From: Elusimicrobiota bacterium
GTDB lineage: Bacteria > Elusimicrobiota > Elusimicrobia > Elusimicrobiales > UBA9959
Direction: 5' to 3'
DNA: 64,000 nucleotides
NCBI GenBank assembly: GCA_016208085.1
Contig: JACQYT010000016.1
Coordinates: 1 to 64,000, forward strand
Below are positions 1 through 64,000 of the stretch, piece by piece (the first letter of the stretch is position 1; the number at the start of each line of letters is the position of its first letter). Made by a program: the position numbers and the translations under genes. The notes under the pieces were generated by a model, which was not told the origin of the DNA, searched no databases, and worked only from the letters and a program-made list of their open reading frames with translations.

Positions 1-297
1 GTGAAACCGGAGGCGCAGGAGCAAAATCTGCTCTGGGAATTGGTTTTAAAATCCGGCTACGACCTGAACACCAAAATATCAGAACAAAAAGCCGGAAAAT
101 GCCGGTTTTATTCCGTGGCTAACGGGGAGATGGCGGTTATACTCGGCAAAGCGGACGAAAAATGCCTGCAAGAGATAGTAAAACTCAAACCGCAGAAAGT
201 TGTCTGCCTGGACAACATTTTCCAAGCCAACGACCAGCTAAAAACCAACGCAGCCCTGCAAATGAAAGACGCCGGAATAGAATTCAGGACGGTGTAA
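1..297 (+). CDS. mod: C-terminal fragment of type III restriction-modification methyltransferase (Mod), truncated by window edge
   Basis: C-terminal string KVVCLDNIFQANDQLKTNAALQMKDAGIEFRTV is typical of Mod C-termini; a type III Res gene follows downstream. Confidence 0.7.
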   Translation: MKPEAQEQNLLWELVLKSGYDLNTKISEQKAGKCRFYSVANGEMAVILGKADEKCLQEIVKLKPQKVVCLDNIFQANDQLKTNAALQMKDAGIEFRTV

Positions 298-322
298 TAT
301 TGGTTGCTTTAAGGAGCATGAT

Positions 323-1501
323 ATGCAAATTGAATCGCTGTCCATAAAAAATTTCGGGCCTTTCAAAGATGTCGTTATAAAGGATATCCCCGCGATGGCG
401 GTGTTTGTCGGCGCAAATGGAAGCGGCAAATCCTCGCTATTCTCGGTCTTCGGATTTTTGCGCGACTGCCTGGTTCATAACGTGAAATACGCGCTGATCA
501 ACAAGGGCGGATTTAATGAAGCCGTCAGCCGCGGCACCGGCGGGCCGATCTCATTTGAGATCAAATTCCGCGAAGGTATCGCGGAACCTTTGGCGACATA
601 TAGTTTATCTATAGCCTTGGAACAGGGAGCGCCTGTGGTTGCAAAAGAACAATTAAAATACAGGAGGGGACGGCGAGGGCAGCCATGGAAATTCCTGGAT
701 TTTAAGTTGGGCGAGGGCGAGGCCGTTATAAACGAGGACGACTATGGGAAACCAGCGGCTGAAATGAAGCGCGACTGGCACAAACTGGAATCAAACGATA
801 TTCTTGCGGTAAAAGGCCTGGGCCAGTTTGAAAAATTCAAGGTTGTGGCGTCTTTCAGGAAATTGATCGAAAACTGGCATGTTTCGGATTTCCATATCTC
901 GGATGCCCGGCCCAGCCAGGAGGCGGGCGTGGCCGAACATCTTTCCTCGCGCGGCGATAATCTGCCCCGGGTGGCCCGGCACCTGTATGAAAATCACCGG
1001 CCGTTGTTTGATCAAATACTCGAGAAAATGAAAAAGCGCGTGCCGGGAGTCCGGGATGTGCAGGCTGTTTCCACGGAGGACGGCCGCATGGTCCTCAAAT
1101 TCCATGATGGTTCGTTCAAGGACCCGTTCATCGCCAGGTATGTTTCCGACGGGACCATTAAAATGTTCGCGTATCTCCTGTTGCTGCATGATTCGAAGCC
1201 TTATCCGCTGCTGTGCGTTGAGGAGCCGGAGAACCAGCTTTATCCCCAACTGTTGACCGAATTAACGGAGGAATTCCGGGACTACGCCCGGAGAGGCGGC
1301 CAGGTTTTTGTCTCAACCCATTCCCCCGAATTCCTGAACAGTATACAACTTGACGAAATATACTGGCTCAGCAAGAACGCCGGCTATACCGCCGTAAAAA
1401 AAGCCTCCGAATCCGGACTTTTGAATAATCTCGTTCAGGAAGGGGATATCCCGGGAACATTATGGAAGCAGGGACTGTTTGAGGGAGTTGATCCAAAATG
1501 A
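323..1501 (+). CDS. AAA family ATPase (AAA_15/AAA_21, OLD/AriA-like)
   Basis: N-terminal ABC-type fold with Walker A GANGSGKSS; C-terminal LLCVEEPENQLYP Walker B and STHSPEFLN motif. Confidence 0.8.
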   Translation: MQIESLSIKNFGPFKDVVIKDIPAMAVFVGANGSGKSSLFSVFGFLRDCLVHNVKYALINKGGFNEAVSRGTGGPISFEIKFREGIAEPLATYSLSIALEQGAPVVAKEQLKYRRGRRGQPWKFLDFKLGEGEAVINEDDYGKPAAEMKRDWHKLESNDILAVKGLGQFEKFKVVASFRKLIENWHVSDFHISDARPSQEAGVAEHLSSRGDNLPRVARHLYENHRPLFDQILEKMKKRVPGVRDVQAVSTEDGRMVLKFHDGSFKDPFIARYVSDGTIKMFAYLLLLHDSKPYPLLCVEEPENQLYPQLLTELTEEFRDYARRGGQVFVSTHSPEFLNSIQLDEIYWLSKNAGYTAVKKASESGLLNNLVQEGDIPGTLWKQGLFEGVDPK

Positions 1502-2046
1502 CAAAGCTCGTTGTAATGTTGGAGGAAAAATCGGCGAAAATGTTCTTGAACGCCGTTTTGCCCAAAATCGCCCCCCGGCTTAACTTTGTTTTGATAACGC
1601 ATGAAGGGAAGAAAGATCTGGAAAATTCCCTTCCCCGGAAGCTCCGCGCATGGCGGGAACCGGATGTGCGGTTTCTTGTTTTAAGGGACAAGGATTCTAA
1701 AGATTGCGTCCGGCTTAAGAAAAGGTTGCAGAAAATATGCAGAGATTCCGGCCGTTCCGATACCAGGATCAGAATAGCTATCCATTGCCTTGAATCCTGG
1801 CTTTTAGGCGATTTGAAGGCTGTTTCTTTCGCTTATCATAATCCGTCAATAGCGGCCCTCTCCTCCCGGGCAAAATTCCGCTATCCTGACAGGCTTGCCA
1901 ACGCCGAGGATGAATTGTTAAAGATAGTGCCGGAATATCAGAAAGTCGGCGGCGCCAGAGTTATTGCTCCCTTTATCGATCTTTCTGCAAATCGTTCGCA
2001 CAGTTTTAAGGTTTTCATTGAAACTATAAGGCAATTTGCCGTATAA
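1498..2046 (+). CDS. DUF4276 family protein, possible TOPRIM-like nuclease partner
   Basis: 4-bp ATGA overlap with the ATPase; RDKDSKDC and HCLESWLLGD motifs characteristic of DUF4276. Confidence 0.7.
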   Translation: MTKLVVMLEEKSAKMFLNAVLPKIAPRLNFVLITHEGKKDLENSLPRKLRAWREPDVRFLVLRDKDSKDCVRLKKRLQKICRDSGRSDTRIRIAIHCLESWLLGDLKAVSFAYHNPSIAALSSRAKFRYPDRLANAEDELLKIVPEYQKVGGARVIAPFIDLSANRSHSFKVFIETIRQFAV

Positions 2047-2057
2047 AATTTCATTTT

Positions 2058-4712
2058 ATGAAACTCCATTTTGACGCGAACCAGGATTACCAGCTTCAGG
2101 CTATTCAGGCCGTGCTCGGGCTTTTTGAGGGGCAGCCGCTGAATAAGGGGGAGTTTGAGTTCTCCCTTGGCGGCAGTAACGGACTGGGGCTTAAATTTTC
2201 CGGAGTTCGCAATGATTTGGCTGTTTCAGAGGAACAGGTTTTAAAAAATCTGCAAGAGGTCCAAAAAACCAATGGACTGGCGGCCTCCGAAAAGCTCGAG
2301 GGGCTTAATTTTTCCGTTGAAATGGAAACCGGCACAGGCAAGACTTATGTGTATCTGCGCGCAATTTATGAACTTAACAAGCGGTATGGCTTTAAGAAGT
2401 TTGTAATAGTGGCGCCCAGTATTGCCATAAAAGAAGGCGTTCTTAAAAATCTTGAGATAACCGCCGGGCATTTCCAGACCATCTACGACAAAATTCCTGT
2501 CACATACCAGGTTTATTCCGCCGAGAGGGTTTCTTCTCTCAGAAGCTTTGCCGACAGCAACGCCATACAGATTCTTGTCATAAATATTGATTCTTTCACC
2601 AAAGATGAGAATGTAATCAGTAAACCCAATGACAAATTGAACGGCAAAAAGCCCGTGGAGTTCATCCAGGCGGCCAGGCCTATAGTGATTGTGGACGAGC
2701 CGCAGAATATGGAGACGGATATAAGGAAAAGGGCTATAGCGAATTTAAATCCGGCTTTTACTCTCCGCTATTCGGCGACTCATAAAAATCTTTACAATCT
2801 AATTTACAAATTAGACCCGGTCCAGGCCTATGATCTGGGACTTGTGAAACAAATAGAAGTGGACTCGGTTTTTGCCTCAAACGACAGGAACAGAGCATTT
2901 ATACAGATTGAAGATTTTAAAACCGCTAAAAAAGGCCTGGCGGTTAAACTGAAGATTGATGTAAACGCGAAAAATGCCGTCGAACGTAAAATACTTACCG
3001 CAAAAAATGGCGACGACCTGTATGCGCTTTCCAATAAACGCGATGTCTACAAAGACGGCTATATTATCAACAACATAGACGCGCGGGAAGGCTGCGTTGA
3101 GTTCTCAAACGGCGATGTCCTTTATAAAGGCCAGACGCACGGCGGGCTTAATGACCGGATAATGAAGTACCAGATGGAAAAAGCCATTGAGGAACACTTT
3201 AAAAAGGAGTTGAAGCTGACCGCGAAAGGCGTTAAAGTGCTTTCCCTTTTCTTTATAGACCGGGTTGACAATTACCGCCATTACACGGAACAGGGAACTA
3301 CCCAGAAAGGCAAGTTCGCCGGGTGGTTTGAAGAAATTTACACAAGATTCAGGCAGAAACCCATGTATGCCCCAATAGCCGGACATCCGGCGGACAAGGT
3401 GCACAATGGTTATTTTGCGCAGGACAAGAAAGGCGTACTTAAAGACTCTTCGGAAGGCCGGGAAACAAAAGCTGATGATGATGTTTACCAGCTTATAATG
3501 AAAGACAAAGAGCGTCTTTTGGATATAAGCGAGCCGTTGAAATTCATTTTCAGCCATTCGGCTTTGCGCGAGGGCTGGGATAATCCCAATGTGTTCCAGA
3601 TTTGCACTCTGAATGAAACACGGTCAGAGATGAAGAAAAGACAGGAAATCGGGCGCGGTTTGAGGCTTTGTGTTGACCAGAGCGGTATGCGCTTAAGGGA
3701 TAAGAATATAAACCGGCTTACGGTTATAGCTAACGAAAGCTATGAAGATTTTGCAAAAAGGCTTCAAACCGAGATTGAAGATGAATGCGGGGTAAATTTT
3801 GAAGGAAGAATAAAAAATAAGCGCGACCGAGTAAAGATCAAATTTAGAAAAGGCTTTGAACTTGACCCGAAGTTTCTTGAACTCTGGGAGAAGATAAAGC
3901 AAAAAACCACCTACAGGGTTAAATACGACACTGCCGAGCTTATAAAAATCTCCGCCAGGAAGATAAAAGCCATGCCCGAGGTCCAAAAACCTGTTATAAG
4001 GGCTGTCCGGGCTGAAATTACAATGGGCAGGAACGGCGTGGTTGCCGGAGTTTCGGGTGAGACGTTCGCAGGCGACGCTTATCCCCTGCCGAAGATGGAA
4101 ATCCCCGATGTGGCGGGTTATATCCAGAGCAAAACAGAACTTACCCGCGCGACAGTTCTTGAAATTTTAAAGAAATCCGGCCGGCTGTCCGACATAATGG
4201 TTAATCCGCAGCTTTTTCTGGACCTGGCGGTAAATGAAATCAGGAGCGTCCTTCACGAACTGATGATTGACGGCATAAAATACGAGAAAATAGCCGGGCA
4301 GGAATACGCGATGATGCTTTTCTCCGACCAGGAGATTGAAGCTTACACTGATAATCTTCACAAAATCACCAAAGCGGAAAAGACGATTGCCGACCATATT
4401 GTTATTGATTCCATGTCCAAGGTGGAAAAGAAATTTGCCGAAGACTGCGAGCGCAACGACAATGTGGAGTTTTTTATCAAACTGCCGGGCTGGTTTACGA
4501 TTCAAACCCCGATTGGAGAATATAACCCGGACTGGGCGCTGATTTATAAAAATGAAAGCCGGATTTGTTTTGTCGCCGAGACAAAATCCACTTTGGACCA
4601 GAGCAAGCAAAGGCCGCATGAGTCAATGAAAATAAAATGCGGCAAAGCGCATTTCAGGGAATTCCCGGAAGTTAAATATAAGGATGTTAAAGAGCTTTCG
4701 GAATTATTGTAA
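2058..4712 (+). CDS. res: Type III restriction endonuclease subunit Res (DEAD/DEAH helicase + nuclease)
   Basis: METGTGKTYVYLRAI Walker A, VDEPQNM, SALREGWDNPNVFQICTLNETRSEMKKRQEIGRGLRL helicase motif VI, C-terminal NPDWALI...AETKS nuclease motif. Confidence 0.9.
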   Translation: MKLHFDANQDYQLQAIQAVLGLFEGQPLNKGEFEFSLGGSNGLGLKFSGVRNDLAVSEEQVLKNLQEVQKTNGLAASEKLEGLNFSVEMETGTGKTYVYLRAIYELNKRYGFKKFVIVAPSIAIKEGVLKNLEITAGHFQTIYDKIPVTYQVYSAERVSSLRSFADSNAIQILVINIDSFTKDENVISKPNDKLNGKKPVEFIQAARPIVIVDEPQNMETDIRKRAIANLNPAFTLRYSATHKNLYNLIYKLDPVQAYDLGLVKQIEVDSVFASNDRNRAFIQIEDFKTAKKGLAVKLKIDVNAKNAVERKILTAKNGDDLYALSNKRDVYKDGYIINNIDAREGCVEFSNGDVLYKGQTHGGLNDRIMKYQMEKAIEEHFKKELKLTAKGVKVLSLFFIDRVDNYRHYTEQGTTQKGKFAGWFEEIYTRFRQKPMYAPIAGHPADKVHNGYFAQDKKGVLKDSSEGRETKADDDVYQLIMKDKERLLDISEPLKFIFSHSALREGWDNPNVFQICTLNETRSEMKKRQEIGRGLRLCVDQSGMRLRDKNINRLTVIANESYEDFAKRLQTEIEDECGVNFEGRIKNKRDRVKIKFRKGFELDPKFLELWEKIKQKTTYRVKYDTAELIKISARKIKAMPEVQKPVIRAVRAEITMGRNGVVAGVSGETFAGDAYPLPKMEIPDVAGYIQSKTELTRATVLEILKKSGRLSDIMVNPQLFLDLAVNEIRSVLHELMIDGIKYEKIAGQEYAMMLFSDQEIEAYTDNLHKITKAEKTIADHIVIDSMSKVEKKFAEDCERNDNVEFFIKLPGWFTIQTPIGEYNPDWALIYKNESRICFVAETKSTLDQSKQRPHESMKIKCGKAHFREFPEVKYKDVKELSELL

Positions 4713-4735
4713 AATAAAATTTGAAAGGAGAAAGT

Positions 4736-6832
4736 ATGCCGAAAAAATCTGAAAAAACAGTGAAGCGCGCGGCGGCGGTAAAAAATATTTCAGCGGAGAA
4801 ACCCGGTCTTGCCCTTTCGGCGCCGGGCGAAAGCGAACCCCTCCGTCCTGAAACGCAGGCCGGGCGCGTCGTCATTGAGAACGTCAGGCCCGAAATAGAC
4901 GGCGGCCGGTTTCCCATAAAGCGCGCGGCGGGGGAGGAGGTCTGCGTGGAGGCGGACATTTTCGCGGACGGACACGACGAACTGGTGTGCGAACTCCTCT
5001 GGCGCAAAGATAATGAGACAGCCTGGAAGCGGATCCCGATGCGGCCCCTCGGCAACGACCGCTGGCGGGCCGAGTTCACGGCCGCGGAACTGGGGGAGTA
5101 CCGTTACACCGTCCAGGGCCGGGTGGACTGTTTCCTGACATGGCTCAGGGATTTAAAGAAGCGGCTGGAAGCCGCTCAGGACGCGCGGCTGGAACTGCCG
5201 GCCGGCGCGGAACTGGTTGCCGCGGCCGCGGCCAGAGCCGCCGGCGTCCAGAAAGACGCCCGGCGTCTTGCCGCGCTGGCGCGCGACCTGGGGACGGACG
5301 GAGAGCCCGGCGAAAAGGCGGCCCGGCTGGCCGACCCGGAGTTGACAGGGCTGGTTTCCCGGTGGGGCGGCGATGACGAGCTTGTCCGGTATGAAAAAGA
5401 ACTGGAGGTTTGGGTGGATCCCGTGCATGCCCGCTTCGGCGCGTGGTATGAGGTGTTTCCCCGATCCTGCTCGCCTGAACCGGGGCGGCACGGCACGTTC
5501 AACGATCTTATCGCGCAGCTGCCGTATATCTCGGGGATGGGGTTTGACGTGCTCTATCTGCCGCCCATCCACCCGGTGGGCAAAACCCACCGCAAAGGCG
5601 CAAATAATTCCCTGAAAGCCGGGCCGAAGGATCCGGGCAGCCCCTGGGCCATAGGCGACAAGACCGGCGGTCACAAGGCTGTCAACCCTGAGCTCGGAAC
5701 GCTGGAAGATTTCAGGCGGTTGGCAAAAGCGGCGAAGTCGCACGGCATGGATATCGCGCTGGATGTTGCCCTGCAGTGCTCGCCCGACCATTCCTGGCTG
5801 CGCGAGCATCCGGAATGGTTCCGGCGGCGGCCGGACGGAAGCCTGCGCTACGCGGAGAACCCCCCGAAAAAATATGAGGACATCTATCCGCTGGATTTTT
5901 GCTGCCTCGACCGGCGGCCGTTGTGGGACGAGGTCAAAAGCATCTTTAAGTTCTGGCTGGACCAGGGCGTGCGCATTTTCCGCGTGGATAATCCCCACAC
6001 CAAGCCTTTCGCATTCTGGGAATGGCTTATCCGCGATCTCCGGCGGGAGAACCCGGACCTGATCTTACTGGCCGAGGCTTTCACGCGGCCCAGGGTTATG
6101 TACCGCCTGGCCAAGGCGGGCTTCAACCAGTCCTACAATTATTTTCCCTGGCGCAACTCCAAGCGGGAGCTGGAGAGCTATTTTACCGAATTGACCCGCA
6201 CTGAGGCCGGGGAGTTCTTCCGGCCGAACCTCTGGGTCAACACGCCGGATATTCTCACCGAGTATCTGCAGTTCGGCGCTCGCCCCGCCTTCATGACGCG
6301 CTATGCGCTGGCCGCCACGCTGGGCGCCAGCTGCGGCGTTTACGGCCCGGCGTTTGAATTGTGCGAGCGCGCGCCGCGGGAAGCGGGCCGCGAGGAGTAC
6401 CTGGATTCCGAAAAATACGAGATAAAGCATTGGAACCTTGACCGCCCGGACAGCATCCGGGATTTCATCGCGCGCGTCAACCGCATCCGCCGGGAGAACC
6501 CCGCGCTGCAGAACGACGCCAGCCTGCGGTTTTTCCCGCTGGATAATGAACAGCTTATCTGCTACGGGAAACAGGCGGGGGACGATTTTGTGCTGGTGGT
6601 GGTCAACCTGGACCCGCACTACAAACAATCCGGGTGGGTGGAGCTGCCGCTCGCGGAGCTCGGCTTGTCGCAAAATAAGCGTTATCAGATGCATGATCTG
6701 CTGACTGATAGGCGTTACTTATGGCAGGGGCCGCGCAATTACGTGGAACTGGACCCGCGCGCGTGCCCGGCCCACCTCTTCCGACTGCGGCGCTACGCGA
6801 GGACCGAACAGGACTTTGATTACTTTCTGTAA
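4736..6832 (+). CDS. glgE: alpha-1,4-glucan:maltose-1-phosphate maltosyltransferase
   Basis: Full-length GlgE-like: DUF3416-type N-terminus, DVLYLPPIHPVGKTHRKGANN, FRVDNPHTKP, LAEAFTRPRVM; ATG at 4736 after an AAAGGAG RBS. Confidence 0.9.
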   Translation: MPKKSEKTVKRAAAVKNISAEKPGLALSAPGESEPLRPETQAGRVVIENVRPEIDGGRFPIKRAAGEEVCVEADIFADGHDELVCELLWRKDNETAWKRIPMRPLGNDRWRAEFTAAELGEYRYTVQGRVDCFLTWLRDLKKRLEAAQDARLELPAGAELVAAAAARAAGVQKDARRLAALARDLGTDGEPGEKAARLADPELTGLVSRWGGDDELVRYEKELEVWVDPVHARFGAWYEVFPRSCSPEPGRHGTFNDLIAQLPYISGMGFDVLYLPPIHPVGKTHRKGANNSLKAGPKDPGSPWAIGDKTGGHKAVNPELGTLEDFRRLAKAAKSHGMDIALDVALQCSPDHSWLREHPEWFRRRPDGSLRYAENPPKKYEDIYPLDFCCLDRRPLWDEVKSIFKFWLDQGVRIFRVDNPHTKPFAFWEWLIRDLRRENPDLILLAEAFTRPRVMYRLAKAGFNQSYNYFPWRNSKRELESYFTELTRTEAGEFFRPNLWVNTPDILTEYLQFGARPAFMTRYALAATLGASCGVYGPAFELCERAPREAGREEYLDSEKYEIKHWNLDRPDSIRDFIARVNRIRRENPALQNDASLRFFPLDNEQLICYGKQAGDDFVLVVVNLDPHYKQSGWVELPLAELGLSQNKRYQMHDLLTDRRYLWQGPRNYVELDPRACPAHLFRLRRYARTEQDFDYFL

Positions 6833-6869
6833 GAACGGTTTGTGACCGCGCAGTTTATATAATGCTTTT

Positions 6870-9671
6870 ATGCGCATGAAATTAACCGGTAAATGCCTGC
6901 TTATCTGGCTGTTGACGGCAGTTGATGTTCCGGCCCTCTTTGCCGCTCAGGTATGCTTTAATGACCGCGGCCAATCGTTCGGCTGCCGCGACGACGCCTA
7001 CTGCGTGCCGAACGTGCGCGGCAAACAGGCATGCCGTTTAAAACGCGATGCGAATAAATATTACTGGCCTGTGCCGGTGAAAGCGCCTTCCGGTTTTGAA
7101 AAAACACGGGAAGAAAGCGGCGGCGCGGCCTGCATGTCCCGGTTCAGGCCTTTCCTGGCGTACGCGGAGAGCGCCGGGGATTGGCGCCGGAAGATCGCCT
7201 ATTACAGCCAGGCTATTAACGGCTGGCTGCCTTGCGACGGCAAAGAGAAAAAAGCCGACGCTTACACGGGCCGCGGCTTTGCCCGCACCCAGATAGGCGA
7301 TTACCAGGCCGCCGAGAACGATTTCAAAACGGCCCTCAGCTTCAATCCTCAGGATCCCCTGCCGCATAACTACCTCGGGTCTGTTTACTACGATCAGCAA
7401 AAGTATGATGACGCCGTCAGCGAGTTTGATATGGCTTTTGCGTTGCAGCTGGAGGACAGGGATCCCGTGGCCGCGCGCGTCGCGGGCCGGTTCTACGAGC
7501 TCGCGGTTAAGGAGCAGGAAAAAGCAAAGCGGGAGAGAGCCGAGCGGGCGAAAGCGCAGCAGGCGGCGCGAAATGCTCAGGCCGCTGCGCCAAAACAGAG
7601 CGAAGGCCCCGTTGACGCGCCTGCCGGGCCCTCACCCGGGCAGCCGCATCTGTCGCCGGGGAGCGCCCCCGGCGGCAGCTCGAACCCTGCCGTCCCCGGG
7701 CAGACCCCCCCCGGGGCTGGGGGGGCCCCGGCGAACCCCTCCGCGGACCTGCCTGAACCCGCCAAAGTTCGCGTGTTCAAACCGCTGCCGGGAAAACCGG
7801 CGGGAAGCGACTGGGTGCGTTATTGCGTTATAGGTTTATTTTTGACGACGGCGCTCTTCCTTGCCGTTACCTATCTGGTCTTAAAAGGCGATCAGGGCAG
7901 GATCCGCCGCGAGCTCGGTCCCCTGGCAAAGGAACTGGGCGTAGACGTCCAATGGATGTTCTTCGGTTTTTTCATACCTCCGGACACGGAGTTCCACGGC
8001 AAGCTTATGATAACCCTGGTCCTCTGCTCGGTGCTGGGGTCTATAGCCGCCGGTTTTGTGTTTTTTAAATTTTCCCTGGACGTCGCCGTCAAAATACTGT
8101 CCGGCCCGATAATATCCGGCGCCATAGCGTGCTTAAGCGTTTTCGCCTCTTATTCCCTTAAGACAGGCGCCGGCCTGGAGCCGCAAGCCGGCTGCGGCCC
8201 CGCCGCCGCGCCCCCCCAAAGCCCGGGGGGGACGCCCGCCCCGCCGAATTATGAACGGCCGCCCGCGGCAATACCGGATTTTTCGGGGCTTCAGTCCAGG
8301 CCGGAGACGACCGGCCGCGAGTTAAGATCTTCAGCGGCGCGTTCCCGGCAGGTTAAAGCCCTTATGGACGCTGGAAACTACCAGGAGGCCCTTGAGCTGT
8401 TTTCCAGGAAGCGCCAGTTAAAAATAACCGACGCCGATAAAGACCAGCTTTTTGAGATCTATATCCGGCTCGGGGATTTTGACAGGGCCGGCAATCTGTT
8501 CGGCTCGCTGAAAGGCAGCGCTCTGCTGACGGGAAATATCGCGCGTTACGAGGAGCTGGCCGCCGTTTGCCGTAATAAAGGCGGGCAAGGCCTGGCCCGC
8601 AGGATCTGCAGCGGTCTGTTCGAAGCCCTGAAACCGGCCACGCGCGTGGCCGCCGGCGCGCCTGTGTATTATAAACTTGCGGCGTTTTGCGAGAGCCTGG
8701 GCGACGCCGAACTGGCGCGCGATATTTTCCGGCACATGATTGAGGCGGGATTTGAGAAATATCGGGACGTGTCCGCCCGCTACGAAGACCTGAAGACCAG
8801 GCTCTTCGTGGCCGTCGCGCCGGCGCAGCGCAACGCTCCCGCCGCCGGGGCCGCCGCAACCGGAGGCGCGGTTATCGGGGCTGTGCTTAACAATCAATAT
8901 GAGATAAAAGGCGAGCTCGGCGAGGGGGGCATGGCCAAGGTCTATGAAGGCCTGGACAGGAAGACGAGCCGGAAAGTGGCGGTCAAAAAGATGCATCCCT
9001 GGCTGAAAAAATTCCCGGAGGAGCACAAGCGGTTCGTGCAGGAAGCCAGGATAGTCAGCCGGCTTAACCACCCTAATATCGTGGGCGTGCAGGCGATCGT
9101 GGAGCAGGAGGGGGAAATATATCTGATCTTTGATTATGTGGACGGGAAGACCCTGTCCGACCTGTTAAAAGCGAAAGGTCTTTTGCAATTCCAGGAATGC
9201 AAGGACATTTTGAAAGGCGTGTGCGGAGCGGTCCAGTACGCCCATAAAACCAACGTCATTCACAGGGACCTTAAACCTTCCAACATAATGATAACCAGGG
9301 ACGGCGTCGCGCTGGTGATGGATTTCGGGCTGGCGAGCGAGCTGCGGGAAAGCCTCACGAGAGTGACCCATCAGACGACATCCGGAACGCCGGCCTATAT
9401 GGCGCCGGAGCAGTACCTGGGCGTGGTTAAGCGGGAATCCGATATTTACGCGATGGGCGTCTGCTTTTATGAGATGCTGACGGGAAAGCTCCCGTTCACG
9501 ACGGGGGACATTATGCAGCTGAAGAACGACAGGGAGTTCCGCGAGGTCAGCGCCCAGCTGCCGTGGCTGCCGGCCGGGATCGACGAGATCGTCTCCCGCG
9601 CGCTGGCCCCCGAGCCGTCGCAGAGGTTCGCCGACCCGATGGAATTCTTCGACGCGCTCAATAAACTGTGA
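6870..9671 (+). CDS. TPR-containing transmembrane Ser/Thr protein kinase
   Basis: TPR-like N-terminus, Pro-rich linkers, TM segments, C-terminal kinase with GELGEGGMAKVYEG, VAVKK, HRDLKPSNIM, DFGLA, GTPAYMAPEQ. Confidence 0.88.
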   Translation: MRMKLTGKCLLIWLLTAVDVPALFAAQVCFNDRGQSFGCRDDAYCVPNVRGKQACRLKRDANKYYWPVPVKAPSGFEKTREESGGAACMSRFRPFLAYAESAGDWRRKIAYYSQAINGWLPCDGKEKKADAYTGRGFARTQIGDYQAAENDFKTALSFNPQDPLPHNYLGSVYYDQQKYDDAVSEFDMAFALQLEDRDPVAARVAGRFYELAVKEQEKAKRERAERAKAQQAARNAQAAAPKQSEGPVDAPAGPSPGQPHLSPGSAPGGSSNPAVPGQTPPGAGGAPANPSADLPEPAKVRVFKPLPGKPAGSDWVRYCVIGLFLTTALFLAVTYLVLKGDQGRIRRELGPLAKELGVDVQWMFFGFFIPPDTEFHGKLMITLVLCSVLGSIAAGFVFFKFSLDVAVKILSGPIISGAIACLSVFASYSLKTGAGLEPQAGCGPAAAPPQSPGGTPAPPNYERPPAAIPDFSGLQSRPETTGRELRSSAARSRQVKALMDAGNYQEALELFSRKRQLKITDADKDQLFEIYIRLGDFDRAGNLFGSLKGSALLTGNIARYEELAAVCRNKGGQGLARRICSGLFEALKPATRVAAGAPVYYKLAAFCESLGDAELARDIFRHMIEAGFEKYRDVSARYEDLKTRLFVAVAPAQRNAPAAGAAATGGAVIGAVLNNQYEIKGELGEGGMAKVYEGLDRKTSRKVAVKKMHPWLKKFPEEHKRFVQEARIVSRLNHPNIVGVQAIVEQEGEIYLIFDYVDGKTLSDLLKAKGLLQFQECKDILKGVCGAVQYAHKTNVIHRDLKPSNIMITRDGVALVMDFGLASELRESLTRVTHQTTSGTPAYMAPEQYLGVVKRESDIYAMGVCFYEMLTGKLPFTTGDIMQLKNDREFREVSAQLPWLPAGIDEIVSRALAPEPSQRFADPMEFFDALNKL

Positions 9672-9693
9672 GTTTTTCCGCCTAGCGGAAAGT

Positions 9694-9750
9694 TGCAGCG
9701 GTCGCATTATTATATGCGACAATCTCTGCGATGGTAATCGCACCGCTACA
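9694..9750. repeat. Cloverleaf-like palindromic element, copy 1
   Basis: GCAGCGGTCGCAT-tattat-ATGCGAC...TGCGATggtaATCGCACCGCTAC: outer stem enclosing two hairpins. Confidence 0.7.
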
Positions 9751-9765
9751 CTCATAACTCAAAAC

Positions 9766-10011
9766 TTATACCTTGCCTTTAAAGTTCAGAATTACCGCTA
9801 TCATAAAAAGTATCCCGGCTAGGCCGCCCCAGAACAGAATATTGCCGGCCAGGCGGCCGGTTTTTTGCGCTGCGCTCATCGGGGGCGGCTGCGCGCCTCC
9901 GGCGGCCGGCGCCGGGGAAAATTTCCTGCGCAGCAGCGCGCCCGCGGCCACCGGCACAAAAGGCAGCGCCAGCAGCAGCGCGGTTTCCAGTATATAGTTC
10001 AGGTCGGTCAT
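9766..10011 (-). CDS. Small membrane protein
   Basis: MTDLNYILETALLLALPFVPV...ILFWGGLAGILFMIAVIL with two TM stretches; ATG overlaps the upstream stop by 4 bp. Confidence 0.6.
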   Translation of the reverse strand: MTDLNYILETALLLALPFVPVAAGALLRRKFSPAPAAGGAQPPPMSAAQKTGRLAGNILFWGGLAGILFMIAVILNFKGKV

Positions 10012-11441
10012 GGCGCGCTCACCTCGCGGCCGTCCTGGTAGCAGGCTTTCTTGCCGGCCACGTAGCCGGGGGTCGTGGCTTCCTGATTGCCTATTATGCG
10101 CGTTACCAGCGGCAGGCGGCCCGGCACCAGTCCGAAGGTGCGGTAGCCGCATACAATAGCGCCTTTCACGCCCAGGCTGGTGTCCAGGGCCAGGTCCGCG
10201 TTCCAGGTCTTTTCCCACTGCCGCTTGGCCTGGGCGGCGGGTAAGCCGTCGGCCCTGTCCTGGAAATACGGCAGGCTGAAGTAGAGCAGGCGGCGGGCCA
10301 CCATGGAAAGACCCACGGCCGGGTTAAGCGTGGGGCCGCCTATGGAGGCGGTGTTGCAGCCGGAAAACTGTATCACTCCGCCCCTGGCCATTTTTCCCTT
10401 CAGCAGCTGCGCGGCGGACTCGGCGTCGTAGGTTTCGGCGCCCACGGTCTGCATGCCGGGGGAACCGTGGCCGTAGAGTATTATTTTGGAGATGGAGCCG
10501 TCGGGCAGCCGGCGTATGGCGGCTTGCGCGTCTTTGGCTTGGCGGAAGGTCCTCGGTTTGGGGCTGCCGGCCACATACACCGTTATGCCGTAGGCGTCCG
10601 AGGTGAGGGCCGTGGACTTTTTTTCTTCAGGCGGCGCCGTTTTTATTCCCGGCGCGGCTTTCAGTTCCGGTATGGCGAAAGCCGGTTTTTTTTGCGGTTC
10701 GGCAAGAGTGAGCCCGCCCGCCGCGCCTTTCCCGGAGTACCGGGCTCCGCCGACAGCCACCGGGCCGCCGCCTGAAACGTTCATGCCGTCGTAGAGCCTG
10801 GAGAAGCTGTCGGCGTTGAGCGCCGAGGGGGCCTCCGCCGTGAATTTATCCAGCGCGGCGGCGGAGGCGCTCTCCGGCCGCGCTGCGGCGGTGAAAGCGC
10901 TTTCCGGATGCGCCGCGTCCTCCGTATTCTGCCCGGGCGGAACTTCGGCCGCGGACTCCGGCGGGCGCAGTTCCGCTATGGCCTCCGGCAGCAGGTATGG
11001 TTCAAGGGCCAGGGCGTCCCGGTCGTTGAGCCCGCGCCCGGCTTTGGCCAGTTTCTCCCGGATTACGGCCAGCTTGCGGGCCAGGGCTTCGGCTTTTTCA
11101 TTTCCCAGCCAGAACCGTACGATCCGTATATCTTCTTCGCCGGTCTGCTCGGCGTAATCCCGCAGCTGCGCGCTGTCCCATTTCTTTACCGCGTCGGCGT
11201 GGTATTCCTGTATCTCCGCCTGTCTTTCCAGCGCGGGCCGGCGGGCGTCGAGCAGCGCCCGTTCCTGCGCCTCCGGCGTCAGGGCCGCCCATATTTTCGG
11301 GTTAAAGGAGCCCCGCTCCTGGAAATATTTGAATTCAGCCGCGTATTCGCGGGCGTTCCAGAACACGCTCTCCCGGGCGCAGGCGTAACTCCCGGCCAGG
11401 CCCGGCAAAAGGAAAAGCAGGAGAAGGCGCAGGTATTGCAT
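10008..11441 (-). CDS. Secreted protein with caspase-like (clan CD / DUF4347-like) C-terminal domain
   Basis: Signal peptide MQYLRLLLLFLLPGLAGSYACA; C-terminal IILYGHGSPG and VIQFSGCNTAS spacing suggests a His/Cys dyad. Confidence 0.55.
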   Translation of the reverse strand: MQYLRLLLLFLLPGLAGSYACARESVFWNAREYAAEFKYFQERGSFNPKIWAALTPEAQERALLDARRPALERQAEIQEYHADAVKKWDSAQLRDYAEQTGEEDIRIVRFWLGNEKAEALARKLAVIREKLAKAGRGLNDRDALALEPYLLPEAIAELRPPESAAEVPPGQNTEDAAHPESAFTAAARPESASAAALDKFTAEAPSALNADSFSRLYDGMNVSGGGPVAVGGARYSGKGAAGGLTLAEPQKKPAFAIPELKAAPGIKTAPPEEKKSTALTSDAYGITVYVAGSPKPRTFRQAKDAQAAIRRLPDGSISKIILYGHGSPGMQTVGAETYDAESAAQLLKGKMARGGVIQFSGCNTASIGGPTLNPAVGLSMVARRLLYFSLPYFQDRADGLPAAQAKRQWEKTWNADLALDTSLGVKGAIVCGYRTFGLVPGRLPLVTRIIGNQEATTPGYVAGKKACYQDGREVSAP

Positions 11442-11558
11442 AAAGATAACCGGATACGCACTTATAGTCTACATCATAATATCTCATTGTCAAGGGCTTT
11501 TTAGCCGGAAAATTTGATAATATTATATTTACGGCTATCAATAGGCACAGGAGAATAT

Positions 11559-11813
11559 ATGGAAGAAAAGGAAATAGGAAAGATAAGTCATTACTTCGGA
11601 CACATCGGGGTCGGTATAATAGAGCTTACGGATGCGCTCAAAGTCGGAGACAGCGTGCGCATCAAGGGACACACGACGGACCTCAAGGAAACGGTGGAGT
11701 CAATGCAGCTTGATCACAACAGCGTCGGCGAGGCCGTCAAAGGGCAGGCTGTCGGGATAAAAGTCGCGGCCAAGGTCCATCCCAACGACAAGGTCTACAA
11801 GCTGATTCCGTAA
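11559..11813 (+). CDS. Translation elongation factor-like (EF-Tu domain II-like) small protein
   Basis: MEEKEIGKISHYFGHIGVGIIELTDALKVGDSVRIKGHTTDLKETVESMQLDH; RBS caggaga. Confidence 0.75.
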   Translation: MEEKEIGKISHYFGHIGVGIIELTDALKVGDSVRIKGHTTDLKETVESMQLDHNSVGEAVKGQAVGIKVAAKVHPNDKVYKLIP

Positions 11814-12027
11814 CGAATGAACCGCCGGGAAATTTTGGCCGCCATTTTCAAACGGGCCGGCATAAAGTTTGCTTTCCAGTCTTCATTACAATACTTGGTT
11901 ATTCATTTATCTTCCGGGTTAAGCGTTTTAAATCTTTACGATCCTGTTCCCGGTCAGCATACTGTTTTAGAAGTATAAGGTCTTTGTGGGATATATAACG
12001 AATATTTACTTTCCTTAAACTGAATCA

Positions 12028-12138
12028 TTATACCACTTTGTTGCGGAAGTTCTTGTCCGCGCGCACGCGCACCTGGTAGAGCTCGTCGGTATCCTTAAAT
12101 TTGGTTATGTCCTCCTCGCCGCCCACCAGATAAAGTGG
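12028..12138 (-). pseudogene. Fragment resembling RND efflux transporter
   Basis: Reverse-strand reading PLYLVGGEEDITKFKDTDELYQVRVRADKNFRNKVV* resembles an internal AcrB-family motif; no start or continuation. Confidence 0.4.
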
Positions 12139-12452
12139 GAAACGGCAGTTGATAAGTTGACAAGCAAGAAAGTTGCGGCGCTTATCAACCAGTCAACTTA
12201 TAAACTTATCAACTTTCCTAAAATTCGGCCTGGGTCTTAAGTCCTATTCCGGCATAGGTCCATTTTCCTTGCCCGTCTGGGTCTAAGGCCCCTGCCGCAG
12301 GCACGCCGTTATGAGATAAACTAATATAAGAGGTTGTCTCTTGTAATCCTTCGAAGAGGCGAAGGAGCATCCACCTCCGGACCGATGAATCCGGGGTCAC
12401 CAGGGGAAACGGAATATTTGTATTATTTTCGTTTCCTCGTTTTATTTTCCGG

Positions 12453-13448
12453 ATGGAAAACATGCAAATGTCAAAGTACGCGTTGTCGGCCTGTCTGATC
12501 TTTTTGGTTTCCGCGCCCGCTTTCTCCCAGGAAGACTATAACCCCCAGGAGGTCAACCCCTTTTTAGACCCGGCTTTGCAGGATTACGTTGAAACCGTTT
12601 ACGGCTACAGGAACCCGGCCAATGCCCCGAAGTTCGCCTCTGATTTCCGCGACACGCTGACTTCCCTGTCCGTCGCCGCGCTTAAAAGCGCCCTGGCCGG
12701 CCGCCGTCCCGGCGGCTCCGCCTCCCAGCCGTCCATCCGCCCAGCCGCTCCCCTTCCTCAGCCCTCAGCCCTCAGCCCTCAGCCTTCATCCTTTCCCCAG
12801 GACCGCCTGCCGAACGTCTTGAACAGCATCGGCGAATCACATGGCTCCGGAGGCAGCCTGGCTGTGCCCGGCCAATACTACAAAGTCACGTTCGCCAATG
12901 AAAACGGCCCTTTGTCCGCTTTCGTCGCCCCGCTGGCCCCCGACGCTTTATCCGGCTTTAAGGCCGGAGAATATGTTTTTATAAGTATACTGCCCGCGAC
13001 CGCTGATCACGCCCGGTTAATAGACGCCTTGTCCAAAACCGGCTTCAAATTCTCCGGCGAGAAGACTTATTTCACCGATTCGGGAAAAAAGACCTTTCTG
13101 CTGGGCTGGGCGCCCTACGCTAATCTCCCCGCTATCTGCGGGCAGCAGGGGGTGCGCAAGGTGGCCGTGGAAAAAAAGACTTCGGGCGTGCCGCTCAAGA
13201 CCAGGATACGGTTCACGCTGAGAGCGCCCTCCGGAGAGCGCTCAGACGCTTTTGTCTCCGATTTCCTTAAAAACCTCAATACCCGCACCGGGTTCGCTTC
13301 CGAAAACGTGCTGCGCCTGCCCCAGAATTCCGCGCATGCCAAGTTCACGGCTTTTGACGTAACCGGCAGCCTGCCGGTTGACATGATAGGCGAATTATCC
13401 CAATCCCCCTTCGTAGCCGCCATAGAATTCAAAGACAACGCGCTGTAA
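12453..13448 (+). CDS. Secreted hypothetical protein with repeat-derived linker
   Basis: Signal peptide MSKYALSACLIFLVSAPAFSQ; central PQPSALSPQPSSFPQ linker encoded by a cagccctcagccctcag repeat. Confidence 0.6.
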   Translation: MENMQMSKYALSACLIFLVSAPAFSQEDYNPQEVNPFLDPALQDYVETVYGYRNPANAPKFASDFRDTLTSLSVAALKSALAGRRPGGSASQPSIRPAAPLPQPSALSPQPSSFPQDRLPNVLNSIGESHGSGGSLAVPGQYYKVTFANENGPLSAFVAPLAPDALSGFKAGEYVFISILPATADHARLIDALSKTGFKFSGEKTYFTDSGKKTFLLGWAPYANLPAICGQQGVRKVAVEKKTSGVPLKTRIRFTLRAPSGERSDAFVSDFLKNLNTRTGFASENVLRLPQNSAHAKFTAFDVTGSLPVDMIGELSQSPFVAAIEFKDNAL

Positions 13449-13506
13449 ATAATCCGCGCAACAAAAAATTTGACAGGCCGCCCTTGAGTTCACAAAGACC
13501 GCTCTT

Positions 13507-14046
13507 TTGCCGCAAAAAGCCGAAGCGGCTTCAAATCCGGCGGGTTTCATATGCTCCACCGTGTCAATTAGGTGCGCTGACTTAAACCTATTAGAGACTA
13601 TCACTATCCCAAGGGCCGAGGAGGCGCTGGCAAAGGCAAAAGAGGCCTTGATTATAGCTGAAGAAGCGTGTGATCGGGATCCGAATTATTGCGTCTTTGT
13701 ACCCACGTATAAACAAAATGTTGCAAATGCAAGAGAGGTCTTGCAGTGCGCCCAGGCCCAGAGAACCGCGGCTAAAGAAAAATGCGGTTCCAGTTCGTGG
13801 TACACCGGCTCCTGGTTTGAAAAACAGAAAGATAAATGGTCCTGTGGATGTTATCGAGGCTGTATGTGGCCTTGGGTTGCTGGTAGCGGTCTAGCTGCAA
13901 TACCAATATGCTCAGTATGTTCGTTTGTTCCACCACCATTCGGACCCATACCTTGTGCTGTTGCCTGTGTTGTAGTGGTAACAGGTACTGGTGCGGTCAT
14001 GGGCGATGGTTCATGTACAATCAAATGCGAAGAAGCATGTAATTAA
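13507..14046 (+). CDS. Cys-rich hypothetical protein with hydrophobic C-terminus
   Basis: TTG-start ORF; C-terminal CGCYRGCMWPWVAGSGLAAIPICSVCSFVPPPFGPIPCAVACVVVVTG...CTIKCEEACN; AT-richer than surroundings. Confidence 0.5.
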   Translation: MPQKAEAASNPAGFICSTVSIRCADLNLLETITIPRAEEALAKAKEALIIAEEACDRDPNYCVFVPTYKQNVANAREVLQCAQAQRTAAKEKCGSSSWYTGSWFEKQKDKWSCGCYRGCMWPWVAGSGLAAIPICSVCSFVPPPFGPIPCAVACVVVVTGTGAVMGDGSCTIKCEEACN

Positions 14047-14104
14047 GAGACAAAACCAGAACAAATTCTGGTGCCATTTTTTTACTGTGTAAAGGAGGGA
14101 ATGT

Positions 14105-14557
14105 ATGAAACCTAGAGGTTTCTGGTATATATTCTCCGTGATAACTCTGATTACAGCTTCATTTGCTTTGCTGTATTCGTTGGGATTCTCTTTGATTATG
14201 GGTGTGGGATTTGGTCAAAGTCTTCATAATGTCATCATTAGCATGTGCTTTGGTCTTGTTTTTGTGTTATCAATTGGTGTTGGAATGGCTTTTACGATGA
14301 AAGCGATTACAGTCCCCGTAACTTTCCAGGATAGGAAAGCTTTTCTTTCAAGGCTTAACGTCGTGTTAGCCGAGATAGACTACCATCCAGTTTCTCAAAT
14401 CGGGAGTTTCCTGACTTACAAGCCATCATTCCAGGCCGGACTTCTTGCAGGGAATATATCCGTCCAGATAGACGATAATTCTGCTACAATGGTCGGGCCT
14501 AGTTGTTATATCAAGAAGCTGCAAAAATGGTTACAGCAGCCCGAAAAACCTGGCTGA
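14105..14557 (+). CDS. Hypothetical membrane protein
   Basis: Two N-terminal TM helices; RBS aaaggagg; follows the Cys-rich ORF. Confidence 0.6.
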   Translation: MKPRGFWYIFSVITLITASFALLYSLGFSLIMGVGFGQSLHNVIISMCFGLVFVLSIGVGMAFTMKAITVPVTFQDRKAFLSRLNVVLAEIDYHPVSQIGSFLTYKPSFQAGLLAGNISVQIDDNSATMVGPSCYIKKLQKWLQQPEKPG

Positions 14558-14594
14558 AAACTGAGAACAGGCTGCTGATAAAAAAGGGGACAGG

Positions 14595-15029
14595 CTACTT
14601 TTTTTCTTCCAGGAGGGTTATGCGAGTTTCGTGGCCGGCGAGCTGCTTCTCGCGGCGCATCACGGCCTCGCCGCGGAGCGCGTCTTTTCTTTGGCAGCTT
14701 TTGATATCGCCGGCAATGGCGTCAAGCAGATTGAAAACCCTGTTGATGTCGCCTTTTGTCGCGAATTCCGTGTTCAGGCGGTCTGTTAGGCGGTCTATTT
14801 TAAAACTGTTTTTTAAAATTTCGCCGGAGAGGCCTTTAACCCTGTCATCCAGACCTTTGACCCTGTCATCCAGACCTTTGACCCTGTCATCCAGCCGGTT
14901 GATGTCGGCTTTAAGTTCGGATTTGACGCCCTGCATTTCCGAGCGCAGTTTGGATTCAAAAGAATTCAAATCCGCTTTTGTGGCAGGTTGATTGGCGTTT
15001 GCTTTACCCATGAAATTATTATACGACAT
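14595..15029 (-). CDS. Coiled-coil protein with 7-aa internal repeats
   Basis: DDRVKGLDDRVKGLDDRVKGL encoded by 21-bp tandem repeats; heptad coiled-coil character. Confidence 0.65.
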   Translation of the reverse strand: MSYNNFMGKANANQPATKADLNSFESKLRSEMQGVKSELKADINRLDDRVKGLDDRVKGLDDRVKGLSGEILKNSFKIDRLTDRLNTEFATKGDINRVFNLLDAIAGDIKSCQRKDALRGEAVMRREKQLAGHETRITLLEEKK

Positions 15030-15049
15030 TTCAAAATAAAGCGACAGGG

Positions 15050-15198
15050 CCTTTAGGGCGGGGAAACCTTAGGGCAAGAGGGAGTTTGGCCGCTTGATGA
15101 GCATAGCTCTTGATGCGGCACTGGCATAGCCTTGAGGGAGAAAGAAATTTCTCCCTCATCCTGTTGGATACAGTTGAATTGTGTCGCTTCGCTCCACC
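15050..15198 (+). repeat. Dispersed repeat R1, partial copy with internal insertion
   Basis: ctttagggcggggaaaccttagggcaagagggagtttg...tttctccctcatcctgttggatacagttgaattgtgtcgcttcgctccacc matches copies near 53.1, 54.7 and 61.6 kb. Confidence 0.8.
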
Positions 15199-15393
15199 TT
15201 TGCGCTGGTTTTTCTGCCTGCGTTTTTTGCGGGGACGGGGTTTGCAGCGGGTTATCAGATAAACCGGCGGACCATGGACCTGGGCGGCGGGATCCGCTCT
15301 TCTGCTTCCGATACTTGCGCAGGCGCCGTATCAGCCTATGGCCGGCAGACGGCCAATAGGAATCCGGGTTATTTTAGCCCGCCCGGCCTTTAA
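15181..15393 (+). CDS. Small secreted protein; start codon and first residues lie in repeat R1
   Basis: GTG start, signal peptide MSLRSTFALVFLPAFFAGTGFAAG, then INRRTMDLGGGIRSSAS. The first 18 nt are the R1 3' end. Confidence 0.45.
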   Translation: MSLRSTFALVFLPAFFAGTGFAAGYQINRRTMDLGGGIRSSASDTCAGAVSAYGRQTANRNPGYFSPPGL

Positions 15394-15465
15394 AAAATAT
15401 ATAATCTTTCAGGTGCCGGGGCGCGGCGGGTGAATTGCCCGGCGCCGGCGACTGTAATCGCGACT

Positions 15466-16257
15466 ATGGAAAATACGCAATACCGCGGCGAAGACCGCAC
15501 AACCGACAGGAAAGGCTACCGCGTAGTCTTTCTTATCGTGTTCGCCGGCGCCCTGATGGCCGAGGCGCTTCTCTTTATGCGCGCCCAGGTGCGCGAGATA
15601 GCCCTGATCCTGAAAGAGGATTTCAGGATAGTCATAGTCAAAAGCGAAAAGGGGAAACCGGCGCCGGCCGCGATGGAGGAAGCTCTCAGAGCCCTGGCCG
15701 GCACAAAAGACGTCGTTTTTATAAGCAAGGCCGATCGCCTGAAAAAGCTTAAGGAGGAAGACCCCGAACTTGTGGGGACCGTGATGAGCCTGGGCGTCAA
15801 CCCGATGCCGGACACGTTCGAGGCCGAGCTTGAGGAGGACGCGCTTGGCAACCTGAACGCCTGGGTGGGGCCGGCCTGGAAGGTTCCCGGCGTGGCCGAC
15901 ATAAAATACAAGCCGCTTGAGGCCTACGCCATACTTCACGCGCTTTTCTACGGCCACTATATATCCGTCGCGCTGGCGCTGGCGTTTTTCAGCCTGGCGC
16001 TGATGGCCCTGATGACGCTGGTTTACAGGAACTCGCCGGCGAATTTCATGGAAAGCGTGAAAAAGGACAGGAACTGGTTCTTCACCGGCCTGGGCGCCGG
16101 CGCCATAGCCGTGGCGCTTTCCTACGCGCTCGTCTACCCGGTCAAAGACCTGAGCCCGCTCTGGCTCTGGCCGGATCCGAGTACCCAGGCCGCGATCATC
16201 GCCGCGGGCGGCTTCTCCGCCTGGGTGATCTTTCAATGGAAAAACACGCACAACTGA
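15466..16257 (+). CDS. ftsX: FtsX-like permease
   Basis: N-terminal TM, extracellular domain, three C-terminal TMs; followed by an overlapping EnvC/M23 gene. Confidence 0.7.
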   Translation: MENTQYRGEDRTTDRKGYRVVFLIVFAGALMAEALLFMRAQVREIALILKEDFRIVIVKSEKGKPAPAAMEEALRALAGTKDVVFISKADRLKKLKEEDPELVGTVMSLGVNPMPDTFEAELEEDALGNLNAWVGPAWKVPGVADIKYKPLEAYAILHALFYGHYISVALALAFFSLALMALMTLVYRNSPANFMESVKKDRNWFFTGLGAGAIAVALSYALVYPVKDLSPLWLWPDPSTQAAIIAAGGFSAWVIFQWKNTHN

Positions 16258-17399
16258 TCTTCCTTCTTATTTTTATGTTCATGGCCGTTCCCGGCGCCGC
16301 CGGCGCCGAGGATCGGATTTCCGTTAAAAAAAGAAACCTTGAAGAGATAAAACGGCAATTGGACGAAAAAAAGAAGAAACTGGAAAAATACAAAGAAGAA
16401 GAAGACCGCATTAACGAAGAGATAACCGGCCTCAAAAAACAGGATAAGCTTAATGTGGCGCGACAGAAGGAACTGGAGGGCCGGCTTGCCCGCTCAAAAG
16501 CCAGAAGCGCGGAATCCAGGCAGAAATCCGATTCGCTTTCCAGGGCCTATAAAGACGTCCAGGGCGAGATCTATGGCGAGATCGCCGTGTATTCCCTGGC
16601 CAAAGGTTTCTATTATCCCTACTACGGCCGGAAGGATCTCTCGGGCGGCCTGCTCCTCAAGTCGGCCATTTTTGAGAAGCGCAGCCTGATAAACAGGATA
16701 AAGGGCGAAACCGCCAGGATAAAAGGCGATATCCAGGTCTTAACCAGGAAGAACGTGGAGCTTACTGCCAAAAAGAAGCTGCTGGACACCCAGCGCTCCG
16801 CCCACAGGAAAGCGGTCAAAAGCAAGATGACGGAGCTGGAAAAGACAAAAGAAAAACAAGCCCGGCTTTCAAGCGAGGTTGAGAATCTCCAGAACGCCGC
16901 GCAGGGCCTGACCAAACTTGTTGAAAAACTTAAAAAACAGGCTCCGTACAAACCGGGGACAGCCAGGTCAAAAGACCTGCCGATCGGCCGGCATTCCCTG
17001 CCCTGGCCGGCGCAGGGCAAGCTCATCAGCCGGTATGGCCGCGAGGAAGTGCCTCTTTTAAAAACCTGGATAGTCCGGGAGGGAATAAGGATCCGGACCG
17101 AAGGCCCGTCGCCGGTCTCCCCGGTTCTGGGCGGCAAGGTCATCTATGCCGGGCCTTTCAGAACTTACGGCAATGTGGTGATAGTGGACCATGAGCAGGG
17201 TTTTTTTACCATTTACGGGCTTTTAAGCGAGATCTCGGTGGCAAAGAACGATCCGGTCACCACCGCTTCAACGCTGGGCCGGGCGGGGAGCGATACCCAG
17301 GCTGTATCGGGAGCCAGGACCGCGGATTACAGCGCGGTTTATTTTGAGATCAGGCTGGGGGCTGAAACGGTGGACCCGCTGATCTGGCTGACGAATTAG
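16236..17399 (+). CDS. EnvC-like murein hydrolase activator (coiled coil + M23 domain)
   Basis: Signal peptide, long coiled coil, GKVIYAGPFRTYGNVVIVDHEQGFFTIYGLLSE M23-like domain. Confidence 0.85.
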   Translation: MEKHAQLIFLLIFMFMAVPGAAGAEDRISVKKRNLEEIKRQLDEKKKKLEKYKEEEDRINEEITGLKKQDKLNVARQKELEGRLARSKARSAESRQKSDSLSRAYKDVQGEIYGEIAVYSLAKGFYYPYYGRKDLSGGLLLKSAIFEKRSLINRIKGETARIKGDIQVLTRKNVELTAKKKLLDTQRSAHRKAVKSKMTELEKTKEKQARLSSEVENLQNAAQGLTKLVEKLKKQAPYKPGTARSKDLPIGRHSLPWPAQGKLISRYGREEVPLLKTWIVREGIRIRTEGPSPVSPVLGGKVIYAGPFRTYGNVVIVDHEQGFFTIYGLLSEISVAKNDPVTTASTLGRAGSDTQAVSGARTADYSAVYFEIRLGAETVDPLIWLTN

Positions 17400-17612
17400 C
17401 CCGAAAATTGCAATTGACATCAATTTGTATTGACCTGCCTGCCGGCAGGCAGGCAACTTGATGAATAAAAATATCCATGCAATTTTCGGGTGTCCGTTCG
17501 CCTTTTGAACACGTCCGGCCGGTCGGTTTACCAATGAGCGCCGATGTATTTTCGGTTCGCCGGTCAGGGCAGAAACCGAAAAAATTCAGCTTGAACTGAA
17601 ACTTTCAGGTTA
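17400..17612. repeat. Dispersed repeat R2, copy 1
   Basis: cccgaaaattgc...gcaattttcgggtgtccgttcgcc...ggtttaccaatgagcgccgatg...aactgaaactttcaggtta; near-exact reverse complement at 46144-46290. Confidence 0.85.
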
Positions 17613-17710
17613 GTAAGAGAGCAAGACAGCCGGAGAGTGCGGCAGTTTAAAATAAGCCGTTTTTTTCGACTGCCTTGCTGTCACGCTTTCCTGCTGTCTT
17701 ACTGCCACGC
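17613..17710. repeat. Inverted-arm element, family C
   Basis: agagagcaagacagccggagagtgcggcag - tttaaaataagccgtttttttcgac - tgccttgctgtcacgctttcctgctgtcttactgcc. Confidence 0.75.
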
Positions 17711-17741
17711 TAATTTAAGGCTTAGGAATTTCAAAGTTTGC

Positions 17742-17793
17742 TGTAGCGGTCGCATTCATGCGACGAATTTGTGCGATAAATCGCACCGCTACA
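17742..17793. repeat. Cloverleaf-like palindromic element, copy 2
   Basis: TGTAGCG-GTCGCATTCATGCGAC-gaattt-GTGCGATAAATCGCAC-CGCTACA. Confidence 0.8.
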
Positions 17794-17853
17794 AAAGTTG
17801 CCCCCGAAGGGGGCCTAATTTGAGGTATAATCTCTATAACAGAGGTGGAACAA

Positions 17854-19131
17854 ATGAAAAACATCAGAAAGATCGCGGTCATAGCGGTTATTTCGGCGGT
17901 TATCGGAATCTCTTTTCCGTATATCAATTTTGCCGTAGATCAGACTTATCAGCAGCTCAAAGTCATAGTGGACGTTATGGAGCTGATACGGGAGAACTAC
18001 GTGGACGAGATAGACGCGCAGAAGCTTGTTTACGGGGCTGCCGCGGGCATGGTCCGCGAACTTGACGATTTTTCGCAATTCATGGAGCCGGATCTCTATA
18101 ACAGGGTTAAAAGCGACACCGAAGGCGAATTCGGCGGCATAGGCATAAGGGTGGACATGCGCGACGGCTGGCTCACCGTCGTGACGCCGCTGCCCGACAC
18201 CCCCGCTTACCGCGCCCAGATGTATCCCGGGGACCGGATCATAAAAATAGAAGGCGACAGCACCAGGGACCTGATAATAGACGAGGCCATAAAGAAATTG
18301 CGCGGCGTTCCCGGCACGCAGGTCAGGATTACCACCGCCCGGGAGGCGGAAGACAAGAACGCGGACTGGGCGACAAAAGACCTGACCCTCACCAGGGAGC
18401 TTATTAAGACCGAAAACGTAAGATCAACGATGCTGGACAATAAGATCGGCTATATAAAGATAGTGGAGTTCACAGGCCATGTGGTGGAGAATTTCACCAA
18501 GGCGCTTGATGGCCTGAAAACGCAGGGCGTAGACGGCCTTATTATTGACCTCAGATACGACCCCGGCGGCCTCCTGTCAGCTTCGGTGGATATCTCAAAG
18601 CTTTTCATAGATTCCAATAAGATGATAGTTTACACTAAAGGCAGGAAGCCGGAAAACTATCAGGAATTCAGGGCCAACGCCCAGGCCCCTTACCCGGAGC
18701 TGCCGGTTATTCTGCTGGTAAACAGGTTTTCGGCCTCGGCCAGCGAGATCGTTTCGGGCGCCATGCAGGATAATAAAAGGGCCGTCGTTATCGGGGAACG
18801 TACTTTCGGCAAGGCAAGCGTGCAGTCCATGATACCCCTTTCCGACAGATCGGCTTTAAGGCTTACCATAGCCAGGTATTATACACCCGGCGGCCGCTCC
18901 ATACACCGCGACGAGAAAAAAGACACGGGCGGCATAACGCCCGACATAGAGGTCAAGATCCCGGCCGAGACGGAGAAAAAACTTATCCAGCAGGCGGAGG
19001 AGCTTTTTTATCCCGGCAAGGAGAAAGACGCCAAGAAGAAAGAGAACCCTGTGAAAGACGAGGTTCTGGGCAGGGCCGTTGAACTGTTGAAAGCCAGAGA
19101 GGTGCTGGGCAATCTCAGGGCGGCGAAATAA
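17854..19131 (+). CDS. ctpA: S41 family C-terminal processing peptidase
   Basis: PDZ domain plus LLVNRFSASASEIVSGAMQDNKRAVVIGERTFGKASVQ catalytic Ser/Lys motif. Confidence 0.92.
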   Translation: MKNIRKIAVIAVISAVIGISFPYINFAVDQTYQQLKVIVDVMELIRENYVDEIDAQKLVYGAAAGMVRELDDFSQFMEPDLYNRVKSDTEGEFGGIGIRVDMRDGWLTVVTPLPDTPAYRAQMYPGDRIIKIEGDSTRDLIIDEAIKKLRGVPGTQVRITTAREAEDKNADWATKDLTLTRELIKTENVRSTMLDNKIGYIKIVEFTGHVVENFTKALDGLKTQGVDGLIIDLRYDPGGLLSASVDISKLFIDSNKMIVYTKGRKPENYQEFRANAQAPYPELPVILLVNRFSASASEIVSGAMQDNKRAVVIGERTFGKASVQSMIPLSDRSALRLTIARYYTPGGRSIHRDEKKDTGGITPDIEVKIPAETEKKLIQQAEELFYPGKEKDAKKKENPVKDEVLGRAVELLKAREVLGNLRAAK

Positions 19132-19235
19132 AGCAGGGTAGAGGGGATAGGGTAGAGGGTAGAGTAATAAGGAAGTTTCTTAACTTCCGCGCTCTAACCC
19201 TCCCCTCCTCTACCCTCTACCCTCTACCCTTTTTT
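19132..19235. repeat. Inverted-arm element, family A (GGGTAGA/TCTACCC)
   Basis: gggtagaggggatagggtagagggtagag - taataaggaagtttcttaacttccgc - ctcccctcctctaccctctaccctctacccttttttATG. Confidence 0.85.
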
Positions 19236-20318
19236 ATGCGGATACTCGCTTTTGAAACGACCTGCGATGAGACTTCCGTCTCCGTGCTTTGCGGCCGGAG
19301 GCTTCTTTCAAACATTGTTTTTTCACAGATAAAACTTCACCGAAAATACAACGGGGTCGTGCCTGAACTGGCCAGCCGGGCGCATCTTGAAAAGATCCCG
19401 CATGTGCTGGGCCGGGCGCTTGGGCAGGCCGGCTACCGCAGGCCCTTTTTTAAGAACGGGCGCCTGAACGGGCCCGAAATAGACGCTGTGGTTTTTTCCC
19501 GCGGCCCGGGGCTTCCCGGCGCGTTGCTGGTTTCAAGGATGGCGGGCGCCGCCGCGGCCAGGCTTTTGGGCGCGGGCTTTGCGGGGGTCAATCACCTTGA
19601 GGGGCATTTCCTGGCCTATGAATACGAGGGTAACGCCTTAACGAGAAAAATAAAATTTCCCTGCATAGGGCTTATAGCGTCCGGCGGGCATACCGAACTC
19701 TGGAAGGCGCACGATTACGGCCGTTACGCCGTCCTCGGCCGCACGCGCGACGACGCGGCCGGCGAGGCTTTTGACAAAGTGGCGAAACTTCTAGGGTTGG
19801 GGTATCCCGGCGGCCCGGTCGTGGAGAAGACGGCTTTGAAGGCCTCCACCCGGCGGCAGGGGGGGGCGGCCGATTTTCCCAGGCCTTACCTGGACGACAG
19901 CTTTGATTTTTCCTTCAGCGGGCTTAAGACCGCTGTCGCGTACCGCTTAAGGGAGCTGCTGGGCGCGGATTTCTATGAGAAGCGGAAAAAAGCGACGCCC
20001 GGCCTTGCCGCCGCCATCTGCCTGGCTTTTGAGGAGGCCGTCACCGATACTCTGGTTCATAAAACCGTAAAAGCCCTGAAAGCTTACGGCCTTAAAAGGG
20101 CGGTAGTCGGCGGCGGCGTGGCGGCCAACGCCAGGCTAAGGCGCAAATTTTATGAATCGGCGGCTAAAGACGGTTATGAGGTCGGTTTTGCAGAAAAGCG
20201 CTACTGCACCGATAATGCCGCCATGATAGCCCTTTGCGGCGCTAAAAGGCTTGAGCGCGGACGTCTCGGCGGGTCCGTGGATATAGCTCCCGATTTGGCC
20301 GAAGTGTCGTGGGTATAG
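19236..20318 (+). CDS. tsaD: tRNA N6-adenosine threonylcarbamoyltransferase
   Basis: FETTCDETSVSVL, NHLEGHFLAY, ASGGHTEL, VGGGVAANARLR motifs. Confidence 0.95.
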   Translation: MRILAFETTCDETSVSVLCGRRLLSNIVFSQIKLHRKYNGVVPELASRAHLEKIPHVLGRALGQAGYRRPFFKNGRLNGPEIDAVVFSRGPGLPGALLVSRMAGAAAARLLGAGFAGVNHLEGHFLAYEYEGNALTRKIKFPCIGLIASGGHTELWKAHDYGRYAVLGRTRDDAAGEAFDKVAKLLGLGYPGGPVVEKTALKASTRRQGGAADFPRPYLDDSFDFSFSGLKTAVAYRLRELLGADFYEKRKKATPGLAAAICLAFEEAVTDTLVHKTVKALKAYGLKRAVVGGGVAANARLRRKFYESAAKDGYEVGFAEKRYCTDNAAMIALCGAKRLERGRLGGSVDIAPDLAEVSWV

Positions 20319-20554
20319 GGTATAGGGTGTAGGGTGTAGGGTGTAGGGTATAGGGTGGATTTTTCGGGTTCGTGCAAAGAGCCCGCAATATTAATTCGAC
20401 ACTTTCCGGTCATAATTAGACAGGTGAAAAGGAGAAACGCGCAATAAAGGGAAAGGGTATAGGGTAAAGTGGTAAAGGAAATTCCTTGCTTCCGTACCCT
20501 AAACCCTCTACCCTACACCCTCTACCCTATACCCTCTACCCTATACCCTATTTT
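20315..20554. repeat. Inverted-arm element, family A
   Basis: gggtatagggtgtagggtgtagggtgtaggg...aaaggaaattccttgcttccgtaccctaaaccctctaccctacaccctctaccctataccc. Confidence 0.85.
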
Positions 20555-21736
20555 ATGCTTATATGGCTGCTTAGCGATTGCGACACGGGTAAGTTCGCGG
20601 CGTTCAAGAATCTGCTGAATTCTTTTTCCGCGCAATATCCCGATATCAAAGTGGATTTTCGGGCGCTGACCCGCAGGTCCATGTGGCAGAACCTTTTCGC
20701 CCATCTGCGGGATTCCAAACACCGGGAGTCCGCCGACCTCCTGGAACTGCCGCATTCCTGGACCGCCGTCTTCGCCAGGCTCGGCCTTCTGGCCGAGGTG
20801 GGGGGGGTGCTTGAGAGTTTCACGCCGGCCAGGTACCCGGACTTCCTGAAAAAAGGCTGCGTGCCGGAAGAAAGCGATACCGTTTTTTCCGTACCCTGGT
20901 GGATGGAGGCGCCGGCCCTGTTTTACAGGCCGGAAGAGTTCAGCAAGCGCAGGCTTTGCCCCGAAGCCGACCTGCTTGACTGGGAACATTTCCTGGGGAC
21001 TTGCGAACGGCTGGCGGCCGGAAACAAAAAGCGCGGTTTTTACCCGCTCCTGCAGGGCGACGGCGCCGGCCGGCTGAGCTCTTCCCACGCCCTGCCCTGC
21101 GTCTGGAACCGCGGCGGGGACGTGTTTTCCGAAGACCTGAACCGCTGTACGCTGGGCAAAGACGAGGCCGTGAAAGGCCTTCAGGATTACCTGGAGCCGG
21201 CGCTCAGAGGCTACCTGCCGCTTTTCAATGAGGCCGTGTTTGAAGGCGGGCCCTTTTACGAGGAGGTCTGCGCCATGGTGTTCGGCGCCAGGGCTCCCGC
21301 CTCCCCCGGCAGAAAGAGCGTTTTCAAGGCTGTCCGGCTGCCGGGCCCCAGAAAAAAGGAGCTGGTGTGCAGCTATAACCTGGCGGCCGCCGCCGGTTCG
21401 CCGAACCTTAAAGAGGCGGGGTTGTTCCTCAAATGGGCGTCCGCCGCCGACAACAGCAGTTCTTTCGCCGCGGCTTTCGGAGTTTTCCCCTGTCTCAAAG
21501 CAGGGTTTGAAGAGGCGCTTGAAGACGCGCGCGAGGGCCAAGCCTGGCGGGAGATCTTCTCCGCGCCGGCCATGACGCCCAACATTACCATTTATCCCAC
21601 GGCCCAGTTGCTGCTTGACAGGGCGCTCTGGCACGCGTCCCTGCGCATCGCCAGGCAGACCTACGCGCGCGAAGATTTTTTAAAGGAACTGATAATCGCC
21701 CAGGGCGAGATAGATTATCTGCTGTCGCTGTACTAG
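20555..21736 (+). CDS. ABC-type sugar/extracellular solute-binding-like protein
   Basis: MLIWLLSDCDTGKFAAFKNLLNSFSAQYPDIKVDFRALTRRSMWQNL; SBP-1-like fold pattern; TAG stop at 21734-21736. Confidence 0.6.
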   Translation: MLIWLLSDCDTGKFAAFKNLLNSFSAQYPDIKVDFRALTRRSMWQNLFAHLRDSKHRESADLLELPHSWTAVFARLGLLAEVGGVLESFTPARYPDFLKKGCVPEESDTVFSVPWWMEAPALFYRPEEFSKRRLCPEADLLDWEHFLGTCERLAAGNKKRGFYPLLQGDGAGRLSSSHALPCVWNRGGDVFSEDLNRCTLGKDEAVKGLQDYLEPALRGYLPLFNEAVFEGGPFYEEVCAMVFGARAPASPGRKSVFKAVRLPGPRKKELVCSYNLAAAAGSPNLKEAGLFLKWASAADNSSSFAAAFGVFPCLKAGFEEALEDAREGQAWREIFSAPAMTPNITIYPTAQLLLDRALWHASLRIARQTYAREDFLKELIIAQGEIDYLLSLY

Positions 21737-21901
21737 GGAGCCTGTCCGACATAAGGCTTTCATGGCGAAATTGACGATTTTGAAGCCGAGCCGAAGCGAC
21801 GCGAAACGAGCGCCCTCGACGGAGGTTGTGAATTGAGCGGCGCAAAGGCGCAGGCAAAAAGCGGCAATTGCAGCCGAAATTGCTTATGTCGGACAGTCTC
21901 C
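21737..21901. mobile_element. MITE-like element with 19-bp TIRs
   Basis: ggagcCTGTCCGACATAAG ... CTTATGTCGGACAGtctcc; direct TAG at both flanks (21734-21736, 21902-21904). Confidence 0.65.
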
Positions 21902-21903
21902 TA

Positions 21904-21981
21904 GCAGCGCGAGAGCAAGAGAGTAGCAGTTTAAAACAAAAAAAGCGCCTTTTTGACTGTCGCGCTGTCGCGCTTTCTATT
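21904..21981. repeat. Inverted-arm element, family C
   Basis: gcagcgcgagagcaagagagtagcag - tttaaaacaaaaaaagcgcctttttga - ctgtcgcgctgtcgcgctttct. Confidence 0.7.
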
Positions 21982-23544
21982 ATGAAAAAGTCAAAGCAAC
22001 TCCTGAACGGTCTTGACTCGGCCGGGGAACCCCCCGTGTTTTTTGAGAGCCGGGAAGCTTTCCTCAAAGGGCTGCTGGAAACCGCTTCAAAGCTTGTCGC
22101 GGCCGAGCGGGTGTCTTTTTACTATTACGACGAGAAAAACGCGCTCCTGCGCCTGATGATGCGCCGCTCGGGCGGCGCGTCCTTCGAGGCCGAGGAAAAC
22201 GTGCGCCAGGGGCGGAATTCGCCGGCGGCCTCGGCGCTCGCCGCGCTTAAGCCGCTGGTTTTCAGGAACAGGGCCGGCCATTTCCTGCTGACGCCTTTCC
22301 GCATAGAAATATATTCCGCGTCCGCCAACCGCGAAGCTCCCATCCAGGGCCTGATCAAGCTGGAGCGCTCCCTGAAGAAGCGGCGCTTCTCGCCGGCCGA
22401 GGCTGCCCTGGCCCAGGAACGCCTCGGCGGCTTCATGCGCAGCTATTACAAGGCCGAGTTTGTGGCCTTGAACAGAAAATACGCCAAGAACCTGGCCGCC
22501 ATCACGGAGCTTACCGAGATCTTCGCCAATTCGCTCCGGGTGCGGGAAAGCTTCAAACATATTCTGACGGGCATCCAGACCTATTTCGGCTTTGACCGGG
22601 TGCGTCTCTATCTGATAGATGAAAAAGCCCGGAAACTGAAAGGGGAGTTCAGCTCCGACATCAGGGGCCAGATCAAAAGCATAGCTTACGAGGAGATCCC
22701 GCTGGAAAGCGGCGCGCACCGGTTCGCCGATATCGTGCTGGGCAAAAATTCAAACACCTTCATGGAGCGCTACAAAGACTGCGTCCTCTATCTGCCGCTG
22801 ATAGTGCAGGGCGTGACCATAGGCCTTCTGATCGTGGACAATCTTTTGAGCCAGCAGAAAATAGCGCCCGGGGAACTGGCCATGCTGAAATCTTTCGCGG
22901 GCCAGATAGGCCTTGCGCTGGACAATGTCCGGCTTTTTGACAAGGTGGAAGAACTCTCGCTGTACGACGAACTGACCAAACTGCCTTTGAGAAGATATTT
23001 CAACCAGCGTTTCCAGGAAGAGTTCTACCGCGCGGAACGTTTCGCCACCCCGCTGGCCGTTATCTGGGCGGACATAGACTATTTCAAGGAAGTGAACGAT
23101 ACCTACGGGCACCAGATAGGCGACAAGGTGCTGAAAGAGATCGGCCGGGTCATACTTTCAAACCTGCGCAAGATAGATTTCCCCTGCCGTTACGGCGGCG
23201 ACGAAATAATAATACTGCTGCCGCAGGCCAGCGGCGAAGAAGCCCGCAAGCTCTCCCGGCGCCTGGCCGAGGAAATAGCCGAGATAAAAATCCCGGTGCC
23301 TTTTTCAAAGGCCCGGGAACTGGCCGTCTCGCTCAGCGTCGGCATTTCCACTTTCCCCGCCGACGCGGCCTCCATGGAAAGCCTTCTTGAAAAAGCCGAC
23401 GACGCCTTATACTGGGTCAAATCCCAGGGCCGCGGGCGCATAGCGCTCGCGAGCGAAGTGAAGGCCGAGAAAAGCAGGGTAGAGGGTAGAGGGGATAGGG
23501 TAGAGGGTAGAGGGGATAGGGTAGAGGGTGAAGAAAAAGTATAG
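21982..23544 (+). CDS. GAF-GGDEF diguanylate cyclase; C-terminal tail encoded by a family A repeat
   Basis: ELSLYDELTKLPLRRYFNQRF, IWADIDYFKEVNDTYGHQIGDKVL, CRYGGDEIIILLP (GGDEI); tail SRVEGRGDRVEGRGDRVEGEEKV. Confidence 0.9.
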   Translation: MKKSKQLLNGLDSAGEPPVFFESREAFLKGLLETASKLVAAERVSFYYYDEKNALLRLMMRRSGGASFEAEENVRQGRNSPAASALAALKPLVFRNRAGHFLLTPFRIEIYSASANREAPIQGLIKLERSLKKRRFSPAEAALAQERLGGFMRSYYKAEFVALNRKYAKNLAAITELTEIFANSLRVRESFKHILTGIQTYFGFDRVRLYLIDEKARKLKGEFSSDIRGQIKSIAYEEIPLESGAHRFADIVLGKNSNTFMERYKDCVLYLPLIVQGVTIGLLIVDNLLSQQKIAPGELAMLKSFAGQIGLALDNVRLFDKVEELSLYDELTKLPLRRYFNQRFQEEFYRAERFATPLAVIWADIDYFKEVNDTYGHQIGDKVLKEIGRVILSNLRKIDFPCRYGGDEIIILLPQASGEEARKLSRRLAEEIAEIKIPVPFSKARELAVSLSVGISTFPADAASMESLLEKADDALYWVKSQGRGRIALASEVKAEKSRVEGRGDRVEGRGDRVEGEEKV

Positions 23545-23710
23545 GGTCGACGATTTAGGGTTTGGGATTAAGGAGTTCCTTAATAACTATACCCTGAACC
23601 CTCTACCCTTCGGAGAGGGTAAACTTTATGAAGAAGATGAAAAACTTTAAAAAAGGATTTTTAGGACTGTTTTTTTTGGCCTCTACCCTCTACCCTCTAC
23701 CCTCTACCCT
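23472..23710. repeat. Inverted-arm element, family A, overlapping two coding regions
   Basis: agggtagagggtagagggg repeats inside the 3' end of the GGDEF gene; ctctaccctctaccctctaccctctaccct inside the 5' end of the next gene; centre ttaaggagttccttaataac. Confidence 0.85.
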
Positions 23711-25019
23711 TCTGTACGCGGCGTTTGAGGACATAGGCCTGGGCGCTGGGTCAAGGGGCCTCGCCGATTCGGTCACGGCGTTGGGCGACATAAACGGAGT
23801 CCTCCTGAACCCGGCCGTGACCGGCGGGGCCAGAAAATTTGAGACCGGGGTGCATTTTGAGGCCGGTTCCAGGACGAGCCTCGGGCCCGCGGATTTCAAC
23901 AGCTACGCGTTCAACATGGCCTTGCCGCGCATGACCTACGGAAAACTGGGCACGCTTTCGCTGCTGGGCAGATACAATTCGCAGGAGGAGCTTTCCCAAA
24001 AGACCCTCGGCATCGGTTACGGCACCTGGCAGGCCCTGAAGACCGCTCTGGGCGTGGTGGATTTCGGCGCCGGTCTCAAGGTGCTGCAGGCCGCCGCGGT
24101 CAAAAGCGGAGACTCCGGCATGGGGTTTGGCTTAGACCTGGGCGCGCTTTGGCGCGCGGACTCGCGCCATAACCTGGGCCTTTCGTTTTTAAACGTCAAT
24201 TCGCCCTCTTTTAAAATAGACGCGGCAGATGACAGGGCCCCGTTCACGGTCAGGTTCGGCGCCGCCGAGACGACCGAAGATTACACCCTGACGATGGACG
24301 TCGCCAGGAGAGCGGCGGCCGGCGGCTACCCGGCGAATTTCAGCCTTAATTCCGGTTTTGAATATGTCTGGCGCACCTACAGATACGGCCTTTTTTGTTC
24401 GCGCACGGGGCTTTCCCTCGCCGGGCGGGCCTCTTTTTTAAGCCTCGGCATTGCCTATAAGCATCTGGCTTCCGAGCTGGCCTACTCTTTGATGGCGCCT
24501 TTGACCGGCGCAATACTTCCGGGTCACGCTTTAAGCCTTACCGTCAGGTTCGGCGACAGGGATATAGAATCCGAATATGAGCGGCTGATAAAGCAGGAAA
24601 TAAAATACCGGAAGGACCTGATAGGGGCCCTGGACGAATCCTTAAAGCGCGAGACCCTGCTGAAAGACGAGCTGAACAGCCTTAAAGTGGAAATAGACGC
24701 TCTGAACGACAAACTTAACGCCGCCCGGGAGCAGAAAGCCGCGGTTGTCGAGGCCAGGGAAAAGCTGGAAGTCATAGTGGAACGCCAGCGCAGGGCCGAG
24801 GCCGAACTTAAGGTTCTGGAAGAAAAAAGGCGGCGGGACAAGCTGAACCAGGTCCAGTTTGATTTCAGCCGCGACTGGCAGGCTTATCTGAAGCTCAAAA
24901 GCGGCGGCGCTCCGAAAGACGTTTTAAAAGGCTCCCTCCAGCGGCTGATAAGCCAGTACCAGAGTACGGGCATAGACATCAGCCAGGCGACCATAGAGCT
25001 TCAGCAGCTAGTGCAGTAA
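23628..25019 (+). CDS. PorV/UPF0164-like outer membrane protein with C-terminal coiled coil
   Basis: Signal peptide LGLFFLASTLYPLPSTLLYA, then GLGAGSRGLADSVTALGDINGVLLNPAV; beta-rich domain and coiled-coil tail. Confidence 0.7.
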   Translation: MKKMKNFKKGFLGLFFLASTLYPLPSTLLYAAFEDIGLGAGSRGLADSVTALGDINGVLLNPAVTGGARKFETGVHFEAGSRTSLGPADFNSYAFNMALPRMTYGKLGTLSLLGRYNSQEELSQKTLGIGYGTWQALKTALGVVDFGAGLKVLQAAAVKSGDSGMGFGLDLGALWRADSRHNLGLSFLNVNSPSFKIDAADDRAPFTVRFGAAETTEDYTLTMDVARRAAAGGYPANFSLNSGFEYVWRTYRYGLFCSRTGLSLAGRASFLSLGIAYKHLASELAYSLMAPLTGAILPGHALSLTVRFGDRDIESEYERLIKQEIKYRKDLIGALDESLKRETLLKDELNSLKVEIDALNDKLNAAREQKAAVVEAREKLEVIVERQRRAEAELKVLEEKRRRDKLNQVQFDFSRDWQAYLKLKSGGAPKDVLKGSLQRLISQYQSTGIDISQATIELQQLVQ

Positions 25020-25020
25020 A

Positions 25021-25146
25021 AAATCAGCCTGATCGGCGAAGCAAAAATTCATAGGCGTTCATTGGTAGAATCATCCAGCCTAAAATCGGCAGACAGGCAA
25101 ACGAGGAATCGAAAATTGCCCGCTTCAAGCGGGCAATTTTCGATGT
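25021..25146. repeat. Dispersed repeat R2, divergent copy
   Basis: cagcctgatcggcgaag...cgttcattggtagaatc...cgaaaattgcccgcttcaagcgggcaattttcg. Confidence 0.6.
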
Positions 25147-25207
25147 AACCTTTTCTTAACATTTATTTCACTTCGCGGCAATACCCGCCTGATAAACTAA
25201 ATTAGCT

Positions 25208-26932
25208 ATGGAACCCAAAGAAATAGACAGGAAAATGGACGAACTCTGGAAAAGAGCGGCCGGCTCCGATTATGCGCCGGAAAACTCCTCCGCGCCTGCG
25301 CCCTGGACCGAGTCGGGCATTGAAACCATACAATTCTTGAAAAATAATTTTTCAAAAGCCGAAAACGACTGGAACCGCCTGCTTCAGACCAAAGACTCCA
25401 CCATCCGCGAACTTTCCGCGCAGGTTGACGAAGTCCGGGCCCATTTAAGCGAGTTGAAACAGCATTACCAGGAGGCCCGGGAGCGGCTGATAAACGAGGA
25501 GCTGAGCGTCGCGCTGAACCTGGAAGATTCGCGCCGGCTCCTGGATACGCAGAAAAAAAACCACGCGCGGGAGATAACCCTTTTAAAAGATGTCCTGGAA
25601 CGGACCAGACTGGAACTCGGAAACCTGGCCGCTCAGTCCGAGGCTTTAAGGGCGGAGCGCGACTCGTGGCAGCGCAAGTTCGGCGAAGCGGCCGTCACGG
25701 AGGGGGACGCCAAAGACTCTTCCGCGCGGTTTGAGGCGCAGCTTGCCGACGCCAAAGAAGCGGTGGAAAAAACGCTTTCCGAACTGCTGGTCGAGAGAAA
25801 GAACCGCCGGGACGCCGAAAGCGGGCTGCAGGAATCCGGGAAAGAAAATTCAGAACTCCAGGCCCGGCTCGCAGACATGAAGGCCAACTGGGACGCGGAG
25901 CGCAGCCAATGGCGCGAGCTCTGGGACCGGGAACGCTCGGTCTGGGAAACCCATCGCCAGGAATTCGCGGTCTGGGAAGAGCGTTTGCGCTCGGAGCGCC
26001 AGGCCTGGACGGCCAAGCTCAAAGAAGAGGAGTCAAAAGGCATGGAGTACGCTTCCGGGCTTGCCAACGTGCTGAAGGAGTCCTCGCAGTGGTCGGAGAA
26101 AGTGACGCAGATACTGAAGCTCTACGCTTTGAAAGGGGTCCAGCTGCCGGCCGTATTTGTTTCGCCGCAAGCGGGCGTCATAAAGACCAGGCGGACGGTT
26201 TCCAGAATGGCCGCCCTGGCCCTGGCGGGCCTTGCGGTCCTGGGAGGCTTTGCCTGGTGGCTTTACGATTTCAGGAGCAAGGCGCATTTTAACCTGCTCA
26301 GCCAGCACAGCCTTGAAACCCCCAATGCCGCCGGGCTGGCCGTCTCAAAGGACGGCTTGTGGCTTGCGGACTGGGATACGGGGCTTGTTTTGAAGGACGC
26401 CGGGAACCTTTCAAACCTGAGGGTCCTGAACGGCTCGGGCGCGGAACCTTTCAGGCCGGCCGCCGTAAGCGCGTATGACGGCGGGGCGTGGGTGCTGGAT
26501 ATGGCCCAGTTGCGGTTCCTGAAAAAAGATCTCAAAACCGGCAGTGTGCTTGAAACTGTGAAAACCCCCGGCCCGGCGCCGCAGGGAGTGGCCTGGGACG
26601 GCTATAACCTGTGGTCTTTTGACGCGGCCACGGGAATGCTGTATAAATACGGCCTGGACCCCAAAACGGGCGTAACGGCTAGTTTTGAGCTGCCGCTCGC
26701 CAAGAGCCTCGTCTCCATGCAGTGGTTTAAAAACGAACTCTGGATCCTTGACGCGAAAAATGTTTTAAGGCGCTATGCTTTAAAGAACGGGCTGTTTGCG
26801 GTCGTCTCCTCGCAGGCTTTTAAAAGCCCGGCCCTGGCGTTCTGGGCCGAAGACGGCCGGTTCTGGACCCTTGAAACGAATAGGAATAAGAACGGTCTTG
26901 AGATTAAAAAATACGCGGTAAAGACATATTGA
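25208..26932 (+). CDS. Coiled-coil membrane protein with C-terminal beta-propeller-like domain
   Basis: Long coiled coil, TM AALALAGLAVLGGFAWWLY, C-terminal repeats DGLWLADWDTG / GGAWVLDMAQ / YNLWSFDAATG / NELWILDAKN. Confidence 0.65.
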   Translation: MEPKEIDRKMDELWKRAAGSDYAPENSSAPAPWTESGIETIQFLKNNFSKAENDWNRLLQTKDSTIRELSAQVDEVRAHLSELKQHYQEARERLINEELSVALNLEDSRRLLDTQKKNHAREITLLKDVLERTRLELGNLAAQSEALRAERDSWQRKFGEAAVTEGDAKDSSARFEAQLADAKEAVEKTLSELLVERKNRRDAESGLQESGKENSELQARLADMKANWDAERSQWRELWDRERSVWETHRQEFAVWEERLRSERQAWTAKLKEEESKGMEYASGLANVLKESSQWSEKVTQILKLYALKGVQLPAVFVSPQAGVIKTRRTVSRMAALALAGLAVLGGFAWWLYDFRSKAHFNLLSQHSLETPNAAGLAVSKDGLWLADWDTGLVLKDAGNLSNLRVLNGSGAEPFRPAAVSAYDGGAWVLDMAQLRFLKKDLKTGSVLETVKTPGPAPQGVAWDGYNLWSFDAATGMLYKYGLDPKTGVTASFELPLAKSLVSMQWFKNELWILDAKNVLRRYALKNGLFAVVSSQAFKSPALAFWAEDGRFWTLETNRNKNGLEIKKYAVKTY

Positions 26933-27065
26933 TTTTATTATTTGAAAATGCCAGAATTAACGTAAGCATTCAGTGAGGCTATATGTCATTCCCGCAGTTC
27001 GTAAGCAGGAATGATAATCACGAATGACGGGTTTACCGAACATTTACGAACTAAAACGAGGATTT

Positions 27066-30000
27066 ATGAACAGAAAGATATCCGTCATTCCTTCATCCCT
27101 CTTTCCGGCGTTGCTGCTTGCGGGGGGGCTGCTGGTCCAGCGCTTAAACGCCCAGCAGGTTTTTGTTTCCGCTCTGGATGTGAAGTATATCGCCGGCGCC
27201 ACCGACAGATTCTGCAACTATATGCACACGTACGACCTCGGGAACACCGCGAGCGTGGCCTGGGACACGACTGACGATAATGTGTGGAAAAAATCCTCCC
27301 GGATAGAGTTTGAAAGGCCCCAGACCACCTATCCCGGCGGCTGTCTGGCTTTGTGCACGCAGCTGGTCTGCGTCAGCACGACCGCCCCTTTCGGCATAAA
27401 CGAACTGACCTTTGAGATCTTCAAATTCACTCCCGGGGCCAATCCGCTGGACGCGGCCAGCACCCCGCCGCTTAAAAGCGTTTCAATGTACGACGTTGGC
27501 AAATGCAACAGCGCGGGCGCCTCCAAGTATTATGTCAACCCGACGGATGTCAGCAACGCGGATTATCGCTATTGCACCGCCTGGGACGGCTCCTACAACC
27601 TCAACGGCATCTTCGGCAAGACCAACGGCCAGTACGGTTTCAGGGTAAAGGCCCACACCAACGAGGTCAGCCTTATAGCCGGCAATATCTCAATAGACGC
27701 GCAGGCGGCTTTCCCCGGCCAGAACCAGATCCCCATACAGGTGGACGTGACCAATATCCACGCGGTTAAATCAAGCCCCACCGTGGTCGGCAAGAAAACC
27801 GGCGTAGGCGCCCAGCCTTATAATATCCTCTACCGCCTGAGCAAAGACGCCACCACCACCATAAGAATCTTTCCGACCAACTTGCCCGACGATACCCCGG
27901 GCCCTTCCGCCAGGGTTATTGTGAACGGCAAGCCCCGGGTCGGGGAAGGCACGCCCGACGGCGCGCTTACCAACGGCGATTTCTGGGACGGCCGCAACGA
28001 GGCCGGCTCTTTGATGCCCGCCGGCGTGTACCTGGTCCAGATAGACGCGTATACGAACGATCTGTGGACGCCCACGGACAACGCCTTCACCTACACGTTC
28101 CAACTGGGGCTTGACCCCCTTCAGATAACCGATGTGGGGACAAAAGCTCTGGGCGCCGCTTCCACGGATGTCGCCGTCATCTCCTATATGCTGACGGAAG
28201 CCGCCAACGTCTACGTGGACATCTATCCGCCGGGCACCGCTTTCAGCAACGTCAATGAGTCTCCTCCGCTTATCGGCGGCGTCAACCGCTGCGACGGCGA
28301 GGCGGATGATCTTTGCTTAAAACACATAGTTGAACAGCAGGAAAGCAGGAAAGTCGCGTCCACTTTCTGGGACGGCCGGGATACCTCCGGCAGCGCCGTA
28401 TGCGACAGCGATTATATTTACGCGCTGTACGCCGAAGCGACTTCGGCGGCGGGGCCGGGAGGGTACGTAAGGACATCAAAGACCATGGTGGGCACCATTC
28501 CCGTCGCGCGCGGGCTCATCCTGACTTTTATTTCGCCCTCTTCCACCGTCATGGGTTCCTCTCCTTCGGTGGCCGGGCTTGATCCCTTTTATTTCAGGTA
28601 TACGCCGAGCCGCGACGCTTACGTCACCTTTAACATAATACCGTCTACAAGCACGACCGTCATCAGGCATCTGGTTGACGGCGAGGTCAGATTCGCCAAT
28701 TTCTCCAACCGGGAAATCTGGGACGGCAAAGACGACAACGGCAATTATGTCTCAACCGGCACCTATATGGCGGAGCTGATCGCCAGGGACCCATACCAGT
28801 GCGCGGCTTACATGAATACCCGCGCGACGGTGCTGTTCCCCGTGAACATGTTCAGGATAGTGGACATAAACTCCACGCCGCTGCTGGGCGGCGCTTCCGA
28901 TATGGCCACTATAAGCTATAAACTGACCCAGACCATGTTCGCGGAACTAAAAGTTTATCCCCCGCATGTGAGGGTGGACCCCTCAAACTGGCCGAACGTG
29001 ATCCCCGCCGATCCGCCCGTCTACGCCGTGTCGGGTCTGAGGCCCGGGCGGTTCACAATAACCGAGCCCTGGGACGGCCGGGATGAAGACGGCCTGCTGG
29101 TCAGCGACGGCAGGTATCCTTTCACGCTGGTGGCGCATACCACCGACACGGCGCAGGCCATGTACGCGACCGACAAAGCCTACGGCTTTGTGGACGTCTC
29201 CAGGGGAAAGATAATATTTATGTCGTTTGACGTGATACCGACCATCGCCCAAATGTTCAATTCCTCCGACACCATCAAGCTGCCGCCTTACGAAATAGAT
29301 TACTCCGTCACCCGCCAGTCTTCGGTCAGCGTCAGGATAATGGACCTGGGCATCCCGCCGAAAACGATGGCCAATATAGTCTCCGGCGGCATCCGGGACG
29401 GAGAGATGGTCTACAGCGATTTCTGGGACGGCAAGGACGACCGGGGAAATTTCGTCCCGGGCGGCGCCTACAACGTAAGGATAGTGGCGCAGGACATAGC
29501 TTCGCAGCTCAGCTCTTTTGCCACCGTCCAGCAGACCATAGACGTCTATCCTTTGAGGATCTTTGACGTGTCCATCACGCCGCTGACGCTTGAAAATCCC
29601 GCCGTCGTCTCCTACCAGCTCTCGGAGCCGATGAGAGTGGTGACGCAGATCTTCAAGCCCGGCACCTCGTTCGACGCCGACGGCATGCCCTACCCGCCGG
29701 CGTTCGTCTCGCTGGTCAAGCGCATCATAGGGATCAGGCCCTCGCGCACCTCGATCTCGGAATACTGGGACGGCACCGACCTGACCCTTTCAAAAGTGCC
29801 GGACGGCAATTATGTTTTCAAGGTCTACGGCTCCACCGTCTCGGAAGCCATAAGCGCCGTGGACGGCGCCATCAGTCCCACGATCTGTCCCGCCAACTCG
29901 TGCCTGGCCGACGATATCATCACGGCCAATCTCCCGGTCACCAAGAGCGGGATATGGGACCTGTGCGGCGATTTCAGCCACGACACGTTTTTCGCCCCCA

Positions 30001-30272
30001 ACCCGTATACGGGCGCCAGCGGCTACTTCAGGCTCCCGGTGCTGCTGAACGGCACTCTCGGTCTTAAACTTTACAATCTGGCCGGGGACCTGGTTTATAA
30101 ATACGATTTCGGCGCCAGGGGCGCCGGGGAAGATATCACGCATTCCTGGCCCAGGGTCAACAGCTCCGGGCGCACGGTGGCGAGCGGCGTGTATCTGGCC
30201 GTCATCAGGTTTGCGGCCACGGACGGCTCCATGGAGATCTGCCAGATAGTGAAGAAGATACTGATACCGTAA
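27066..30272 (+). CDS. Large secreted protein with multiple FlgD-like Ig repeats
   Basis: Signal peptide MNRKISVIPSSLFPALLLAGGLLVQRLNAQ; six FWDGRNEAG-type motifs; C-terminal NPYTGASGYFRL...LKLYNLAGDLVY...SGVYLAVI sorting-like domain. Confidence 0.75.
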   Translation: MNRKISVIPSSLFPALLLAGGLLVQRLNAQQVFVSALDVKYIAGATDRFCNYMHTYDLGNTASVAWDTTDDNVWKKSSRIEFERPQTTYPGGCLALCTQLVCVSTTAPFGINELTFEIFKFTPGANPLDAASTPPLKSVSMYDVGKCNSAGASKYYVNPTDVSNADYRYCTAWDGSYNLNGIFGKTNGQYGFRVKAHTNEVSLIAGNISIDAQAAFPGQNQIPIQVDVTNIHAVKSSPTVVGKKTGVGAQPYNILYRLSKDATTTIRIFPTNLPDDTPGPSARVIVNGKPRVGEGTPDGALTNGDFWDGRNEAGSLMPAGVYLVQIDAYTNDLWTPTDNAFTYTFQLGLDPLQITDVGTKALGAASTDVAVISYMLTEAANVYVDIYPPGTAFSNVNESPPLIGGVNRCDGEADDLCLKHIVEQQESRKVASTFWDGRDTSGSAVCDSDYIYALYAEATSAAGPGGYVRTSKTMVGTIPVARGLILTFISPSSTVMGSSPSVAGLDPFYFRYTPSRDAYVTFNIIPSTSTTVIRHLVDGEVRFANFSNREIWDGKDDNGNYVSTGTYMAELIARDPYQCAAYMNTRATVLFPVNMFRIVDINSTPLLGGASDMATISYKLTQTMFAELKVYPPHVRVDPSNWPNVIPADPPVYAVSGLRPGRFTITEPWDGRDEDGLLVSDGRYPFTLVAHTTDTAQAMYATDKAYGFVDVSRGKIIFMSFDVIPTIAQMFNSSDTIKLPPYEIDYSVTRQSSVSVRIMDLGIPPKTMANIVSGGIRDGEMVYSDFWDGKDDRGNFVPGGAYNVRIVAQDIASQLSSFATVQQTIDVYPLRIFDVSITPLTLENPAVVSYQLSEPMRVVTQIFKPGTSFDADGMPYPPAFVSLVKRIIGIRPSRTSISEYWDGTDLTLSKVPDGNYVFKVYGSTVSEAISAVDGAISPTICPANSCLADDIITANLPVTKSGIWDLCGDFSHDTFFAPNPYTGASGYFRLPVLLNGTLGLKLYNLAGDLVYKYDFGARGAGEDITHSWPRVNSSGRTVASGVYLAVIRFAATDGSMEICQIVKKILIP

Positions 30273-30720
30273 AGGGGAAAGGATAAAGGCTAAAGGCTGA
30301 AGGCTAAAGGCTGAAGGCTAAAGGCTGAAGGCTAAAGGCTGAAGGCTAAAGGCTGAAGGCTAAAGGCTGAAGGCTAAAGGCTGAAGGCTAAAGGCTGAAG
30401 GCTAAAGGCGCTGAAGGCTAAAGGCTGAAGGCTAAAGGCTAAAGGCTAAAGGCTAAAGGCTAAAGGCTAAAGGCTAAAGGCTAAAGGCTAAAGGCTAAAG
30501 GCTAAAGGCTAAAGGCTAAAGGCTGAAGGCTGAAGGCAGAGAGAAAGAGGGGACTAGGAGGGCTTATGAGTTTTTGGGAAACTAAAAAGAAAGGAGACAT
30601 AACATGCAAGTCATGTTTGCGGCGTTTTCCCTTTTTCTCCTTGTCTTCCTTTATCCTTCATCCTTTATCCTTTAGCCTTTTCTTGCTTTTATCCTTCATC
30701 CTTCCGCCCGCCCTGCGGGC
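30273..30720. repeat. Inverted-arm element, family B, with expanded 7/14-bp tandem array
   Basis: About 250 bp of taaaggctgaaggc then aaaggct units, unique centre, then cctttatccttcatcctttatcctttagcc inside the downstream ORF. Confidence 0.9.
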
Positions 30721-31627
30721 GGTTGACGCCGGCGTCGGCACGGCCGGCGCTGCGTTCATGAAAATCCCGGCAGGCAGCCCCAGGGCGCAGGCGCTGGGCA
30801 ACTGCGGCGTGTCCGTGGTGGAAGGCTCGGAAGCCATGACCATCAATCCGGCCGGTATCGCGTCGTCCCAGATGCGCGAGGCAGGCTACTCCTACCTGAA
30901 CTGGTTCGCGGATTATTCCGGCCAGTATGCGGCCTATATCCATCCGGTCGGCCAGTCCGTCATAGGCCTTAACATGGCTTATTACGGCCTGGAAAACTTT
31001 GACGTCAGGGACGGAAACGGCATACCCCAGTACGCCATGGACGTGAAAGTAAGGCACGCTTATACCGCGCTTACGCTCGCCAAGAGCTTTTTTCTTGAGC
31101 GGCTGCTGGCGGGCGTAAGCTTCAAGGGAGTGCTGGAGGATAATTACACCGCGGAGTATAAGAATTTCGTCTTTGACGCCGGGCTCATAATGAAGCTGGG
31201 CCGCAAGCTCTCCCTGGGCTGGGCCGGGCAGAATTTTTCCGGCAAAAAAAACCAGGTGGTCAAGATCCAGCGTCTGGGCCTCGGTTATGCTTTTAATCCG
31301 TTCCTGACGCTGATCGGGGAGCAGAAGACTTATTCAGACCGCAGGGCCAAGCTGGGCGGCGGCTTTGAATTCAGCCTGCCGGAAGAAGTGCTGCAGGTCG
31401 GGCGCGTGACGTTCAGGGCGGGCTACACCGGGGCGGACGGTTACGGGAAGAATTACGGCGACAAAACTCTTGACTCCCTGGGGCTTTCCAACGTAAGCGG
31501 CTGGGCGTTCGGCATAGGCATCTATAGCGCGCAGGCCATGGGTTTCGGCATGGCGCTGGATTATGCCATGGTCCCTTACGGCGCTCTGGGCAAGTCAAGT
31601 CAGCTGATGCTGAAGTTCCAGTTTTAA
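30566..31627 (+). CDS. PorV/UPF0164-like outer membrane protein; leader encoded by family B repeat
   Basis: MSFWETKKKGDIT...SSFILHPLSFSLFLLLSFILPPALRA leader; mature VDAGVGTAGAAFMKIPAGSPRAQALGNCGVSVVEGSEAMTINPAGIA. Confidence 0.75.
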   Translation: MSFWETKKKGDITCKSCLRRFPFFSLSSFILHPLSFSLFLLLSFILPPALRAVDAGVGTAGAAFMKIPAGSPRAQALGNCGVSVVEGSEAMTINPAGIASSQMREAGYSYLNWFADYSGQYAAYIHPVGQSVIGLNMAYYGLENFDVRDGNGIPQYAMDVKVRHAYTALTLAKSFFLERLLAGVSFKGVLEDNYTAEYKNFVFDAGLIMKLGRKLSLGWAGQNFSGKKNQVVKIQRLGLGYAFNPFLTLIGEQKTYSDRRAKLGGGFEFSLPEEVLQVGRVTFRAGYTGADGYGKNYGDKTLDSLGLSNVSGWAFGIGIYSAQAMGFGMALDYAMVPYGALGKSSQLMLKFQF

Positions 31628-31780
31628 GAAAGGATAAAGGCTTAAGGCTAAAGGATAAAGGTGGAAGAGAAAAGAATCATATGGGCAGCAAAGGAACAAA
31701 AAACAAAGAAGTGACAGGGGAAGTTTTGTCTTCCTCTTCTCCGTCCTTTAGCCCTCATCCTTTAGCCTTTAGCCTTTTCC
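31628..31780. repeat. Inverted-arm element, family B
   Basis: gaaaggataaaggcttaaggctaaaggataaagg ... ccgtcctttagccctcatcctttagcctttagcc. Confidence 0.8.
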
Positions 31781-31941
31781 GGCTGCGCCGGAAAGCCCAG
31801 ACGACCGTGGAGTATATCCTGGTGACCGCCGCGCTTACGGTCGCGTTTTTTGCGGTATACCGCATACTGCAGTATTTCCTTTCCCGCCAGTTCAGGGCGA
31901 GCGGGATCATCATTCTCAGAATGTATATGCAAGACTGGTGA
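31681..31941 (+). CDS. Flp/pseudopilin-like protein
   Basis: RLRRKAQTTVEYILVTAALTVAFFAVYRILQYF prepilin-like motif; repeat-encoded leader. Confidence 0.6.
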   Translation: MGSKGTKNKEVTGEVLSSSSPSFSPHPLAFSLFRLRRKAQTTVEYILVTAALTVAFFAVYRILQYFLSRQFRASGIIILRMYMQDW

Positions 31942-31963
31942 CTTGTAAACGGAGGAGAGCAAA

Positions 31964-32167
31964 ATGAACAGACTGTTGAATAAAGCGTTGAAACGCAGAC
32001 CCGGCCAGAACACGGTGGAATATCTGCTGATGCTTGCCGTGGTCGTAGGCGTGGTGCTCATAGCCGGCATGGCGATCAAGCAATACATGCCGACCCTTTG
32101 GGGACAGATACAGGCCAAGATAGGCGGCGCGGCCGACTCTTTGACCGCCAGCGAAGGCGGCAAGTAA
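31964..32167 (+). CDS. flp: Flp pilin, copy 1
   Basis: RPGQNTVEYLLMLAVVVGVVLIAGMAIKQYMPTLWGQIQAKIGG; near-identical copy at 54068. Confidence 0.85.
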   Translation: MNRLLNKALKRRPGQNTVEYLLMLAVVVGVVLIAGMAIKQYMPTLWGQIQAKIGGAADSLTASEGGK

Positions 32168-32202
32168 CCCCGTCAGAGATAATATTTGGTTGGGGAGACG
32201 TT

Positions 32203-32760
32203 GTGAAAATTAAATCAGATTCCGGCTTACGGCCTGCGGCTTGCGGCTTAAGGCGTCGTTACGGTTTATGGCGTCAGGGCCGGCGCGGCCGAAAAGGGCA
32301 AACAACGGTAGAGCTTTTGCTGGTCCTGCCCATTTTTGTCCTGATGCTCTGTCTCTGCATGGAGCTGGGCAATATTGCGCACCAGGTCATAATGGTCCAT
32401 CACTGCGCCTATGAACTCGCGCGGATAGGCTCGCTGGTGGCCGGCCCCAAGGGCGGCAGTCCCGACAACACAATGTCCGATGTCCCAAAAGCTCTGGCCA
32501 GGATGAGGGCGGCGCTGCAGGAGATGTTCCCCAGTTACTACGGTAAAATAAATCTTTCCGCAGTTGCCGAGACGACCCAGATCGATCCGCAGGCGGCGGG
32601 GCACCAGAACGAGGATCTGGTAGTCGTGCTGAAGTATCCGGTGGAACTGCTGTTCCCGGTATCCAATTATGTTCTTGCCGATCCCCCTAACAAGCAGGCT
32701 CATATAATGAGCATCACGGTGAGAATGCGGATGCCGATAGAAAAGCCGATGTTCCGTTAG
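32203..32760 (+). CDS. tadE: TadE-like pseudopilin
   Basis: GTG start; RRGRKGQTTVELLLVLPIFVLMLCLCMELGNIAHQVIMVHHCAYELARIGSL. Confidence 0.75.
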   Translation: MKIKSDSGLRPAACGLRRRYGLWRQGRRGRKGQTTVELLLVLPIFVLMLCLCMELGNIAHQVIMVHHCAYELARIGSLVAGPKGGSPDNTMSDVPKALARMRAALQEMFPSYYGKINLSAVAETTQIDPQAAGHQNEDLVVVLKYPVELLFPVSNYVLADPPNKQAHIMSITVRMRMPIEKPMFR

Positions 32761-32839
32761 CGTAACGGGAGGTAAATCAGGTTAAGATTAAGGTCAAGCA
32801 ACTTCTTACTCAACCTCTACCTGCCGAGGAGAATGATTT

Positions 32840-33595
32840 ATGGAAAAAAAAGGCGTGCTCGTCCCTGTTATTTTAGCCATGGTCGCGGCCAGCATCTACT
32901 GGTGGGTGTTGACTTCCAAGGAGCGGGCTCTTGCCAAATCAATGGAAACCGCGCAGGTGCTGGTGGCCAAATATGATCTGCCGAACCGCACCATCCTTAA
33001 AGAAGACCTGGTGGAAGTAATACAGATGCCCAGGATGTACGCGCAGCAGGATGTCTATGAGGTAAGAAGCCCTTCGGACATCAAACTTGTGACCAATCTC
33101 GTCACGGCCGTAAGGATTCCCAAAGGCAACCAGGTAACCCAGTCAACCCTGGTGAGTTTGAGCCCGGAGGCGGGGTTAAGCGTTAAGGTGCCGCCCGGCT
33201 ACAGAGGCTGCATCCTGCCTATGGATAACGAGTTCCTGCGGCTTATAAAACCGGGCGACAGGGTAGACGTGCTTGTGAGTTTTGACGCCGTCATGGGCGA
33301 AAACCGCAAGGAAAAAGTGACGGCCACGATTTTGCAGAACGTTCTTGTGCTTGGCGTGGGCTCAAATCTCGGCCAGGGGCTTTCAGCCGCCCAGGCAAAG
33401 ACGAAAGACTCGCAGTCCGCCGCCGATCAGGGTTTCTCGGACAGAGGGGTGCTGAGCGTGGCCTTGAATCCGAACGAGGCGCAGTATCTCGCTCTTTCCC
33501 TGGAGCAGGGCAAGATTTCCATTATCGTAAGGGGTCTGGGCGACGTCGAGCTCCACCCGATGGAAATAGCCAGCTTTAAGAGGCTTATAAAATAG
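32840..33595 (+). CDS. cpaB: Flp pilus assembly protein CpaB/RcpC
   Basis: N-terminal TM, SAF-like domain VLVAKYDLPNRTILKEDLVEVIQMP, GDRVDVLVSF. Confidence 0.85.
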   Translation: MEKKGVLVPVILAMVAASIYWWVLTSKERALAKSMETAQVLVAKYDLPNRTILKEDLVEVIQMPRMYAQQDVYEVRSPSDIKLVTNLVTAVRIPKGNQVTQSTLVSLSPEAGLSVKVPPGYRGCILPMDNEFLRLIKPGDRVDVLVSFDAVMGENRKEKVTATILQNVLVLGVGSNLGQGLSAAQAKTKDSQSAADQGFSDRGVLSVALNPNEAQYLALSLEQGKISIIVRGLGDVELHPMEIASFKRLIK

Positions 33596-33800
33596 GGTAG
33601 AGGGTAGAGAGTAGAGGGTAGAGGGTGTTTTAGGGAATAGGAGAAAGCGATTTTTTAAACGGAGATATCGTTATGAATATAAAAGCTGAATTAAAAAAGT
33701 TTTCACCCTACCCCCTACCCCCTACCCCCTATCCCCTGAAAAGGTTCCGGGCTCTGTTGTTTGTTTTTGCCTCTACCCTCTACCCTAACTCCTCTACCCT
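33596..33800. repeat. Inverted-arm element, family A
   Basis: gggtagagggtagagagtagagggtagagggtg ... accctaccccctaccccctaccccctatccc and ctctaccctctaccctaactcctctaccct inside the secretin 5' end. Confidence 0.85.
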
Positions 33801-34476
33801 TCTTTGGGCGCAGAAACCCGAACTGGTGGCCGTCAGCGCCGATATCGTGGAGATAAGCGGTTCCATCCAGAAAACCAGGGGATTTGCATGGAGCCGGTAC
33901 TTCGACTTCAACGAGAGCAGCATCCCGGGCATTCTCACTCTGGGCGAGTTTGAGAGGCGCACGCAAATATACGCCACGCTTGTGCTCCTGGAGACCGAAG
34001 GTAAAGCGCAGATGCTGTCAAACCCCAAGGTTATTACCAAAAGCGGCACCCAGGCCAACTTCACGGTGGGCGGCGAAATCCCCATCCCCTACTCCAATAA
34101 TCAGGGCGTGGGCGCGGAATTCAAGAAATACGGCGTTATCCTGAACGTTCTTCCCGTTATCCTGGCTGAAAAGAAGGAGACCGTAGACGTTCAGCTGCAG
34201 CTTGAAGTCTCAAATCCGGATTACTCCAAGCCCGTGACCGTGGGCGGCACCACCATACCGTCCATAGTAACCCGCCAGATCCAGACCGAGGTTGAGCTTA
34301 AAAGCGGCGAAACCCTGGTCATAGGCGGCCTCAAACGCAGCAACAGGAACGTCAGCAAAAGCCGGGTGCCGGTACTCGGCTCCATCCCGCTGATCGGCGC
34401 CTTATTCAGGGGGTCCGACATCGTGGAAGAGCAGAGCTCGCTGTTTTTGTTCGTGACGTTTGACATTGTAAAGTAG
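33673..34476 (+). CDS. cpaC: Minimal Tad secretin (CpaC/RcpA-like)
   Basis: Secretin core ATLVLLETEGKAQMLSNPKVITKSGTQANFTVGGEIPIP...VELKSGETLVIGGL...VPVLGSIPLIGALFR; leader FASTLYPNSSTLLWA. Confidence 0.8.
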   Translation: MNIKAELKKFSPYPLPPTPYPLKRFRALLFVFASTLYPNSSTLLWAQKPELVAVSADIVEISGSIQKTRGFAWSRYFDFNESSIPGILTLGEFERRTQIYATLVLLETEGKAQMLSNPKVITKSGTQANFTVGGEIPIPYSNNQGVGAEFKKYGVILNVLPVILAEKKETVDVQLQLEVSNPDYSKPVTVGGTTIPSIVTRQIQTEVELKSGETLVIGGLKRSNRNVSKSRVPVLGSIPLIGALFRGSDIVEEQSSLFLFVTFDIVK

Positions 34477-34560
34477 CAGGAAAGCAGGAAAGCAAGAAAG
34501 CAGGAAAGCAGGAAAGCAGGAAAGCAAGATAGTAAGAGAGCAGGAGAGCGAGAGAATAAA
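34477..34560. repeat. Family C single arm
   Basis: agcaggaaagcaggaaagcaagaaagcaggaaagcaggaaagcagg tandem units directly after the secretin stop. Confidence 0.75.
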
Positions 34561-34635
34561 TTTTTCCGATACAATGGGCAGGGGCAATTCGCAGTATGTC
34601 GTTTAATTATACAGGCCTATATATCAGGCTAAGTT

Positions 34636-36855
34636 ATGGACAATCTCAGCCTCCTTCCAAGAGTCGTGACTTTCTCGGGCCCCAAGGAGGGCGTGGGCAA
34701 AACTGCCGTTATGCTCAACCTGGCCCTGGCCTGGGCCAACTACCAGAAGAGGAACGTGCTCCTGATACCGCTGGACCCGATGTGCCGCCAGGAACACGCC
34801 ACGCTGCTGGGTCTTAATCCTCCGTCAATGTCCGAGATCATAAGAACGCTGGGTCGGGAATCGGTCAGCGCCCTGGGCGCGCTGCTTCGCGGCAAGATCC
34901 CGATGTCCCCGTACGGCGTGGGCGTGCTGCCTTTAAGCAAAAAAAGGTCCGATATCTCCAAGATGTCGCCCGACCTGATCCTTCCGATACTCTCCCGGCT
35001 CTCCCAGACTTTTGATATTTTCATAGACGTGGATTCCTATTTTCCGATGCAGGTTTTCGCCTTCGACATTTCCGACCTGGTCTTCTGGGTGACCAATTCC
35101 AACGCGTCCTCGCTTAACGCCAGCGCCAACGTTTTCCGGGAAATAAACGAGCTGCACTTCCCGATAAACAAGTTTGAGGTCGTCGTCAATCTTTACGACA
35201 TGCCGGGCGCCCTTGATCCCAAGGACGTTGAGAAGTTTTTCAAGCAGATGGGCAAGGAGATACTCGCCTTTATGCCCTGGGAAGACTCCCTTCCCGGCTT
35301 CGCCAACCAGAACAGGATCCTGATAGCGGAACAGCCCAATACCCAGTGGGTGAAGATCCTGCGCGTGCTTCTGGGGAAACTGGCCGAGCTGACCCCGTCC
35401 GAAAAACAGTGGGCCTCCAACGTTTCGACGGCGGAATTCGGCCATGGTTCCGACATGCTCTGGCGGTCTCTGGAGAAGGAGGCCGAAACCCCGGCCGCCG
35501 CGACAAAATCCCAGATCAATATAGGCGTTCCCAGGGTGGATGTGCCCCCTTTCTGGGAAGAGCTCAAAATGAAGATACACAGGGAAGTGGTTTCGGCCCT
35601 TGAAACGGAGCGCATCAAGATCTCCGACGACGCGGCCATTAATCTCGAGACCCGGAAAAAAGTGGACGGTATTATAAACGGCCTTCTGCAGAAAGAGGGA
35701 ACGGCCCAGCTTACCAGGGAACAGCGCGTCAAGTTCATCAACGAACTCCTGGACGAGATCCTGGGTCTGGGGCCGCTTGAAGAGCTTATGCGGGACCCGG
35801 CTGTGACCGAGATCATGGTCAACGCGCCGGACCGGGTGTTCATAGAGCGCGCCGGCAAACTGACGCTTACCAAGTACCGGTTCAGGAACGAGGAACAGAT
35901 CGTCCAGGTGATGAAAAGGATCGTAGCGCCGCTGGGCAGGCGCATCGACGAATCCGTGCCGCTGGTGGACGCCCGGCTTAAAGACGGCTCTCGCGTCAAC
36001 GCCATCATCCCGCCGCTGGCCGTTTCCGGCCCCACGCTGACCATCCGGAGATTTTCCAGCAAGCCTTTCACCGACGTCGAACTGATAAAAAAAGAGAGCA
36101 TCTCCAAAGATTGTGTGGACTTCCTGAAAGCTTGCGTGAAGCTGCGCAAGAGTATCATCGTCTCCGGCGGCACCGGCACCGGCAAAACCACTTTTCTGAA
36201 CATGTTGTCCAGCTATATTTCGGAAGACGAGCGCATCGTTACCGTGGAAGACGTGGCCGAATTGAAACTACAGCAGGACCACTGGGTGCGGCTGGAGAGC
36301 CGCCCGCCCAATATTGAAGGCAAGGGCGAAGTCACTATCCGCGACCTCGTCAAGAACTGCCTTCGTATGAGGCCGGATCGCATCGTGGTCGGCGAAGTCC
36401 GTGGCAGCGAGGCGCTGGATATGTTGCAGGCCATGAACACCGGCCATGAAGGCTCTCTCTGCACCATCCACGCCAACACCCCCAGGGACGCTCTTACCCG
36501 CATGGAAGCCATGTGCCTGATGGCCGGCGCCGACCTTCCGATCTGGGCTTTGCGGGAAATGATCTCTTCGGCCGTGCACATGATAGCGCAGCTTACCAGA
36601 TTTTCGGACGGCACCAGAAAGATAACCGCGGTGACCGAGATAACGGGCCGCGAAGAAAACCAGATACTTATCCATGATCTGTTCAAGTACCACCAGACCG
36701 GCCTGGTCAAGGAAACCGGCAAGGTGACCGGTTATTTCACGGCCACCGGGGATCCGCCCAAGTTCTTTGTTGATTTTGAGACGCACGGCATTCCCATGCC
36801 CGTGGAGCTGTTCTGGACCGAAGAGCAGAAACGCGCCCGCACGGGGAAGGCGTAG
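34636..36855 (+). CDS. TadZ/CpaE-like ATPase fused to TadA/CpaF secretion ATPase
   Basis: N-terminal [23 protein letters not shown]-terminal [67 protein letters not shown]. Confidence 0.88.
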
Positions 36856-37050
36856 GGTAAGGGAAAAGGCTGAAGGCTGAAGGCTGAAGGCTGAAGGCTG
36901 AAGGCTGAAGGCAAAGAGGGGGTTAGGAAGGCTTATGAATTTTTGGAAAACTAAAAAGAAAGGAGACATAACATCTTCCTTTATCCTTCATCCTTTAGCC
37001 TTTGGCCTTTTCTTGGTTTCATCCCTCATCCCTCAACCCTCAGCCCTTCT
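36856..37050. repeat. Inverted-arm element, family B
   Basis: ggctgaaggctgaaggctgaagg...aaagagggggttaggaaggcttatgaatttttggaaaactaaaaagaaaggagacataacat...cctttatccttcatcctttagcc; centre shared with 30540-30605. Confidence 0.9.
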
Positions 37051-38539
37051 GCAGGCTGCTGTTTTAAAGAAGCACGAGATGGCCGAGGTAAACTGCGCGG
37101 CCCTCAAGATGCAGCTTTTTTACTATTATCTGGCGCCGGAAAGAGACCCGAAGCTCCTTAATTACTCGATAAAATGCAGAGGCAAACCGGTAGCCGTGAA
37201 AATGCCCAAATGGGTGGAAACCGCCGTTCCGGCCATGCTCTCCAACAAGGTCTGGCGCGACCCGGAGGAAGGGGAAATCTCGGAAGCGGCCCTGTGGCAG
37301 ACGCCGGTCTCCATCGTTTACGAATTTCTGGAGCTCACAAGGAAAACTTTTCCCAGGGAGGAGAACGGGGCCGAAATACAGCCGGGACTGCTCGTCAAGG
37401 AATACGCCGATATCCGCATAAGGTTCCAGATGTCCCTGGACCGGCTTTACCGGGCCAAACGCGGCGATTCCATGGAGGGCAGGGGCAGATCCCAGCTTGC
37501 CGTCTTCAACCTTATCCTGAGGGAGATGGAAAGCATAGCGGACGCCATCTCAAGCTCCAACCAGCACGCCTATGCCGCGGCCGTCGCCGCGATAGCCGTT
37601 TTAAGCCAGGACTCGTTCAGCATACTTTTCAAGGCGCCGCGGGTCTATTCCAAGCCGGGCGAGATTTCCAGGTCACAGGAGGCTGTATTTACCGCCGCCG
37701 GCATCCTCGGCATAATACTGGTGTTTTTAGCCGTCAGACTTTACTTCATGCTCAACGAGAAGAAAACCGAAGAACTGGTGAATGATTATTCAAACAAAGT
37801 CAGCAAATGGACCGATGATTTCTCCAGGCAGTTCATAGACATCAAGGTGCACTACCTGGTGTTTGTCCCGGCCGGCCTTTTCGCCCTCGCCGGCCTGCTC
37901 ACGTTTAACCTGTTCGCTTTCCTGTTCTTTTCCTTGCTGGGCATGTACGTCGGGCTTAAGACGCCGGCCTACGTGCTTAATTATATGAGAGTGAGGCGCG
38001 GCCTGAAGATTGACACCCAGCTTATGGACGGCTTGATACTCCTGTCCAACGCGCTCAGATCCGGCCTTGATATCGTGCAGGGGTTTGAGATGGTTTCAAA
38101 GGACCTGCTGCCGCCCATCTCGGACGAGTTCGGGCTGGTGATAAAGAACTATCAGCTGGGCATGACTTTTGAAAAGGCGCTGGGCGTTATGGAGGAGCGC
38201 GTCATCTCCAAGATGCTTTCCTATATGATCCGCGCGGTGGTCCTGCAGCGGCAGATGGGCGGCAACCTGACGAGGGTGTTTGAACGCATCGTCGTGGATA
38301 TCAGGGAAGAATCCAAGCTTGAGGAAAAGACCAAGGCCATGACCGCCCAGCAGCGCATACAATCCATAGTGGTGGGCATCATGCCGTGGATCATGCTGGG
38401 CGTCATGTTCCTGTTCCAGCCCAATGTCATGTTCCGCTTTTACGGCAAGCCGTTCGGCATGGCCGTGTTCATAGGCTGCGCTATCTGGATAGCCATAGGC
38501 ATGAAAGTGGTCGCAATGCTCGGCAAAATAAAAGTGTAA
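36935..38539 (+). CDS. tadB: Tad pilus inner membrane protein TadB with extended N-terminal region
   Basis: T2SSF domain LMDGLILLSNALRSGLDIVQGFEMV...ALGVMEERVISKMLSYMIRAVVLQRQMGGNLTRVFERI; leader MNFWKTKKKGDITSSFILHPLAFGLFLVSS. Confidence 0.82.
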   Translation: MNFWKTKKKGDITSSFILHPLAFGLFLVSSLIPQPSALLQAAVLKKHEMAEVNCAALKMQLFYYYLAPERDPKLLNYSIKCRGKPVAVKMPKWVETAVPAMLSNKVWRDPEEGEISEAALWQTPVSIVYEFLELTRKTFPREENGAEIQPGLLVKEYADIRIRFQMSLDRLYRAKRGDSMEGRGRSQLAVFNLILREMESIADAISSSNQHAYAAAVAAIAVLSQDSFSILFKAPRVYSKPGEISRSQEAVFTAAGILGIILVFLAVRLYFMLNEKKTEELVNDYSNKVSKWTDDFSRQFIDIKVHYLVFVPAGLFALAGLLTFNLFAFLFFSLLGMYVGLKTPAYVLNYMRVRRGLKIDTQLMDGLILLSNALRSGLDIVQGFEMVSKDLLPPISDEFGLVIKNYQLGMTFEKALGVMEERVISKMLSYMIRAVVLQRQMGGNLTRVFERIVVDIREESKLEEKTKAMTAQQRIQSIVVGIMPWIMLGVMFLFQPNVMFRFYGKPFGMAVFIGCAIWIAIGMKVVAMLGKIKV

Positions 38540-38550
38540 GCAGGATTATT

Positions 38551-39444
38551 ATGGATAAATTCACGCAATATTTTCTGACCGGGCTTGCCATACTGGGCTC
38601 ATTTGCGGCTTTCGCGGCCGCGCAGAGGTTTTTTTCCCCGCGCGAAGAGGACCGCTCGCCCATTTCCGATATCAGCGACATGGAGGGCAGGGAAACCTCG
38701 GCTTTCTCCAGGCTTGAAGGCTCAAAGAATTTCTGGGACCGGCTTGACCTTTTCTTCGCCAGGGGGCTGGGTCTGGAAAGGAAGCTTGAGGAAGAATATA
38801 TGCTGCTGGGCAGCCCGCGCGGCACCGATCCGCTTAAGATGCTTCACACGAAGCAGCTGCTGGCCCTGGCCCTGCCGATCGCGTTTTATTTCGCGAGCAA
38901 ATCGCCTTTAGTCCTGATCTTCGCCCCGCTGGGTTTTATGCTGCCGGACACGATCTATTACCCGAGGAAGATACGCTCGCGCCAGGACGACATCATCAGG
39001 AACTTCCCGACGTTCGTGGATCTGGCGGCCCTTATGATAGAGTCAGGCCTGGACTACATGACGGCTTTCGACAGGATCGTAAAGCTTGCGCCGGTAAAAA
39101 CCGGGCTTGAAGTGGAAGTGGAGCGCACCATAAACGAAGTCCAGCTGGGTTACTCAAGGCGCGACGCCCTGAGGCGCCTGGCCATGCGCACCGGCCTGCA
39201 GGAAATGCGTTCCTTCGTGGGCCTTATCATACAGTCGGACGAACTGGGCACCAGCCTCGTGGAACTTTTAAGGAACTACTCAACCGACATGCGCTTCAGA
39301 AGGCTCAATAAAGCCGAAAAGCTGGCCGCCCAGGCTTCCACGAAGATGCTGATCCCGCTGTTCATTTTCATCTTCCCGACGGTTTTTATACTGATGCTCG
39401 CGCCGATGATCTCGGACCTCATGACCGGCGGAATGCCGTTCTAA
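38551..39444 (+). CDS. tadC: Tad pilus inner membrane protein TadC
   Basis: T2SSF domain FPTFVDLAALMIESGLDYMTAFDRI...QEMRSFVGLIIQSDELGTSLVELLRNYS; ATG at 38551. Confidence 0.85.
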   Translation: MDKFTQYFLTGLAILGSFAAFAAAQRFFSPREEDRSPISDISDMEGRETSAFSRLEGSKNFWDRLDLFFARGLGLERKLEEEYMLLGSPRGTDPLKMLHTKQLLALALPIAFYFASKSPLVLIFAPLGFMLPDTIYYPRKIRSRQDDIIRNFPTFVDLAALMIESGLDYMTAFDRIVKLAPVKTGLEVEVERTINEVQLGYSRRDALRRLAMRTGLQEMRSFVGLIIQSDELGTSLVELLRNYSTDMRFRRLNKAEKLAAQASTKMLIPLFIFIFPTVFILMLAPMISDLMTGGMPF

Positions 39445-39597
39445 TCCGAAAATTGCCATAGCAATTTTCGGATGTTTGTTCGCCTGTTTACCAGCTTCAT
39501 CTGATAGGGTTTACCAATGAACGCCCATATAAATTTGGATTGCCGGTCAGGGAAGATGTCGAAAAAAACCGGTTCCAATTGAAACTTCCAGGTTAAT
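39445..39597. repeat. Dispersed repeat R2
   Basis: ccgaaaattgccatagcaattttcggatgtttgttcgcc...ggtttaccaatgaacgcccat...gccggtcaggg...ttgaaacttccaggtta. Confidence 0.75.
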
Positions 39598-39615
39598 TCG
39601 GGTTTGGATTAATTT

Positions 39616-41307
39616 ATGAAAAGGCCGGCTGTTATTGCCGCTTTCATGCGTTTATTCATCCTTTCACCTGTTTTTGTAATGGGCGGGCGATCCTCTTCCA
39701 AGCCCTGCCCGTCTTGTTCTTCGGCGGTAAAACCCGTGTCCGCAACGGAGCAGCAATCCTCGTCCAAAAAGCAATCCACAACGAAGAAAATATGCTCCTC
39801 CATCATCGGTATTCTCAAGAATGCAATAGGCAAAACAAAAAGCAAGACAAAGCTGGATATTCTCAAGGGCGGCTTGAACTACGCTAACGACGTTTGCGAC
39901 AGCGGCGGCGCCCCGGATTTGGCCAAAATCACAAAAGGCCTTCCTGAAAAGGACAAGGCGAGGATCTCGCAAAAAACGAACGCGGCGCTTTTTGACGGCG
40001 CAGCGGAGCTTCCTGATAAGGATTTCGGCCCTGTTCCCTCCTCCAACCGGGCCGCTGTCTTAACCGGCAAAGGCGGCATGATCGGCGATTTAAAGGTGTC
40101 GGAGCCGGACATCAACAAGTTGAGTCCCGTAACAGAGTTTTCCCTAAGCGGCAAAAAATCGTCCAGGGAGACCTTTGGTCAGGCGGCAACAAAGCAGTCC
40201 CTCCTCCTGTTGTCGCCCGCAGCGTCGGCAAAATCCCCGGCTGACGCCGCCGCGTCCGCGAAGACCGCCGTTGCGGCAACCGCACAAGCGCAAAGTTCAG
40301 GCGCTACACCTGACGATACGCTGTACAATAAATGGAAAACCACCAATGACCTGCAGTGTGACATCCATACACAAGTTTTAGAAGTTGGTAGAAATAACAG
40401 TGCCGCAATACCACACGCGATTGCAGCAGGGGAAATTTTATGCAGTCAAGGGGATTTCGGAATTTATAAGAGTTTAGAGGGCTGTTTATATGGGCGGGTA
40501 ACAGAACAGGAAAGAGCTTTACGCGAGGCGCATCAGTTAGTCTGGAACGCCGATAAACAGACAAAAGAATATTGCCATATGCCGCCCGGATTAGCCGGCG
40601 AGAGCGCTTTATGCGTTATAGCCAGGAATGAGTTAAGAATAAGCACTATGTCAAAAGAGGTTGTGCTGGGTGAGAAGGACTTTTGGGAACAAGAATATGA
40701 TATTTGTAATAAGGAAAAGGTTCCTGCCGGCATACAGAAGAGGACTTGCGAGGACAAAACGCCGGCCTTAAATGATAGGCTGCTTCTAATTGAGGCGGCA
40801 ATTAAAGCGGCCAATTCGGAAATAGAAAAATCCTGCAAACAAACGCCGGCAAAAAAACCCTGGTGGGAAAATATAAAAAATTTCCTGGAATCCCTGATTA
40901 GCGGAGAGGGAGATTTACCCGGGAGGGAACTTGGGCGGCAGTATCTTCGCGAAGCTAAAGGCAATGTGGAAGCGGCGTTAAAACTTATCATGCAAGCACG
41001 CGATGCGAGAAATTGGGAGTCATTAACGCCCGAGGGAGCCAAATTAAGAGACGCAGAAAATTACTTAGCCGCTTATTGGGCTGTTTCTAAAGGACAGTTT
41101 CTCTCCCCGGAATTCACATGGCCAGCATATATGATGATTGGTGTTCCCGGATGGCAGGTGGTACACGTGCTTGGAGAGGCGGCAAATTGGTGGGGAGGGT
41201 TATTTGGAATTGAATTTAACTTTTTTCCCAATGACCCCCCATCTTGGGATGCTCTGTTTGCAGGTTGGGCTGGAGCAACCGATGCTTTAACGAAACGAAA
41301 GAAATAA
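39616..41307 (+). CDS. Secreted hypothetical protein, low-complexity N-terminal half
   Basis: 563-aa ORF; Ala/Ser-rich linker; middle segment (40496-40676) duplicated at 42169-42349. Confidence 0.55.
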   Translation: MKRPAVIAAFMRLFILSPVFVMGGRSSSKPCPSCSSAVKPVSATEQQSSSKKQSTTKKICSSIIGILKNAIGKTKSKTKLDILKGGLNYANDVCDSGGAPDLAKITKGLPEKDKARISQKTNAALFDGAAELPDKDFGPVPSSNRAAVLTGKGGMIGDLKVSEPDINKLSPVTEFSLSGKKSSRETFGQAATKQSLLLLSPAASAKSPADAAASAKTAVAATAQAQSSGATPDDTLYNKWKTTNDLQCDIHTQVLEVGRNNSAAIPHAIAAGEILCSQGDFGIYKSLEGCLYGRVTEQERALREAHQLVWNADKQTKEYCHMPPGLAGESALCVIARNELRISTMSKEVVLGEKDFWEQEYDICNKEKVPAGIQKRTCEDKTPALNDRLLLIEAAIKAANSEIEKSCKQTPAKKPWWENIKNFLESLISGEGDLPGRELGRQYLREAKGNVEAALKLIMQARDARNWESLTPEGAKLRDAENYLAAYWAVSKGQFLSPEFTWPAYMMIGVPGWQVVHVLGEAANWWGGLFGIEFNFFPNDPPSWDALFAGWAGATDALTKRKK

Positions 41308-41308
41308 T

Positions 41309-42169
41309 ATGACCATCCAAAAACCAGCTAAATGGATTTCCTGGTTGTGTTGTGCGGGAATGTTATTGACGTCATTGGCTGCAATCTGCAGGGTTTTATT
41401 CTCTAGTCTTCGTATCAATGTCGCATTTTTAATTTTACTCGGTATAACTGCAATTCAATTATTTTCAATGCTATCAAAGAGATATGTTGCAGCATTTAGG
41501 CTTGCAAGCGTGGAATTAGTCATTCCCATCGGTGTTTTATTTTTTTCGCTATATCCACCGATTCCGGGGGGCTATGCAGAACCATTACTTCCTTTCGGCC
41601 TTGCATTTTGGGTTTGGCTTTTAGGCGGATCCGCACTGACTACTGCAGCCTGGGTTTGCCATAAAGCGGCTAAAGATATTAAATATAACTCTCCCACACA
41701 GCATATCACTTTGAAGGCCGAATTAAAAGAATACTTTCTCCCATTGGAACCTGAAATAAAAGAATATCTTCGTCCATGGAAACTGATTACATTTGCCGCC
41801 GGTCTTGCAATATTAATTGGAGGCGCCCTTTACTATAAGATATCGGACTGGGATATTGGCATCAGTCTGATTATGGGTACACTTACCTACATCGCTGCGC
41901 CAAGGGCGCTTTATATAGTGAAGTCCCGACACTGGAGGAAATTCCTGATAATGTTTTTTGTTTACTGGTTCACCGTTGATGGAAGTTATATGCTCTACAA
42001 TGCCTACTTTGACCATCCAATTGGCGCAGAACTGCGTCGGGCCAATTTCTTCGCATCATCTTTGTTATACCTGTTGTGCGGTTTGCTGTGGTCGCAGCAG
42101 ATGACTTTACGGGAGTTCCTTTCAGAATTTGCGGGCGCGGTACATCTACGTGTTCCCCGAAAGAAATAG
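41309..42169 (+). CDS. Polytopic membrane protein, unknown
   Basis: Multiple TM segments; start immediately follows the preceding stop. Confidence 0.6.
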   Translation: MTIQKPAKWISWLCCAGMLLTSLAAICRVLFSSLRINVAFLILLGITAIQLFSMLSKRYVAAFRLASVELVIPIGVLFFSLYPPIPGGYAEPLLPFGLAFWVWLLGGSALTTAAWVCHKAAKDIKYNSPTQHITLKAELKEYFLPLEPEIKEYLRPWKLITFAAGLAILIGGALYYKISDWDIGISLIMGTLTYIAAPRALYIVKSRHWRKFLIMFFVYWFTVDGSYMLYNAYFDHPIGAELRRANFFASSLLYLLCGLLWSQQMTLREFLSEFAGAVHLRVPRKK

Positions 42170-42475
42170 GGTAACAGAATAGGAAAGAGCTTTACGCGAG
42201 GCGCATCAGTTAGTCTGGAACGCCGATAAACAGACAAAAGAATATTGCCATATGCCGCCCGGATTAGCCGGCGAGAGCGCTTTATGCGTTATAGCTAGGA
42301 ATGAGTTAAGAATAAGCACGATGTCACTCGAGGTTGTGCGGGGTGAGATTGAATTTTAGAAACCTTGGAGATTTCGGAGGCATCATTATTGATTACGGGC
42401 TTATACCTTATATGCAGTTTGTTATTTACACTCAGAATCAAAGCATTAATTTTTTTAAAAAATATAGATAGAAGG
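42169..42475 (+). pseudogene. Truncated duplicate of a 39616 gene segment with alternative C-terminal remnant
   Basis: 181-bp near-identical copy of 40496-40676 with a CAG-to-TAG stop; a frame-shifted tail FRNLGDFGGIIIDYGLIPYMQFVIYTQNQSINFFKKYR* follows. Confidence 0.65.
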
Positions 42476-42483
42476 AAAAATCC

Positions 42484-43005
42484 ATGGGACTGTTGTCATT
42501 AGCGCTAATTTTTATCATGTTTCTATGGATGTATCTATATTGTTTGAAAAAGGCGTTGAATATTAAATCTGAAAGAATTATAAATTTCCTTATAAAATCT
42601 TTTTCAATACTTCTAATTTCGGGGGTTTTTATGATGTTTTTTACAGAAAATAAGAAGTTGTATATCTTTTACCTTTGGGTCATAGAAAACACCTTTGCGC
42701 TTGTTCTGAATATAATTATGAATACACTTGCAGCCATTGTAGGTGTTGGATTCCTTTTGCGCAAGAAACGATTTTATCTCCTGGGACTATTTATATTCGG
42801 GTATACACTATCTATATTTTATGTCAGGCTGGCATATTTCATGTATTTAGTAATCTCAAAAGAATACATCTTAATGAAAACAACAGAACTGGTTAACTTG
42901 GGCTATGGATCCTTGATTGTAGTTTTAGTGTTGAATTTTGTGTTTTTATTTATGGTGAGATATAAGAAATATTTTATTTCTTCTTCGGTTACGGTTGATA
43001 AATAA
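42484..43005 (+). CDS. Small polytopic membrane protein, AT-rich
   Basis: 173 aa, about 4-5 TM segments, aaggaaa RBS. Confidence 0.55.
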   Translation: MGLLSLALIFIMFLWMYLYCLKKALNIKSERIINFLIKSFSILLISGVFMMFFTENKKLYIFYLWVIENTFALVLNIIMNTLAAIVGVGFLLRKKRFYLLGLFIFGYTLSIFYVRLAYFMYLVISKEYILMKTTELVNLGYGSLIVVLVLNFVFLFMVRYKKYFISSSVTVDK

Positions 43006-43009
43006 GGGC

Positions 43010-43432
43010 ATGGTAATTTTAAAATTCAAACACAAGTTCTTTTTAATTGGTGTAATAGGTATATTTTGTTTGCTTGGATTTGCCTGTGATCTTATGGTGC
43101 CACCTTATATTAGCAATGGATCCGCAAAGGATATTTATATTCAGATTTATTATTTGAACGGCGAAGTTAGTGGAAAGTTAAAATTTTTATATCGGGAAAA
43201 AATGTGTCACAGAAAAAAAGGAGAAAAAGTAAAAAGTATTAAGATATTTGATAAAACTGATAAATTAACCGCTGAATATCCGGAAGAATATCTTGATAAT
43301 TTGCGGAAAAGCGCGGAATATAAAGATGAATTCTGGGTTATAACTGAAAAAGCCTTGTATTTAGTTCCTCAAGCACGTCAAAAAGGGAACGATTGGCTGG
43401 AATATGTTAAGACTTTATCCGTGAATAACTAA
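43010..43432 (+). CDS. Small lipoprotein-like protein
   Basis: Signal FFLIGVIGIFCLLGFAC lipobox-like; lysine-rich body. Confidence 0.5.
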   Translation: MVILKFKHKFFLIGVIGIFCLLGFACDLMVPPYISNGSAKDIYIQIYYLNGEVSGKLKFLYREKMCHRKKGEKVKSIKIFDKTDKLTAEYPEEYLDNLRKSAEYKDEFWVITEKALYLVPQARQKGNDWLEYVKTLSVNN

Positions 43433-43444
43433 TGAGAGGACTTT

Positions 43445-44782
43445 ATGAAAAACCTTATGGTTGCCGCCGTTTTTGTCCTGGCCCTGCCGGCTGCCGTTTA
43501 TTGCGCGGAGCAGCCTAAAAAGAAGAGTAAGGTGAGAAGCGAAGAGTCTCTTTTTCTGGATATGCACAAGATCGGACTGGGAACGCTCAGCGAGCTTGAA
43601 GAAAAAAAGAGATTTATCGAGACCATCAGGCTTGAAAAGGAGAAGATCCAGAGCAGAATGCTCAGCAACGTGTACGATAACGCCTTTGACTATTACCGCC
43701 AGGGGAATTACGAGGACGCGCGTGACCTGGCGCTCAAGATACTTTCCATAGACCCCAATTATGAAGACGCTGGGATGCTGCTGGAGGCGTCCGATCAGCT
43801 TAAAGGGGCGCTCAGGCCTTCAATGTCCGAAAAACTGATGCTGGAGGACCGGTTCAAAAGCGCGCTGTCTCTGTATAACGACGGTCGCATCCTGGACGCG
43901 CATAAAAAAATGGAGGAAGTGGTAAAACTCTCGCCCAACAACATCAAGGCCAAATACTGGCTGGCCAAGATGAAGGACGACCTCAAAATCTACTATTTCC
44001 AGCGGGGCGAGGCGGACTACGCCAAGCGGGACCTGAAAGGCGCTCTGGACAACTTTTATAACGCGCTTCTGATAAAACCCAGGGATACGCGCATCGTGGA
44101 ATATATAACCAAGGTCGAGGATGAGCTCAGGCAGGAGACCGCCAACGAAAAACTGAAAGGCGCGCTTGAATCTTACGCCCAGGGCCGCCTGAAAGACGCT
44201 TATCTGGGCTTAAGGGGGGTGCTGGAGATCCAGCCCGGCGATTCCAAGGCCAACAAGCTTCTTGCCGAGGTCAAGAGCGAACTCGAGCAGGGCCATATCG
44301 TGCGCGGCAGGAAATCTTACGGCGAGAGAAGATATAACGAAGCTATAACGGAATGGAACGGCGCGAAAATCTACACCGCGAACCTCGCCTACCTCGACAA
44401 GCTTATCTCCAGGGCCAAAGAGCAGATGCGGTTTGAAGCCGACGAAAAACGCCGCCGCGTCGAGGCGGCCGCCAAACAGGCCAAAGAGGATAAGGAGCGC
44501 TCGGAGAAGGAGGCGGCGGACGCGGCGGCGGCCTTGAAAAAGGCCAGGGAGAGCGGCGCCACTATCCTGGACGGGCCCATAACAAGCAAGACCTCGGTCG
44601 TTACCGAAGAGAACCGCATGTCCGGGCAGCAGCATTATCTTGAGGGCCTTAAATATTTCCAGAATTCCAATTATGAAAAAGCGCGCGATGAATGGACCAT
44701 CGTAAAACAGCTTGATCCGACCAATACAGACGCCGAAGCCGGGTTAAAACGCATTGAACAGATACTCACCGGAGGTCAGTAA
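43445..44782 (+). CDS. TPR-repeat periplasmic protein
   Basis: Signal peptide and repeated AFDYYRQGNYEDARDLALKILSIDPNYEDA units. Confidence 0.75.
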   Translation: MKNLMVAAVFVLALPAAVYCAEQPKKKSKVRSEESLFLDMHKIGLGTLSELEEKKRFIETIRLEKEKIQSRMLSNVYDNAFDYYRQGNYEDARDLALKILSIDPNYEDAGMLLEASDQLKGALRPSMSEKLMLEDRFKSALSLYNDGRILDAHKKMEEVVKLSPNNIKAKYWLAKMKDDLKIYYFQRGEADYAKRDLKGALDNFYNALLIKPRDTRIVEYITKVEDELRQETANEKLKGALESYAQGRLKDAYLGLRGVLEIQPGDSKANKLLAEVKSELEQGHIVRGRKSYGERRYNEAITEWNGAKIYTANLAYLDKLISRAKEQMRFEADEKRRRVEAAAKQAKEDKERSEKEAADAAAALKKARESGATILDGPITSKTSVVTEENRMSGQQHYLEGLKYFQNSNYEKARDEWTIVKQLDPTNTDAEAGLKRIEQILTGGQ

Positions 44783-44898
44783 AATTGCCTGTTTACCTAA
44801 TTGATGATTATCATTCCCGCCTGCCTGCCGGCCGGTTGTTGACATCATTGAAACAATTCTGAAATACCCTCTTGCTAAAATATAATTAAGGTACATCT

Positions 44899-46014
44899 AT
44901 GCGTTTGACGATGAAATGGCTTTTGTGGTTCATAGGCATAGGCATCTATGTCATGTTCCTCGGCGGGGTGTTCTATTACAATCTTTTCAAGTGGACCTTC
45001 GACGAGAAGCTCAAAGCGGACGTCATAGACACCGTAAAGGTCTACGCCCCGACCATGAGGGGCGGGTTGCTTAAAAATCCCAAAGTCATCTCTTTTGAAG
45101 AATACGACATCATGCAGTCGTTAGCCAAAGACGAGCGCATCAGCTCCATCCTTTATCTGAGCCGGCAGGGCCTGGTGCGCTGGCACAAGGAGGCCCGGTT
45201 CATCGGCAAGCCGTTCGACGAGTTCCAGAAAGACGTGCCTCCGCCGACCGACGCCATAAGCCAGGCTTACCTGTCCAAACTTCCGAAGGTGCGCCAGGTT
45301 TCCAAGCAGCCGTTCTATGAGATAGCCATTCCCTTTTCCGTAAGGGGGGAGATAATCGGCATCATGGATATGCTGGTATCCAAGGCCGGCGCCGACATGC
45401 TTATCGGCTCCGCCATGCGAAAATACGTGTTCGGCGCCATCGGGGTGCTGTTCCTGCTGGGCCTCCCGCTTTATTTTTTCTTCCATCATTACGTGATCTC
45501 TCCGATGGAGACCCTGCGCGACAGCATTGAAACCATCTCCCTTAAGAATTTCGATCTGCGCTTCCCTCCCAAAAAGGACGAACTGGGCGACCTGGCTTCC
45601 GCCATCACGAGGCTGCTGGGCAAGATGAAGGCGGAGATAGAAGGCATAGCCAACCGCGACAAGAAATACAAGGACGCGGAACAGAAATGGTGGCGGTCGC
45701 TCTTAAGCACCATAGTGCCCGGCAACGAATATGTTATAGTGGTGGACGAGAACAACAGTATCCTCTACGCCAATTTTGAACTCTCCGGCGGCATGGACGC
45801 CAAAAATATCCATCTGCTGGATGTCGTGGACAGCCAGCAGCAGAATCTGCTCCGCCTGGTGGGGCAGGCTTTTGAGACGCCGGACCAGAGCGTGGAAGGC
45901 GAGACCGTGTTCCGCGGCCAGAACCTGAACCTGAGAATCCTGCATGTAGGCGAGACCTCGGAGATGAACCGCACTCTTATCATGTTCTACCCCAAACCCG
46001 GCATCAACATGTAA
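44899..46014 (+). CDS. Membrane sensor protein with HAMP domain and PAS-like C-terminus
   Basis: N-terminal TM, periplasmic domain, second TM, MRDS-type HAMP ETLRDSIETISLKNFDLRFPPKKDELGDLASAI. Confidence 0.65.
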   Translation: MRLTMKWLLWFIGIGIYVMFLGGVFYYNLFKWTFDEKLKADVIDTVKVYAPTMRGGLLKNPKVISFEEYDIMQSLAKDERISSILYLSRQGLVRWHKEARFIGKPFDEFQKDVPPPTDAISQAYLSKLPKVRQVSKQPFYEIAIPFSVRGEIIGIMDMLVSKAGADMLIGSAMRKYVFGAIGVLFLLGLPLYFFFHHYVISPMETLRDSIETISLKNFDLRFPPKKDELGDLASAITRLLGKMKAEIEGIANRDKKYKDAEQKWWRSLLSTIVPGNEYVIVVDENNSILYANFELSGGMDAKNIHLLDVVDSQQQNLLRLVGQAFETPDQSVEGETVFRGQNLNLRILHVGETSEMNRTLIMFYPKPGINM

Positions 46015-46143
46015 AAAGGCCGTCATTGGTGATTGTCATTCCTGCCTGCCCGCCCGCCTGCCGGCAGGCAGGCCGGTTGTTTGGAGGGCGATCTTTTGGC
46101 AGTAGAGCTCTGTCAGTAGCGGGCGCATTGCTATGCGCCCTGT

Positions 46144-46290
46144 AGCCTGAAAGTTTCAGTTCAAGCTGAATTTTTTCGGTTTCTGCCCTGACCGGCGAAC
46201 CGAAAACACATCGGCGCTCATTGGTAAACCGACCGGCCGGACGTGTTCAAAAGGCGAACGGACACCCGAAAATTGCAGCAATTTTCGGGT
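46144..46290. repeat. Dispersed repeat R2, reverse-oriented copy
   Basis: Reverse complement of 17460-17610; terminal hairpin cccgaaaattgcagcaattttcggg. Confidence 0.85.
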
Positions 46291-46369
46291 TATTGTTGTA
46301 TTCCCGTCAATAATTGCTAAAATAATCCTTTAGCCTTTCGGGCTGTATTGTCTTGTTACGGAGGCTCGC

Positions 46370-46666
46370 ATGAAACTTGAAATACGGAATATAAGCGTCA
46401 CTTCGCTGATAAATTCTTCCGTGCCGGTAGTGGTGTTCATTCTGGGACTTTTGGGCGCCGTGGTCGGTTATCTGGTGGTGCCGAACCCGCAGCTCATGTC
46501 CCTGAATATCTGGCAGAAGACGATCTCTATCGGGTTGTATTCGCTTTTATATATGCTGATCGTCTCGGCTTTGCTGGTATTCGTCGCTTTCATGTACAAT
46601 ATCCTTACCGGAGTGCTCGGCCTGAGAGGCTTCGTGTTAGACCTTGAAGAGGTCCATGAGGAATAG
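46370..46666 (+). CDS. DUF3566-like small membrane protein
   Basis: MKLEIRNISVTSLINSSVPVVVFILGLLGAVVGYLVVP...ALLVFVAFMYNILTGVLGLRGFVLDLEE. Confidence 0.6.
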   Translation: MKLEIRNISVTSLINSSVPVVVFILGLLGAVVGYLVVPNPQLMSLNIWQKTISIGLYSLLYMLIVSALLVFVAFMYNILTGVLGLRGFVLDLEEVHEE

Positions 46667-46667
46667 A

Positions 46668-46740
46668 GCAGCGCTACAGTTTGTTAATTATCCCGTTGTA
46701 ACGCTATCACGCTTTCTTGCTGCCATGCTGCTTAGGAGCC
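46668..46740. repeat. Inverted-arm element, family C (short)
   Basis: agcagcgctacag - tttgttaattatcccgtt - gtaacgctatcacgctttcttgctgccatgctgct. Confidence 0.55.
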
Positions 46741-46743
46741 AAT

Positions 46744-47523
46744 GTGAAAACAAACATAATTTTTGCCGCAAAAGACTTTTCAAGGGCGTCGCTTATCCTT
46801 GAGATGCTCAACCGGCAGGGCTATTCGGTCATGACGGTGCACAGGTCGCGGGAAGTAATGGGGATGCTTGCCGAAAAATCTTTTGACCTGGTGATAATCG
46901 GCCAGAACCTGAGCGACGAGGAAGGCCTGACCTTCCTTAAGAATCTCAGGGCCAAGAACAAGAACATCCCCGTCGTGGCAATGCTTGAGTCCCCTGACAC
47001 CTGCCTTGACCACATGCCGGGCGGGCTTACCGCGGAACACCTGCTTCCGCAGGGGCACGGCGGGCACGGCCATCACGGCGGGCGGGATGCGCCCAAGATC
47101 AGCTATAAGCTCGCTTTTTTCCAGTTGGGCGCGGACGAATGTCTGGCTTACAATCAGGATTTACATGAAAGCATCGCCCGCGTGCGGGCGGTCATCAGGC
47201 GCACCGCCGGCGCCCAGGTCGACGAGGTCATCAAGCTTAACGAGATAGAGCTCAATATGTCCGGCTATACCGTCAAGATCTCCGGCCGCGAGATCACGGT
47301 TACGGCCAAAGAGTTCGACCTGCTGTATGTGTTCTTAAGTTCTCCCAACAGGGTGCTCTCAAGGCCCTATCTCATAGAGCGCGTATGGGGCTATAATTAT
47401 TTCGGATCGCCGCGCACGGTGGACGTGCATGTCCGGCGCCTTCGCTCCAAGATGGGCAAAGCGGCTAAATATGTGCATACCGTGCCCTGCGTCGGTTACA
47501 AGCTGGTGCCGAATACAAAGTAA
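46744..47523 (+). CDS. OmpR/PhoB-type response regulator with His/Gly-rich receiver insertion
   Basis: Receiver-like N-terminus, HGGHGHHGG insertion, C-terminal winged helix EFDLLYVFLSSPNRVLSRPYLIERVWGYNYFGSPRTVDVHVRRLRSKMG. Confidence 0.8.
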   Translation: MKTNIIFAAKDFSRASLILEMLNRQGYSVMTVHRSREVMGMLAEKSFDLVIIGQNLSDEEGLTFLKNLRAKNKNIPVVAMLESPDTCLDHMPGGLTAEHLLPQGHGGHGHHGGRDAPKISYKLAFFQLGADECLAYNQDLHESIARVRAVIRRTAGAQVDEVIKLNEIELNMSGYTVKISGREITVTAKEFDLLYVFLSSPNRVLSRPYLIERVWGYNYFGSPRTVDVHVRRLRSKMGKAAKYVHTVPCVGYKLVPNTK

Positions 47524-47640
47524 AGTAGGGTATAGGGTAGAGGGTTTAGGGTATAGGGTATAAGGAGTTCCTTATTACTCTACCTCTACCCTCTACCCTC
47601 TACCCTCTACCCTCTACCCTCTACCCTTAACTTATGGAGG
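47523..47640. repeat. Inverted-arm element, family A
   Basis: agggtatagggtagagggtttagggtatagggta - taaggagttccttatta - ctctacctctaccctctaccctctaccctctaccctctaccct. Confidence 0.88.
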
Positions 47641-47648
47641 TTTAAAAT

Positions 47649-48026
47649 ATGCCGGGTCAAAAAATTTTGATCATTGACGATGACGCCCACCTCAGGGACA
47701 GCCTGTCCGAGGTGCTTGAACTTGAGGGGTTCGGCTGCCTTTTGGCCGGTAACGCCAGGGCGGGGATAGACTCCGCCAAAAAGCATAATCCCGATGTCGT
47801 CATCATGGACATACAACTGCCTGATTCAAGCGGCTTCCAGATCTGCCAGGAGCTGAGAAAGCATTCCAGGGACTTCGTCCTGATCATGATGACGGGCCGG
47901 TTCCTCTCCGCCGAGGAAAAGACCCAGGGCTTTTCGCTGGGCGCCGACGAATACATCACCAAGCCTTTCGACATCCAGGAGCTTTCCATCCGCATAAGGC
48001 AGCTTCTTTCAAGGAAGAAAAAATAG
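47649..48026 (+). CDS. Response regulator receiver domain protein
   Basis: KILIIDDDAHLRDSLSEVLELEGF...PDVVIMDIQLPDSSG...MMTG...ADEYITKPFD. Confidence 0.9.
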   Translation: MPGQKILIIDDDAHLRDSLSEVLELEGFGCLLAGNARAGIDSAKKHNPDVVIMDIQLPDSSGFQICQELRKHSRDFVLIMMTGRFLSAEEKTQGFSLGADEYITKPFDIQELSIRIRQLLSRKKK

Positions 48027-48027
48027 C

Positions 48028-49521
48028 ATGCCAAGCAAAAGCCCAAAAAAGTTTTTACCGGTTCTGTTCCTCTTTTTACTTATCAACTTGTCAACTTATC
48101 AACTTCCCTGCTTGTGCAGCGCGGCTGACGCCAAGGCGGGCAAGGCCGGCGCCAAGCTTGAGGTCTTTTTCGAAAGCATGGACAGCGCCGGCTGGCAGTG
48201 GTTTTTCCTGGGCGACGCGGTGAAGAAAAGGCTGCCTGCCGTGGAATTTAAGGTGTATCCGCTGCTTGCCAAAAACGCCGGGGGCGGCTGGGAGGCCAAA
48301 CGCGGAGAGGCGGAGGTGGCAGAATCCCTCAGAATGGCGGTTATGGCGAAGGTCTACCCGGACAAGCTGTTCGCCTACCTTAACGCCAGGTCACTGAGCC
48401 CCTGGGCCGACGGCTGGCGGGACGCGGCTATTTTCGCCGGGCTTGCCCCGGAAGAACTGGAGAAGAAGGTTTCCGCCGACGGCCGCAAGATTTTCGGCGG
48501 CGTTTATGAATATTCCCGCGCATCGGGCGTGACCGGCGCCGCGGCGCTGATAAACGGCAAGCCCTATGACGGGGGCGCAAGATTGCTCACCCTTTTTGAG
48601 GCCGTAAACAATGAACTCCCCAAAGAGAAAAGGGCTTTCCTGCCGCAGCCCCCCCCGGGTCCGGGGGGGACCGCCGCCGGACCCGCGCCTAAATTCCGGG
48701 TCGTCCTGAGTTCCGGCGTCGAGAAAAACGACGCGCTGATCGGGGTGTTCGGCAGATATTTCGGCAGCATAAAGGCCGTGACGCTGGATTACGATTCGCC
48801 CGAGCGCGTTAAAGAGTTCCCCGAACTGGATTTCGTCCCGGCCTATCTCCTTGAGGACACTCCCGCCGCCAGAACAAAGCTTCAATCGGAGCTCAAAGCC
48901 GGGATATTCGTGGAACGTAAAGGTTGGCTTGTCTATTATGATAAACAGCGTAAAGGGCTTTACGCCGCAAACAAGCCGGAGCCGGGCGTGCTGAAACTGT
49001 TCGTGATGGCGCAATGCCCCTTCGGCGTGCTGGCTGAAAATGCCGTTATAGAGGCCATGAACAAAAAACTGCTGCCGGCTGGTACGAAGCTCGACATTCA
49101 TTATATCGGGGACGCGGACAAGACCCCGGAAGGCAAATATACTTTCCGGAGCCTGCACGGCACCCCGGAATGGGAAGAAAGCGTCCGGCAGCTTGTGATA
49201 GCCGGGAAATTTCCCGATAAGTTTTTCCCGTATCTCCTTGAAAGGAACAAGGACTATACTTCCACCCGGTGGGAAGAGGCGGCCGCCCGGGCCGGCCTTG
49301 ACGGAGCGGCCGGCTCTGCCGTGACCGCCGCTTTTGAAGAGGGCAAGGCGCTCCTTGCCGAAGATTTTAAGCTCGCCGGTTCTCTGGGCATCACCACCTC
49401 GCCCTCCTTCCTCTGGGAAGGCCGGTCCTTTATGGTGGGCATGGGCGAACTTGCCAAGGTGCCGGGGTTTGAGCATGTTTCCAGCTCCGCGCCCGCTTCC
49501 GGCGCCGCCTGCGCGAAATAA
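48028..49521 (+). CDS. Thioredoxin-fold (DsbA/GILT-like) secreted protein
   Basis: KLFVMAQCPFGVLAENAVIEAMNKKLLPAGTKLDIHYIGD...AGSLGITTSPSFLWEG; leader LINLSTYQLPCLCSA encoded by a family D arm. Confidence 0.65.
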   Translation: MPSKSPKKFLPVLFLFLLINLSTYQLPCLCSAADAKAGKAGAKLEVFFESMDSAGWQWFFLGDAVKKRLPAVEFKVYPLLAKNAGGGWEAKRGEAEVAESLRMAVMAKVYPDKLFAYLNARSLSPWADGWRDAAIFAGLAPEELEKKVSADGRKIFGGVYEYSRASGVTGAAALINGKPYDGGARLLTLFEAVNNELPKEKRAFLPQPPPGPGGTAAGPAPKFRVVLSSGVEKNDALIGVFGRYFGSIKAVTLDYDSPERVKEFPELDFVPAYLLEDTPAARTKLQSELKAGIFVERKGWLVYYDKQRKGLYAANKPEPGVLKLFVMAQCPFGVLAENAVIEAMNKKLLPAGTKLDIHYIGDADKTPEGKYTFRSLHGTPEWEESVRQLVIAGKFPDKFFPYLLERNKDYTSTRWEEAAARAGLDGAAGSAVTAAFEEGKALLAEDFKLAGSLGITTSPSFLWEGRSFMVGMGELAKVPGFEHVSSSAPASGAACAK

Positions 49522-49628
49522 GGATAGCGCGACAGTGTGACAGTGGGTTCTTGCTCTCTTGCTGCCGCGCTGTTACGGGCGCAATATTTCCGCAACAAAC
49601 TTTTACGATAATATATTATATTGTAACT

Positions 49629-49656
49629 AAAAATTTTTGCCGCAAAAATTTTTACT
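49629..49656. repeat. Solo palindrome matching the R1 left end
   Basis: aaaaatttttgccgcaaaaattttta. Confidence 0.7.
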
Positions 49657-49670
49657 ATGCCCCGACCTGA

Positions 49671-49762
49671 AGAAAGGATAAAGGATTAGGGCTAAAGGCT
49701 AAAGGCCGGAATAATTTCTTTGTTTTTCCTTTATCCTTCAGCCTTCATCCTTTAGCCTTTTT
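49671..49762. repeat. Inverted-arm element, family B
   Basis: gaaaggataaaggattagggctaaaggctaaaggcc - ggaataatttctttgttttt - cctttatccttcagccttcatcctttagcc. Confidence 0.85.
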
Positions 49763-49785
49763 TATTCCTTTTTGTCTTTCTGCTA

Positions 49786-51612
49786 GTGTCCCTGGTCCCT
49801 TTGAGCATAGTGGGCTATTATCTTGTCAATTTAAGCCAGGTCACACTGAACCGGGCCATCTCCCGCGACCAGGAGGCCCTGGCGGTGGGTTTTGCCGACA
49901 CCGTTTCAAGCTACATAATAAATTTCCGTAACGTGCTGGCGGACGTCGCCCACCGCGAGGACTTCGCCTCCATGGACGTGCCCAAGCAGCGGGATCTGGT
50001 GAACCACAATATGCAGCTTCACGCGGCGTTCCTGGAGATCTCGATAACAGACGCCGGCGGCCAGGAAACCGTGCGCGTCGGCCGTTTCGGCCGCGATAAT
50101 AAACTGCGCGATTTCGCCTCCGACGCCCTGTTCACCAAGGTGTTCAAGACCGGGGAATTCATAGGCGGGCTTGAAAAATACATGGGTTATCCCGCCATCA
50201 CTATAGGGGTGCAGGTCATAAATCCGGCCACCAACCAGACCATGGGCGTCGTGACGGCCAAGATGAGTCTGACCGGCTTATCCAGCATCCTCAATACCGG
50301 TTTCCCGGAAGCCACGCACACGCAGGCCGCGGTGATCGATTCCAACGGCTTCCTGATAGCGCATTCAAATCCGAAAGAGATTTATAAAGCCGACGCGAAG
50401 CTCCCGGACGACGTCCTGAAAATACTGCTGCAGAACGACGCCAAGACCGGCGGCGGGGAGATAATACTGGACACCGGGGAAAAGGTGCTGGGGGCTTTTG
50501 CGGAGATCCCGGACCTCGGCTGGGTGGTGTATATCCAGCGCTCGGTTTCCGTCGCCTACCAGGCCTCCGCGGAGATGCTCGCGCGCACCTGGCGCATGAT
50601 GCTGGTGGTGACGGTATTCGTATTGCTGCTGGGCTACGCCGTCTCCCTTGTCATCACGCAGCCCATACAGGCGCTGCGCGAGGCCGCCATAAAACTCGGC
50701 GAGGGGGACTTCGACTCCCTGCCGGACCTCAGCATGCCTAACGACGAGATAGGCGAACTCGCCCACACATTCATACAGATGAGCGAATCGCTGAAAATAA
50801 AAACCGCGGAGCTGACCTCCGCCAAAGAAGAGCAGGTGCGGCTTAACCACAGCCTTGAGAACAGGGTGGAGGCCAGGACCAGAGAGCTTAAATCGGCGCA
50901 GGACGAACTGATCAAGAAAGAACGGCTCGCCGCCATCGGGCAGATGGCCTCCGTGGTGGGCCATGAAATCAGGAACCCGCTTGCCGTCATAAACAACTCG
51001 ATCTATTTTATAAAGACCAAGATCAACTCCGCCGCCGGCAGTTCGGCGGTTCCCGTCGAGCCCAAGATAATCAAGCATATCTCCATCATAGAATCGGAGA
51101 TCCGCCAGGCCAACGGCATTATAGACGAGATCCTGGGCTTCGCCAGGACCAGGGAACTTAATCTCAAACTGACCCATCTGAACTCTTACGTGGACGACCT
51201 GCTTATGTCTTTCCCCTGCCCCGCGCACATAGAGCTCGTAAAGGAAATGACTTCGGAAAACCCCACAGTGAACATAGACACGGACGAAATGACGCAGGCG
51301 GTGCGCAACCTCATCAAGAACGGCATAGAAGTCATGCCCGAGCGGGGGAAGATCACCGTGCGGACCGAGGTCATCGGCGAGATGGTCCGGCTGGACGTGG
51401 AAGACGCCGGCCACGGCATCCCGAAAGAAACGCTGGAAAAGATCTTCGCGCCGTTCTTCACCACCAAGGCCAGGGGCACGGGCCTGGGCCTGGCCGTGGT
51501 CAAAAAAGTGCTGGACCGCCATAAAGGCAGGGTGGAAGTCATAAGCACGGTCGGCAAAGGCACGTGTTTTAAGCTCTTCATTCCTGTTGTAAACGCCCAT
51601 ATAAATAAGTGA
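49786..51612 (+). CDS. Cache-HAMP sensor histidine kinase
   Basis: HAMP VITQPIQALREAAIKLGEGDFD; H-box MASVVGHEIRNPLAVINNSIYFI; DAGHGIPKETLEKIFAPFFTTKARGTGLGLAVVKKV. Confidence 0.88.
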   Translation: MSLVPLSIVGYYLVNLSQVTLNRAISRDQEALAVGFADTVSSYIINFRNVLADVAHREDFASMDVPKQRDLVNHNMQLHAAFLEISITDAGGQETVRVGRFGRDNKLRDFASDALFTKVFKTGEFIGGLEKYMGYPAITIGVQVINPATNQTMGVVTAKMSLTGLSSILNTGFPEATHTQAAVIDSNGFLIAHSNPKEIYKADAKLPDDVLKILLQNDAKTGGGEIILDTGEKVLGAFAEIPDLGWVVYIQRSVSVAYQASAEMLARTWRMMLVVTVFVLLLGYAVSLVITQPIQALREAAIKLGEGDFDSLPDLSMPNDEIGELAHTFIQMSESLKIKTAELTSAKEEQVRLNHSLENRVEARTRELKSAQDELIKKERLAAIGQMASVVGHEIRNPLAVINNSIYFIKTKINSAAGSSAVPVEPKIIKHISIIESEIRQANGIIDEILGFARTRELNLKLTHLNSYVDDLLMSFPCPAHIELVKEMTSENPTVNIDTDEMTQAVRNLIKNGIEVMPERGKITVRTEVIGEMVRLDVEDAGHGIPKETLEKIFAPFFTTKARGTGLGLAVVKKVLDRHKGRVEVISTVGKGTCFKLFIPVVNAHINK

Positions 51613-51618
51613 TAATGT

Positions 51619-51760
51619 AATAGCATGACAGCAAGAGAGTAAGACAGAGAGAGCGGGAAAGCAAAGAGCGCGGCGATTAAAATAAACTGTTTTTCCGAAC
51701 TGTTTTGCTGTTACACTGGCTTACTATCGCGCTTTCTTGCTATCCTGCCATCACGCTATA
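51619..51760. repeat. Inverted-arm element, family C
   Basis: agcatgacagcaagagagtaagacagagagagcgggaaagcaaag...ttaaaataaactgtttttccgaactg...ctatcgcgctttcttgctatcctgccatcacgc. Confidence 0.8.
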
Positions 51761-51762
51761 AT

Positions 51763-52932
51763 ATGGAAAGCAAAATTTTGATCGTGGATGACGATGCCCA
51801 CCTCAGGGAAACCCTGCGTGACCTGCTGGAAATGGAGGGCTATAAGGTCTTTGAGGCCGAAAGCGGCGCCCAAGCCATGAAAATGGTCGTTTCGGATTTC
51901 TACCACATCATCCTGATGGATTTCAACCTCACCGATAAGACGGGCATAGAGGTCATAAAGGACATCCGCAAGCTTAATACCGACAGCCAGATCCTGATGA
52001 TGACCGCCCACGCCTCGCTTGACACCGCGGTAAAAGCCATACAGGAATCGGTTTACGACTTTCTGATAAAGCCGGTGGATTTCAATTATCTGCGCCGCGC
52101 CATAAAAAAAGCCGAAGAAAAGCTTTTCCTGGAACAGGAAAATAAGCGGCTCATAGACATGCTCAAGCATAACAATGAGCAGCTGGACCGCCTTAACAAC
52201 ATGAAATCCAAATTCCTGTCCATGGCCTCGCACGACCTGTCCAACTCCCTGATGACGCTGCAGATAAGTTTTGAGATGCTGTCCTCCACGCTGACTCCCA
52301 GCGAGGACCAGAAAAAAAAGATGGCGTTCATAAATACCAGCATCTCGCAGATCTCCCGTCTGATAAGCGACCTGGTGGACTGGGCTTCCATCGAACAGGG
52401 CAAGCTCAGGCTTGAGAAGAATTATTTTGAAATGGACAAGATGGTGGAAGAGATCGTCGTCGGGCCCAGAGCCAGGGCCCAGCAGAAATCCATAGAGATA
52501 GACGCCCAGATAACCCCCGCCGGCCTCAAGATGGTCTGCGCCGACAAGCGCAGGATAAGCCAGGTGCTCTTGAATCTCCTCGAGAACGCCATCAGGCACA
52601 CTTCCAGGGGCGGGAGCATAACGGTTTTTGTGGAAAAGCTTGAAGAATCGGTCTGCGTCTCGGTCAGAGACACCGGGGAAGGCATAGAGCCGGCCGAGCT
52701 GACCAAACTTTTCCAGAGTTTCTATCAGCCCGCCGGCGGCAAATCCCCGCACGGCCGGCTGGGCCTCGGCCTTTCCATCTCCAGGGAAATTATCCAAAAC
52801 CATGAAGGCAGGATCTGGGTGGAATCGGCGGGCGCGGGCAAGGGTTCCGCCTTTAAGTTCACGATCCCGTTCGCCAAGGAGTCGCCACCCGCAGAAAGCG
52901 CGAGCGGCGCGGCGGAGGGGAGAAAGGCTTAA
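51763..52932 (+). CDS. Hybrid response regulator-histidine kinase
   Basis: N-terminal receiver KILIVDDDAHLRETL; HisKA SMASHDLSNSLMTLQISFEML; HATPase NLLENAIRHTSRGGSITV. Confidence 0.88.
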   Translation: MESKILIVDDDAHLRETLRDLLEMEGYKVFEAESGAQAMKMVVSDFYHIILMDFNLTDKTGIEVIKDIRKLNTDSQILMMTAHASLDTAVKAIQESVYDFLIKPVDFNYLRRAIKKAEEKLFLEQENKRLIDMLKHNNEQLDRLNNMKSKFLSMASHDLSNSLMTLQISFEMLSSTLTPSEDQKKKMAFINTSISQISRLISDLVDWASIEQGKLRLEKNYFEMDKMVEEIVVGPRARAQQKSIEIDAQITPAGLKMVCADKRRISQVLLNLLENAIRHTSRGGSITVFVEKLEESVCVSVRDTGEGIEPAELTKLFQSFYQPAGGKSPHGRLGLGLSISREIIQNHEGRIWVESAGAGKGSAFKFTIPFAKESPPAESASGAAEGRKA

Positions 52933-52998
52933 GCGCGGCGGGTGTTTGAAAAACGTTTATAATTGGGTATAATTTTACTGGAACTGGTTTAACGTGAT

Positions 52999-53200
52999 TA
53001 AAAATTTTTGCGGCAAAAATTTTTACCATACCTCGCCCTTTAGGGCGGGGTAACCTTGGGGCAAGGGGGAGGAGGGGGAAAGAAATTTTCCCCTCATCCT
53101 GTTGGATACAGTTGAATTGTGTCGCTTCGCTCCACCCCGGCAAGGTGTTGAAGAAAACCCCGTGCCGGGTAGGATAAAATGTTGTCGGACAACATTTTAT
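52999..53200. repeat. Dispersed repeat R1
   Basis: Left palindrome ttaaaaatttttgcggcaaaaattttta; right palindrome ataaaatgttgtcggacaacattttat. Confidence 0.88.
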
Positions 53201-53230
53201 CTAAATCGCGGTTTAAAAAGGAGCTTTACC

Positions 53231-53905
53231 ATGGCCATTGCAAAAAAAACGGTTACGGTGCTGATAGCGGACGACCAGACCCTGTTCCGGGAAGGCATCA
53301 AAGACCTGCTTGAAGACGAGAAAGGCATTAATGTCATCGGCGAGGCCTCAAACGGACCCGAAGTGGTCGCCATGGCAAAGAAGCTCAAGCCCGACGTCAT
53401 CCTGATGGATATAAAACTCCCCCAGATGGACGGCGTTTCAGCCACCCGCATCATCCGCAAGGAATGTCCCAATACCAACGTGCTGATACTCTCCGGCTTT
53501 GAGGACGAGGCGCATGTGACGGAAGCCATACAGGCCGGGGCTAACGGCTATCTTTCAAAGATGCTTCCCGCCTCGGAACTCGTGCACGCTCTCAAGACTT
53601 TCAACAGCGAGGGCGTCATGATACCCCAGCCGATCATGGGCAAGCTCATCCAGGGCTTAAGGCAGATGGGCACGCCCGGCTATGAAAACGCGCCCGATTC
53701 ACTGACCGCTACCGAGATAAAGGTGATGGCGCTGCTCGGCAAAGGCAACTCCAACAAGGAAATAGCCGCCGCGCTTGACTGCAGCGTCAAAACCGTGAAG
53801 AACCACTTAAACAGCATCTTCCAGAAGCTCTCGGTCAACAACAGGACGGAAGCCGTGGTCAGGGCTATTGAAAAAGGCCTGATCTCGCCCGACGACAGCC
53901 TGTAG
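53231..53905 (+). CDS. NarL/FixJ-family response regulator
   Basis: Receiver VTVLIADDQTLFREGIKDLLED; LuxR HTH LTATEIKVMALLGKGNSNKEIAAALDCSVKTVKNHLNSIFQKL. Confidence 0.92.
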   Translation: MAIAKKTVTVLIADDQTLFREGIKDLLEDEKGINVIGEASNGPEVVAMAKKLKPDVILMDIKLPQMDGVSATRIIRKECPNTNVLILSGFEDEAHVTEAIQAGANGYLSKMLPASELVHALKTFNSEGVMIPQPIMGKLIQGLRQMGTPGYENAPDSLTATEIKVMALLGKGNSNKEIAAALDCSVKTVKNHLNSIFQKLSVNNRTEAVVRAIEKGLISPDDSL

Positions 53906-53939
53906 CCTTCCGAAAATCGCTGTGGCGTAAACCGGCCAT

Positions 53940-53970
53940 AAGCGTCCGCCTGAGGGGCGGACGCTTTTTC
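53940..53970 (+). terminator. Rho-independent terminator
   Basis: aagcgtccgcc tgag gggcggacgctttttc after the NarL-type gene. Confidence 0.8.
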
Positions 53971-53997
53971 TTTGACATTTAAATATAAAATTAGGCC

Positions 53998-54026
53998 TTG
54001 AAATTTGCCGTTTTTGGTGGTATATA
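53998..54026 (+). promoter_or_regulatory. Putative sigma70-like promoter of second pilin operon
   Basis: TTGAAA - 17 nt - TATATA upstream of the Flp pilin at 54068. Confidence 0.4.
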
Positions 54027-54067
54027 TATAGTAGGGGTCAATTAGACTGTGAACGGAGGAAAGCAAA

Positions 54068-54271
54068 ATGAACAGACTATTGAATAAAATATTGAAACGC
54101 AGACCCGGCCAGAACACGGTGGAATATCTGCTGATGCTTGCCGTGGTCGTAGGCGTGGTGCTCATAGCCGGCATGGCGATCAAGCAATACATGCCGACCC
54201 TTTGGGGGCAGATACAGGCCAAGATAGGCGGCGCGGCCGACGCTTTGACCGCCAGCGAAGGCGGCAAATAA
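54068..54271 (+). CDS. flp: Flp pilin, copy 2
   Basis: Differs from 31964 copy by 2 aa. Confidence 0.85.
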   Translation: MNRLLNKILKRRPGQNTVEYLLMLAVVVGVVLIAGMAIKQYMPTLWGQIQAKIGGAADALTASEGGK

Positions 54272-54317
54272 CACCGAGTACAGGACCGGATTGGACGGAG
54301 AAAGAAAGGATATAGGG

Positions 54318-54551
54318 ATGAAAATACGGTTATCGGACCTTTTAACGGCTATTAAGCTGCGGGTGGTCGTTTGCGGCTTCCGCTCCTCATCCTCTCTGCG
54401 CCGGCGGGGGCAGACCACGGTGGAATATCTCCTGATGCTGGCCGTGGTGGTCGGCATGGCCCTGACGCTGGGCATTATTTTCTATAAGCACATCCTGGGC
54501 CTTTTTTATACCATGGTAGGCATGGTCCTGGGCGCCGGAGAACCGACGTAA
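54318..54551 (+). CDS. Flp-like minor pilin
   Basis: RRRGQTTVEYLLMLAVVVGMALTLGIIFYKHILGLFY. Confidence 0.7.
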   Translation: MKIRLSDLLTAIKLRVVVCGFRSSSSLRRRGQTTVEYLLMLAVVVGMALTLGIIFYKHILGLFYTMVGMVLGAGEPT

Positions 54552-54620
54552 CCAGGCTGAAGGCTGGGGCTAAACGCTATTATATCTCATTAGCATAAAT
54601 AAAGCGGCATAAATCATTAT

Positions 54621-54824
54621 TAAAAATTTTTGCGGCAAAAATTTTTACCATACCCCGCCCTTTAGGGCGGGGAAACCTTAGGGCAAGAGGGAGTTTGAGG
54701 GAGAAAGAAATTTCCCCCTCATCCTGTTGGATACAGTTGAATTGTGTCGCTTCGCTCCACCCCGGCAAGGTGTTGAAGAAAACCCCGCGCCGGGTGCATA
54801 AAATGTTGCCCGGCAGCATTTTAT
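54621..54824. repeat. Dispersed repeat R1
   Basis: Same layout as 52999-53200; right palindrome ataaaatgttgcccggcagcattttat. Confidence 0.88.
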
Positions 54825-54882
54825 TTATACAAGTCTATATAGAAATTACGATTGTTTTTCATCTCTAAAGAAAGTAATAGTT

Positions 54883-56166
54883 ATGAAATGTGCCTGCTTG
54901 AAAGATGCTTTGAAAAGGATAATGCCTTTTTACCGGGTATCCTTCAGCCTTCAGTCTTCAGCCTTCAGCCCCTGGCCTTTCCGGCGCAGCCGGAAAGGCC
55001 AGATCCTGCTCCCGTCGCTGATCATTCTCCCGGCCCTGCTGCTTTTTGTCTACCTGATCTTTGAAACCGCCAAGCTCTCCAGGGAAAAGATCCGTCAGCA
55101 GTTCGCGGTGGATTCGGCCTCCTTCATCCAGATGGGCGACTATACCAATCTCCTCAACCGCACGGCCTACGTGAACGGCACCTTCCCCTACAGGATTTTC
55201 AAGGAACAATACGGCTGCGACTTCAAGCCCTGCCTCGCCGGCGATGATAATTGCCTGCAAAAGAGCGACGGTAAAGGCGCTTATTGCAGATATGACATGC
55301 TTTATGAGGCGGGAGATTTTCCCAAATACACCGGCTCCGAGGATGATTCGCCGGCGAGGGATCCCTATCCGCTTGACGATAAGTCTGACTGGCCTATAAG
55401 GTTCAATGAAACCAACAGGCCCGGCATCAACGATAATCCTCCTTCCGTGAACCCGCTGCTTACCCTGATAACCAAGGATCAGGCTATCAAGATCAATGTT
55501 TTCTGGAATGACGCGGTCCGCATCTTTACGTTTTACAGCCAGGTCTACGCGCTGCTGGGACAGGTTGAGGAATCGCAGATGTCGGTTTTTCTGAGCCTGA
55601 CCGATAACTTCAGCTTCTTCAGAAAATCCTACTATCTGAACGCCCCCCAGTCATGCCAGGAGGGCAGTTATCTCTCCTGCGGCGACGAGGGCCTCAACAG
55701 CACGGGCGGTTTCAAACCCAGCAAATTCCTCTCCGGCGCCGTGGTCCCCGTCGACTGCGCCGGGAACATGTTTATGTGTTACATAAAAAAAATACGCATC
55801 TGGGCCAAAGTTCCTCGCACGCCCACCCCGGTTGACCCGCTGCCTTATTACCTGGGCGAGACCATCCCGCCGGTAGATATGACCACCTGCCCCGGCTGTA
55901 GTCCGAACGGCCTGTTCCAGCTCGCCGGTTTCAAAGACAGCAAGTTGAGCGGTATAGGCGACGGCTACAATGTCTACCAAAGCTGGAAGGTGGAAGGCAA
56001 CTATTTTGACATTGATTTCAACGCTATGGTATGGGATAGTTGCGAGGATCCCAGCAAGCCCTGCGTGCACGCGCTTGTCGCCAGCCAATGCCCGAAGCTC
56101 GGATCCGGCAATAATTGCGTCTGGCCCAATCCCACGCCGAAGTACCAAACCCGTCTTTATCCGTGA
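54883..56166 (+). CDS. TadG/pseudopilin-like large protein
   Basis: FRRSRKGQILLPSLIILPALLLFVYLIFETAKLSREKIRQQFAVDSASF; leader SLQSSAFSPWP from a family B arm. Confidence 0.6.
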   Translation: MKCACLKDALKRIMPFYRVSFSLQSSAFSPWPFRRSRKGQILLPSLIILPALLLFVYLIFETAKLSREKIRQQFAVDSASFIQMGDYTNLLNRTAYVNGTFPYRIFKEQYGCDFKPCLAGDDNCLQKSDGKGAYCRYDMLYEAGDFPKYTGSEDDSPARDPYPLDDKSDWPIRFNETNRPGINDNPPSVNPLLTLITKDQAIKINVFWNDAVRIFTFYSQVYALLGQVEESQMSVFLSLTDNFSFFRKSYYLNAPQSCQEGSYLSCGDEGLNSTGGFKPSKFLSGAVVPVDCAGNMFMCYIKKIRIWAKVPRTPTPVDPLPYYLGETIPPVDMTTCPGCSPNGLFQLAGFKDSKLSGIGDGYNVYQSWKVEGNYFDIDFNAMVWDSCEDPSKPCVHALVASQCPKLGSGNNCVWPNPTPKYQTRLYP

Positions 56167-56215
56167 TGATAGGCTGAAGGCTGAGGGCTGAAGAATAAAA
56201 GGGCAAGGCTGAAAA

Positions 56216-56818
56216 GTGAATATGCAAATGTTAAAATGGGTCGGCAATAGGTTGAGCTTCAGCCTAGGGCCTTTCCGGCGCAGCCGGAAAGGCCAGGCCA
56301 TGACGGAAGTTGTGTTGCTGTTCCCTATTTTCGTGATAGTGGTTTTTGTAACCGCCAAAATGTTCGCGCTGCTGGTGCTGGTGCAGAAGATGGAAATAGC
56401 CTCCTATTACGCGGCCAGGCGCTGGCAGCTGGAATCGCATCTTAACGCCGATCCTGTCTACATGACGTTTGACGCGGGGCTTAAAAGCGACATAGAAGAA
56501 AAAGTAAGCGGCTATCTTGGTTACGGCTCGCCGGCTGTCGCGGGGTTCCTCAATCTCAAAGGCCCAAAGGCGAATCTGGACATAACGCGGACCCAGGTGT
56601 GGAATGTGCTTACGCTTACCGTGGAAACCAACAGGGCCGGCGTCGCGCTGATATGCCCGCCCGGGGGCGCAGCGTCCGTCTGCGCGGCTGCCCCCAGCAA
56701 AATGAACTGCATAAACGGCTATAATTATATTTGCACCGGCAACAAGCAGCTGACAGTGATAAAATACGTGCCCAACCGCGACAGGCCCATACAGTTCAAA
56801 CTGCCGGGAATCCATTAG
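56216..56818 (+). CDS. TadE-like pseudopilin
   Basis: FRRSRKGQAMTEVVLLFPIFVIVVFVTAKMFALLVLVQKMEIASYYAARRW. Confidence 0.65.
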   Translation: MNMQMLKWVGNRLSFSLGPFRRSRKGQAMTEVVLLFPIFVIVVFVTAKMFALLVLVQKMEIASYYAARRWQLESHLNADPVYMTFDAGLKSDIEEKVSGYLGYGSPAVAGFLNLKGPKANLDITRTQVWNVLTLTVETNRAGVALICPPGGAASVCAAAPSKMNCINGYNYICTGNKQLTVIKYVPNRDRPIQFKLPGIH

Positions 56819-56838
56819 GTTTAATCTCGCCGAAAACT

Positions 56839-58470
56839 ATGTTCTGGTTCAAGATAAAAATGTTCTTTGAGCGCCACTGGCTGACGCTGGCCATTGTCGC
56901 GCTCGTCGTGGTTTCCGTCCTGCTTCCGGTCTGGTATATGGCGGGGATGGAAGAAAACACCCGCAAATATATCATCGCGTCCAACATGGCCATGATGCCC
57001 TGGGCGACGCTGAACACCATCATCTTCGTCGGCTTTCTCTACCTGATGCAATTCGGCGGGTTCGCCAGGTTTAAAAAGTCCAAAATAGACGTCGGGGCTG
57101 TGAGCATAAAATTCACGGACGTCGTCGGCCTGACGGAGGCCAAGCGGGAGGCGTGGGAAGTGGTCCAGCTCATCAAGGACCGGCGCCGCGTGAAAGCCAT
57201 AGGCGGCAAGATCCTTAAAGGAGTGCTGCTGGTCGGCCCGCCAGGCTGCGGCAAGACCCTGCTGGCCAAGGCCGTCGCCACCGAGTCCGGCGTGCCGTTC
57301 ATCTCCGCGTCCGGCTCGGAATTCGTAGAAATCTTCGTCGGCGTGGGCGCCTCGCGGGTGCGCAAGCTTTTCAAGCAGGCGAGAGAGTACGCGCAGGCCC
57401 ACGGCGCCTGCATAATTTTTATAGACGAGCTGGAAGTCATCGGCCGGCGCAGGATACTCTACGACGCCTTCGGCGGGGGCTCGGAGACCAACAGCACCCA
57501 GAACCAACTCCTGGTGGAGATGGACGGCCTGAACGAAACCGAGGCCAACGTGATCGTCTTCGGCGCCACCAACGCCCTGGAACAGATTCTGGACGACGCG
57601 CTGCTGCGGCCCGGCCGGTTTGACCGCAAGATCTTCGTGGACAGGCCCAACCTGGTCGAACGCGAGAAGCTTTTTGAATATTATCTCGGCAAAGTGAAAT
57701 ACGACCCCTCCGTGGACCTGGCGCGGCTGGCGCGCAAGGCCGTCGGCAGTTCTCCGGCGGAGATAGAGAATGTCGTCAAGGAAGCGGCGCTGATAGCGGT
57801 GCGCAACTCGCGCGGGCAGCTCAACTTCAAGGATATCAGCGCCGCCATCGAGCGCATAGAGCTTGGCATGGTGCACCGGCTGAACATGACGGAAAAGGAG
57901 CGCGAACGCATCGCTTTCCATGAAGCGGGCCATCTGGTCACCATTTACCTGGCGCATCCGACCGACGATGTCTTCAAGGCCTCCATACTTCACCGGGGGG
58001 GGGCCCTCGGCGTGGTGCACCATATGCCTACCGAGGAAGTGCACAGCCCGGACAGGGAAACCTTTATAGGGCGCCTGCGGGCTTCGCTCGGCGGGTTCGC
58101 CGCCGAAAAGATAAAATACGGCGTCACCTCTTCCGGCGTCGGCTGCGATTTTGCCGCCGCCGCCATGACCGCGCACTGGATGGTCTGGAGCGCGGGGATG
58201 GGCAAGAGCGGCTTTATAGGCAACTACTCCGCCGTCCCGAAAGCCGAGCGCTCCGCCGAGATAATAAACAGGCTTGAACTCGAATCCCAGGAACTCCTGC
58301 GCGAGCAGCTAGTCGCGGTGGAGAAACTGCTGAAGGACAACTGGCATATCGTGGAGCGGTTCGCGAAAGAACTGCTTGACAGGGAAGAGCTGGATTACGA
58401 CGAAATAGCCGCCATTTTCAGCGAATACGGCAAGCCGCCGCGGCTGTTAAACAAAGGGGATAGTGTGTAG
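56839..58470 (+). CDS. FtsH-like membrane AAA+ zinc metalloprotease
   Basis: Two TMs, GPPGCGKTLLAKAVA, IIFIDELEVIGR, LLRPGRFDRKIFVDRP, HEAGH zinc motif. Confidence 0.88.
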   Translation: MFWFKIKMFFERHWLTLAIVALVVVSVLLPVWYMAGMEENTRKYIIASNMAMMPWATLNTIIFVGFLYLMQFGGFARFKKSKIDVGAVSIKFTDVVGLTEAKREAWEVVQLIKDRRRVKAIGGKILKGVLLVGPPGCGKTLLAKAVATESGVPFISASGSEFVEIFVGVGASRVRKLFKQAREYAQAHGACIIFIDELEVIGRRRILYDAFGGGSETNSTQNQLLVEMDGLNETEANVIVFGATNALEQILDDALLRPGRFDRKIFVDRPNLVEREKLFEYYLGKVKYDPSVDLARLARKAVGSSPAEIENVVKEAALIAVRNSRGQLNFKDISAAIERIELGMVHRLNMTEKERERIAFHEAGHLVTIYLAHPTDDVFKASILHRGGALGVVHHMPTEEVHSPDRETFIGRLRASLGGFAAEKIKYGVTSSGVGCDFAAAAMTAHWMVWSAGMGKSGFIGNYSAVPKAERSAEIINRLELESQELLREQLVAVEKLLKDNWHIVERFAKELLDREELDYDEIAAIFSEYGKPPRLLNKGDSV

Positions 58471-58497
58471 GGTATGGGGTGTAGGATTTTTTGAATA

Positions 58498-58522
58498 AAA
58501 ATTTTTGCGGCAAAAATTTTTA
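58498..58522. repeat. Solo palindrome matching the R1 left end
   Basis: aaaaatttttgcggcaaaaattttta. Confidence 0.7.
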
Positions 58523-58527
58523 TTGCA

Positions 58528-58642
58528 ACTTCCCTCCTGACCGGTGTAATGAAGTTTTAGCGGCGTTTATTGGTAAACCACAGGGCGATACTTGTTTGAT
58601 AGGCGAACGAACGCCCGAAAATCGGCAGCCGATTTTCGGGCC
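58528..58642. repeat. Dispersed repeat R2, divergent reverse-oriented copy
   Basis: cctgaccggtgtaatgaag...ggcgtttattggtaaacc...aggcgaacgaacgcccgaaaatcggcagccgattttcgggc. Confidence 0.7.
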
Positions 58643-58840
58643 CCTTGAATTTCCCGGTTTTGTGTGCTATAACATAGAGGACATTACGGCCTCGGGGATG
58701 ATACTGCTCCCGCCAAACAACGCCGGCCCTCCAAACGACCGACGGGTAAGCGGGCCCGCCGGACTGGTTGGCGGGAAACATCAGTTTCCGGACCGGAGTG
58801 GGTTTTTTATGGTTTTTTTACAACTTATCGGGGAGGATCT

Positions 58841-60097
58841 ATGAGAGCGCCTATAAATTCGGGAAATGACGAAGACGGCCGGGAAGAAAGCGATTTCCGG
58901 GAGATGTTTTCCGGTCCTGAAGGGCGCAGGAAAAAGTATAAATGGCTGAGCCTTCTTCTTGTCTTTCTTTTTCTGGCCGGCGGCGGCTTTATAGCCTGGT
59001 TCATGATGAAAAACGCCGCTCACAAGCTGGTAGGCGGGGATAAATACACCCAATTAGCCTCCAATAGCTCGCTTTCCGGCGAACGCGCCGGAATCCGGAA
59101 GACTGGCGGCTTTTTTGCCTCCGAAGAAGAACTGGCAAAAGCCGATCCGGCGCTTAAAAACGAACTACTGGGCCTGGCCAATGAGCAGGGGTCGGGGGTC
59201 GGAGGCCAGGGGTTAGGGGCCGGGGGCCAGGGGCCGGGGGCAGGGGGCCGGGGGCCGGAGTCCGATGGAAATACCGCCCGGGTTTCCGGAAAGGATTTCC
59301 GCGCGGCTTCCGCCGCCGGCGCGGCCATGAGGCAGCAGCTTGCCGCCCGGGAATCAGCGGCCTTGCAGTCCCGGGGCGCCGGGGCTTCAAAAACGACGGC
59401 TTTTAACAGCGGCGAGGTCAGTAATACGGCGACCATCCAGCGTGTTTCCGGCTCCGGCAATAAGACGGCCGCCGCGGGTTCGGCAAAAGCGTCCAAAATC
59501 TCCGTCCTGGACTCTTTGAAACGCGCCCTAAGATCCACCATTTACGGCGCCAGGGACGCTTCAAGGGACGCGGCCAGGAACTGGACGGCAAAAGCCTTTG
59601 ACGGCGCGGCGGACTCCGAATATTCCGTACAGTACGACGAAAAGATGAAAGCGCAGCTGGACCGCGTAAACCCCAATTCCATCCCCAGGTTCCTTAAGGA
59701 CCAGAACGTGGACGCCGACTCCGCCGGAACCCTGGGAATGTCCAGTGTGGCTGAGCCCGAGTTTGACGAAGACGCCACCAGGGAAGCGCTTAAGAACGAC
59801 GAGGAATATCAGAAGAAAAAATCACAGCAGGACTTCCTGGCTCTGCTTAATCCGCTGTTCGGCGGCCTGCCCAGGGACGGAAATGGAAACTCCGGGGATG
59901 ACCCCATTGACAGAGGGCTTCCCGAACCCCCCGGCCTTAATGATTTAGCGCTTGAGGACTATATCGACACTTTCGGTTATGGCGGGGAGTGCGGCTGCTC
60001 GCCGGCGGCGCCCTGCTGCTGCCTGCCCCCGAACTACTATAACGATCACGGCATGGTGGGAGACTTCCCGCCCGCGGGCGACACGATGTTTGTTTAA
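58841..60097 (+). CDS. Membrane-anchored low-complexity protein with Cys-rich C-terminus
   Basis: N-terminal TM WLSLLLVFLFLAGGGFIAWFM; G-rich linker; C-terminal CGCSPAAPCCCLPPNYY. Confidence 0.55.
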   Translation: MRAPINSGNDEDGREESDFREMFSGPEGRRKKYKWLSLLLVFLFLAGGGFIAWFMMKNAAHKLVGGDKYTQLASNSSLSGERAGIRKTGGFFASEEELAKADPALKNELLGLANEQGSGVGGQGLGAGGQGPGAGGRGPESDGNTARVSGKDFRAASAAGAAMRQQLAARESAALQSRGAGASKTTAFNSGEVSNTATIQRVSGSGNKTAAAGSAKASKISVLDSLKRALRSTIYGARDASRDAARNWTAKAFDGAADSEYSVQYDEKMKAQLDRVNPNSIPRFLKDQNVDADSAGTLGMSSVAEPEFDEDATREALKNDEEYQKKKSQQDFLALLNPLFGGLPRDGNGNSGDDPIDRGLPEPPGLNDLALEDYIDTFGYGGECGCSPAAPCCCLPPNYYNDHGMVGDFPPAGDTMFV

Positions 60098-60124
60098 AAA
60101 TAAGTAACTACTCAGGTCTGTCGT

Positions 60125-60177
60125 CGTAGCGGCAGAGTTTACTCTGCTCAAAAAGGCAAAGCAAGCTTTGCCACTAC
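60125..60177. repeat. Cloverleaf-like palindromic element, copy 3
   Basis: GTAGCG-GCAGAGTttACTCTGC-tcaaaaa-GGCAAAGcaaGCTTTGCC-ACTAC, enclosed by ACTCAGGT/ACCTGAGT. Confidence 0.65.
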
Positions 60178-60284
60178 AAAAAATACGTGAAAAATACGGG
60201 GAACCTGAGTTATAAAAATAATATAGTCTTCCTAATTATATAAGAAAGGAATTTCCCGGCTGGAAAACGCCGATTGAAAATTTA

Positions 60285-61463
60285 ATGAGAAAAATATTCC
60301 CGCCGATCTGTCTGCTTCTGGCCGTCGTTTCCTGCACGGATAAAAAATTTAACGCCGATATAATAAAGCTGTTCGAGCGGCACAGCTATCAGGAGCACTC
60401 CCCGCAAAAGATAAAAGAACTGCTTGATGACAAAGGCGCCGCCGGCCTGCGGCTGCTGGACAAGTATGCCGGAGCGATAAAAGCCAGAAAACGATTTAAA
60501 CGGGCCCCCGCGGCGGGCCCCGCCGCCGGTTCCTCCGGCCTGCTGATAGGCGGTCCCACCGGCGGCGGGGGGGGATTCTATCTTTTGAGAGTCTTTCAGC
60601 AGTCTCCGGCTCTGGCCGCCGGGTTGAAGGACGAAGACAGAATACTGGAAGTGAACGGTATTGCGGCCGGCGCCGAAACCCTCTCCCGCGAGATACAGGG
60701 CCGCGGCCAATTCAGACTGAAAGTGGAGCGCCGGGGCGCGGATAAGGGGCGGGGCGGTGGCGCGGCGGTTGGGCTCCAGACCTTTGAAGCTCCGGTCAAA
60801 AAAACGGATTTCGCTTTTCCAGTGGTCTTCGGCTTTTATGAGCCGCGGACTAAAACGGCTTTTGTCAGAATAAGCGTTTTTTTTGAGGGTTCAAGCCGCC
60901 TGGTCTTATCCGGGCTTGACGCGCTGGAGCGGCGCGGCGCGAAAAAAGTGATCTTTGATCTCAGGAGCAACAGGGGCGGCATGCCGGACGAGGCCGCCGC
61001 TATCCTTAACTGTTTCGCGGCCAAGGCGGGGCCGGTCCTTGAGCTTAAATCCCGTCACAAGGGGTATTCCAGGCGCTTTGACGCGCCCGCCAGGGGCAAA
61101 TTCGCCGGTCTTAAAGCGGCGGCGCTGGTCAACGGCGAGACCTCCATGACCGCCGAGGCGTTCACGGCCGCGCTCAAAGACATCGCGGGCGCGGCAATAA
61201 TCGGCGGGACTACCCGGGGAAACGTCTCGCTGCAGAGGGCGTTCAGGCTGGGGCGGAGTGAAAAGAACTTTCAGCTGACCGTGGCCAGGCTCTTCCCGCC
61301 TTCCGGCCGGGACCTTGAAGGGACGGGCTTAACGCCGGATCACGGCGTCAAATTATCAAAAGAACGGGCCGGAGAGCTGAAAAAAGCCTGGGATTCATCT
61401 TCGGAAACAGTTTTGCTGGACGACCCGTTCTATTTAAAAGCGCTCGAAGCGTTGAATAAGTAA
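60285..61463 (+). CDS. PDZ-containing S41 family peptidase
   Basis: PDZ LLRVFQQSPALAAGLKDEDRILEVNGI; KVIFDLRSNRGGMPDEAAAIL; NGETSMTAEAFTAALKD. Confidence 0.78.
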   Translation: MRKIFPPICLLLAVVSCTDKKFNADIIKLFERHSYQEHSPQKIKELLDDKGAAGLRLLDKYAGAIKARKRFKRAPAAGPAAGSSGLLIGGPTGGGGGFYLLRVFQQSPALAAGLKDEDRILEVNGIAAGAETLSREIQGRGQFRLKVERRGADKGRGGGAAVGLQTFEAPVKKTDFAFPVVFGFYEPRTKTAFVRISVFFEGSSRLVLSGLDALERRGAKKVIFDLRSNRGGMPDEAAAILNCFAAKAGPVLELKSRHKGYSRRFDAPARGKFAGLKAAALVNGETSMTAEAFTAALKDIAGAAIIGGTTRGNVSLQRAFRLGRSEKNFQLTVARLFPPSGRDLEGTGLTPDHGVKLSKERAGELKKAWDSSSETVLLDDPFYLKALEALNK

Positions 61464-61486
61464 ACAGGATACATGTCCAGCATTCA

Positions 61487-61693
61487 TTAAAAATTTTTGC
61501 GGCAAAAATTTTTAATATACCCCGCCCCCAAGCCGCGGGGAAACCTTAGGGCAAGAGGGAGTTTGAGGGAGAAAGAAATTTCTCCCTCATCCTGTTGGAT
61601 AGAGTTGAATTGTGTCGCTTCGCTCCACCCCGGTAAGGTGTTGAAGAAAACCCCGTGCCGGGTAGGATAAAATGTTGCCTTGCAACATTTTAT
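61487..61693. repeat. Dispersed repeat R1
   Basis: Same layout; right palindrome ataaaatgttgccttgcaacatttta. Confidence 0.88.
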
Positions 61694-61724
61694 TAAAACC
61701 CTTGACATGTCAATGATTCACCCC

Positions 61725-61752
61725 TTGACAAATGAAATGAATCTGCTATACT
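61725..61752 (+). promoter_or_regulatory. Sigma70-like promoter driving the riboswitch leader
   Basis: TTGACA - 16 nt - TATACT. Confidence 0.65.
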
Positions 61753-61811
61753 ATTAGACAGCAGTGAGAAAGGCGCTCCGCACTTTGGCCCGTTCAGAAA
61801 AAGCGCGGGGC

Positions 61812-61896
61812 AGGTCGCGATAATGGCAAAGCCGGCTAAAGCCGGCGGCGCAAAGCCGAGACCCGCGAAGTGCGGCGGGAGTCAGGCTGCCGAAGA
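61812..61896 (+). ncRNA. c-di-GMP-I (GEMM)-type riboswitch aptamer
   Basis: GGCAAA[GCCGGC UAAA GCCGGC]GGCGCAAAGCC GA [GACCCGC...GCGGGAGUC] AGGCUGCCG follows GEMM-I order: GGCAAA, P1b hairpin, GCAAAGCC, P2 hairpin, GGCU-GCC closing strands. Confidence 0.72.
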
Positions 61897-61920
61897 TTAG
61901 AAGGGACCTGAATTTTTTTA

Positions 61921-61976
61921 GGCCGTTTCTGCCGTCTTCGGGGTATACGAAGAAAGCTGAAACGGCCGTTGTTTTT
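61921..61976 (+). terminator. Terminator hairpin, likely riboswitch expression platform
   Basis: ggccgtttct gccg tcttcg gggtata cgaaga aagctg aaacggcc gttgtttttt. Confidence 0.75.
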
Positions 61977-62061
61977 TCGGGGGAGACATGGGCGCAAAAA
62001 GAGGGTTGCTTTTTGAGCGTTATATACTATAATTGCAAGTATCCGCAAAAAGGCGTCAGAT

Positions 62062-62586
62062 ATGACTGAAAAGGAGTTTGTAAACAGGGTCACCAACAGC
62101 AAAGCTGATTTTTTGAAACAGTTTTTTAATATTTTGAAGCGCGAAAAAACGGGATTTTGCGTCATAGGCGGTTTAGCCGTAAATGTCTACGCGGAGCCGT
62201 TGGTCAGTCTGGATTTGGATGTCGTCGTCGCTCTGGAGAAGTTAGACGCTTTAACCGCTATTCTGGCGAAAAAGTTTAAAGTCAGGGTATTTGAGCGCAG
62301 CGTAAATGTTTTTTCGGCCTCGTCCGACATCAGAATTCAGATACAGCGGGATGGAAGATATCAGGGGTTTGTCAGGCAGGCCAGAATCAGAAAGGTACTG
62401 GGCTATAAATTGCCGGTGGCGGGGATTGCGGATGTGCTGCGCGGGAAAGTCTGGGCGTATTCGGACGCGACAAGGCGCCCCAGCAAAAGGCAGAAGGACC
62501 TGGCTGATATAATGAGGCTGCTGGAGGCTGAAAAGGGCTTGTCCAGACTGCTCCCGGCGGCGGTAAAAAGGGCTTTGAAGTTATAG
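62062..62586 (+). CDS. Nucleotidyltransferase-fold protein (AbiEii/DUF6036-like)
   Basis: FCVIGGLAVNVYAEPLVSLDLDVVVALE...KDLADIMRLLEA. Confidence 0.65.
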   Translation: MTEKEFVNRVTNSKADFLKQFFNILKREKTGFCVIGGLAVNVYAEPLVSLDLDVVVALEKLDALTAILAKKFKVRVFERSVNVFSASSDIRIQIQRDGRYQGFVRQARIRKVLGYKLPVAGIADVLRGKVWAYSDATRRPSKRQKDLADIMRLLEAEKGLSRLLPAAVKRALKL

Positions 62587-62650
62587 GCGGGCGGCGCCTT
62601 CTTATAAAAAGCGGACTGTTTGAGAGGAATAAAGGGAAGGAGGCATTTAA

Positions 62651-63031
62651 ATGGGATTGACTCATGTGACTGTAAGCTTGAAAACAAACGAAAGGGCAAA
62701 AAAGCAATACGAAGCGGATTTTCTGGTTGATACAGGAGCCACTGATTGTTTAGCGCCGGCGGCGGAATTAAAAAAAATTGGAGTAACCCCTGCTGGGAAA
62801 ATGGTTTATGAATTGGCAAATGGAGACAAGGTTGAATATAAATTCGGGCTTGGAGTGATTGAGTTCATGGGTGAAATTACCGCCGGTCGGATTATATTCG
62901 GTCCTGATGATGCTGAGCCGATATTAGGTGTTACCGCTCTGGAATCAGTGGGTATTTTAGTTGATCCTGTAAAACAGACTCTCAAACGTATGCCGGCTAT
63001 ACCATTAAAGCGGTTGCGATATGAAACCTGA
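62651..63031 (+). CDS. Clan AA aspartic (retropepsin-like) protease
   Basis: DFLVDTGATDCLAPAAELKKIGV active-site motif; GVTALESVGILVDP. Confidence 0.75.
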   Translation: MGLTHVTVSLKTNERAKKQYEADFLVDTGATDCLAPAAELKKIGVTPAGKMVYELANGDKVEYKFGLGVIEFMGEITAGRIIFGPDDAEPILGVTALESVGILVDPVKQTLKRMPAIPLKRLRYET

Positions 63032-63053
63032 CAGCGGCCAAATTAACGGTAAA

Positions 63054-63121
63054 AAAGGCGGATTAAAAGCCGTTCTGGCCCGCTTTTACCCAGTTATTAA
63101 GATATTAAGAACCGTCCCCTA
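63054..63121. repeat. 68-bp direct repeat, copy 1
   Basis: aaaggcggattaaaagccgttctggcccgcttttacccagttattaagatattaagaaccgtccccta. Confidence 0.85.
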
Positions 63122-63127
63122 TGACCT

Positions 63128-63304
63128 ATGAAAATGGAAATCAGATTTTTCGACGAGAAGATCCCTTCCGATAAAACGGAAAAAACGGCGGAAGATATTT
63201 TTAAATCCGCGGGGCAGATAATGTTCAACTATTACAAACTGGTCTGGAAGAAGGACATCAGGCGGATGGGAGCGAAATATACGGTCAGGCTGGCAAAAAC
63301 ATGA
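63128..63304 (+). CDS. 58-aa hypothetical protein (absent from the ORF track)
   Basis: MKMEIRFFDEKIPSDKTEKTAEDIFKSAGQIMFNYYKLVWKKDIRRMGAKYTVRLAKT*; ATGA overlap with the next gene. Confidence 0.6.
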   Translation: MKMEIRFFDEKIPSDKTEKTAEDIFKSAGQIMFNYYKLVWKKDIRRMGAKYTVRLAKT

Positions 63305-63759
63305 GCGGGTTTTCCTACACCGACGAATATCTGGAATTTCTGCATGCCCTGGACAGGCATAAGATTGAGTATCTGCTGATCGGCGCTTACGCCGTTATGA
63401 TTCACACAAAAGTCCCGAGAGCGACCAAAGATATGGATACCTGGATAAGACAGACCCGGGAAAACGCGATTAAGTTGTCGGCGGCATTGAAGGAATTCGG
63501 GGGCCTGGAGGTTTCTGAGGAGGCTGTTTTGAAGCTGGGTCAAAGAATTGAAATCAAAAGCGAGGCGTTCAAAATTGAGATCTGGACTTCCCAGGAAATC
63601 CTGGGTTTTGAAGAAGCGTGGGAAAGGAAAATGACGGATACTGTGGAGAATTTTTCCATTAACGTGATCTCAAAAGAGGATTTGATAAAACTCAAAAAGC
63701 ATTTTAACAGGCCGCAGGATAAAATGGATTTGAGCCTGCTCCAAGAAAAAGATTTATGA
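63301..63759 (+). CDS. Nucleotidyltransferase-like protein (DUF6036-like)
   Basis: EYLLIGAYAVMIHTKVPRATKDMDTWI...ISKEDLIKLKKHFNRPQDKMDLSLL. Confidence 0.72.
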   Translation: MSGFSYTDEYLEFLHALDRHKIEYLLIGAYAVMIHTKVPRATKDMDTWIRQTRENAIKLSAALKEFGGLEVSEEAVLKLGQRIEIKSEAFKIEIWTSQEILGFEEAWERKMTDTVENFSINVISKEDLIKLKKHFNRPQDKMDLSLLQEKDL

Positions 63760-63785
63760 ACCGGACTGGTCGGATAAAAATGGGG

Positions 63786-63853
63786 AAAGGCGGATTAGAA
63801 TCCGTCCTGGCCCGCTTTTACCCAGTTATTAAGATATTAAGAACCGTCCCCTA
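63786..63853. repeat. 68-bp direct repeat, copy 2
   Basis: aaaggcggattagaatccgtcctggcccgcttttacccagttattaagatattaagaaccgtccccta; 3 mismatches to copy 1. Confidence 0.85.
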
Positions 63854-63939
63854 AAACGTTACGGCGGGGAGAAAATTTATGTCGGCAATTTATGTCGGCA
63901 ATTGACTATCCCGGTGAAAATATACTAAAGTTAGGGATT

Positions 63940-64000
63940 ATGAAAACAAAAAACATGCTGGCGCTTGCAGTTATTTTAATTTTCTGCGCCGCAATCGGTT
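63940..64000 (+). CDS. N-terminus of a secreted protein, truncated by window edge
   Basis: MKTKNMLALAVILIFCAAIG signal-peptide-like start. Confidence 0.5.
   Translation, partial: MKTKNMLALAVILIFCAAIG

What the first reader, a model, noticed from the sequence alone, without database searches (positions are those of the whole stretch)
1..4712. AAA ATPase + DUF4276 pair nested between mod and res of a type III R-M system
Order is mod(3' end)-ATPase-DUF4276-res, all same strand, with a 4-bp overlap inside the pair and 12 bp before res. ATPase plus TOPRIM-type partner pairs act in defence (OLD/Gabija-like, PARIS AriA-AriB). DUF4276 has an acidic RDKDSKDC motif compatible with TOPRIM-like chemistry. 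Nesting suggests a composite defence operon, possibly a back-up triggered when R-M is inhibited, as proposed for PARIS.
Basis: partly seen in the sequence, partly recalled or inferred. Interest (0 to 1): 0.72.

Follow-up and report, generated by a model that had tools for sequence, protein, structure and literature searches.

The report
Swappable defence pair inside restriction operon
Between the two genes of a bacterial DNA restriction system sits a known candidate antiviral pair (an ATPase plus a predicted nuclease), and close relatives carry other defence genes at exactly the same spot, which suggests an exchangeable slot for back-up defences.

Summary
In detail: mod 3' end (1-297), ABC ATPase (323-1501), DUF4276 (1498-2046), res (2058-4712), one strand, 4-bp overlap inside the pair. 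The pair is not new as a family: PADLOC calls both halves HEC-01 (Hma-embedded candidate). DUF4276 folds as a TOPRIM nuclease domain (pLDDT 95; OLD TOPRIM Z 12.3, AriB 8.9, GajA 8.2), with E9, G37, D64xD66 and E99 where OLD nucleases hold their metals. The ATPase is of the ABC/SMC-Rad50/OLD type, not AAA+.

The survey goes further. The pair recurs between modification and restriction genes of other systems (Hma, type I, DrmD/Mod-like) and stands alone elsewhere. The mod|res junction of this type III lineage is itself a slot: the same-genus relative (res 89% identical) has a Schlafen-like gene there, with homology breaking at the mod end and resuming at the res start codon. Others carry an OLD nuclease, a PrrC/RloC-like protein, GmrSD, RhuM or YhcG; about half are empty.

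Best reading: an OLD-type sensor-nuclease pair acting as an exchangeable back-up to restriction. Trigger and target are untested. New variant of a known kind; interest 0.5.

The parts
1..297 (+). 3' end of the type III modification gene (mod), cut by the contig start
   Evidence: PADLOC MTase_III 3.3e-13; 87% identical to residues 525-622 of the L160 mod; 5' part on contig C82
323..1501 (+). HEC-01 ATPase, 392 aa, ABC (OLD/Rad50/SMC-head) type
   Evidence: PADLOC PDLC04144 2.7e-183; AAA_21 6.4e-36; AF2 model pLDDT 88 matches SMC/Rad50 heads Z 21 and PtuA Z 20
410..433 (+). Walker A GANGSGKS (residues 30-37 of the ATPase)
   Evidence: G30, G33, G35, K36 invariant in 57 relatives
1498..1501 (+). 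ATGA overlap of ATPase stop and DUF4276 start
   Evidence: sequence; -4 or -1 overlaps recur in relatives
1498..2046 (+). DUF4276 protein, 182 aa, TOPRIM nuclease-like effector (HEC-01)
   Evidence: PF14103 1.2e-16; PADLOC PDLC04143 5.6e-61; AF2 pLDDT 95; OLD TOPRIM match
1522..1524 (+). E9, TOPRIM glutamate after strand 1
   Evidence: invariant in 59 sequences; same position as BpOLD E400 after strand 1
1687..1695 (+). D64-x-D66, TOPRIM DxD after strand 3 (inside RDKDSKDC)
   Evidence: invariant; corresponds by topology to BpOLD D455/D457
1792..1794 (+). E99, start of the helix after strand 4; candidate second-metal ligand
   Evidence: invariant; same place in the order as BpOLD E508 in the first helix of the helical domain
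298..2057 (+). cargo slot between mod and res
   Evidence: blastn against L160: homology covers 1-284 and 2058-5000, nothing between
2058..4712 (+). type III restriction gene (res), helicase plus PF19778 endonuclease
   Evidence: REase_III 4.5e-296, ResIII, PF19778 7.2e-35

Best explanation
The insert is a two-gene OLD-type module (PADLOC HEC-01): an ABC ATPase that senses or gates, plus a separate TOPRIM-fold, presumably metal-dependent nuclease (DUF4276). It is carried in an exchangeable slot between mod and res of a type III R-M operon and most likely acts as a back-up ('guardian') that fires when phage activity or R-M inhibition is sensed, with the ATPase releasing or activating the TOPRIM nuclease to cut nucleic acid and stop phage growth. 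Shown here: the gene order, the predicted fold and conserved acids, the pair as a unit, repeated nesting in modification-based defence systems, and precise replacement by other cargo. Inferred: nuclease activity, the trigger, the substrate (DNA as in OLD/Gabija, or tRNA as in PARIS) and any physical link to Mod/Res.
For: TOPRIM fold (pLDDT 95; Foldseek 6nk8 E 2.8e-5; VIA Z 12.3 OLD, 8.9 AriB, 8.2 GajA) with E9, G37, DxD and E99 invariant in 59 relatives, matching the published TOPRIM motifs and BpOLD metal ligands (PMC6755086). ATPase of the SMC/Rad50/PtuA type with invariant Walker A. Pair in 78 of 84 relatives across many phyla. Nested between HmaB and HmaC (10 of 56 upstream and 8 of 46 downstream neighbours), hsdMS and hsdR, DrmD-like helicase and Mod. 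Same slot in related type III loci: OLD nuclease, PrrC/RloC-like AAA_13, Schlafen-like, GmrSD, RhuM, YhcG. Exact swap against L160. Constraint on both genes. PrrC and PARIS are described as R-M guardians (PMC12707154).
Against: No experiment. Many pairs stand alone or lie next to housekeeping genes (prfB/lysS in Methylococcales), so R-M is not obligatory. About half of the sampled mod|res junctions are empty. In this assembly mod may be broken: a 136-bp deletion with frameshift on C82 relative to L160. Such a slot may simply collect defence genes without functional coupling.
Confidence: 0.6

Rival explanations
1. Independent defence module that hitch-hikes: the pair is an ordinary stand-alone anti-phage system, and the mod|res junction is merely a tolerated insertion site that gives it co-transcription; there is no regulatory link to restriction.
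For: Many copies stand alone or beside unrelated genes; cargo types are very diverse; empty slots are common.
Against: Repeated placement precisely between modification and restriction subunits of several unrelated systems, and occupants that include homologues of the known R-M-linked effector PrrC.
Confidence: 0.3
2. Accessory subunit of the R-M: ATPase plus TOPRIM modifies or extends restriction, for example as an extra nuclease recruited to Mod-bound unmethylated DNA.
For: Location in the operon; short intergenic spacing; TOPRIM nucleases of the OLD class cut DNA (PMC6755086).
Against: Close R-M relatives have unrelated cargo or none at the same place, so the R-M does not need this pair; res keeps its own endonuclease domain.
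Confidence: 0.07
3. Decaying or non-functional insertion in a broken R-M locus.
For: mod is split over two contigs, and the C82 part carries a 136-bp deletion relative to L160.
Against: ATPase, DUF4276 and res are all full length; non-synonymous change is far below synonymous change (dN 0.145 against dS 1.13 for DUF4276; pN 0.05 against pS 0.74 for the ATPase); the relative L041 has the same order.
Confidence: 0.03

Closest known systems
HEC-01 (PADLOC, Hma-embedded candidate; HECs are cited in PMC12988326 to the Payne 2024 preprint)
   Same: Both proteins match full length (2.7e-183 and 5.6e-61); same gene order as the pairs found between HmaB and HmaC
   Different: Here it sits between mod and res of a type III R-M, not in Hma
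PARIS (AriA-AriB)
   Same: Separate ABC ATPase and TOPRIM genes; TOPRIM folds alike (AriB Z 8.9)
   Different: No AriB family match; DUF4276 is 182 aa against about 305 aa for the AriB chains; trigger and target unknown
OLD nucleases / Gabija GajA / retron-Eco8 effector
   Same: OLD-type ABC ATPase plus TOPRIM; best fold match is the BpOLD TOPRIM; corresponding acids
   Different: Two genes instead of one fused protein; no GajB helicase and no retron next to it
PrrC/RloC in type I R-M loci
   Same: ATPase-based effector nested in an R-M operon; a PrrC/RloC-like AAA_13 protein occupies the same mod|res slot in L168 and L219
   Different: Anticodon nuclease rather than TOPRIM; type I rather than type III; coupling to the R-M has been shown for PrrC (PMC12707154), not here
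Back-up effectors nested in BREX and BREX-related loci (PMC12839542)
   Same: Same principle: OLD-ABC plus nuclease dyads inside modification-based systems
   Different: BREX/BR hosts, not type III R-M

Membership tests
HEC-01 (PADLOC) | ATPase matching a HEC-01 ATPase model over its length | tested here: met
   PDLC04144, residues 1-392 on 1-395 of 395, 2.7e-183
HEC-01 (PADLOC) | adjacent DUF4276 partner matching a HEC-01 model | tested here: met
   PDLC04143, residues 1-180 on 1-183 of 190, 5.6e-61; 4-bp overlap
TOPRIM domain | Glu after strand 1, Gly after strand 2, DxD after strand 3, in a parallel alpha/beta fold | tested here: met
   E9, G37, D64xD66 invariant; strands 3-8, 29-34, 57-64, 90-94; motif definition from PMC6755086
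OLD family nuclease | TOPRIM fold most similar to OLD, paired with an ABC ATPase | tested here: met
   6nk8 E 2.8e-5, Z 12.3; ABC head Z 21
OLD family nuclease (classes 1-3) | ATPase and TOPRIM fused in one protein | tested here: not met
   two separate ORFs, 323-1501 and 1498-2046
PARIS | AriB-family TOPRIM partner | tested here: not met
   no AriB hit; AriAB only 0.016
PARIS | triggered by anti-restriction proteins such as Ocr; tRNA cleavage | not testable with these tools
   needs experiment
Type III R-M | mod methyltransferase and res helicase-endonuclease in one operon | tested here: met
   MTase_III on the 3' end and REase_III; both genes present in L041 and L160
R-M guardian (PrrC/PARIS-like role) | nested effector activated when its R-M is inhibited | not testable with these tools
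   only nesting and cargo company tested

The most novel reading that the evidence does not exclude
The mod|res junction of type III R-M operons is a dedicated exchange slot for R-M-coupled guardian effectors: different nucleases and toxins (HEC-01 TOPRIM pair, OLD, PrrC/RloC-like, Schlafen-like, GmrSD, RhuM, YhcG) replace one another at the exact gene boundaries and are each kept silent or sensed through the same Mod/Res complex.
Probability: 0.3. Interest if true: 0.75.

Novelty: new variant of a known kind. Interest (0 to 1): 0.5.

Why it matters
Nested effectors that punish phages for disabling restriction are well documented for type I R-M (PrrC) and proposed for BREX; a type III R-M with an interchangeable slot would extend the principle to a third class. 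It would give natural matched pairs (same R-M, different or no cargo) to test whether an R-M complex controls whatever sits in its operon. It also puts a fold and a probable active site on DUF4276, a family without an assigned function, and flags the mod|res junction as a place to look for new defence genes.

Tried and rejected
Membership in PARIS: rejected, no AriB match. Sequence search of DUF4276 in the PDB, single and profile: nothing relevant; only fold comparison showed the relation. AAA+ assignment of the ATPase: replaced by ABC/SMC-head type. Pair as an obligate type III R-M partner: rejected, among 84 relatives only L041 has mod|pair|res. Literature: DUF4276, and HEC-01 in PADLOC papers, gave no hits; 'between mod and res' gave only unrelated papers; the Payne 2024 preprint is not held. 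No promoter or terminator signal above chance in the operon. L204 (600-bp gap, only an antisense ORF) is not counted as cargo; L170, L212, L213, L219 have broken res genes and are left out of the counts.

Full report
OBSERVATION. The first 4.7 kb hold four genes on one strand: the 3' end of a type III mod (1-297), an ATPase (323-1501), a DUF4276 protein (1498-2046) and a full-length res (2058-4712). The pair overlaps by ATGA; 11 bp separate it from res. Pfam and PADLOC confirm each gene. The window starts at the end of a contig. The right end of contig C82 of the same genome carries a mod 5' part, 93% identical over its N-terminus to the mod of a same-genus relative, so mod is probably one gene split over two contigs; this join is inferred. 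The closest relatives found are Elusimicrobia MAGs.

WHAT THE PAIR IS. PADLOC matches both proteins over their whole length to HEC-01, one of the 'Hma-embedded candidates' (PMC12988326). The DUF4276 protein, modelled from 59 relatives, gives a very confident alpha/beta fold (pLDDT 95, pTM 0.89). Its best matches are the TOPRIM regions of OLD nucleases (Foldseek 6nk8 E 2.8e-5; VIA Z 12.3 over 166 residues), then AriB of PARIS (Z 8.9) and GajA of Gabija (Z 8.2). Rows near Z 7-8 include unrelated Rossmann-like folds, so the AriB and GajA matches alone would be weak; the OLD match stands clear. TOPRIM is defined by a Glu after strand 1, a Gly after strand 2 and DxD after strand 3, and in BpOLD E400, D455, D457 and E508 bind or support two metals (PMC6755086). 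DUF4276 has E9, G37, D64xD66 and E99 at these places, all invariant in 59 sequences. The correspondence is by topology and order; a residue-level superposition was not available. The ATPase model (pLDDT 88) matches SMC and Rad50 heads (Z 21) and PtuA (Z 20), with invariant Walker A residues. It is an ABC-type, OLD-like ATPase; 'AAA' is a database name.

THE PAIR IS A UNIT AND MOVES BETWEEN SYSTEMS. DUF4276 follows directly in 78 of 84, mostly with 4-bp or 1-bp overlaps. Of 56 same-strand upstream neighbours, 10 are HmaB and 4 HsdS; of 46 downstream neighbours, 8 are HmaC, 3 HsdR, 2 PglZ and 2 MTase_III. Single loci show HmaB|pair|HmaC (L054, L068, L069, L075, L106 and others), hsdM-hsdS|pair|hsdR (L072, L078) and DrmD-like helicase|pair|MTase_III (L024, L113). 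Many copies are outside such systems: alone on a cyanobacterial plasmid or between prfB and lysS in Methylococcales, one clade. On the ATPase tree the contexts need 18 changes where 6 is the least possible. Only the window and L041 have mod|pair|res.

THE SLOT. The strongest new result comes from the R-M side. Relatives of this res in Elusimicrobiota were collected and their mod|res junctions read. The same-genus genome G228 (L160) has res 89% and mod C-terminus 87% identical to the window, but a Schlafen-AlbA_2/HATPase_c_4 gene in between. DNA homology with the window covers 1-284, stops at the mod end, and resumes at 2058, the first base of res. On the res tree the window is sister to L160 (SH-aLRT 99), while L041, which shares the window's cargo, lies outside: cargo and R-M backbone have been exchanged. 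G228 has its own HEC-01 pair (82/70% identical) downstream of an HmaB gene. Other occupants of the junction: a single-gene OLD nuclease (L167; PF20469, PADLOC Old 1e-53), a PrrC/RloC-like AAA_13 protein (L168, and L219 beside a broken res), Schlafen-like proteins (L164, L165, L166, L216), GmrSD (L175, L177, L180, L206), RhuM (L179, L214), YhcG/DUF1016 nuclease (L174, L228), and a ParB_N protein (L161). Counting loci with mod found upstream on the same strand and res not broken: 19 occupied with same-strand ORFs, 21 empty (gap under 100 bp), including one duplicate in each set. Occupancy needs at least 8 changes on well-supported branches of the 26-row res tree (one row, L162, has an unknown state and was entered as occupied). 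The sample favours relatives of this res and is not random, so the fraction is not a general rate.

CONSTRAINT. Window against L041: DUF4276 dN 0.145, dS 1.13; ATPase pN 0.05, pS 0.74 (saturated); res pN 0.10, pS 0.75. The pair is kept as protein.

MECHANISM. Most likely an OLD-type sensor/nuclease pair serving as back-up defence. Shown: predicted fold, acids, pairing, nesting, exchange. Inferred: metal-dependent nuclease activity, release by the ATPase, activation on R-M inhibition or another phage cue, and the substrate. The case for coupling rests on company: PrrC, whose relatives occupy this same slot, is nested in a type I R-M and fires when that R-M is inhibited (PMC12707154), and OLD-ABC/TOPRIM dyads are proposed back-up effectors in BREX (PMC12839542). 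The rival, hitch-hiking without coupling, remains plausible, since many pairs live alone and slots are often empty.

NOVELTY. The pair is a member of a catalogued candidate family. The TOPRIM assignment of DUF4276, the type III location and the exchangeable mod|res slot were not found in the papers searched, but the key preprint on embedded defences is not held, so part of this may already be described there.

Noticed in passing
L173 (contig C82) 3646-4884, with window 1-297: The mod 5' part lacks 136 bp relative to the same-genus L160 mod and shifts frame at about L173:4112; either mod is broken in this organism or the assembly is wrong there.
   Followed up: partly
L044, L056, L063, L064, L065 around 9000-13500; L046 4700-9100; L057 1-3700: In Methylococcales the pair lies among housekeeping genes: release factor 2 (prfB) upstream and lysyl-tRNA synthetase downstream in most of these loci; one clade. 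tRNA-Lys is the target of PrrC and AriB, which may be coincidence.
   Followed up: no
L038 3009-11913 (minus strand): A much more distant ATPase/DUF4276-like pair followed by a 750-aa unknown protein, then mod and res: a second, different way of joining such a pair to a type III R-M.
   Followed up: partly
L024 1085-8612 and L113 6227-13649: DrmD-like helicase, HEC-01 pair, MTase_III and a PADLOC candidate (PDC-S02 or PDC-S05) in one operon: a DISARM-like system with the pair in the middle.
   Followed up: partly
L121-L124: Four IMG/VR viral contigs carry close relatives of the ATPase (55-62% identical), two of them without a recognisable DUF4276.
   Followed up: no
L163 2592-6132: Three-gene cargo in the mod|res slot: a 349-aa protein without family, a PDC-S32-like protein and a DUF4062/HATPase_c_4 protein.
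   Followed up: no
L020 1-12000 (Synechocystis pSYSM): The pair sits beside DUF4007, cysteine desulfurase and a phosphorothioation-associated methyltransferase gene, resembling a type 4 BREX neighbourhood (PMC12839542).
   Followed up: no
window 4721-6832 and 6870-9671: Directly after res lie an alpha-amylase-family protein that resembles a maltosyltransferase and a TPR/Ser-Thr kinase protein, read by eye; no sign that they belong to the defence locus.
   Followed up: no

Follow-up and report, generated by a model that had tools for sequence, protein, structure and literature searches.

This locus raises the question whether a short leader RNA near the end of the 64,000-nucleotide stretch analysed here (the window) senses a cyclic dinucleotide, which one, and what it controls. 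The host is an uncultured member of the Elusimicrobia, represented by a metagenome-assembled genome of 3.14 Mb in 136 contigs. The sequence-only reading of the window had described a promoter, a GEMM-I aptamer and a strong T-tailed hairpin as one unit, and all three parts could be located, in a genome that encodes canonical diguanylate cyclases:

61725-61752, + strand: sigma70-type promoter TTGACA-16-TATACT, 11/12 consensus
61815-61894, + strand: c-di-GMP-I (GEMM-I) aptamer
61921-61977, + strand: intrinsic terminator, stem 61921-61932/61956-61967, upper stem 61935-61940/61948-61953, U tract 61969-61977

In order to identify the aptamer, the 64-kb window was searched with the Rfam covariance models. 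The match to RF01051 (c-di-GMP-I) scored 59.7 bits (E 3.7e-9) against a gathering cut-off of 35 bits and spanned the full model, columns 1-87, which confirms the proposed GEMM-I assignment. In the model alignment the equivalents of the ligand-contacting G20, A47 and C92 of Vc2 are present as G61825, A61852 and the CC at 61890-61891, and their spacing equals that in Vc2. Judged from its sequence, the element is a genuine GEMM-I RNA switch of the c-di-GMP type, for which binding is predicted. The same window carries a 2dG-II riboswitch at 12336-12408 on the + strand (RF03165, 69.4 bits, cut-off 60), and the next gene starts at about 12453.

The unusual loop of the first aptamer hairpin had been taken as a possible weakness in tetraloop-receptor docking:

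61837-61840, + strand: UAAA tetraloop of the first aptamer hairpin (P1b, the structural P2)

A GNRA loop with a tetraloop receptor is common in GEMM-I aptamers, but it is not obligatory. The UAAA loop is indeed there; the window aptamer has no receptor, and the other copies with a short P3 are alike. A recognisable receptor was absent in 56 of the 70 copies found in the host's family (one or two of these owing to the limits of the search pattern), and the loops of these 56 copies were GAAA in 16, UAAA in 14, CAAA in 8, GCAA in 6, and others. Since the receptor is missing in the whole short-P3 class, there is no docking for UAAA to weaken, and that explanation was rejected; variety of the loop is normal within this class. 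Two types of c-di-GMP-I aptamers have been described, GNRA with receptor and GYRA without it (PMC11218506), and the receptor-less Elusimicrobia class fits neither of them exactly. Long-P3 copies with a GGCUAA receptor were also observed, at L036:6582-6684 (contig 41 of the host) and as class II copies in G001, G009, G012, G019 and G033; in these the 3' half of the aptamer is duplicated downstream (GCCGGCNGAGCTGCCGAA), possibly as a competing switching strand. In some relatives (L020, L022, L031 and L060) a long extra 5' hairpin, CCCGTTAGAGGCGC...GCGCCTCTAACGGG, lies between the promoter and the aptamer.

The choice of ligand turns on one base:

61825, + strand: ligand-selectivity base, the Vc2 G20 equivalent (taken as Rfam column 11), G here and A in most paralogues

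An A at position 20 is the mark of the cGAMP-sensing Geobacter subclass, GEMM-Ib. The G20A mutant has been treated as a cGAMP binder (PMC6274999), and G11 of Cd1, the equivalent of G20, was called a selectivity factor (PMC9262584). Base 61825 is G, so c-di-GMP appears to be the simplest ligand for the window copy. Most of its paralogues differ: A was found in 59 of the 70 family copies and G in 11, five copies outside the search pattern having been read by eye, and the neighbouring copy at 65172 on contig 3 and the one at 114155 are both of the A type. These A-type copies are the reason to consider that the window switch senses 3',3'-cGAMP, or both dinucleotides, like most paralogues. We regard this as improbable, since base 61825 has the c-di-GMP form and the host genome has neither a detected Hypr GGDEF nor a SMODS enzyme; it encodes instead three GGDEF enzymes of the canonical kind, in which the Hypr position is Asp, as well as PilZ proteins. 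In Geobacter cGAMP is made by a Hypr GGDEF in which Ser replaces Asp (PMC6456294). All GGDEFs detected in the host genome carry Asp, so no Hypr enzyme was found there, and across the 59 family genomes the Ser-type pattern gave a single plausible site (G013), while the Asp-type control pattern matched 56 of the 59. The CD-NTases were likewise rejected as a cGAMP source: SMODS was found in 6 of the 59 family genomes and was absent from the host genome. The GGDEF and pilus loci which had been noticed in the window are present, a GAF-GGDEF gene at 21868-23544 and a Tad/Flp pilus locus at about 32.8-38.5 kb with RcpC, secretin, T2SSE ATPase and T2SSF.

The hairpin at 61921-61967 is as strong as had been claimed: folded alone it has -28.5 kcal/mol, and it is followed by UUGUUUUUU. 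A simple terminator scan did not pick it up, probably because its upper part has mismatches. Two strands connect it to the aptamer:

61890-61896, + strand: CCGAAGA, shared strand, either the 3' end of the aptamer (ligand-site CC and P1) or the 5' strand of the antiterminator
61935-61941, + strand: UCUUCGG, switching strand, pairing with 61890-61896 (antiterminator) or partly with 61948-61953 (terminator)

This expression platform, which the sequence-only reading had left undescribed, is common to 29 distinct copies, the window copy included. The CCGAAGA/UCUUCGG pairing forms in all 29, enclosing a spacer of 25-106 nt whose sequence diverges widely between genera. The terminator also forms in 29/29; in this competing fold UCUUCGG pairs with a downstream CGAAGA within GGCCGUUUC...GAAACGGCC. 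In a terminator alignment of 26 copies 94.2% of the cells were paired, compared with 43-54% when the alignment was slid, and 17 compensatory cells were counted against 5.5 in shuffles; three copies whose upper stem is short are misaligned there, and each of them folds well singly. Since the antiterminator helix is nearly invariant, the case for it rests on conservation and exclusion, not on compensatory change. P1 does covary: the two letters after CCGAA pair with those before CGATAAT in 51 of 63 copies (shuffled mean 35.7, 0/5000), a figure which is not a probability because the shuffle ignores relatedness. The two letters after CCGAA are GA with this platform and AA with the other common platform, that is, the 3' letters of P1 switch together with the platform type.

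Folding of the nascent RNA placed these pairings in order. For transcripts ending between 61943 and 61963 the minimum free energy fold was the antiterminator (-80.2 to -84.4 kcal/mol), and the terminator took its place (-90.5 kcal/mol) once its 3' arm was complete at 61968. Forcing the full aptamer in the nascent RNA was 2-10 kcal/mol costlier than the antiterminator, in energies which omit tertiary and ligand terms. The aptamer, antiterminator and terminator pairings are mutually exclusive, as is expected of a transcriptional OFF riboswitch. Since a single strand is used either in P1 and the ligand site or in the antiterminator, binding of the ligand should favour termination.

The combination of aptamer and platform is not due to chance, because it is common to 29 distinct copies in one bacterial family. 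Among the 61 genomes searched, 30 had GEMM-I copies, all of them in the host's own family; the sister family, which belongs to the same order, had none. The host genome has four: the window copy, those at 65172 and 114155 on the same contig, and one on contig 41. The exact platform motif GCCGTTTYNGCYGTCTTCGGG occurs in 32 stretches across GTDB; a GEMM aptamer lies upstream at 22 of the 22 Elusimicrobia-type sites (two of them titled only 'bacterium') and at none of the 10 sites in other phyla, one of which has little upstream sequence. The type of switch is known, and here it is part of an undescribed family-wide set with one promoter and one terminator design.

The promoter was confirmed where it had been proposed, with the -35 box TTGACA at 61725-61730, a spacer of 16 nt and the -10 box TATACT at 61747-61752, and near-perfect TTGACA-16-TATAAT/TATACT promoters stand at most of the relatives' copies. 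A palindrome precedes it:

61702-61713, no strand assigned: palindrome TTGACATGTCAA, candidate operator, 11 bp before the -35 box; the pattern recurs at GEMM promoters

In the 3.14-Mb genome TTGACNNGTCAA lies 10-14 bp before a TTGACA -35 box at three sites (61702-61713, and positions 65038 and 114068 of contig 3), solely at short-P3 GEMM promoters. The operator-plus-promoter pattern was found at about 64 sites in the host family and at none in 24 sister-family genomes. The strong sigma70 promoter is probably gated by a regulator acting at the TTGACATGTCAA palindrome. At other promoters, such as the one before an acetate-kinase-like gene (L159) and one on contig 7 (L157), the TTGACNNGTCAA palindrome overlaps the -35 box.

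The operator also occurs without an aptamer. Most of the sampled sites of this kind precede a conserved small hairpin RNA with a terminator, and the neighbouring genes run the opposite way. This undescribed RNA, GGAGCGG-ACACCU....ACGGU-CCGCUCC plus terminator behind a GEMM-type promoter, is present in 34 of the 59 family genomes, the host included (L155, G000 contig 123, about 8146-8199, minus strand; in relatives L141-L145, L147, L148 and L154), and no Rfam family matched it at the gathering cut-offs.

What the window unit controls has to be read from the genes that follow:

62013-62033, + strand: possible second promoter (ATATACTATAAT), 3' of the terminator
62062-62586, + strand: first downstream gene, without a Pfam match; nucleotidyltransferase-like, judged from similar genes at related loci
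62651-63031, + strand: retropepsin-like aspartyl protease gene (PF13650, 26.4 bits, cut-off 24.3)
63301-63759, + strand: nucleotidyltransferase gene (DUF6036; PF19502, 30.0 bits)
63892-64000, + strand: start of a secreted HEAT-repeat protein gene (HEAT_2, 7.5e-45), running to about 65067 on the contig

At almost every copy that was inspected, the genes downstream share the strand of the riboswitch, and in most relatives the platform is followed by a secreted HEAT-repeat gene and then by a giant surface-protein gene. Ancestrally, the target was likely the HEAT-repeat gene at 63892, behind which the giant surface protein is encoded. At the window locus three genes, nucleotidyltransferase-like, aspartyl protease and nucleotidyltransferase, stand between the aptamer and the HEAT gene, and genes similar to the first of them follow GEMM copies in G010, G005 and G020. 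A reading of GCCGTTTCTGCTGTCTTCGGGG (AVSAVFG) as a signal peptide was dropped, as it is preceded by an in-frame TAG, both in the window copy and in those relatives that were inspected by eye. A direct repeat of 68 bp occurs at 63054-63121 and 63786-63853, with 96% identity and an offset of 732 bp; a related sequence is found ahead of the giant-protein gene, at about contig position 66330, and codes there for the N-terminus of the protein. The start of the second HEAT gene (contig 3, 65497-66150; L034:9498-10151) is an apparent fusion in which a nucleotidyltransferase-like N-terminus (TDFLKRFFNVLKREKAGFCVISGLA), resembling the gene at 62062, is joined to a body of HEAT repeats.

The distance to the HEAT gene, three genes away, and the A-type copy at 65172 standing directly before the next HEAT gene might suggest a decayed copy, in which the inserted nucleotidyltransferase and protease genes cut the link to the HEAT operon, so that nothing useful is controlled. 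This is very hard to reconcile with the intact ligand-site bases, switch helices (both of them), operator and promoter, and with G010, which keeps the same order of G-type GEMM, nucleotidyltransferase, HEAT and giant gene; we give it very little credence.

A more serious difficulty is the TATAAT block which follows the terminator within 330 nt in 17 of 20 copies, where 2.8 were expected from shuffling. It makes a second promoter likely ahead of the first gene, in which case the operon could be expressed even when no polymerase passes the terminator, and it keeps alive the explanation that the unit is a stand-alone c-di-GMP-binding small RNA like the Bdellovibrio merRNA, which would act as a buffer for c-di-GMP, with the downstream genes served by a promoter of their own. 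The completeness of the promoter-aptamer-terminator unit, the varying first downstream gene and the use of the same operator-promoter for the separate hairpin RNA in relatives agree with it as well. However, the tail of the aptamer is matched to the platform in a way that serves switching, which a sponge does not need, and the genes, typically HEAT and giant surface protein, are co-oriented at nearly all copies. A stand-alone RNA is therefore rather unlikely, if less so than cGAMP sensing or decay.

We consider it likely that the window element is a class I c-di-GMP riboswitch working as a transcription attenuator, an OFF switch. According to this attenuator model, the leader RNA would be made from the strong sigma70 promoter. 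Without c-di-GMP, CCGAAGA at the 3' end of the aptamer would capture the emerging UCUUCGG, the 5' arm of the terminator would be tied up in a long antiterminator hairpin, and the polymerase could continue into the operon of nucleotidyltransferases, aspartyl protease, HEAT-repeat protein and giant surface protein. Once c-di-GMP is bound, the ligand pocket and the P1 helix would hold the CC and GA of CCGAAGA, UCUUCGG would enter the terminator and transcription would stop. Transcription of the surface-protein genes is thus probably halted when c-di-GMP is high.

A broader proposal may be put forward tentatively, and we doubt it more than we favour it. It supposes a two-ligand regulon in which one transcription-factor operator and riboswitch paralogues of both types, mostly A-type and cGAMP-like, here G-type, act on the same surface-protein operons; a change of ligand type at one and the same locus would have taken place in separate genera (G-type in the host, G009 and G010), and the A-type signal would come from an enzyme that is neither a Ser-signature Hypr GGDEF nor a SMODS nucleotidyltransferase. 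A-type aptamers are kept across the family, whereas hardly any of the enzymes known to make cGAMP were found there; either the base-20 rule fails in this Elusimicrobia family, or the cGAMP synthase of the phylum is still undiscovered. The literature searched gave no report of c-di-GMP or cGAMP riboswitches in Elusimicrobia. The attenuator model offers a testable prediction of how this little-studied phylum switches giant surface proteins. The interest beyond a single riboswitch lies in the operator that the copies share, in the two ligand types found together and in the cGAMP synthase that is missing.

Among the known systems, Cd1 of C. difficile is a proven OFF switch, with an antiterminator when ligand-free and a terminator when bound (PMC9262584). 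Control is transcriptional in both, the OFF direction being predicted here, and in both the 3' strand of the aptamer has two possible partners, one inside the aptamer and the other a switching strand that is otherwise part of the terminator. Cd1 has a tetraloop-receptor contact and no clear P1, whereas the window copy lacks the receptor and its P1 covaries; the targets of Cd1 are flagellar genes, those of the window switch, by prediction, surface-protein genes. With Vc2 the window copy shares the full RF01051 model and the contact bases, but Vc2 has a GNRA loop and a translational platform, in contrast to the UAAA loop, the short receptor-less P3 and the transcription terminator found here. 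The Geobacter GEMM-Ib cGAMP riboswitches (pilM, Gs1761) belong to the same aptamer family and share the A at position 20 with the paralogues of the window copy, which itself has G; the pilM riboswitch is an ON switch with a different strand logic. The merRNA of Bdellovibrio bacteriovorus (PMC3627812) also carries a c-di-GMP-I aptamer behind its own promoter, but it is 445 nt long with no conserved downstream ORF, while the window unit has co-oriented genes and a switch-like platform. Bc1 of Bacillus thuringiensis (PMC11218506) resembles it in strong intrinsic termination in the leader and, by prediction for the window unit, in the interplay with a transcription factor; it differs in its two terminators and in its GAAA loop with receptor, where the window unit has a single terminator and, ahead of its promoter, a candidate operator.
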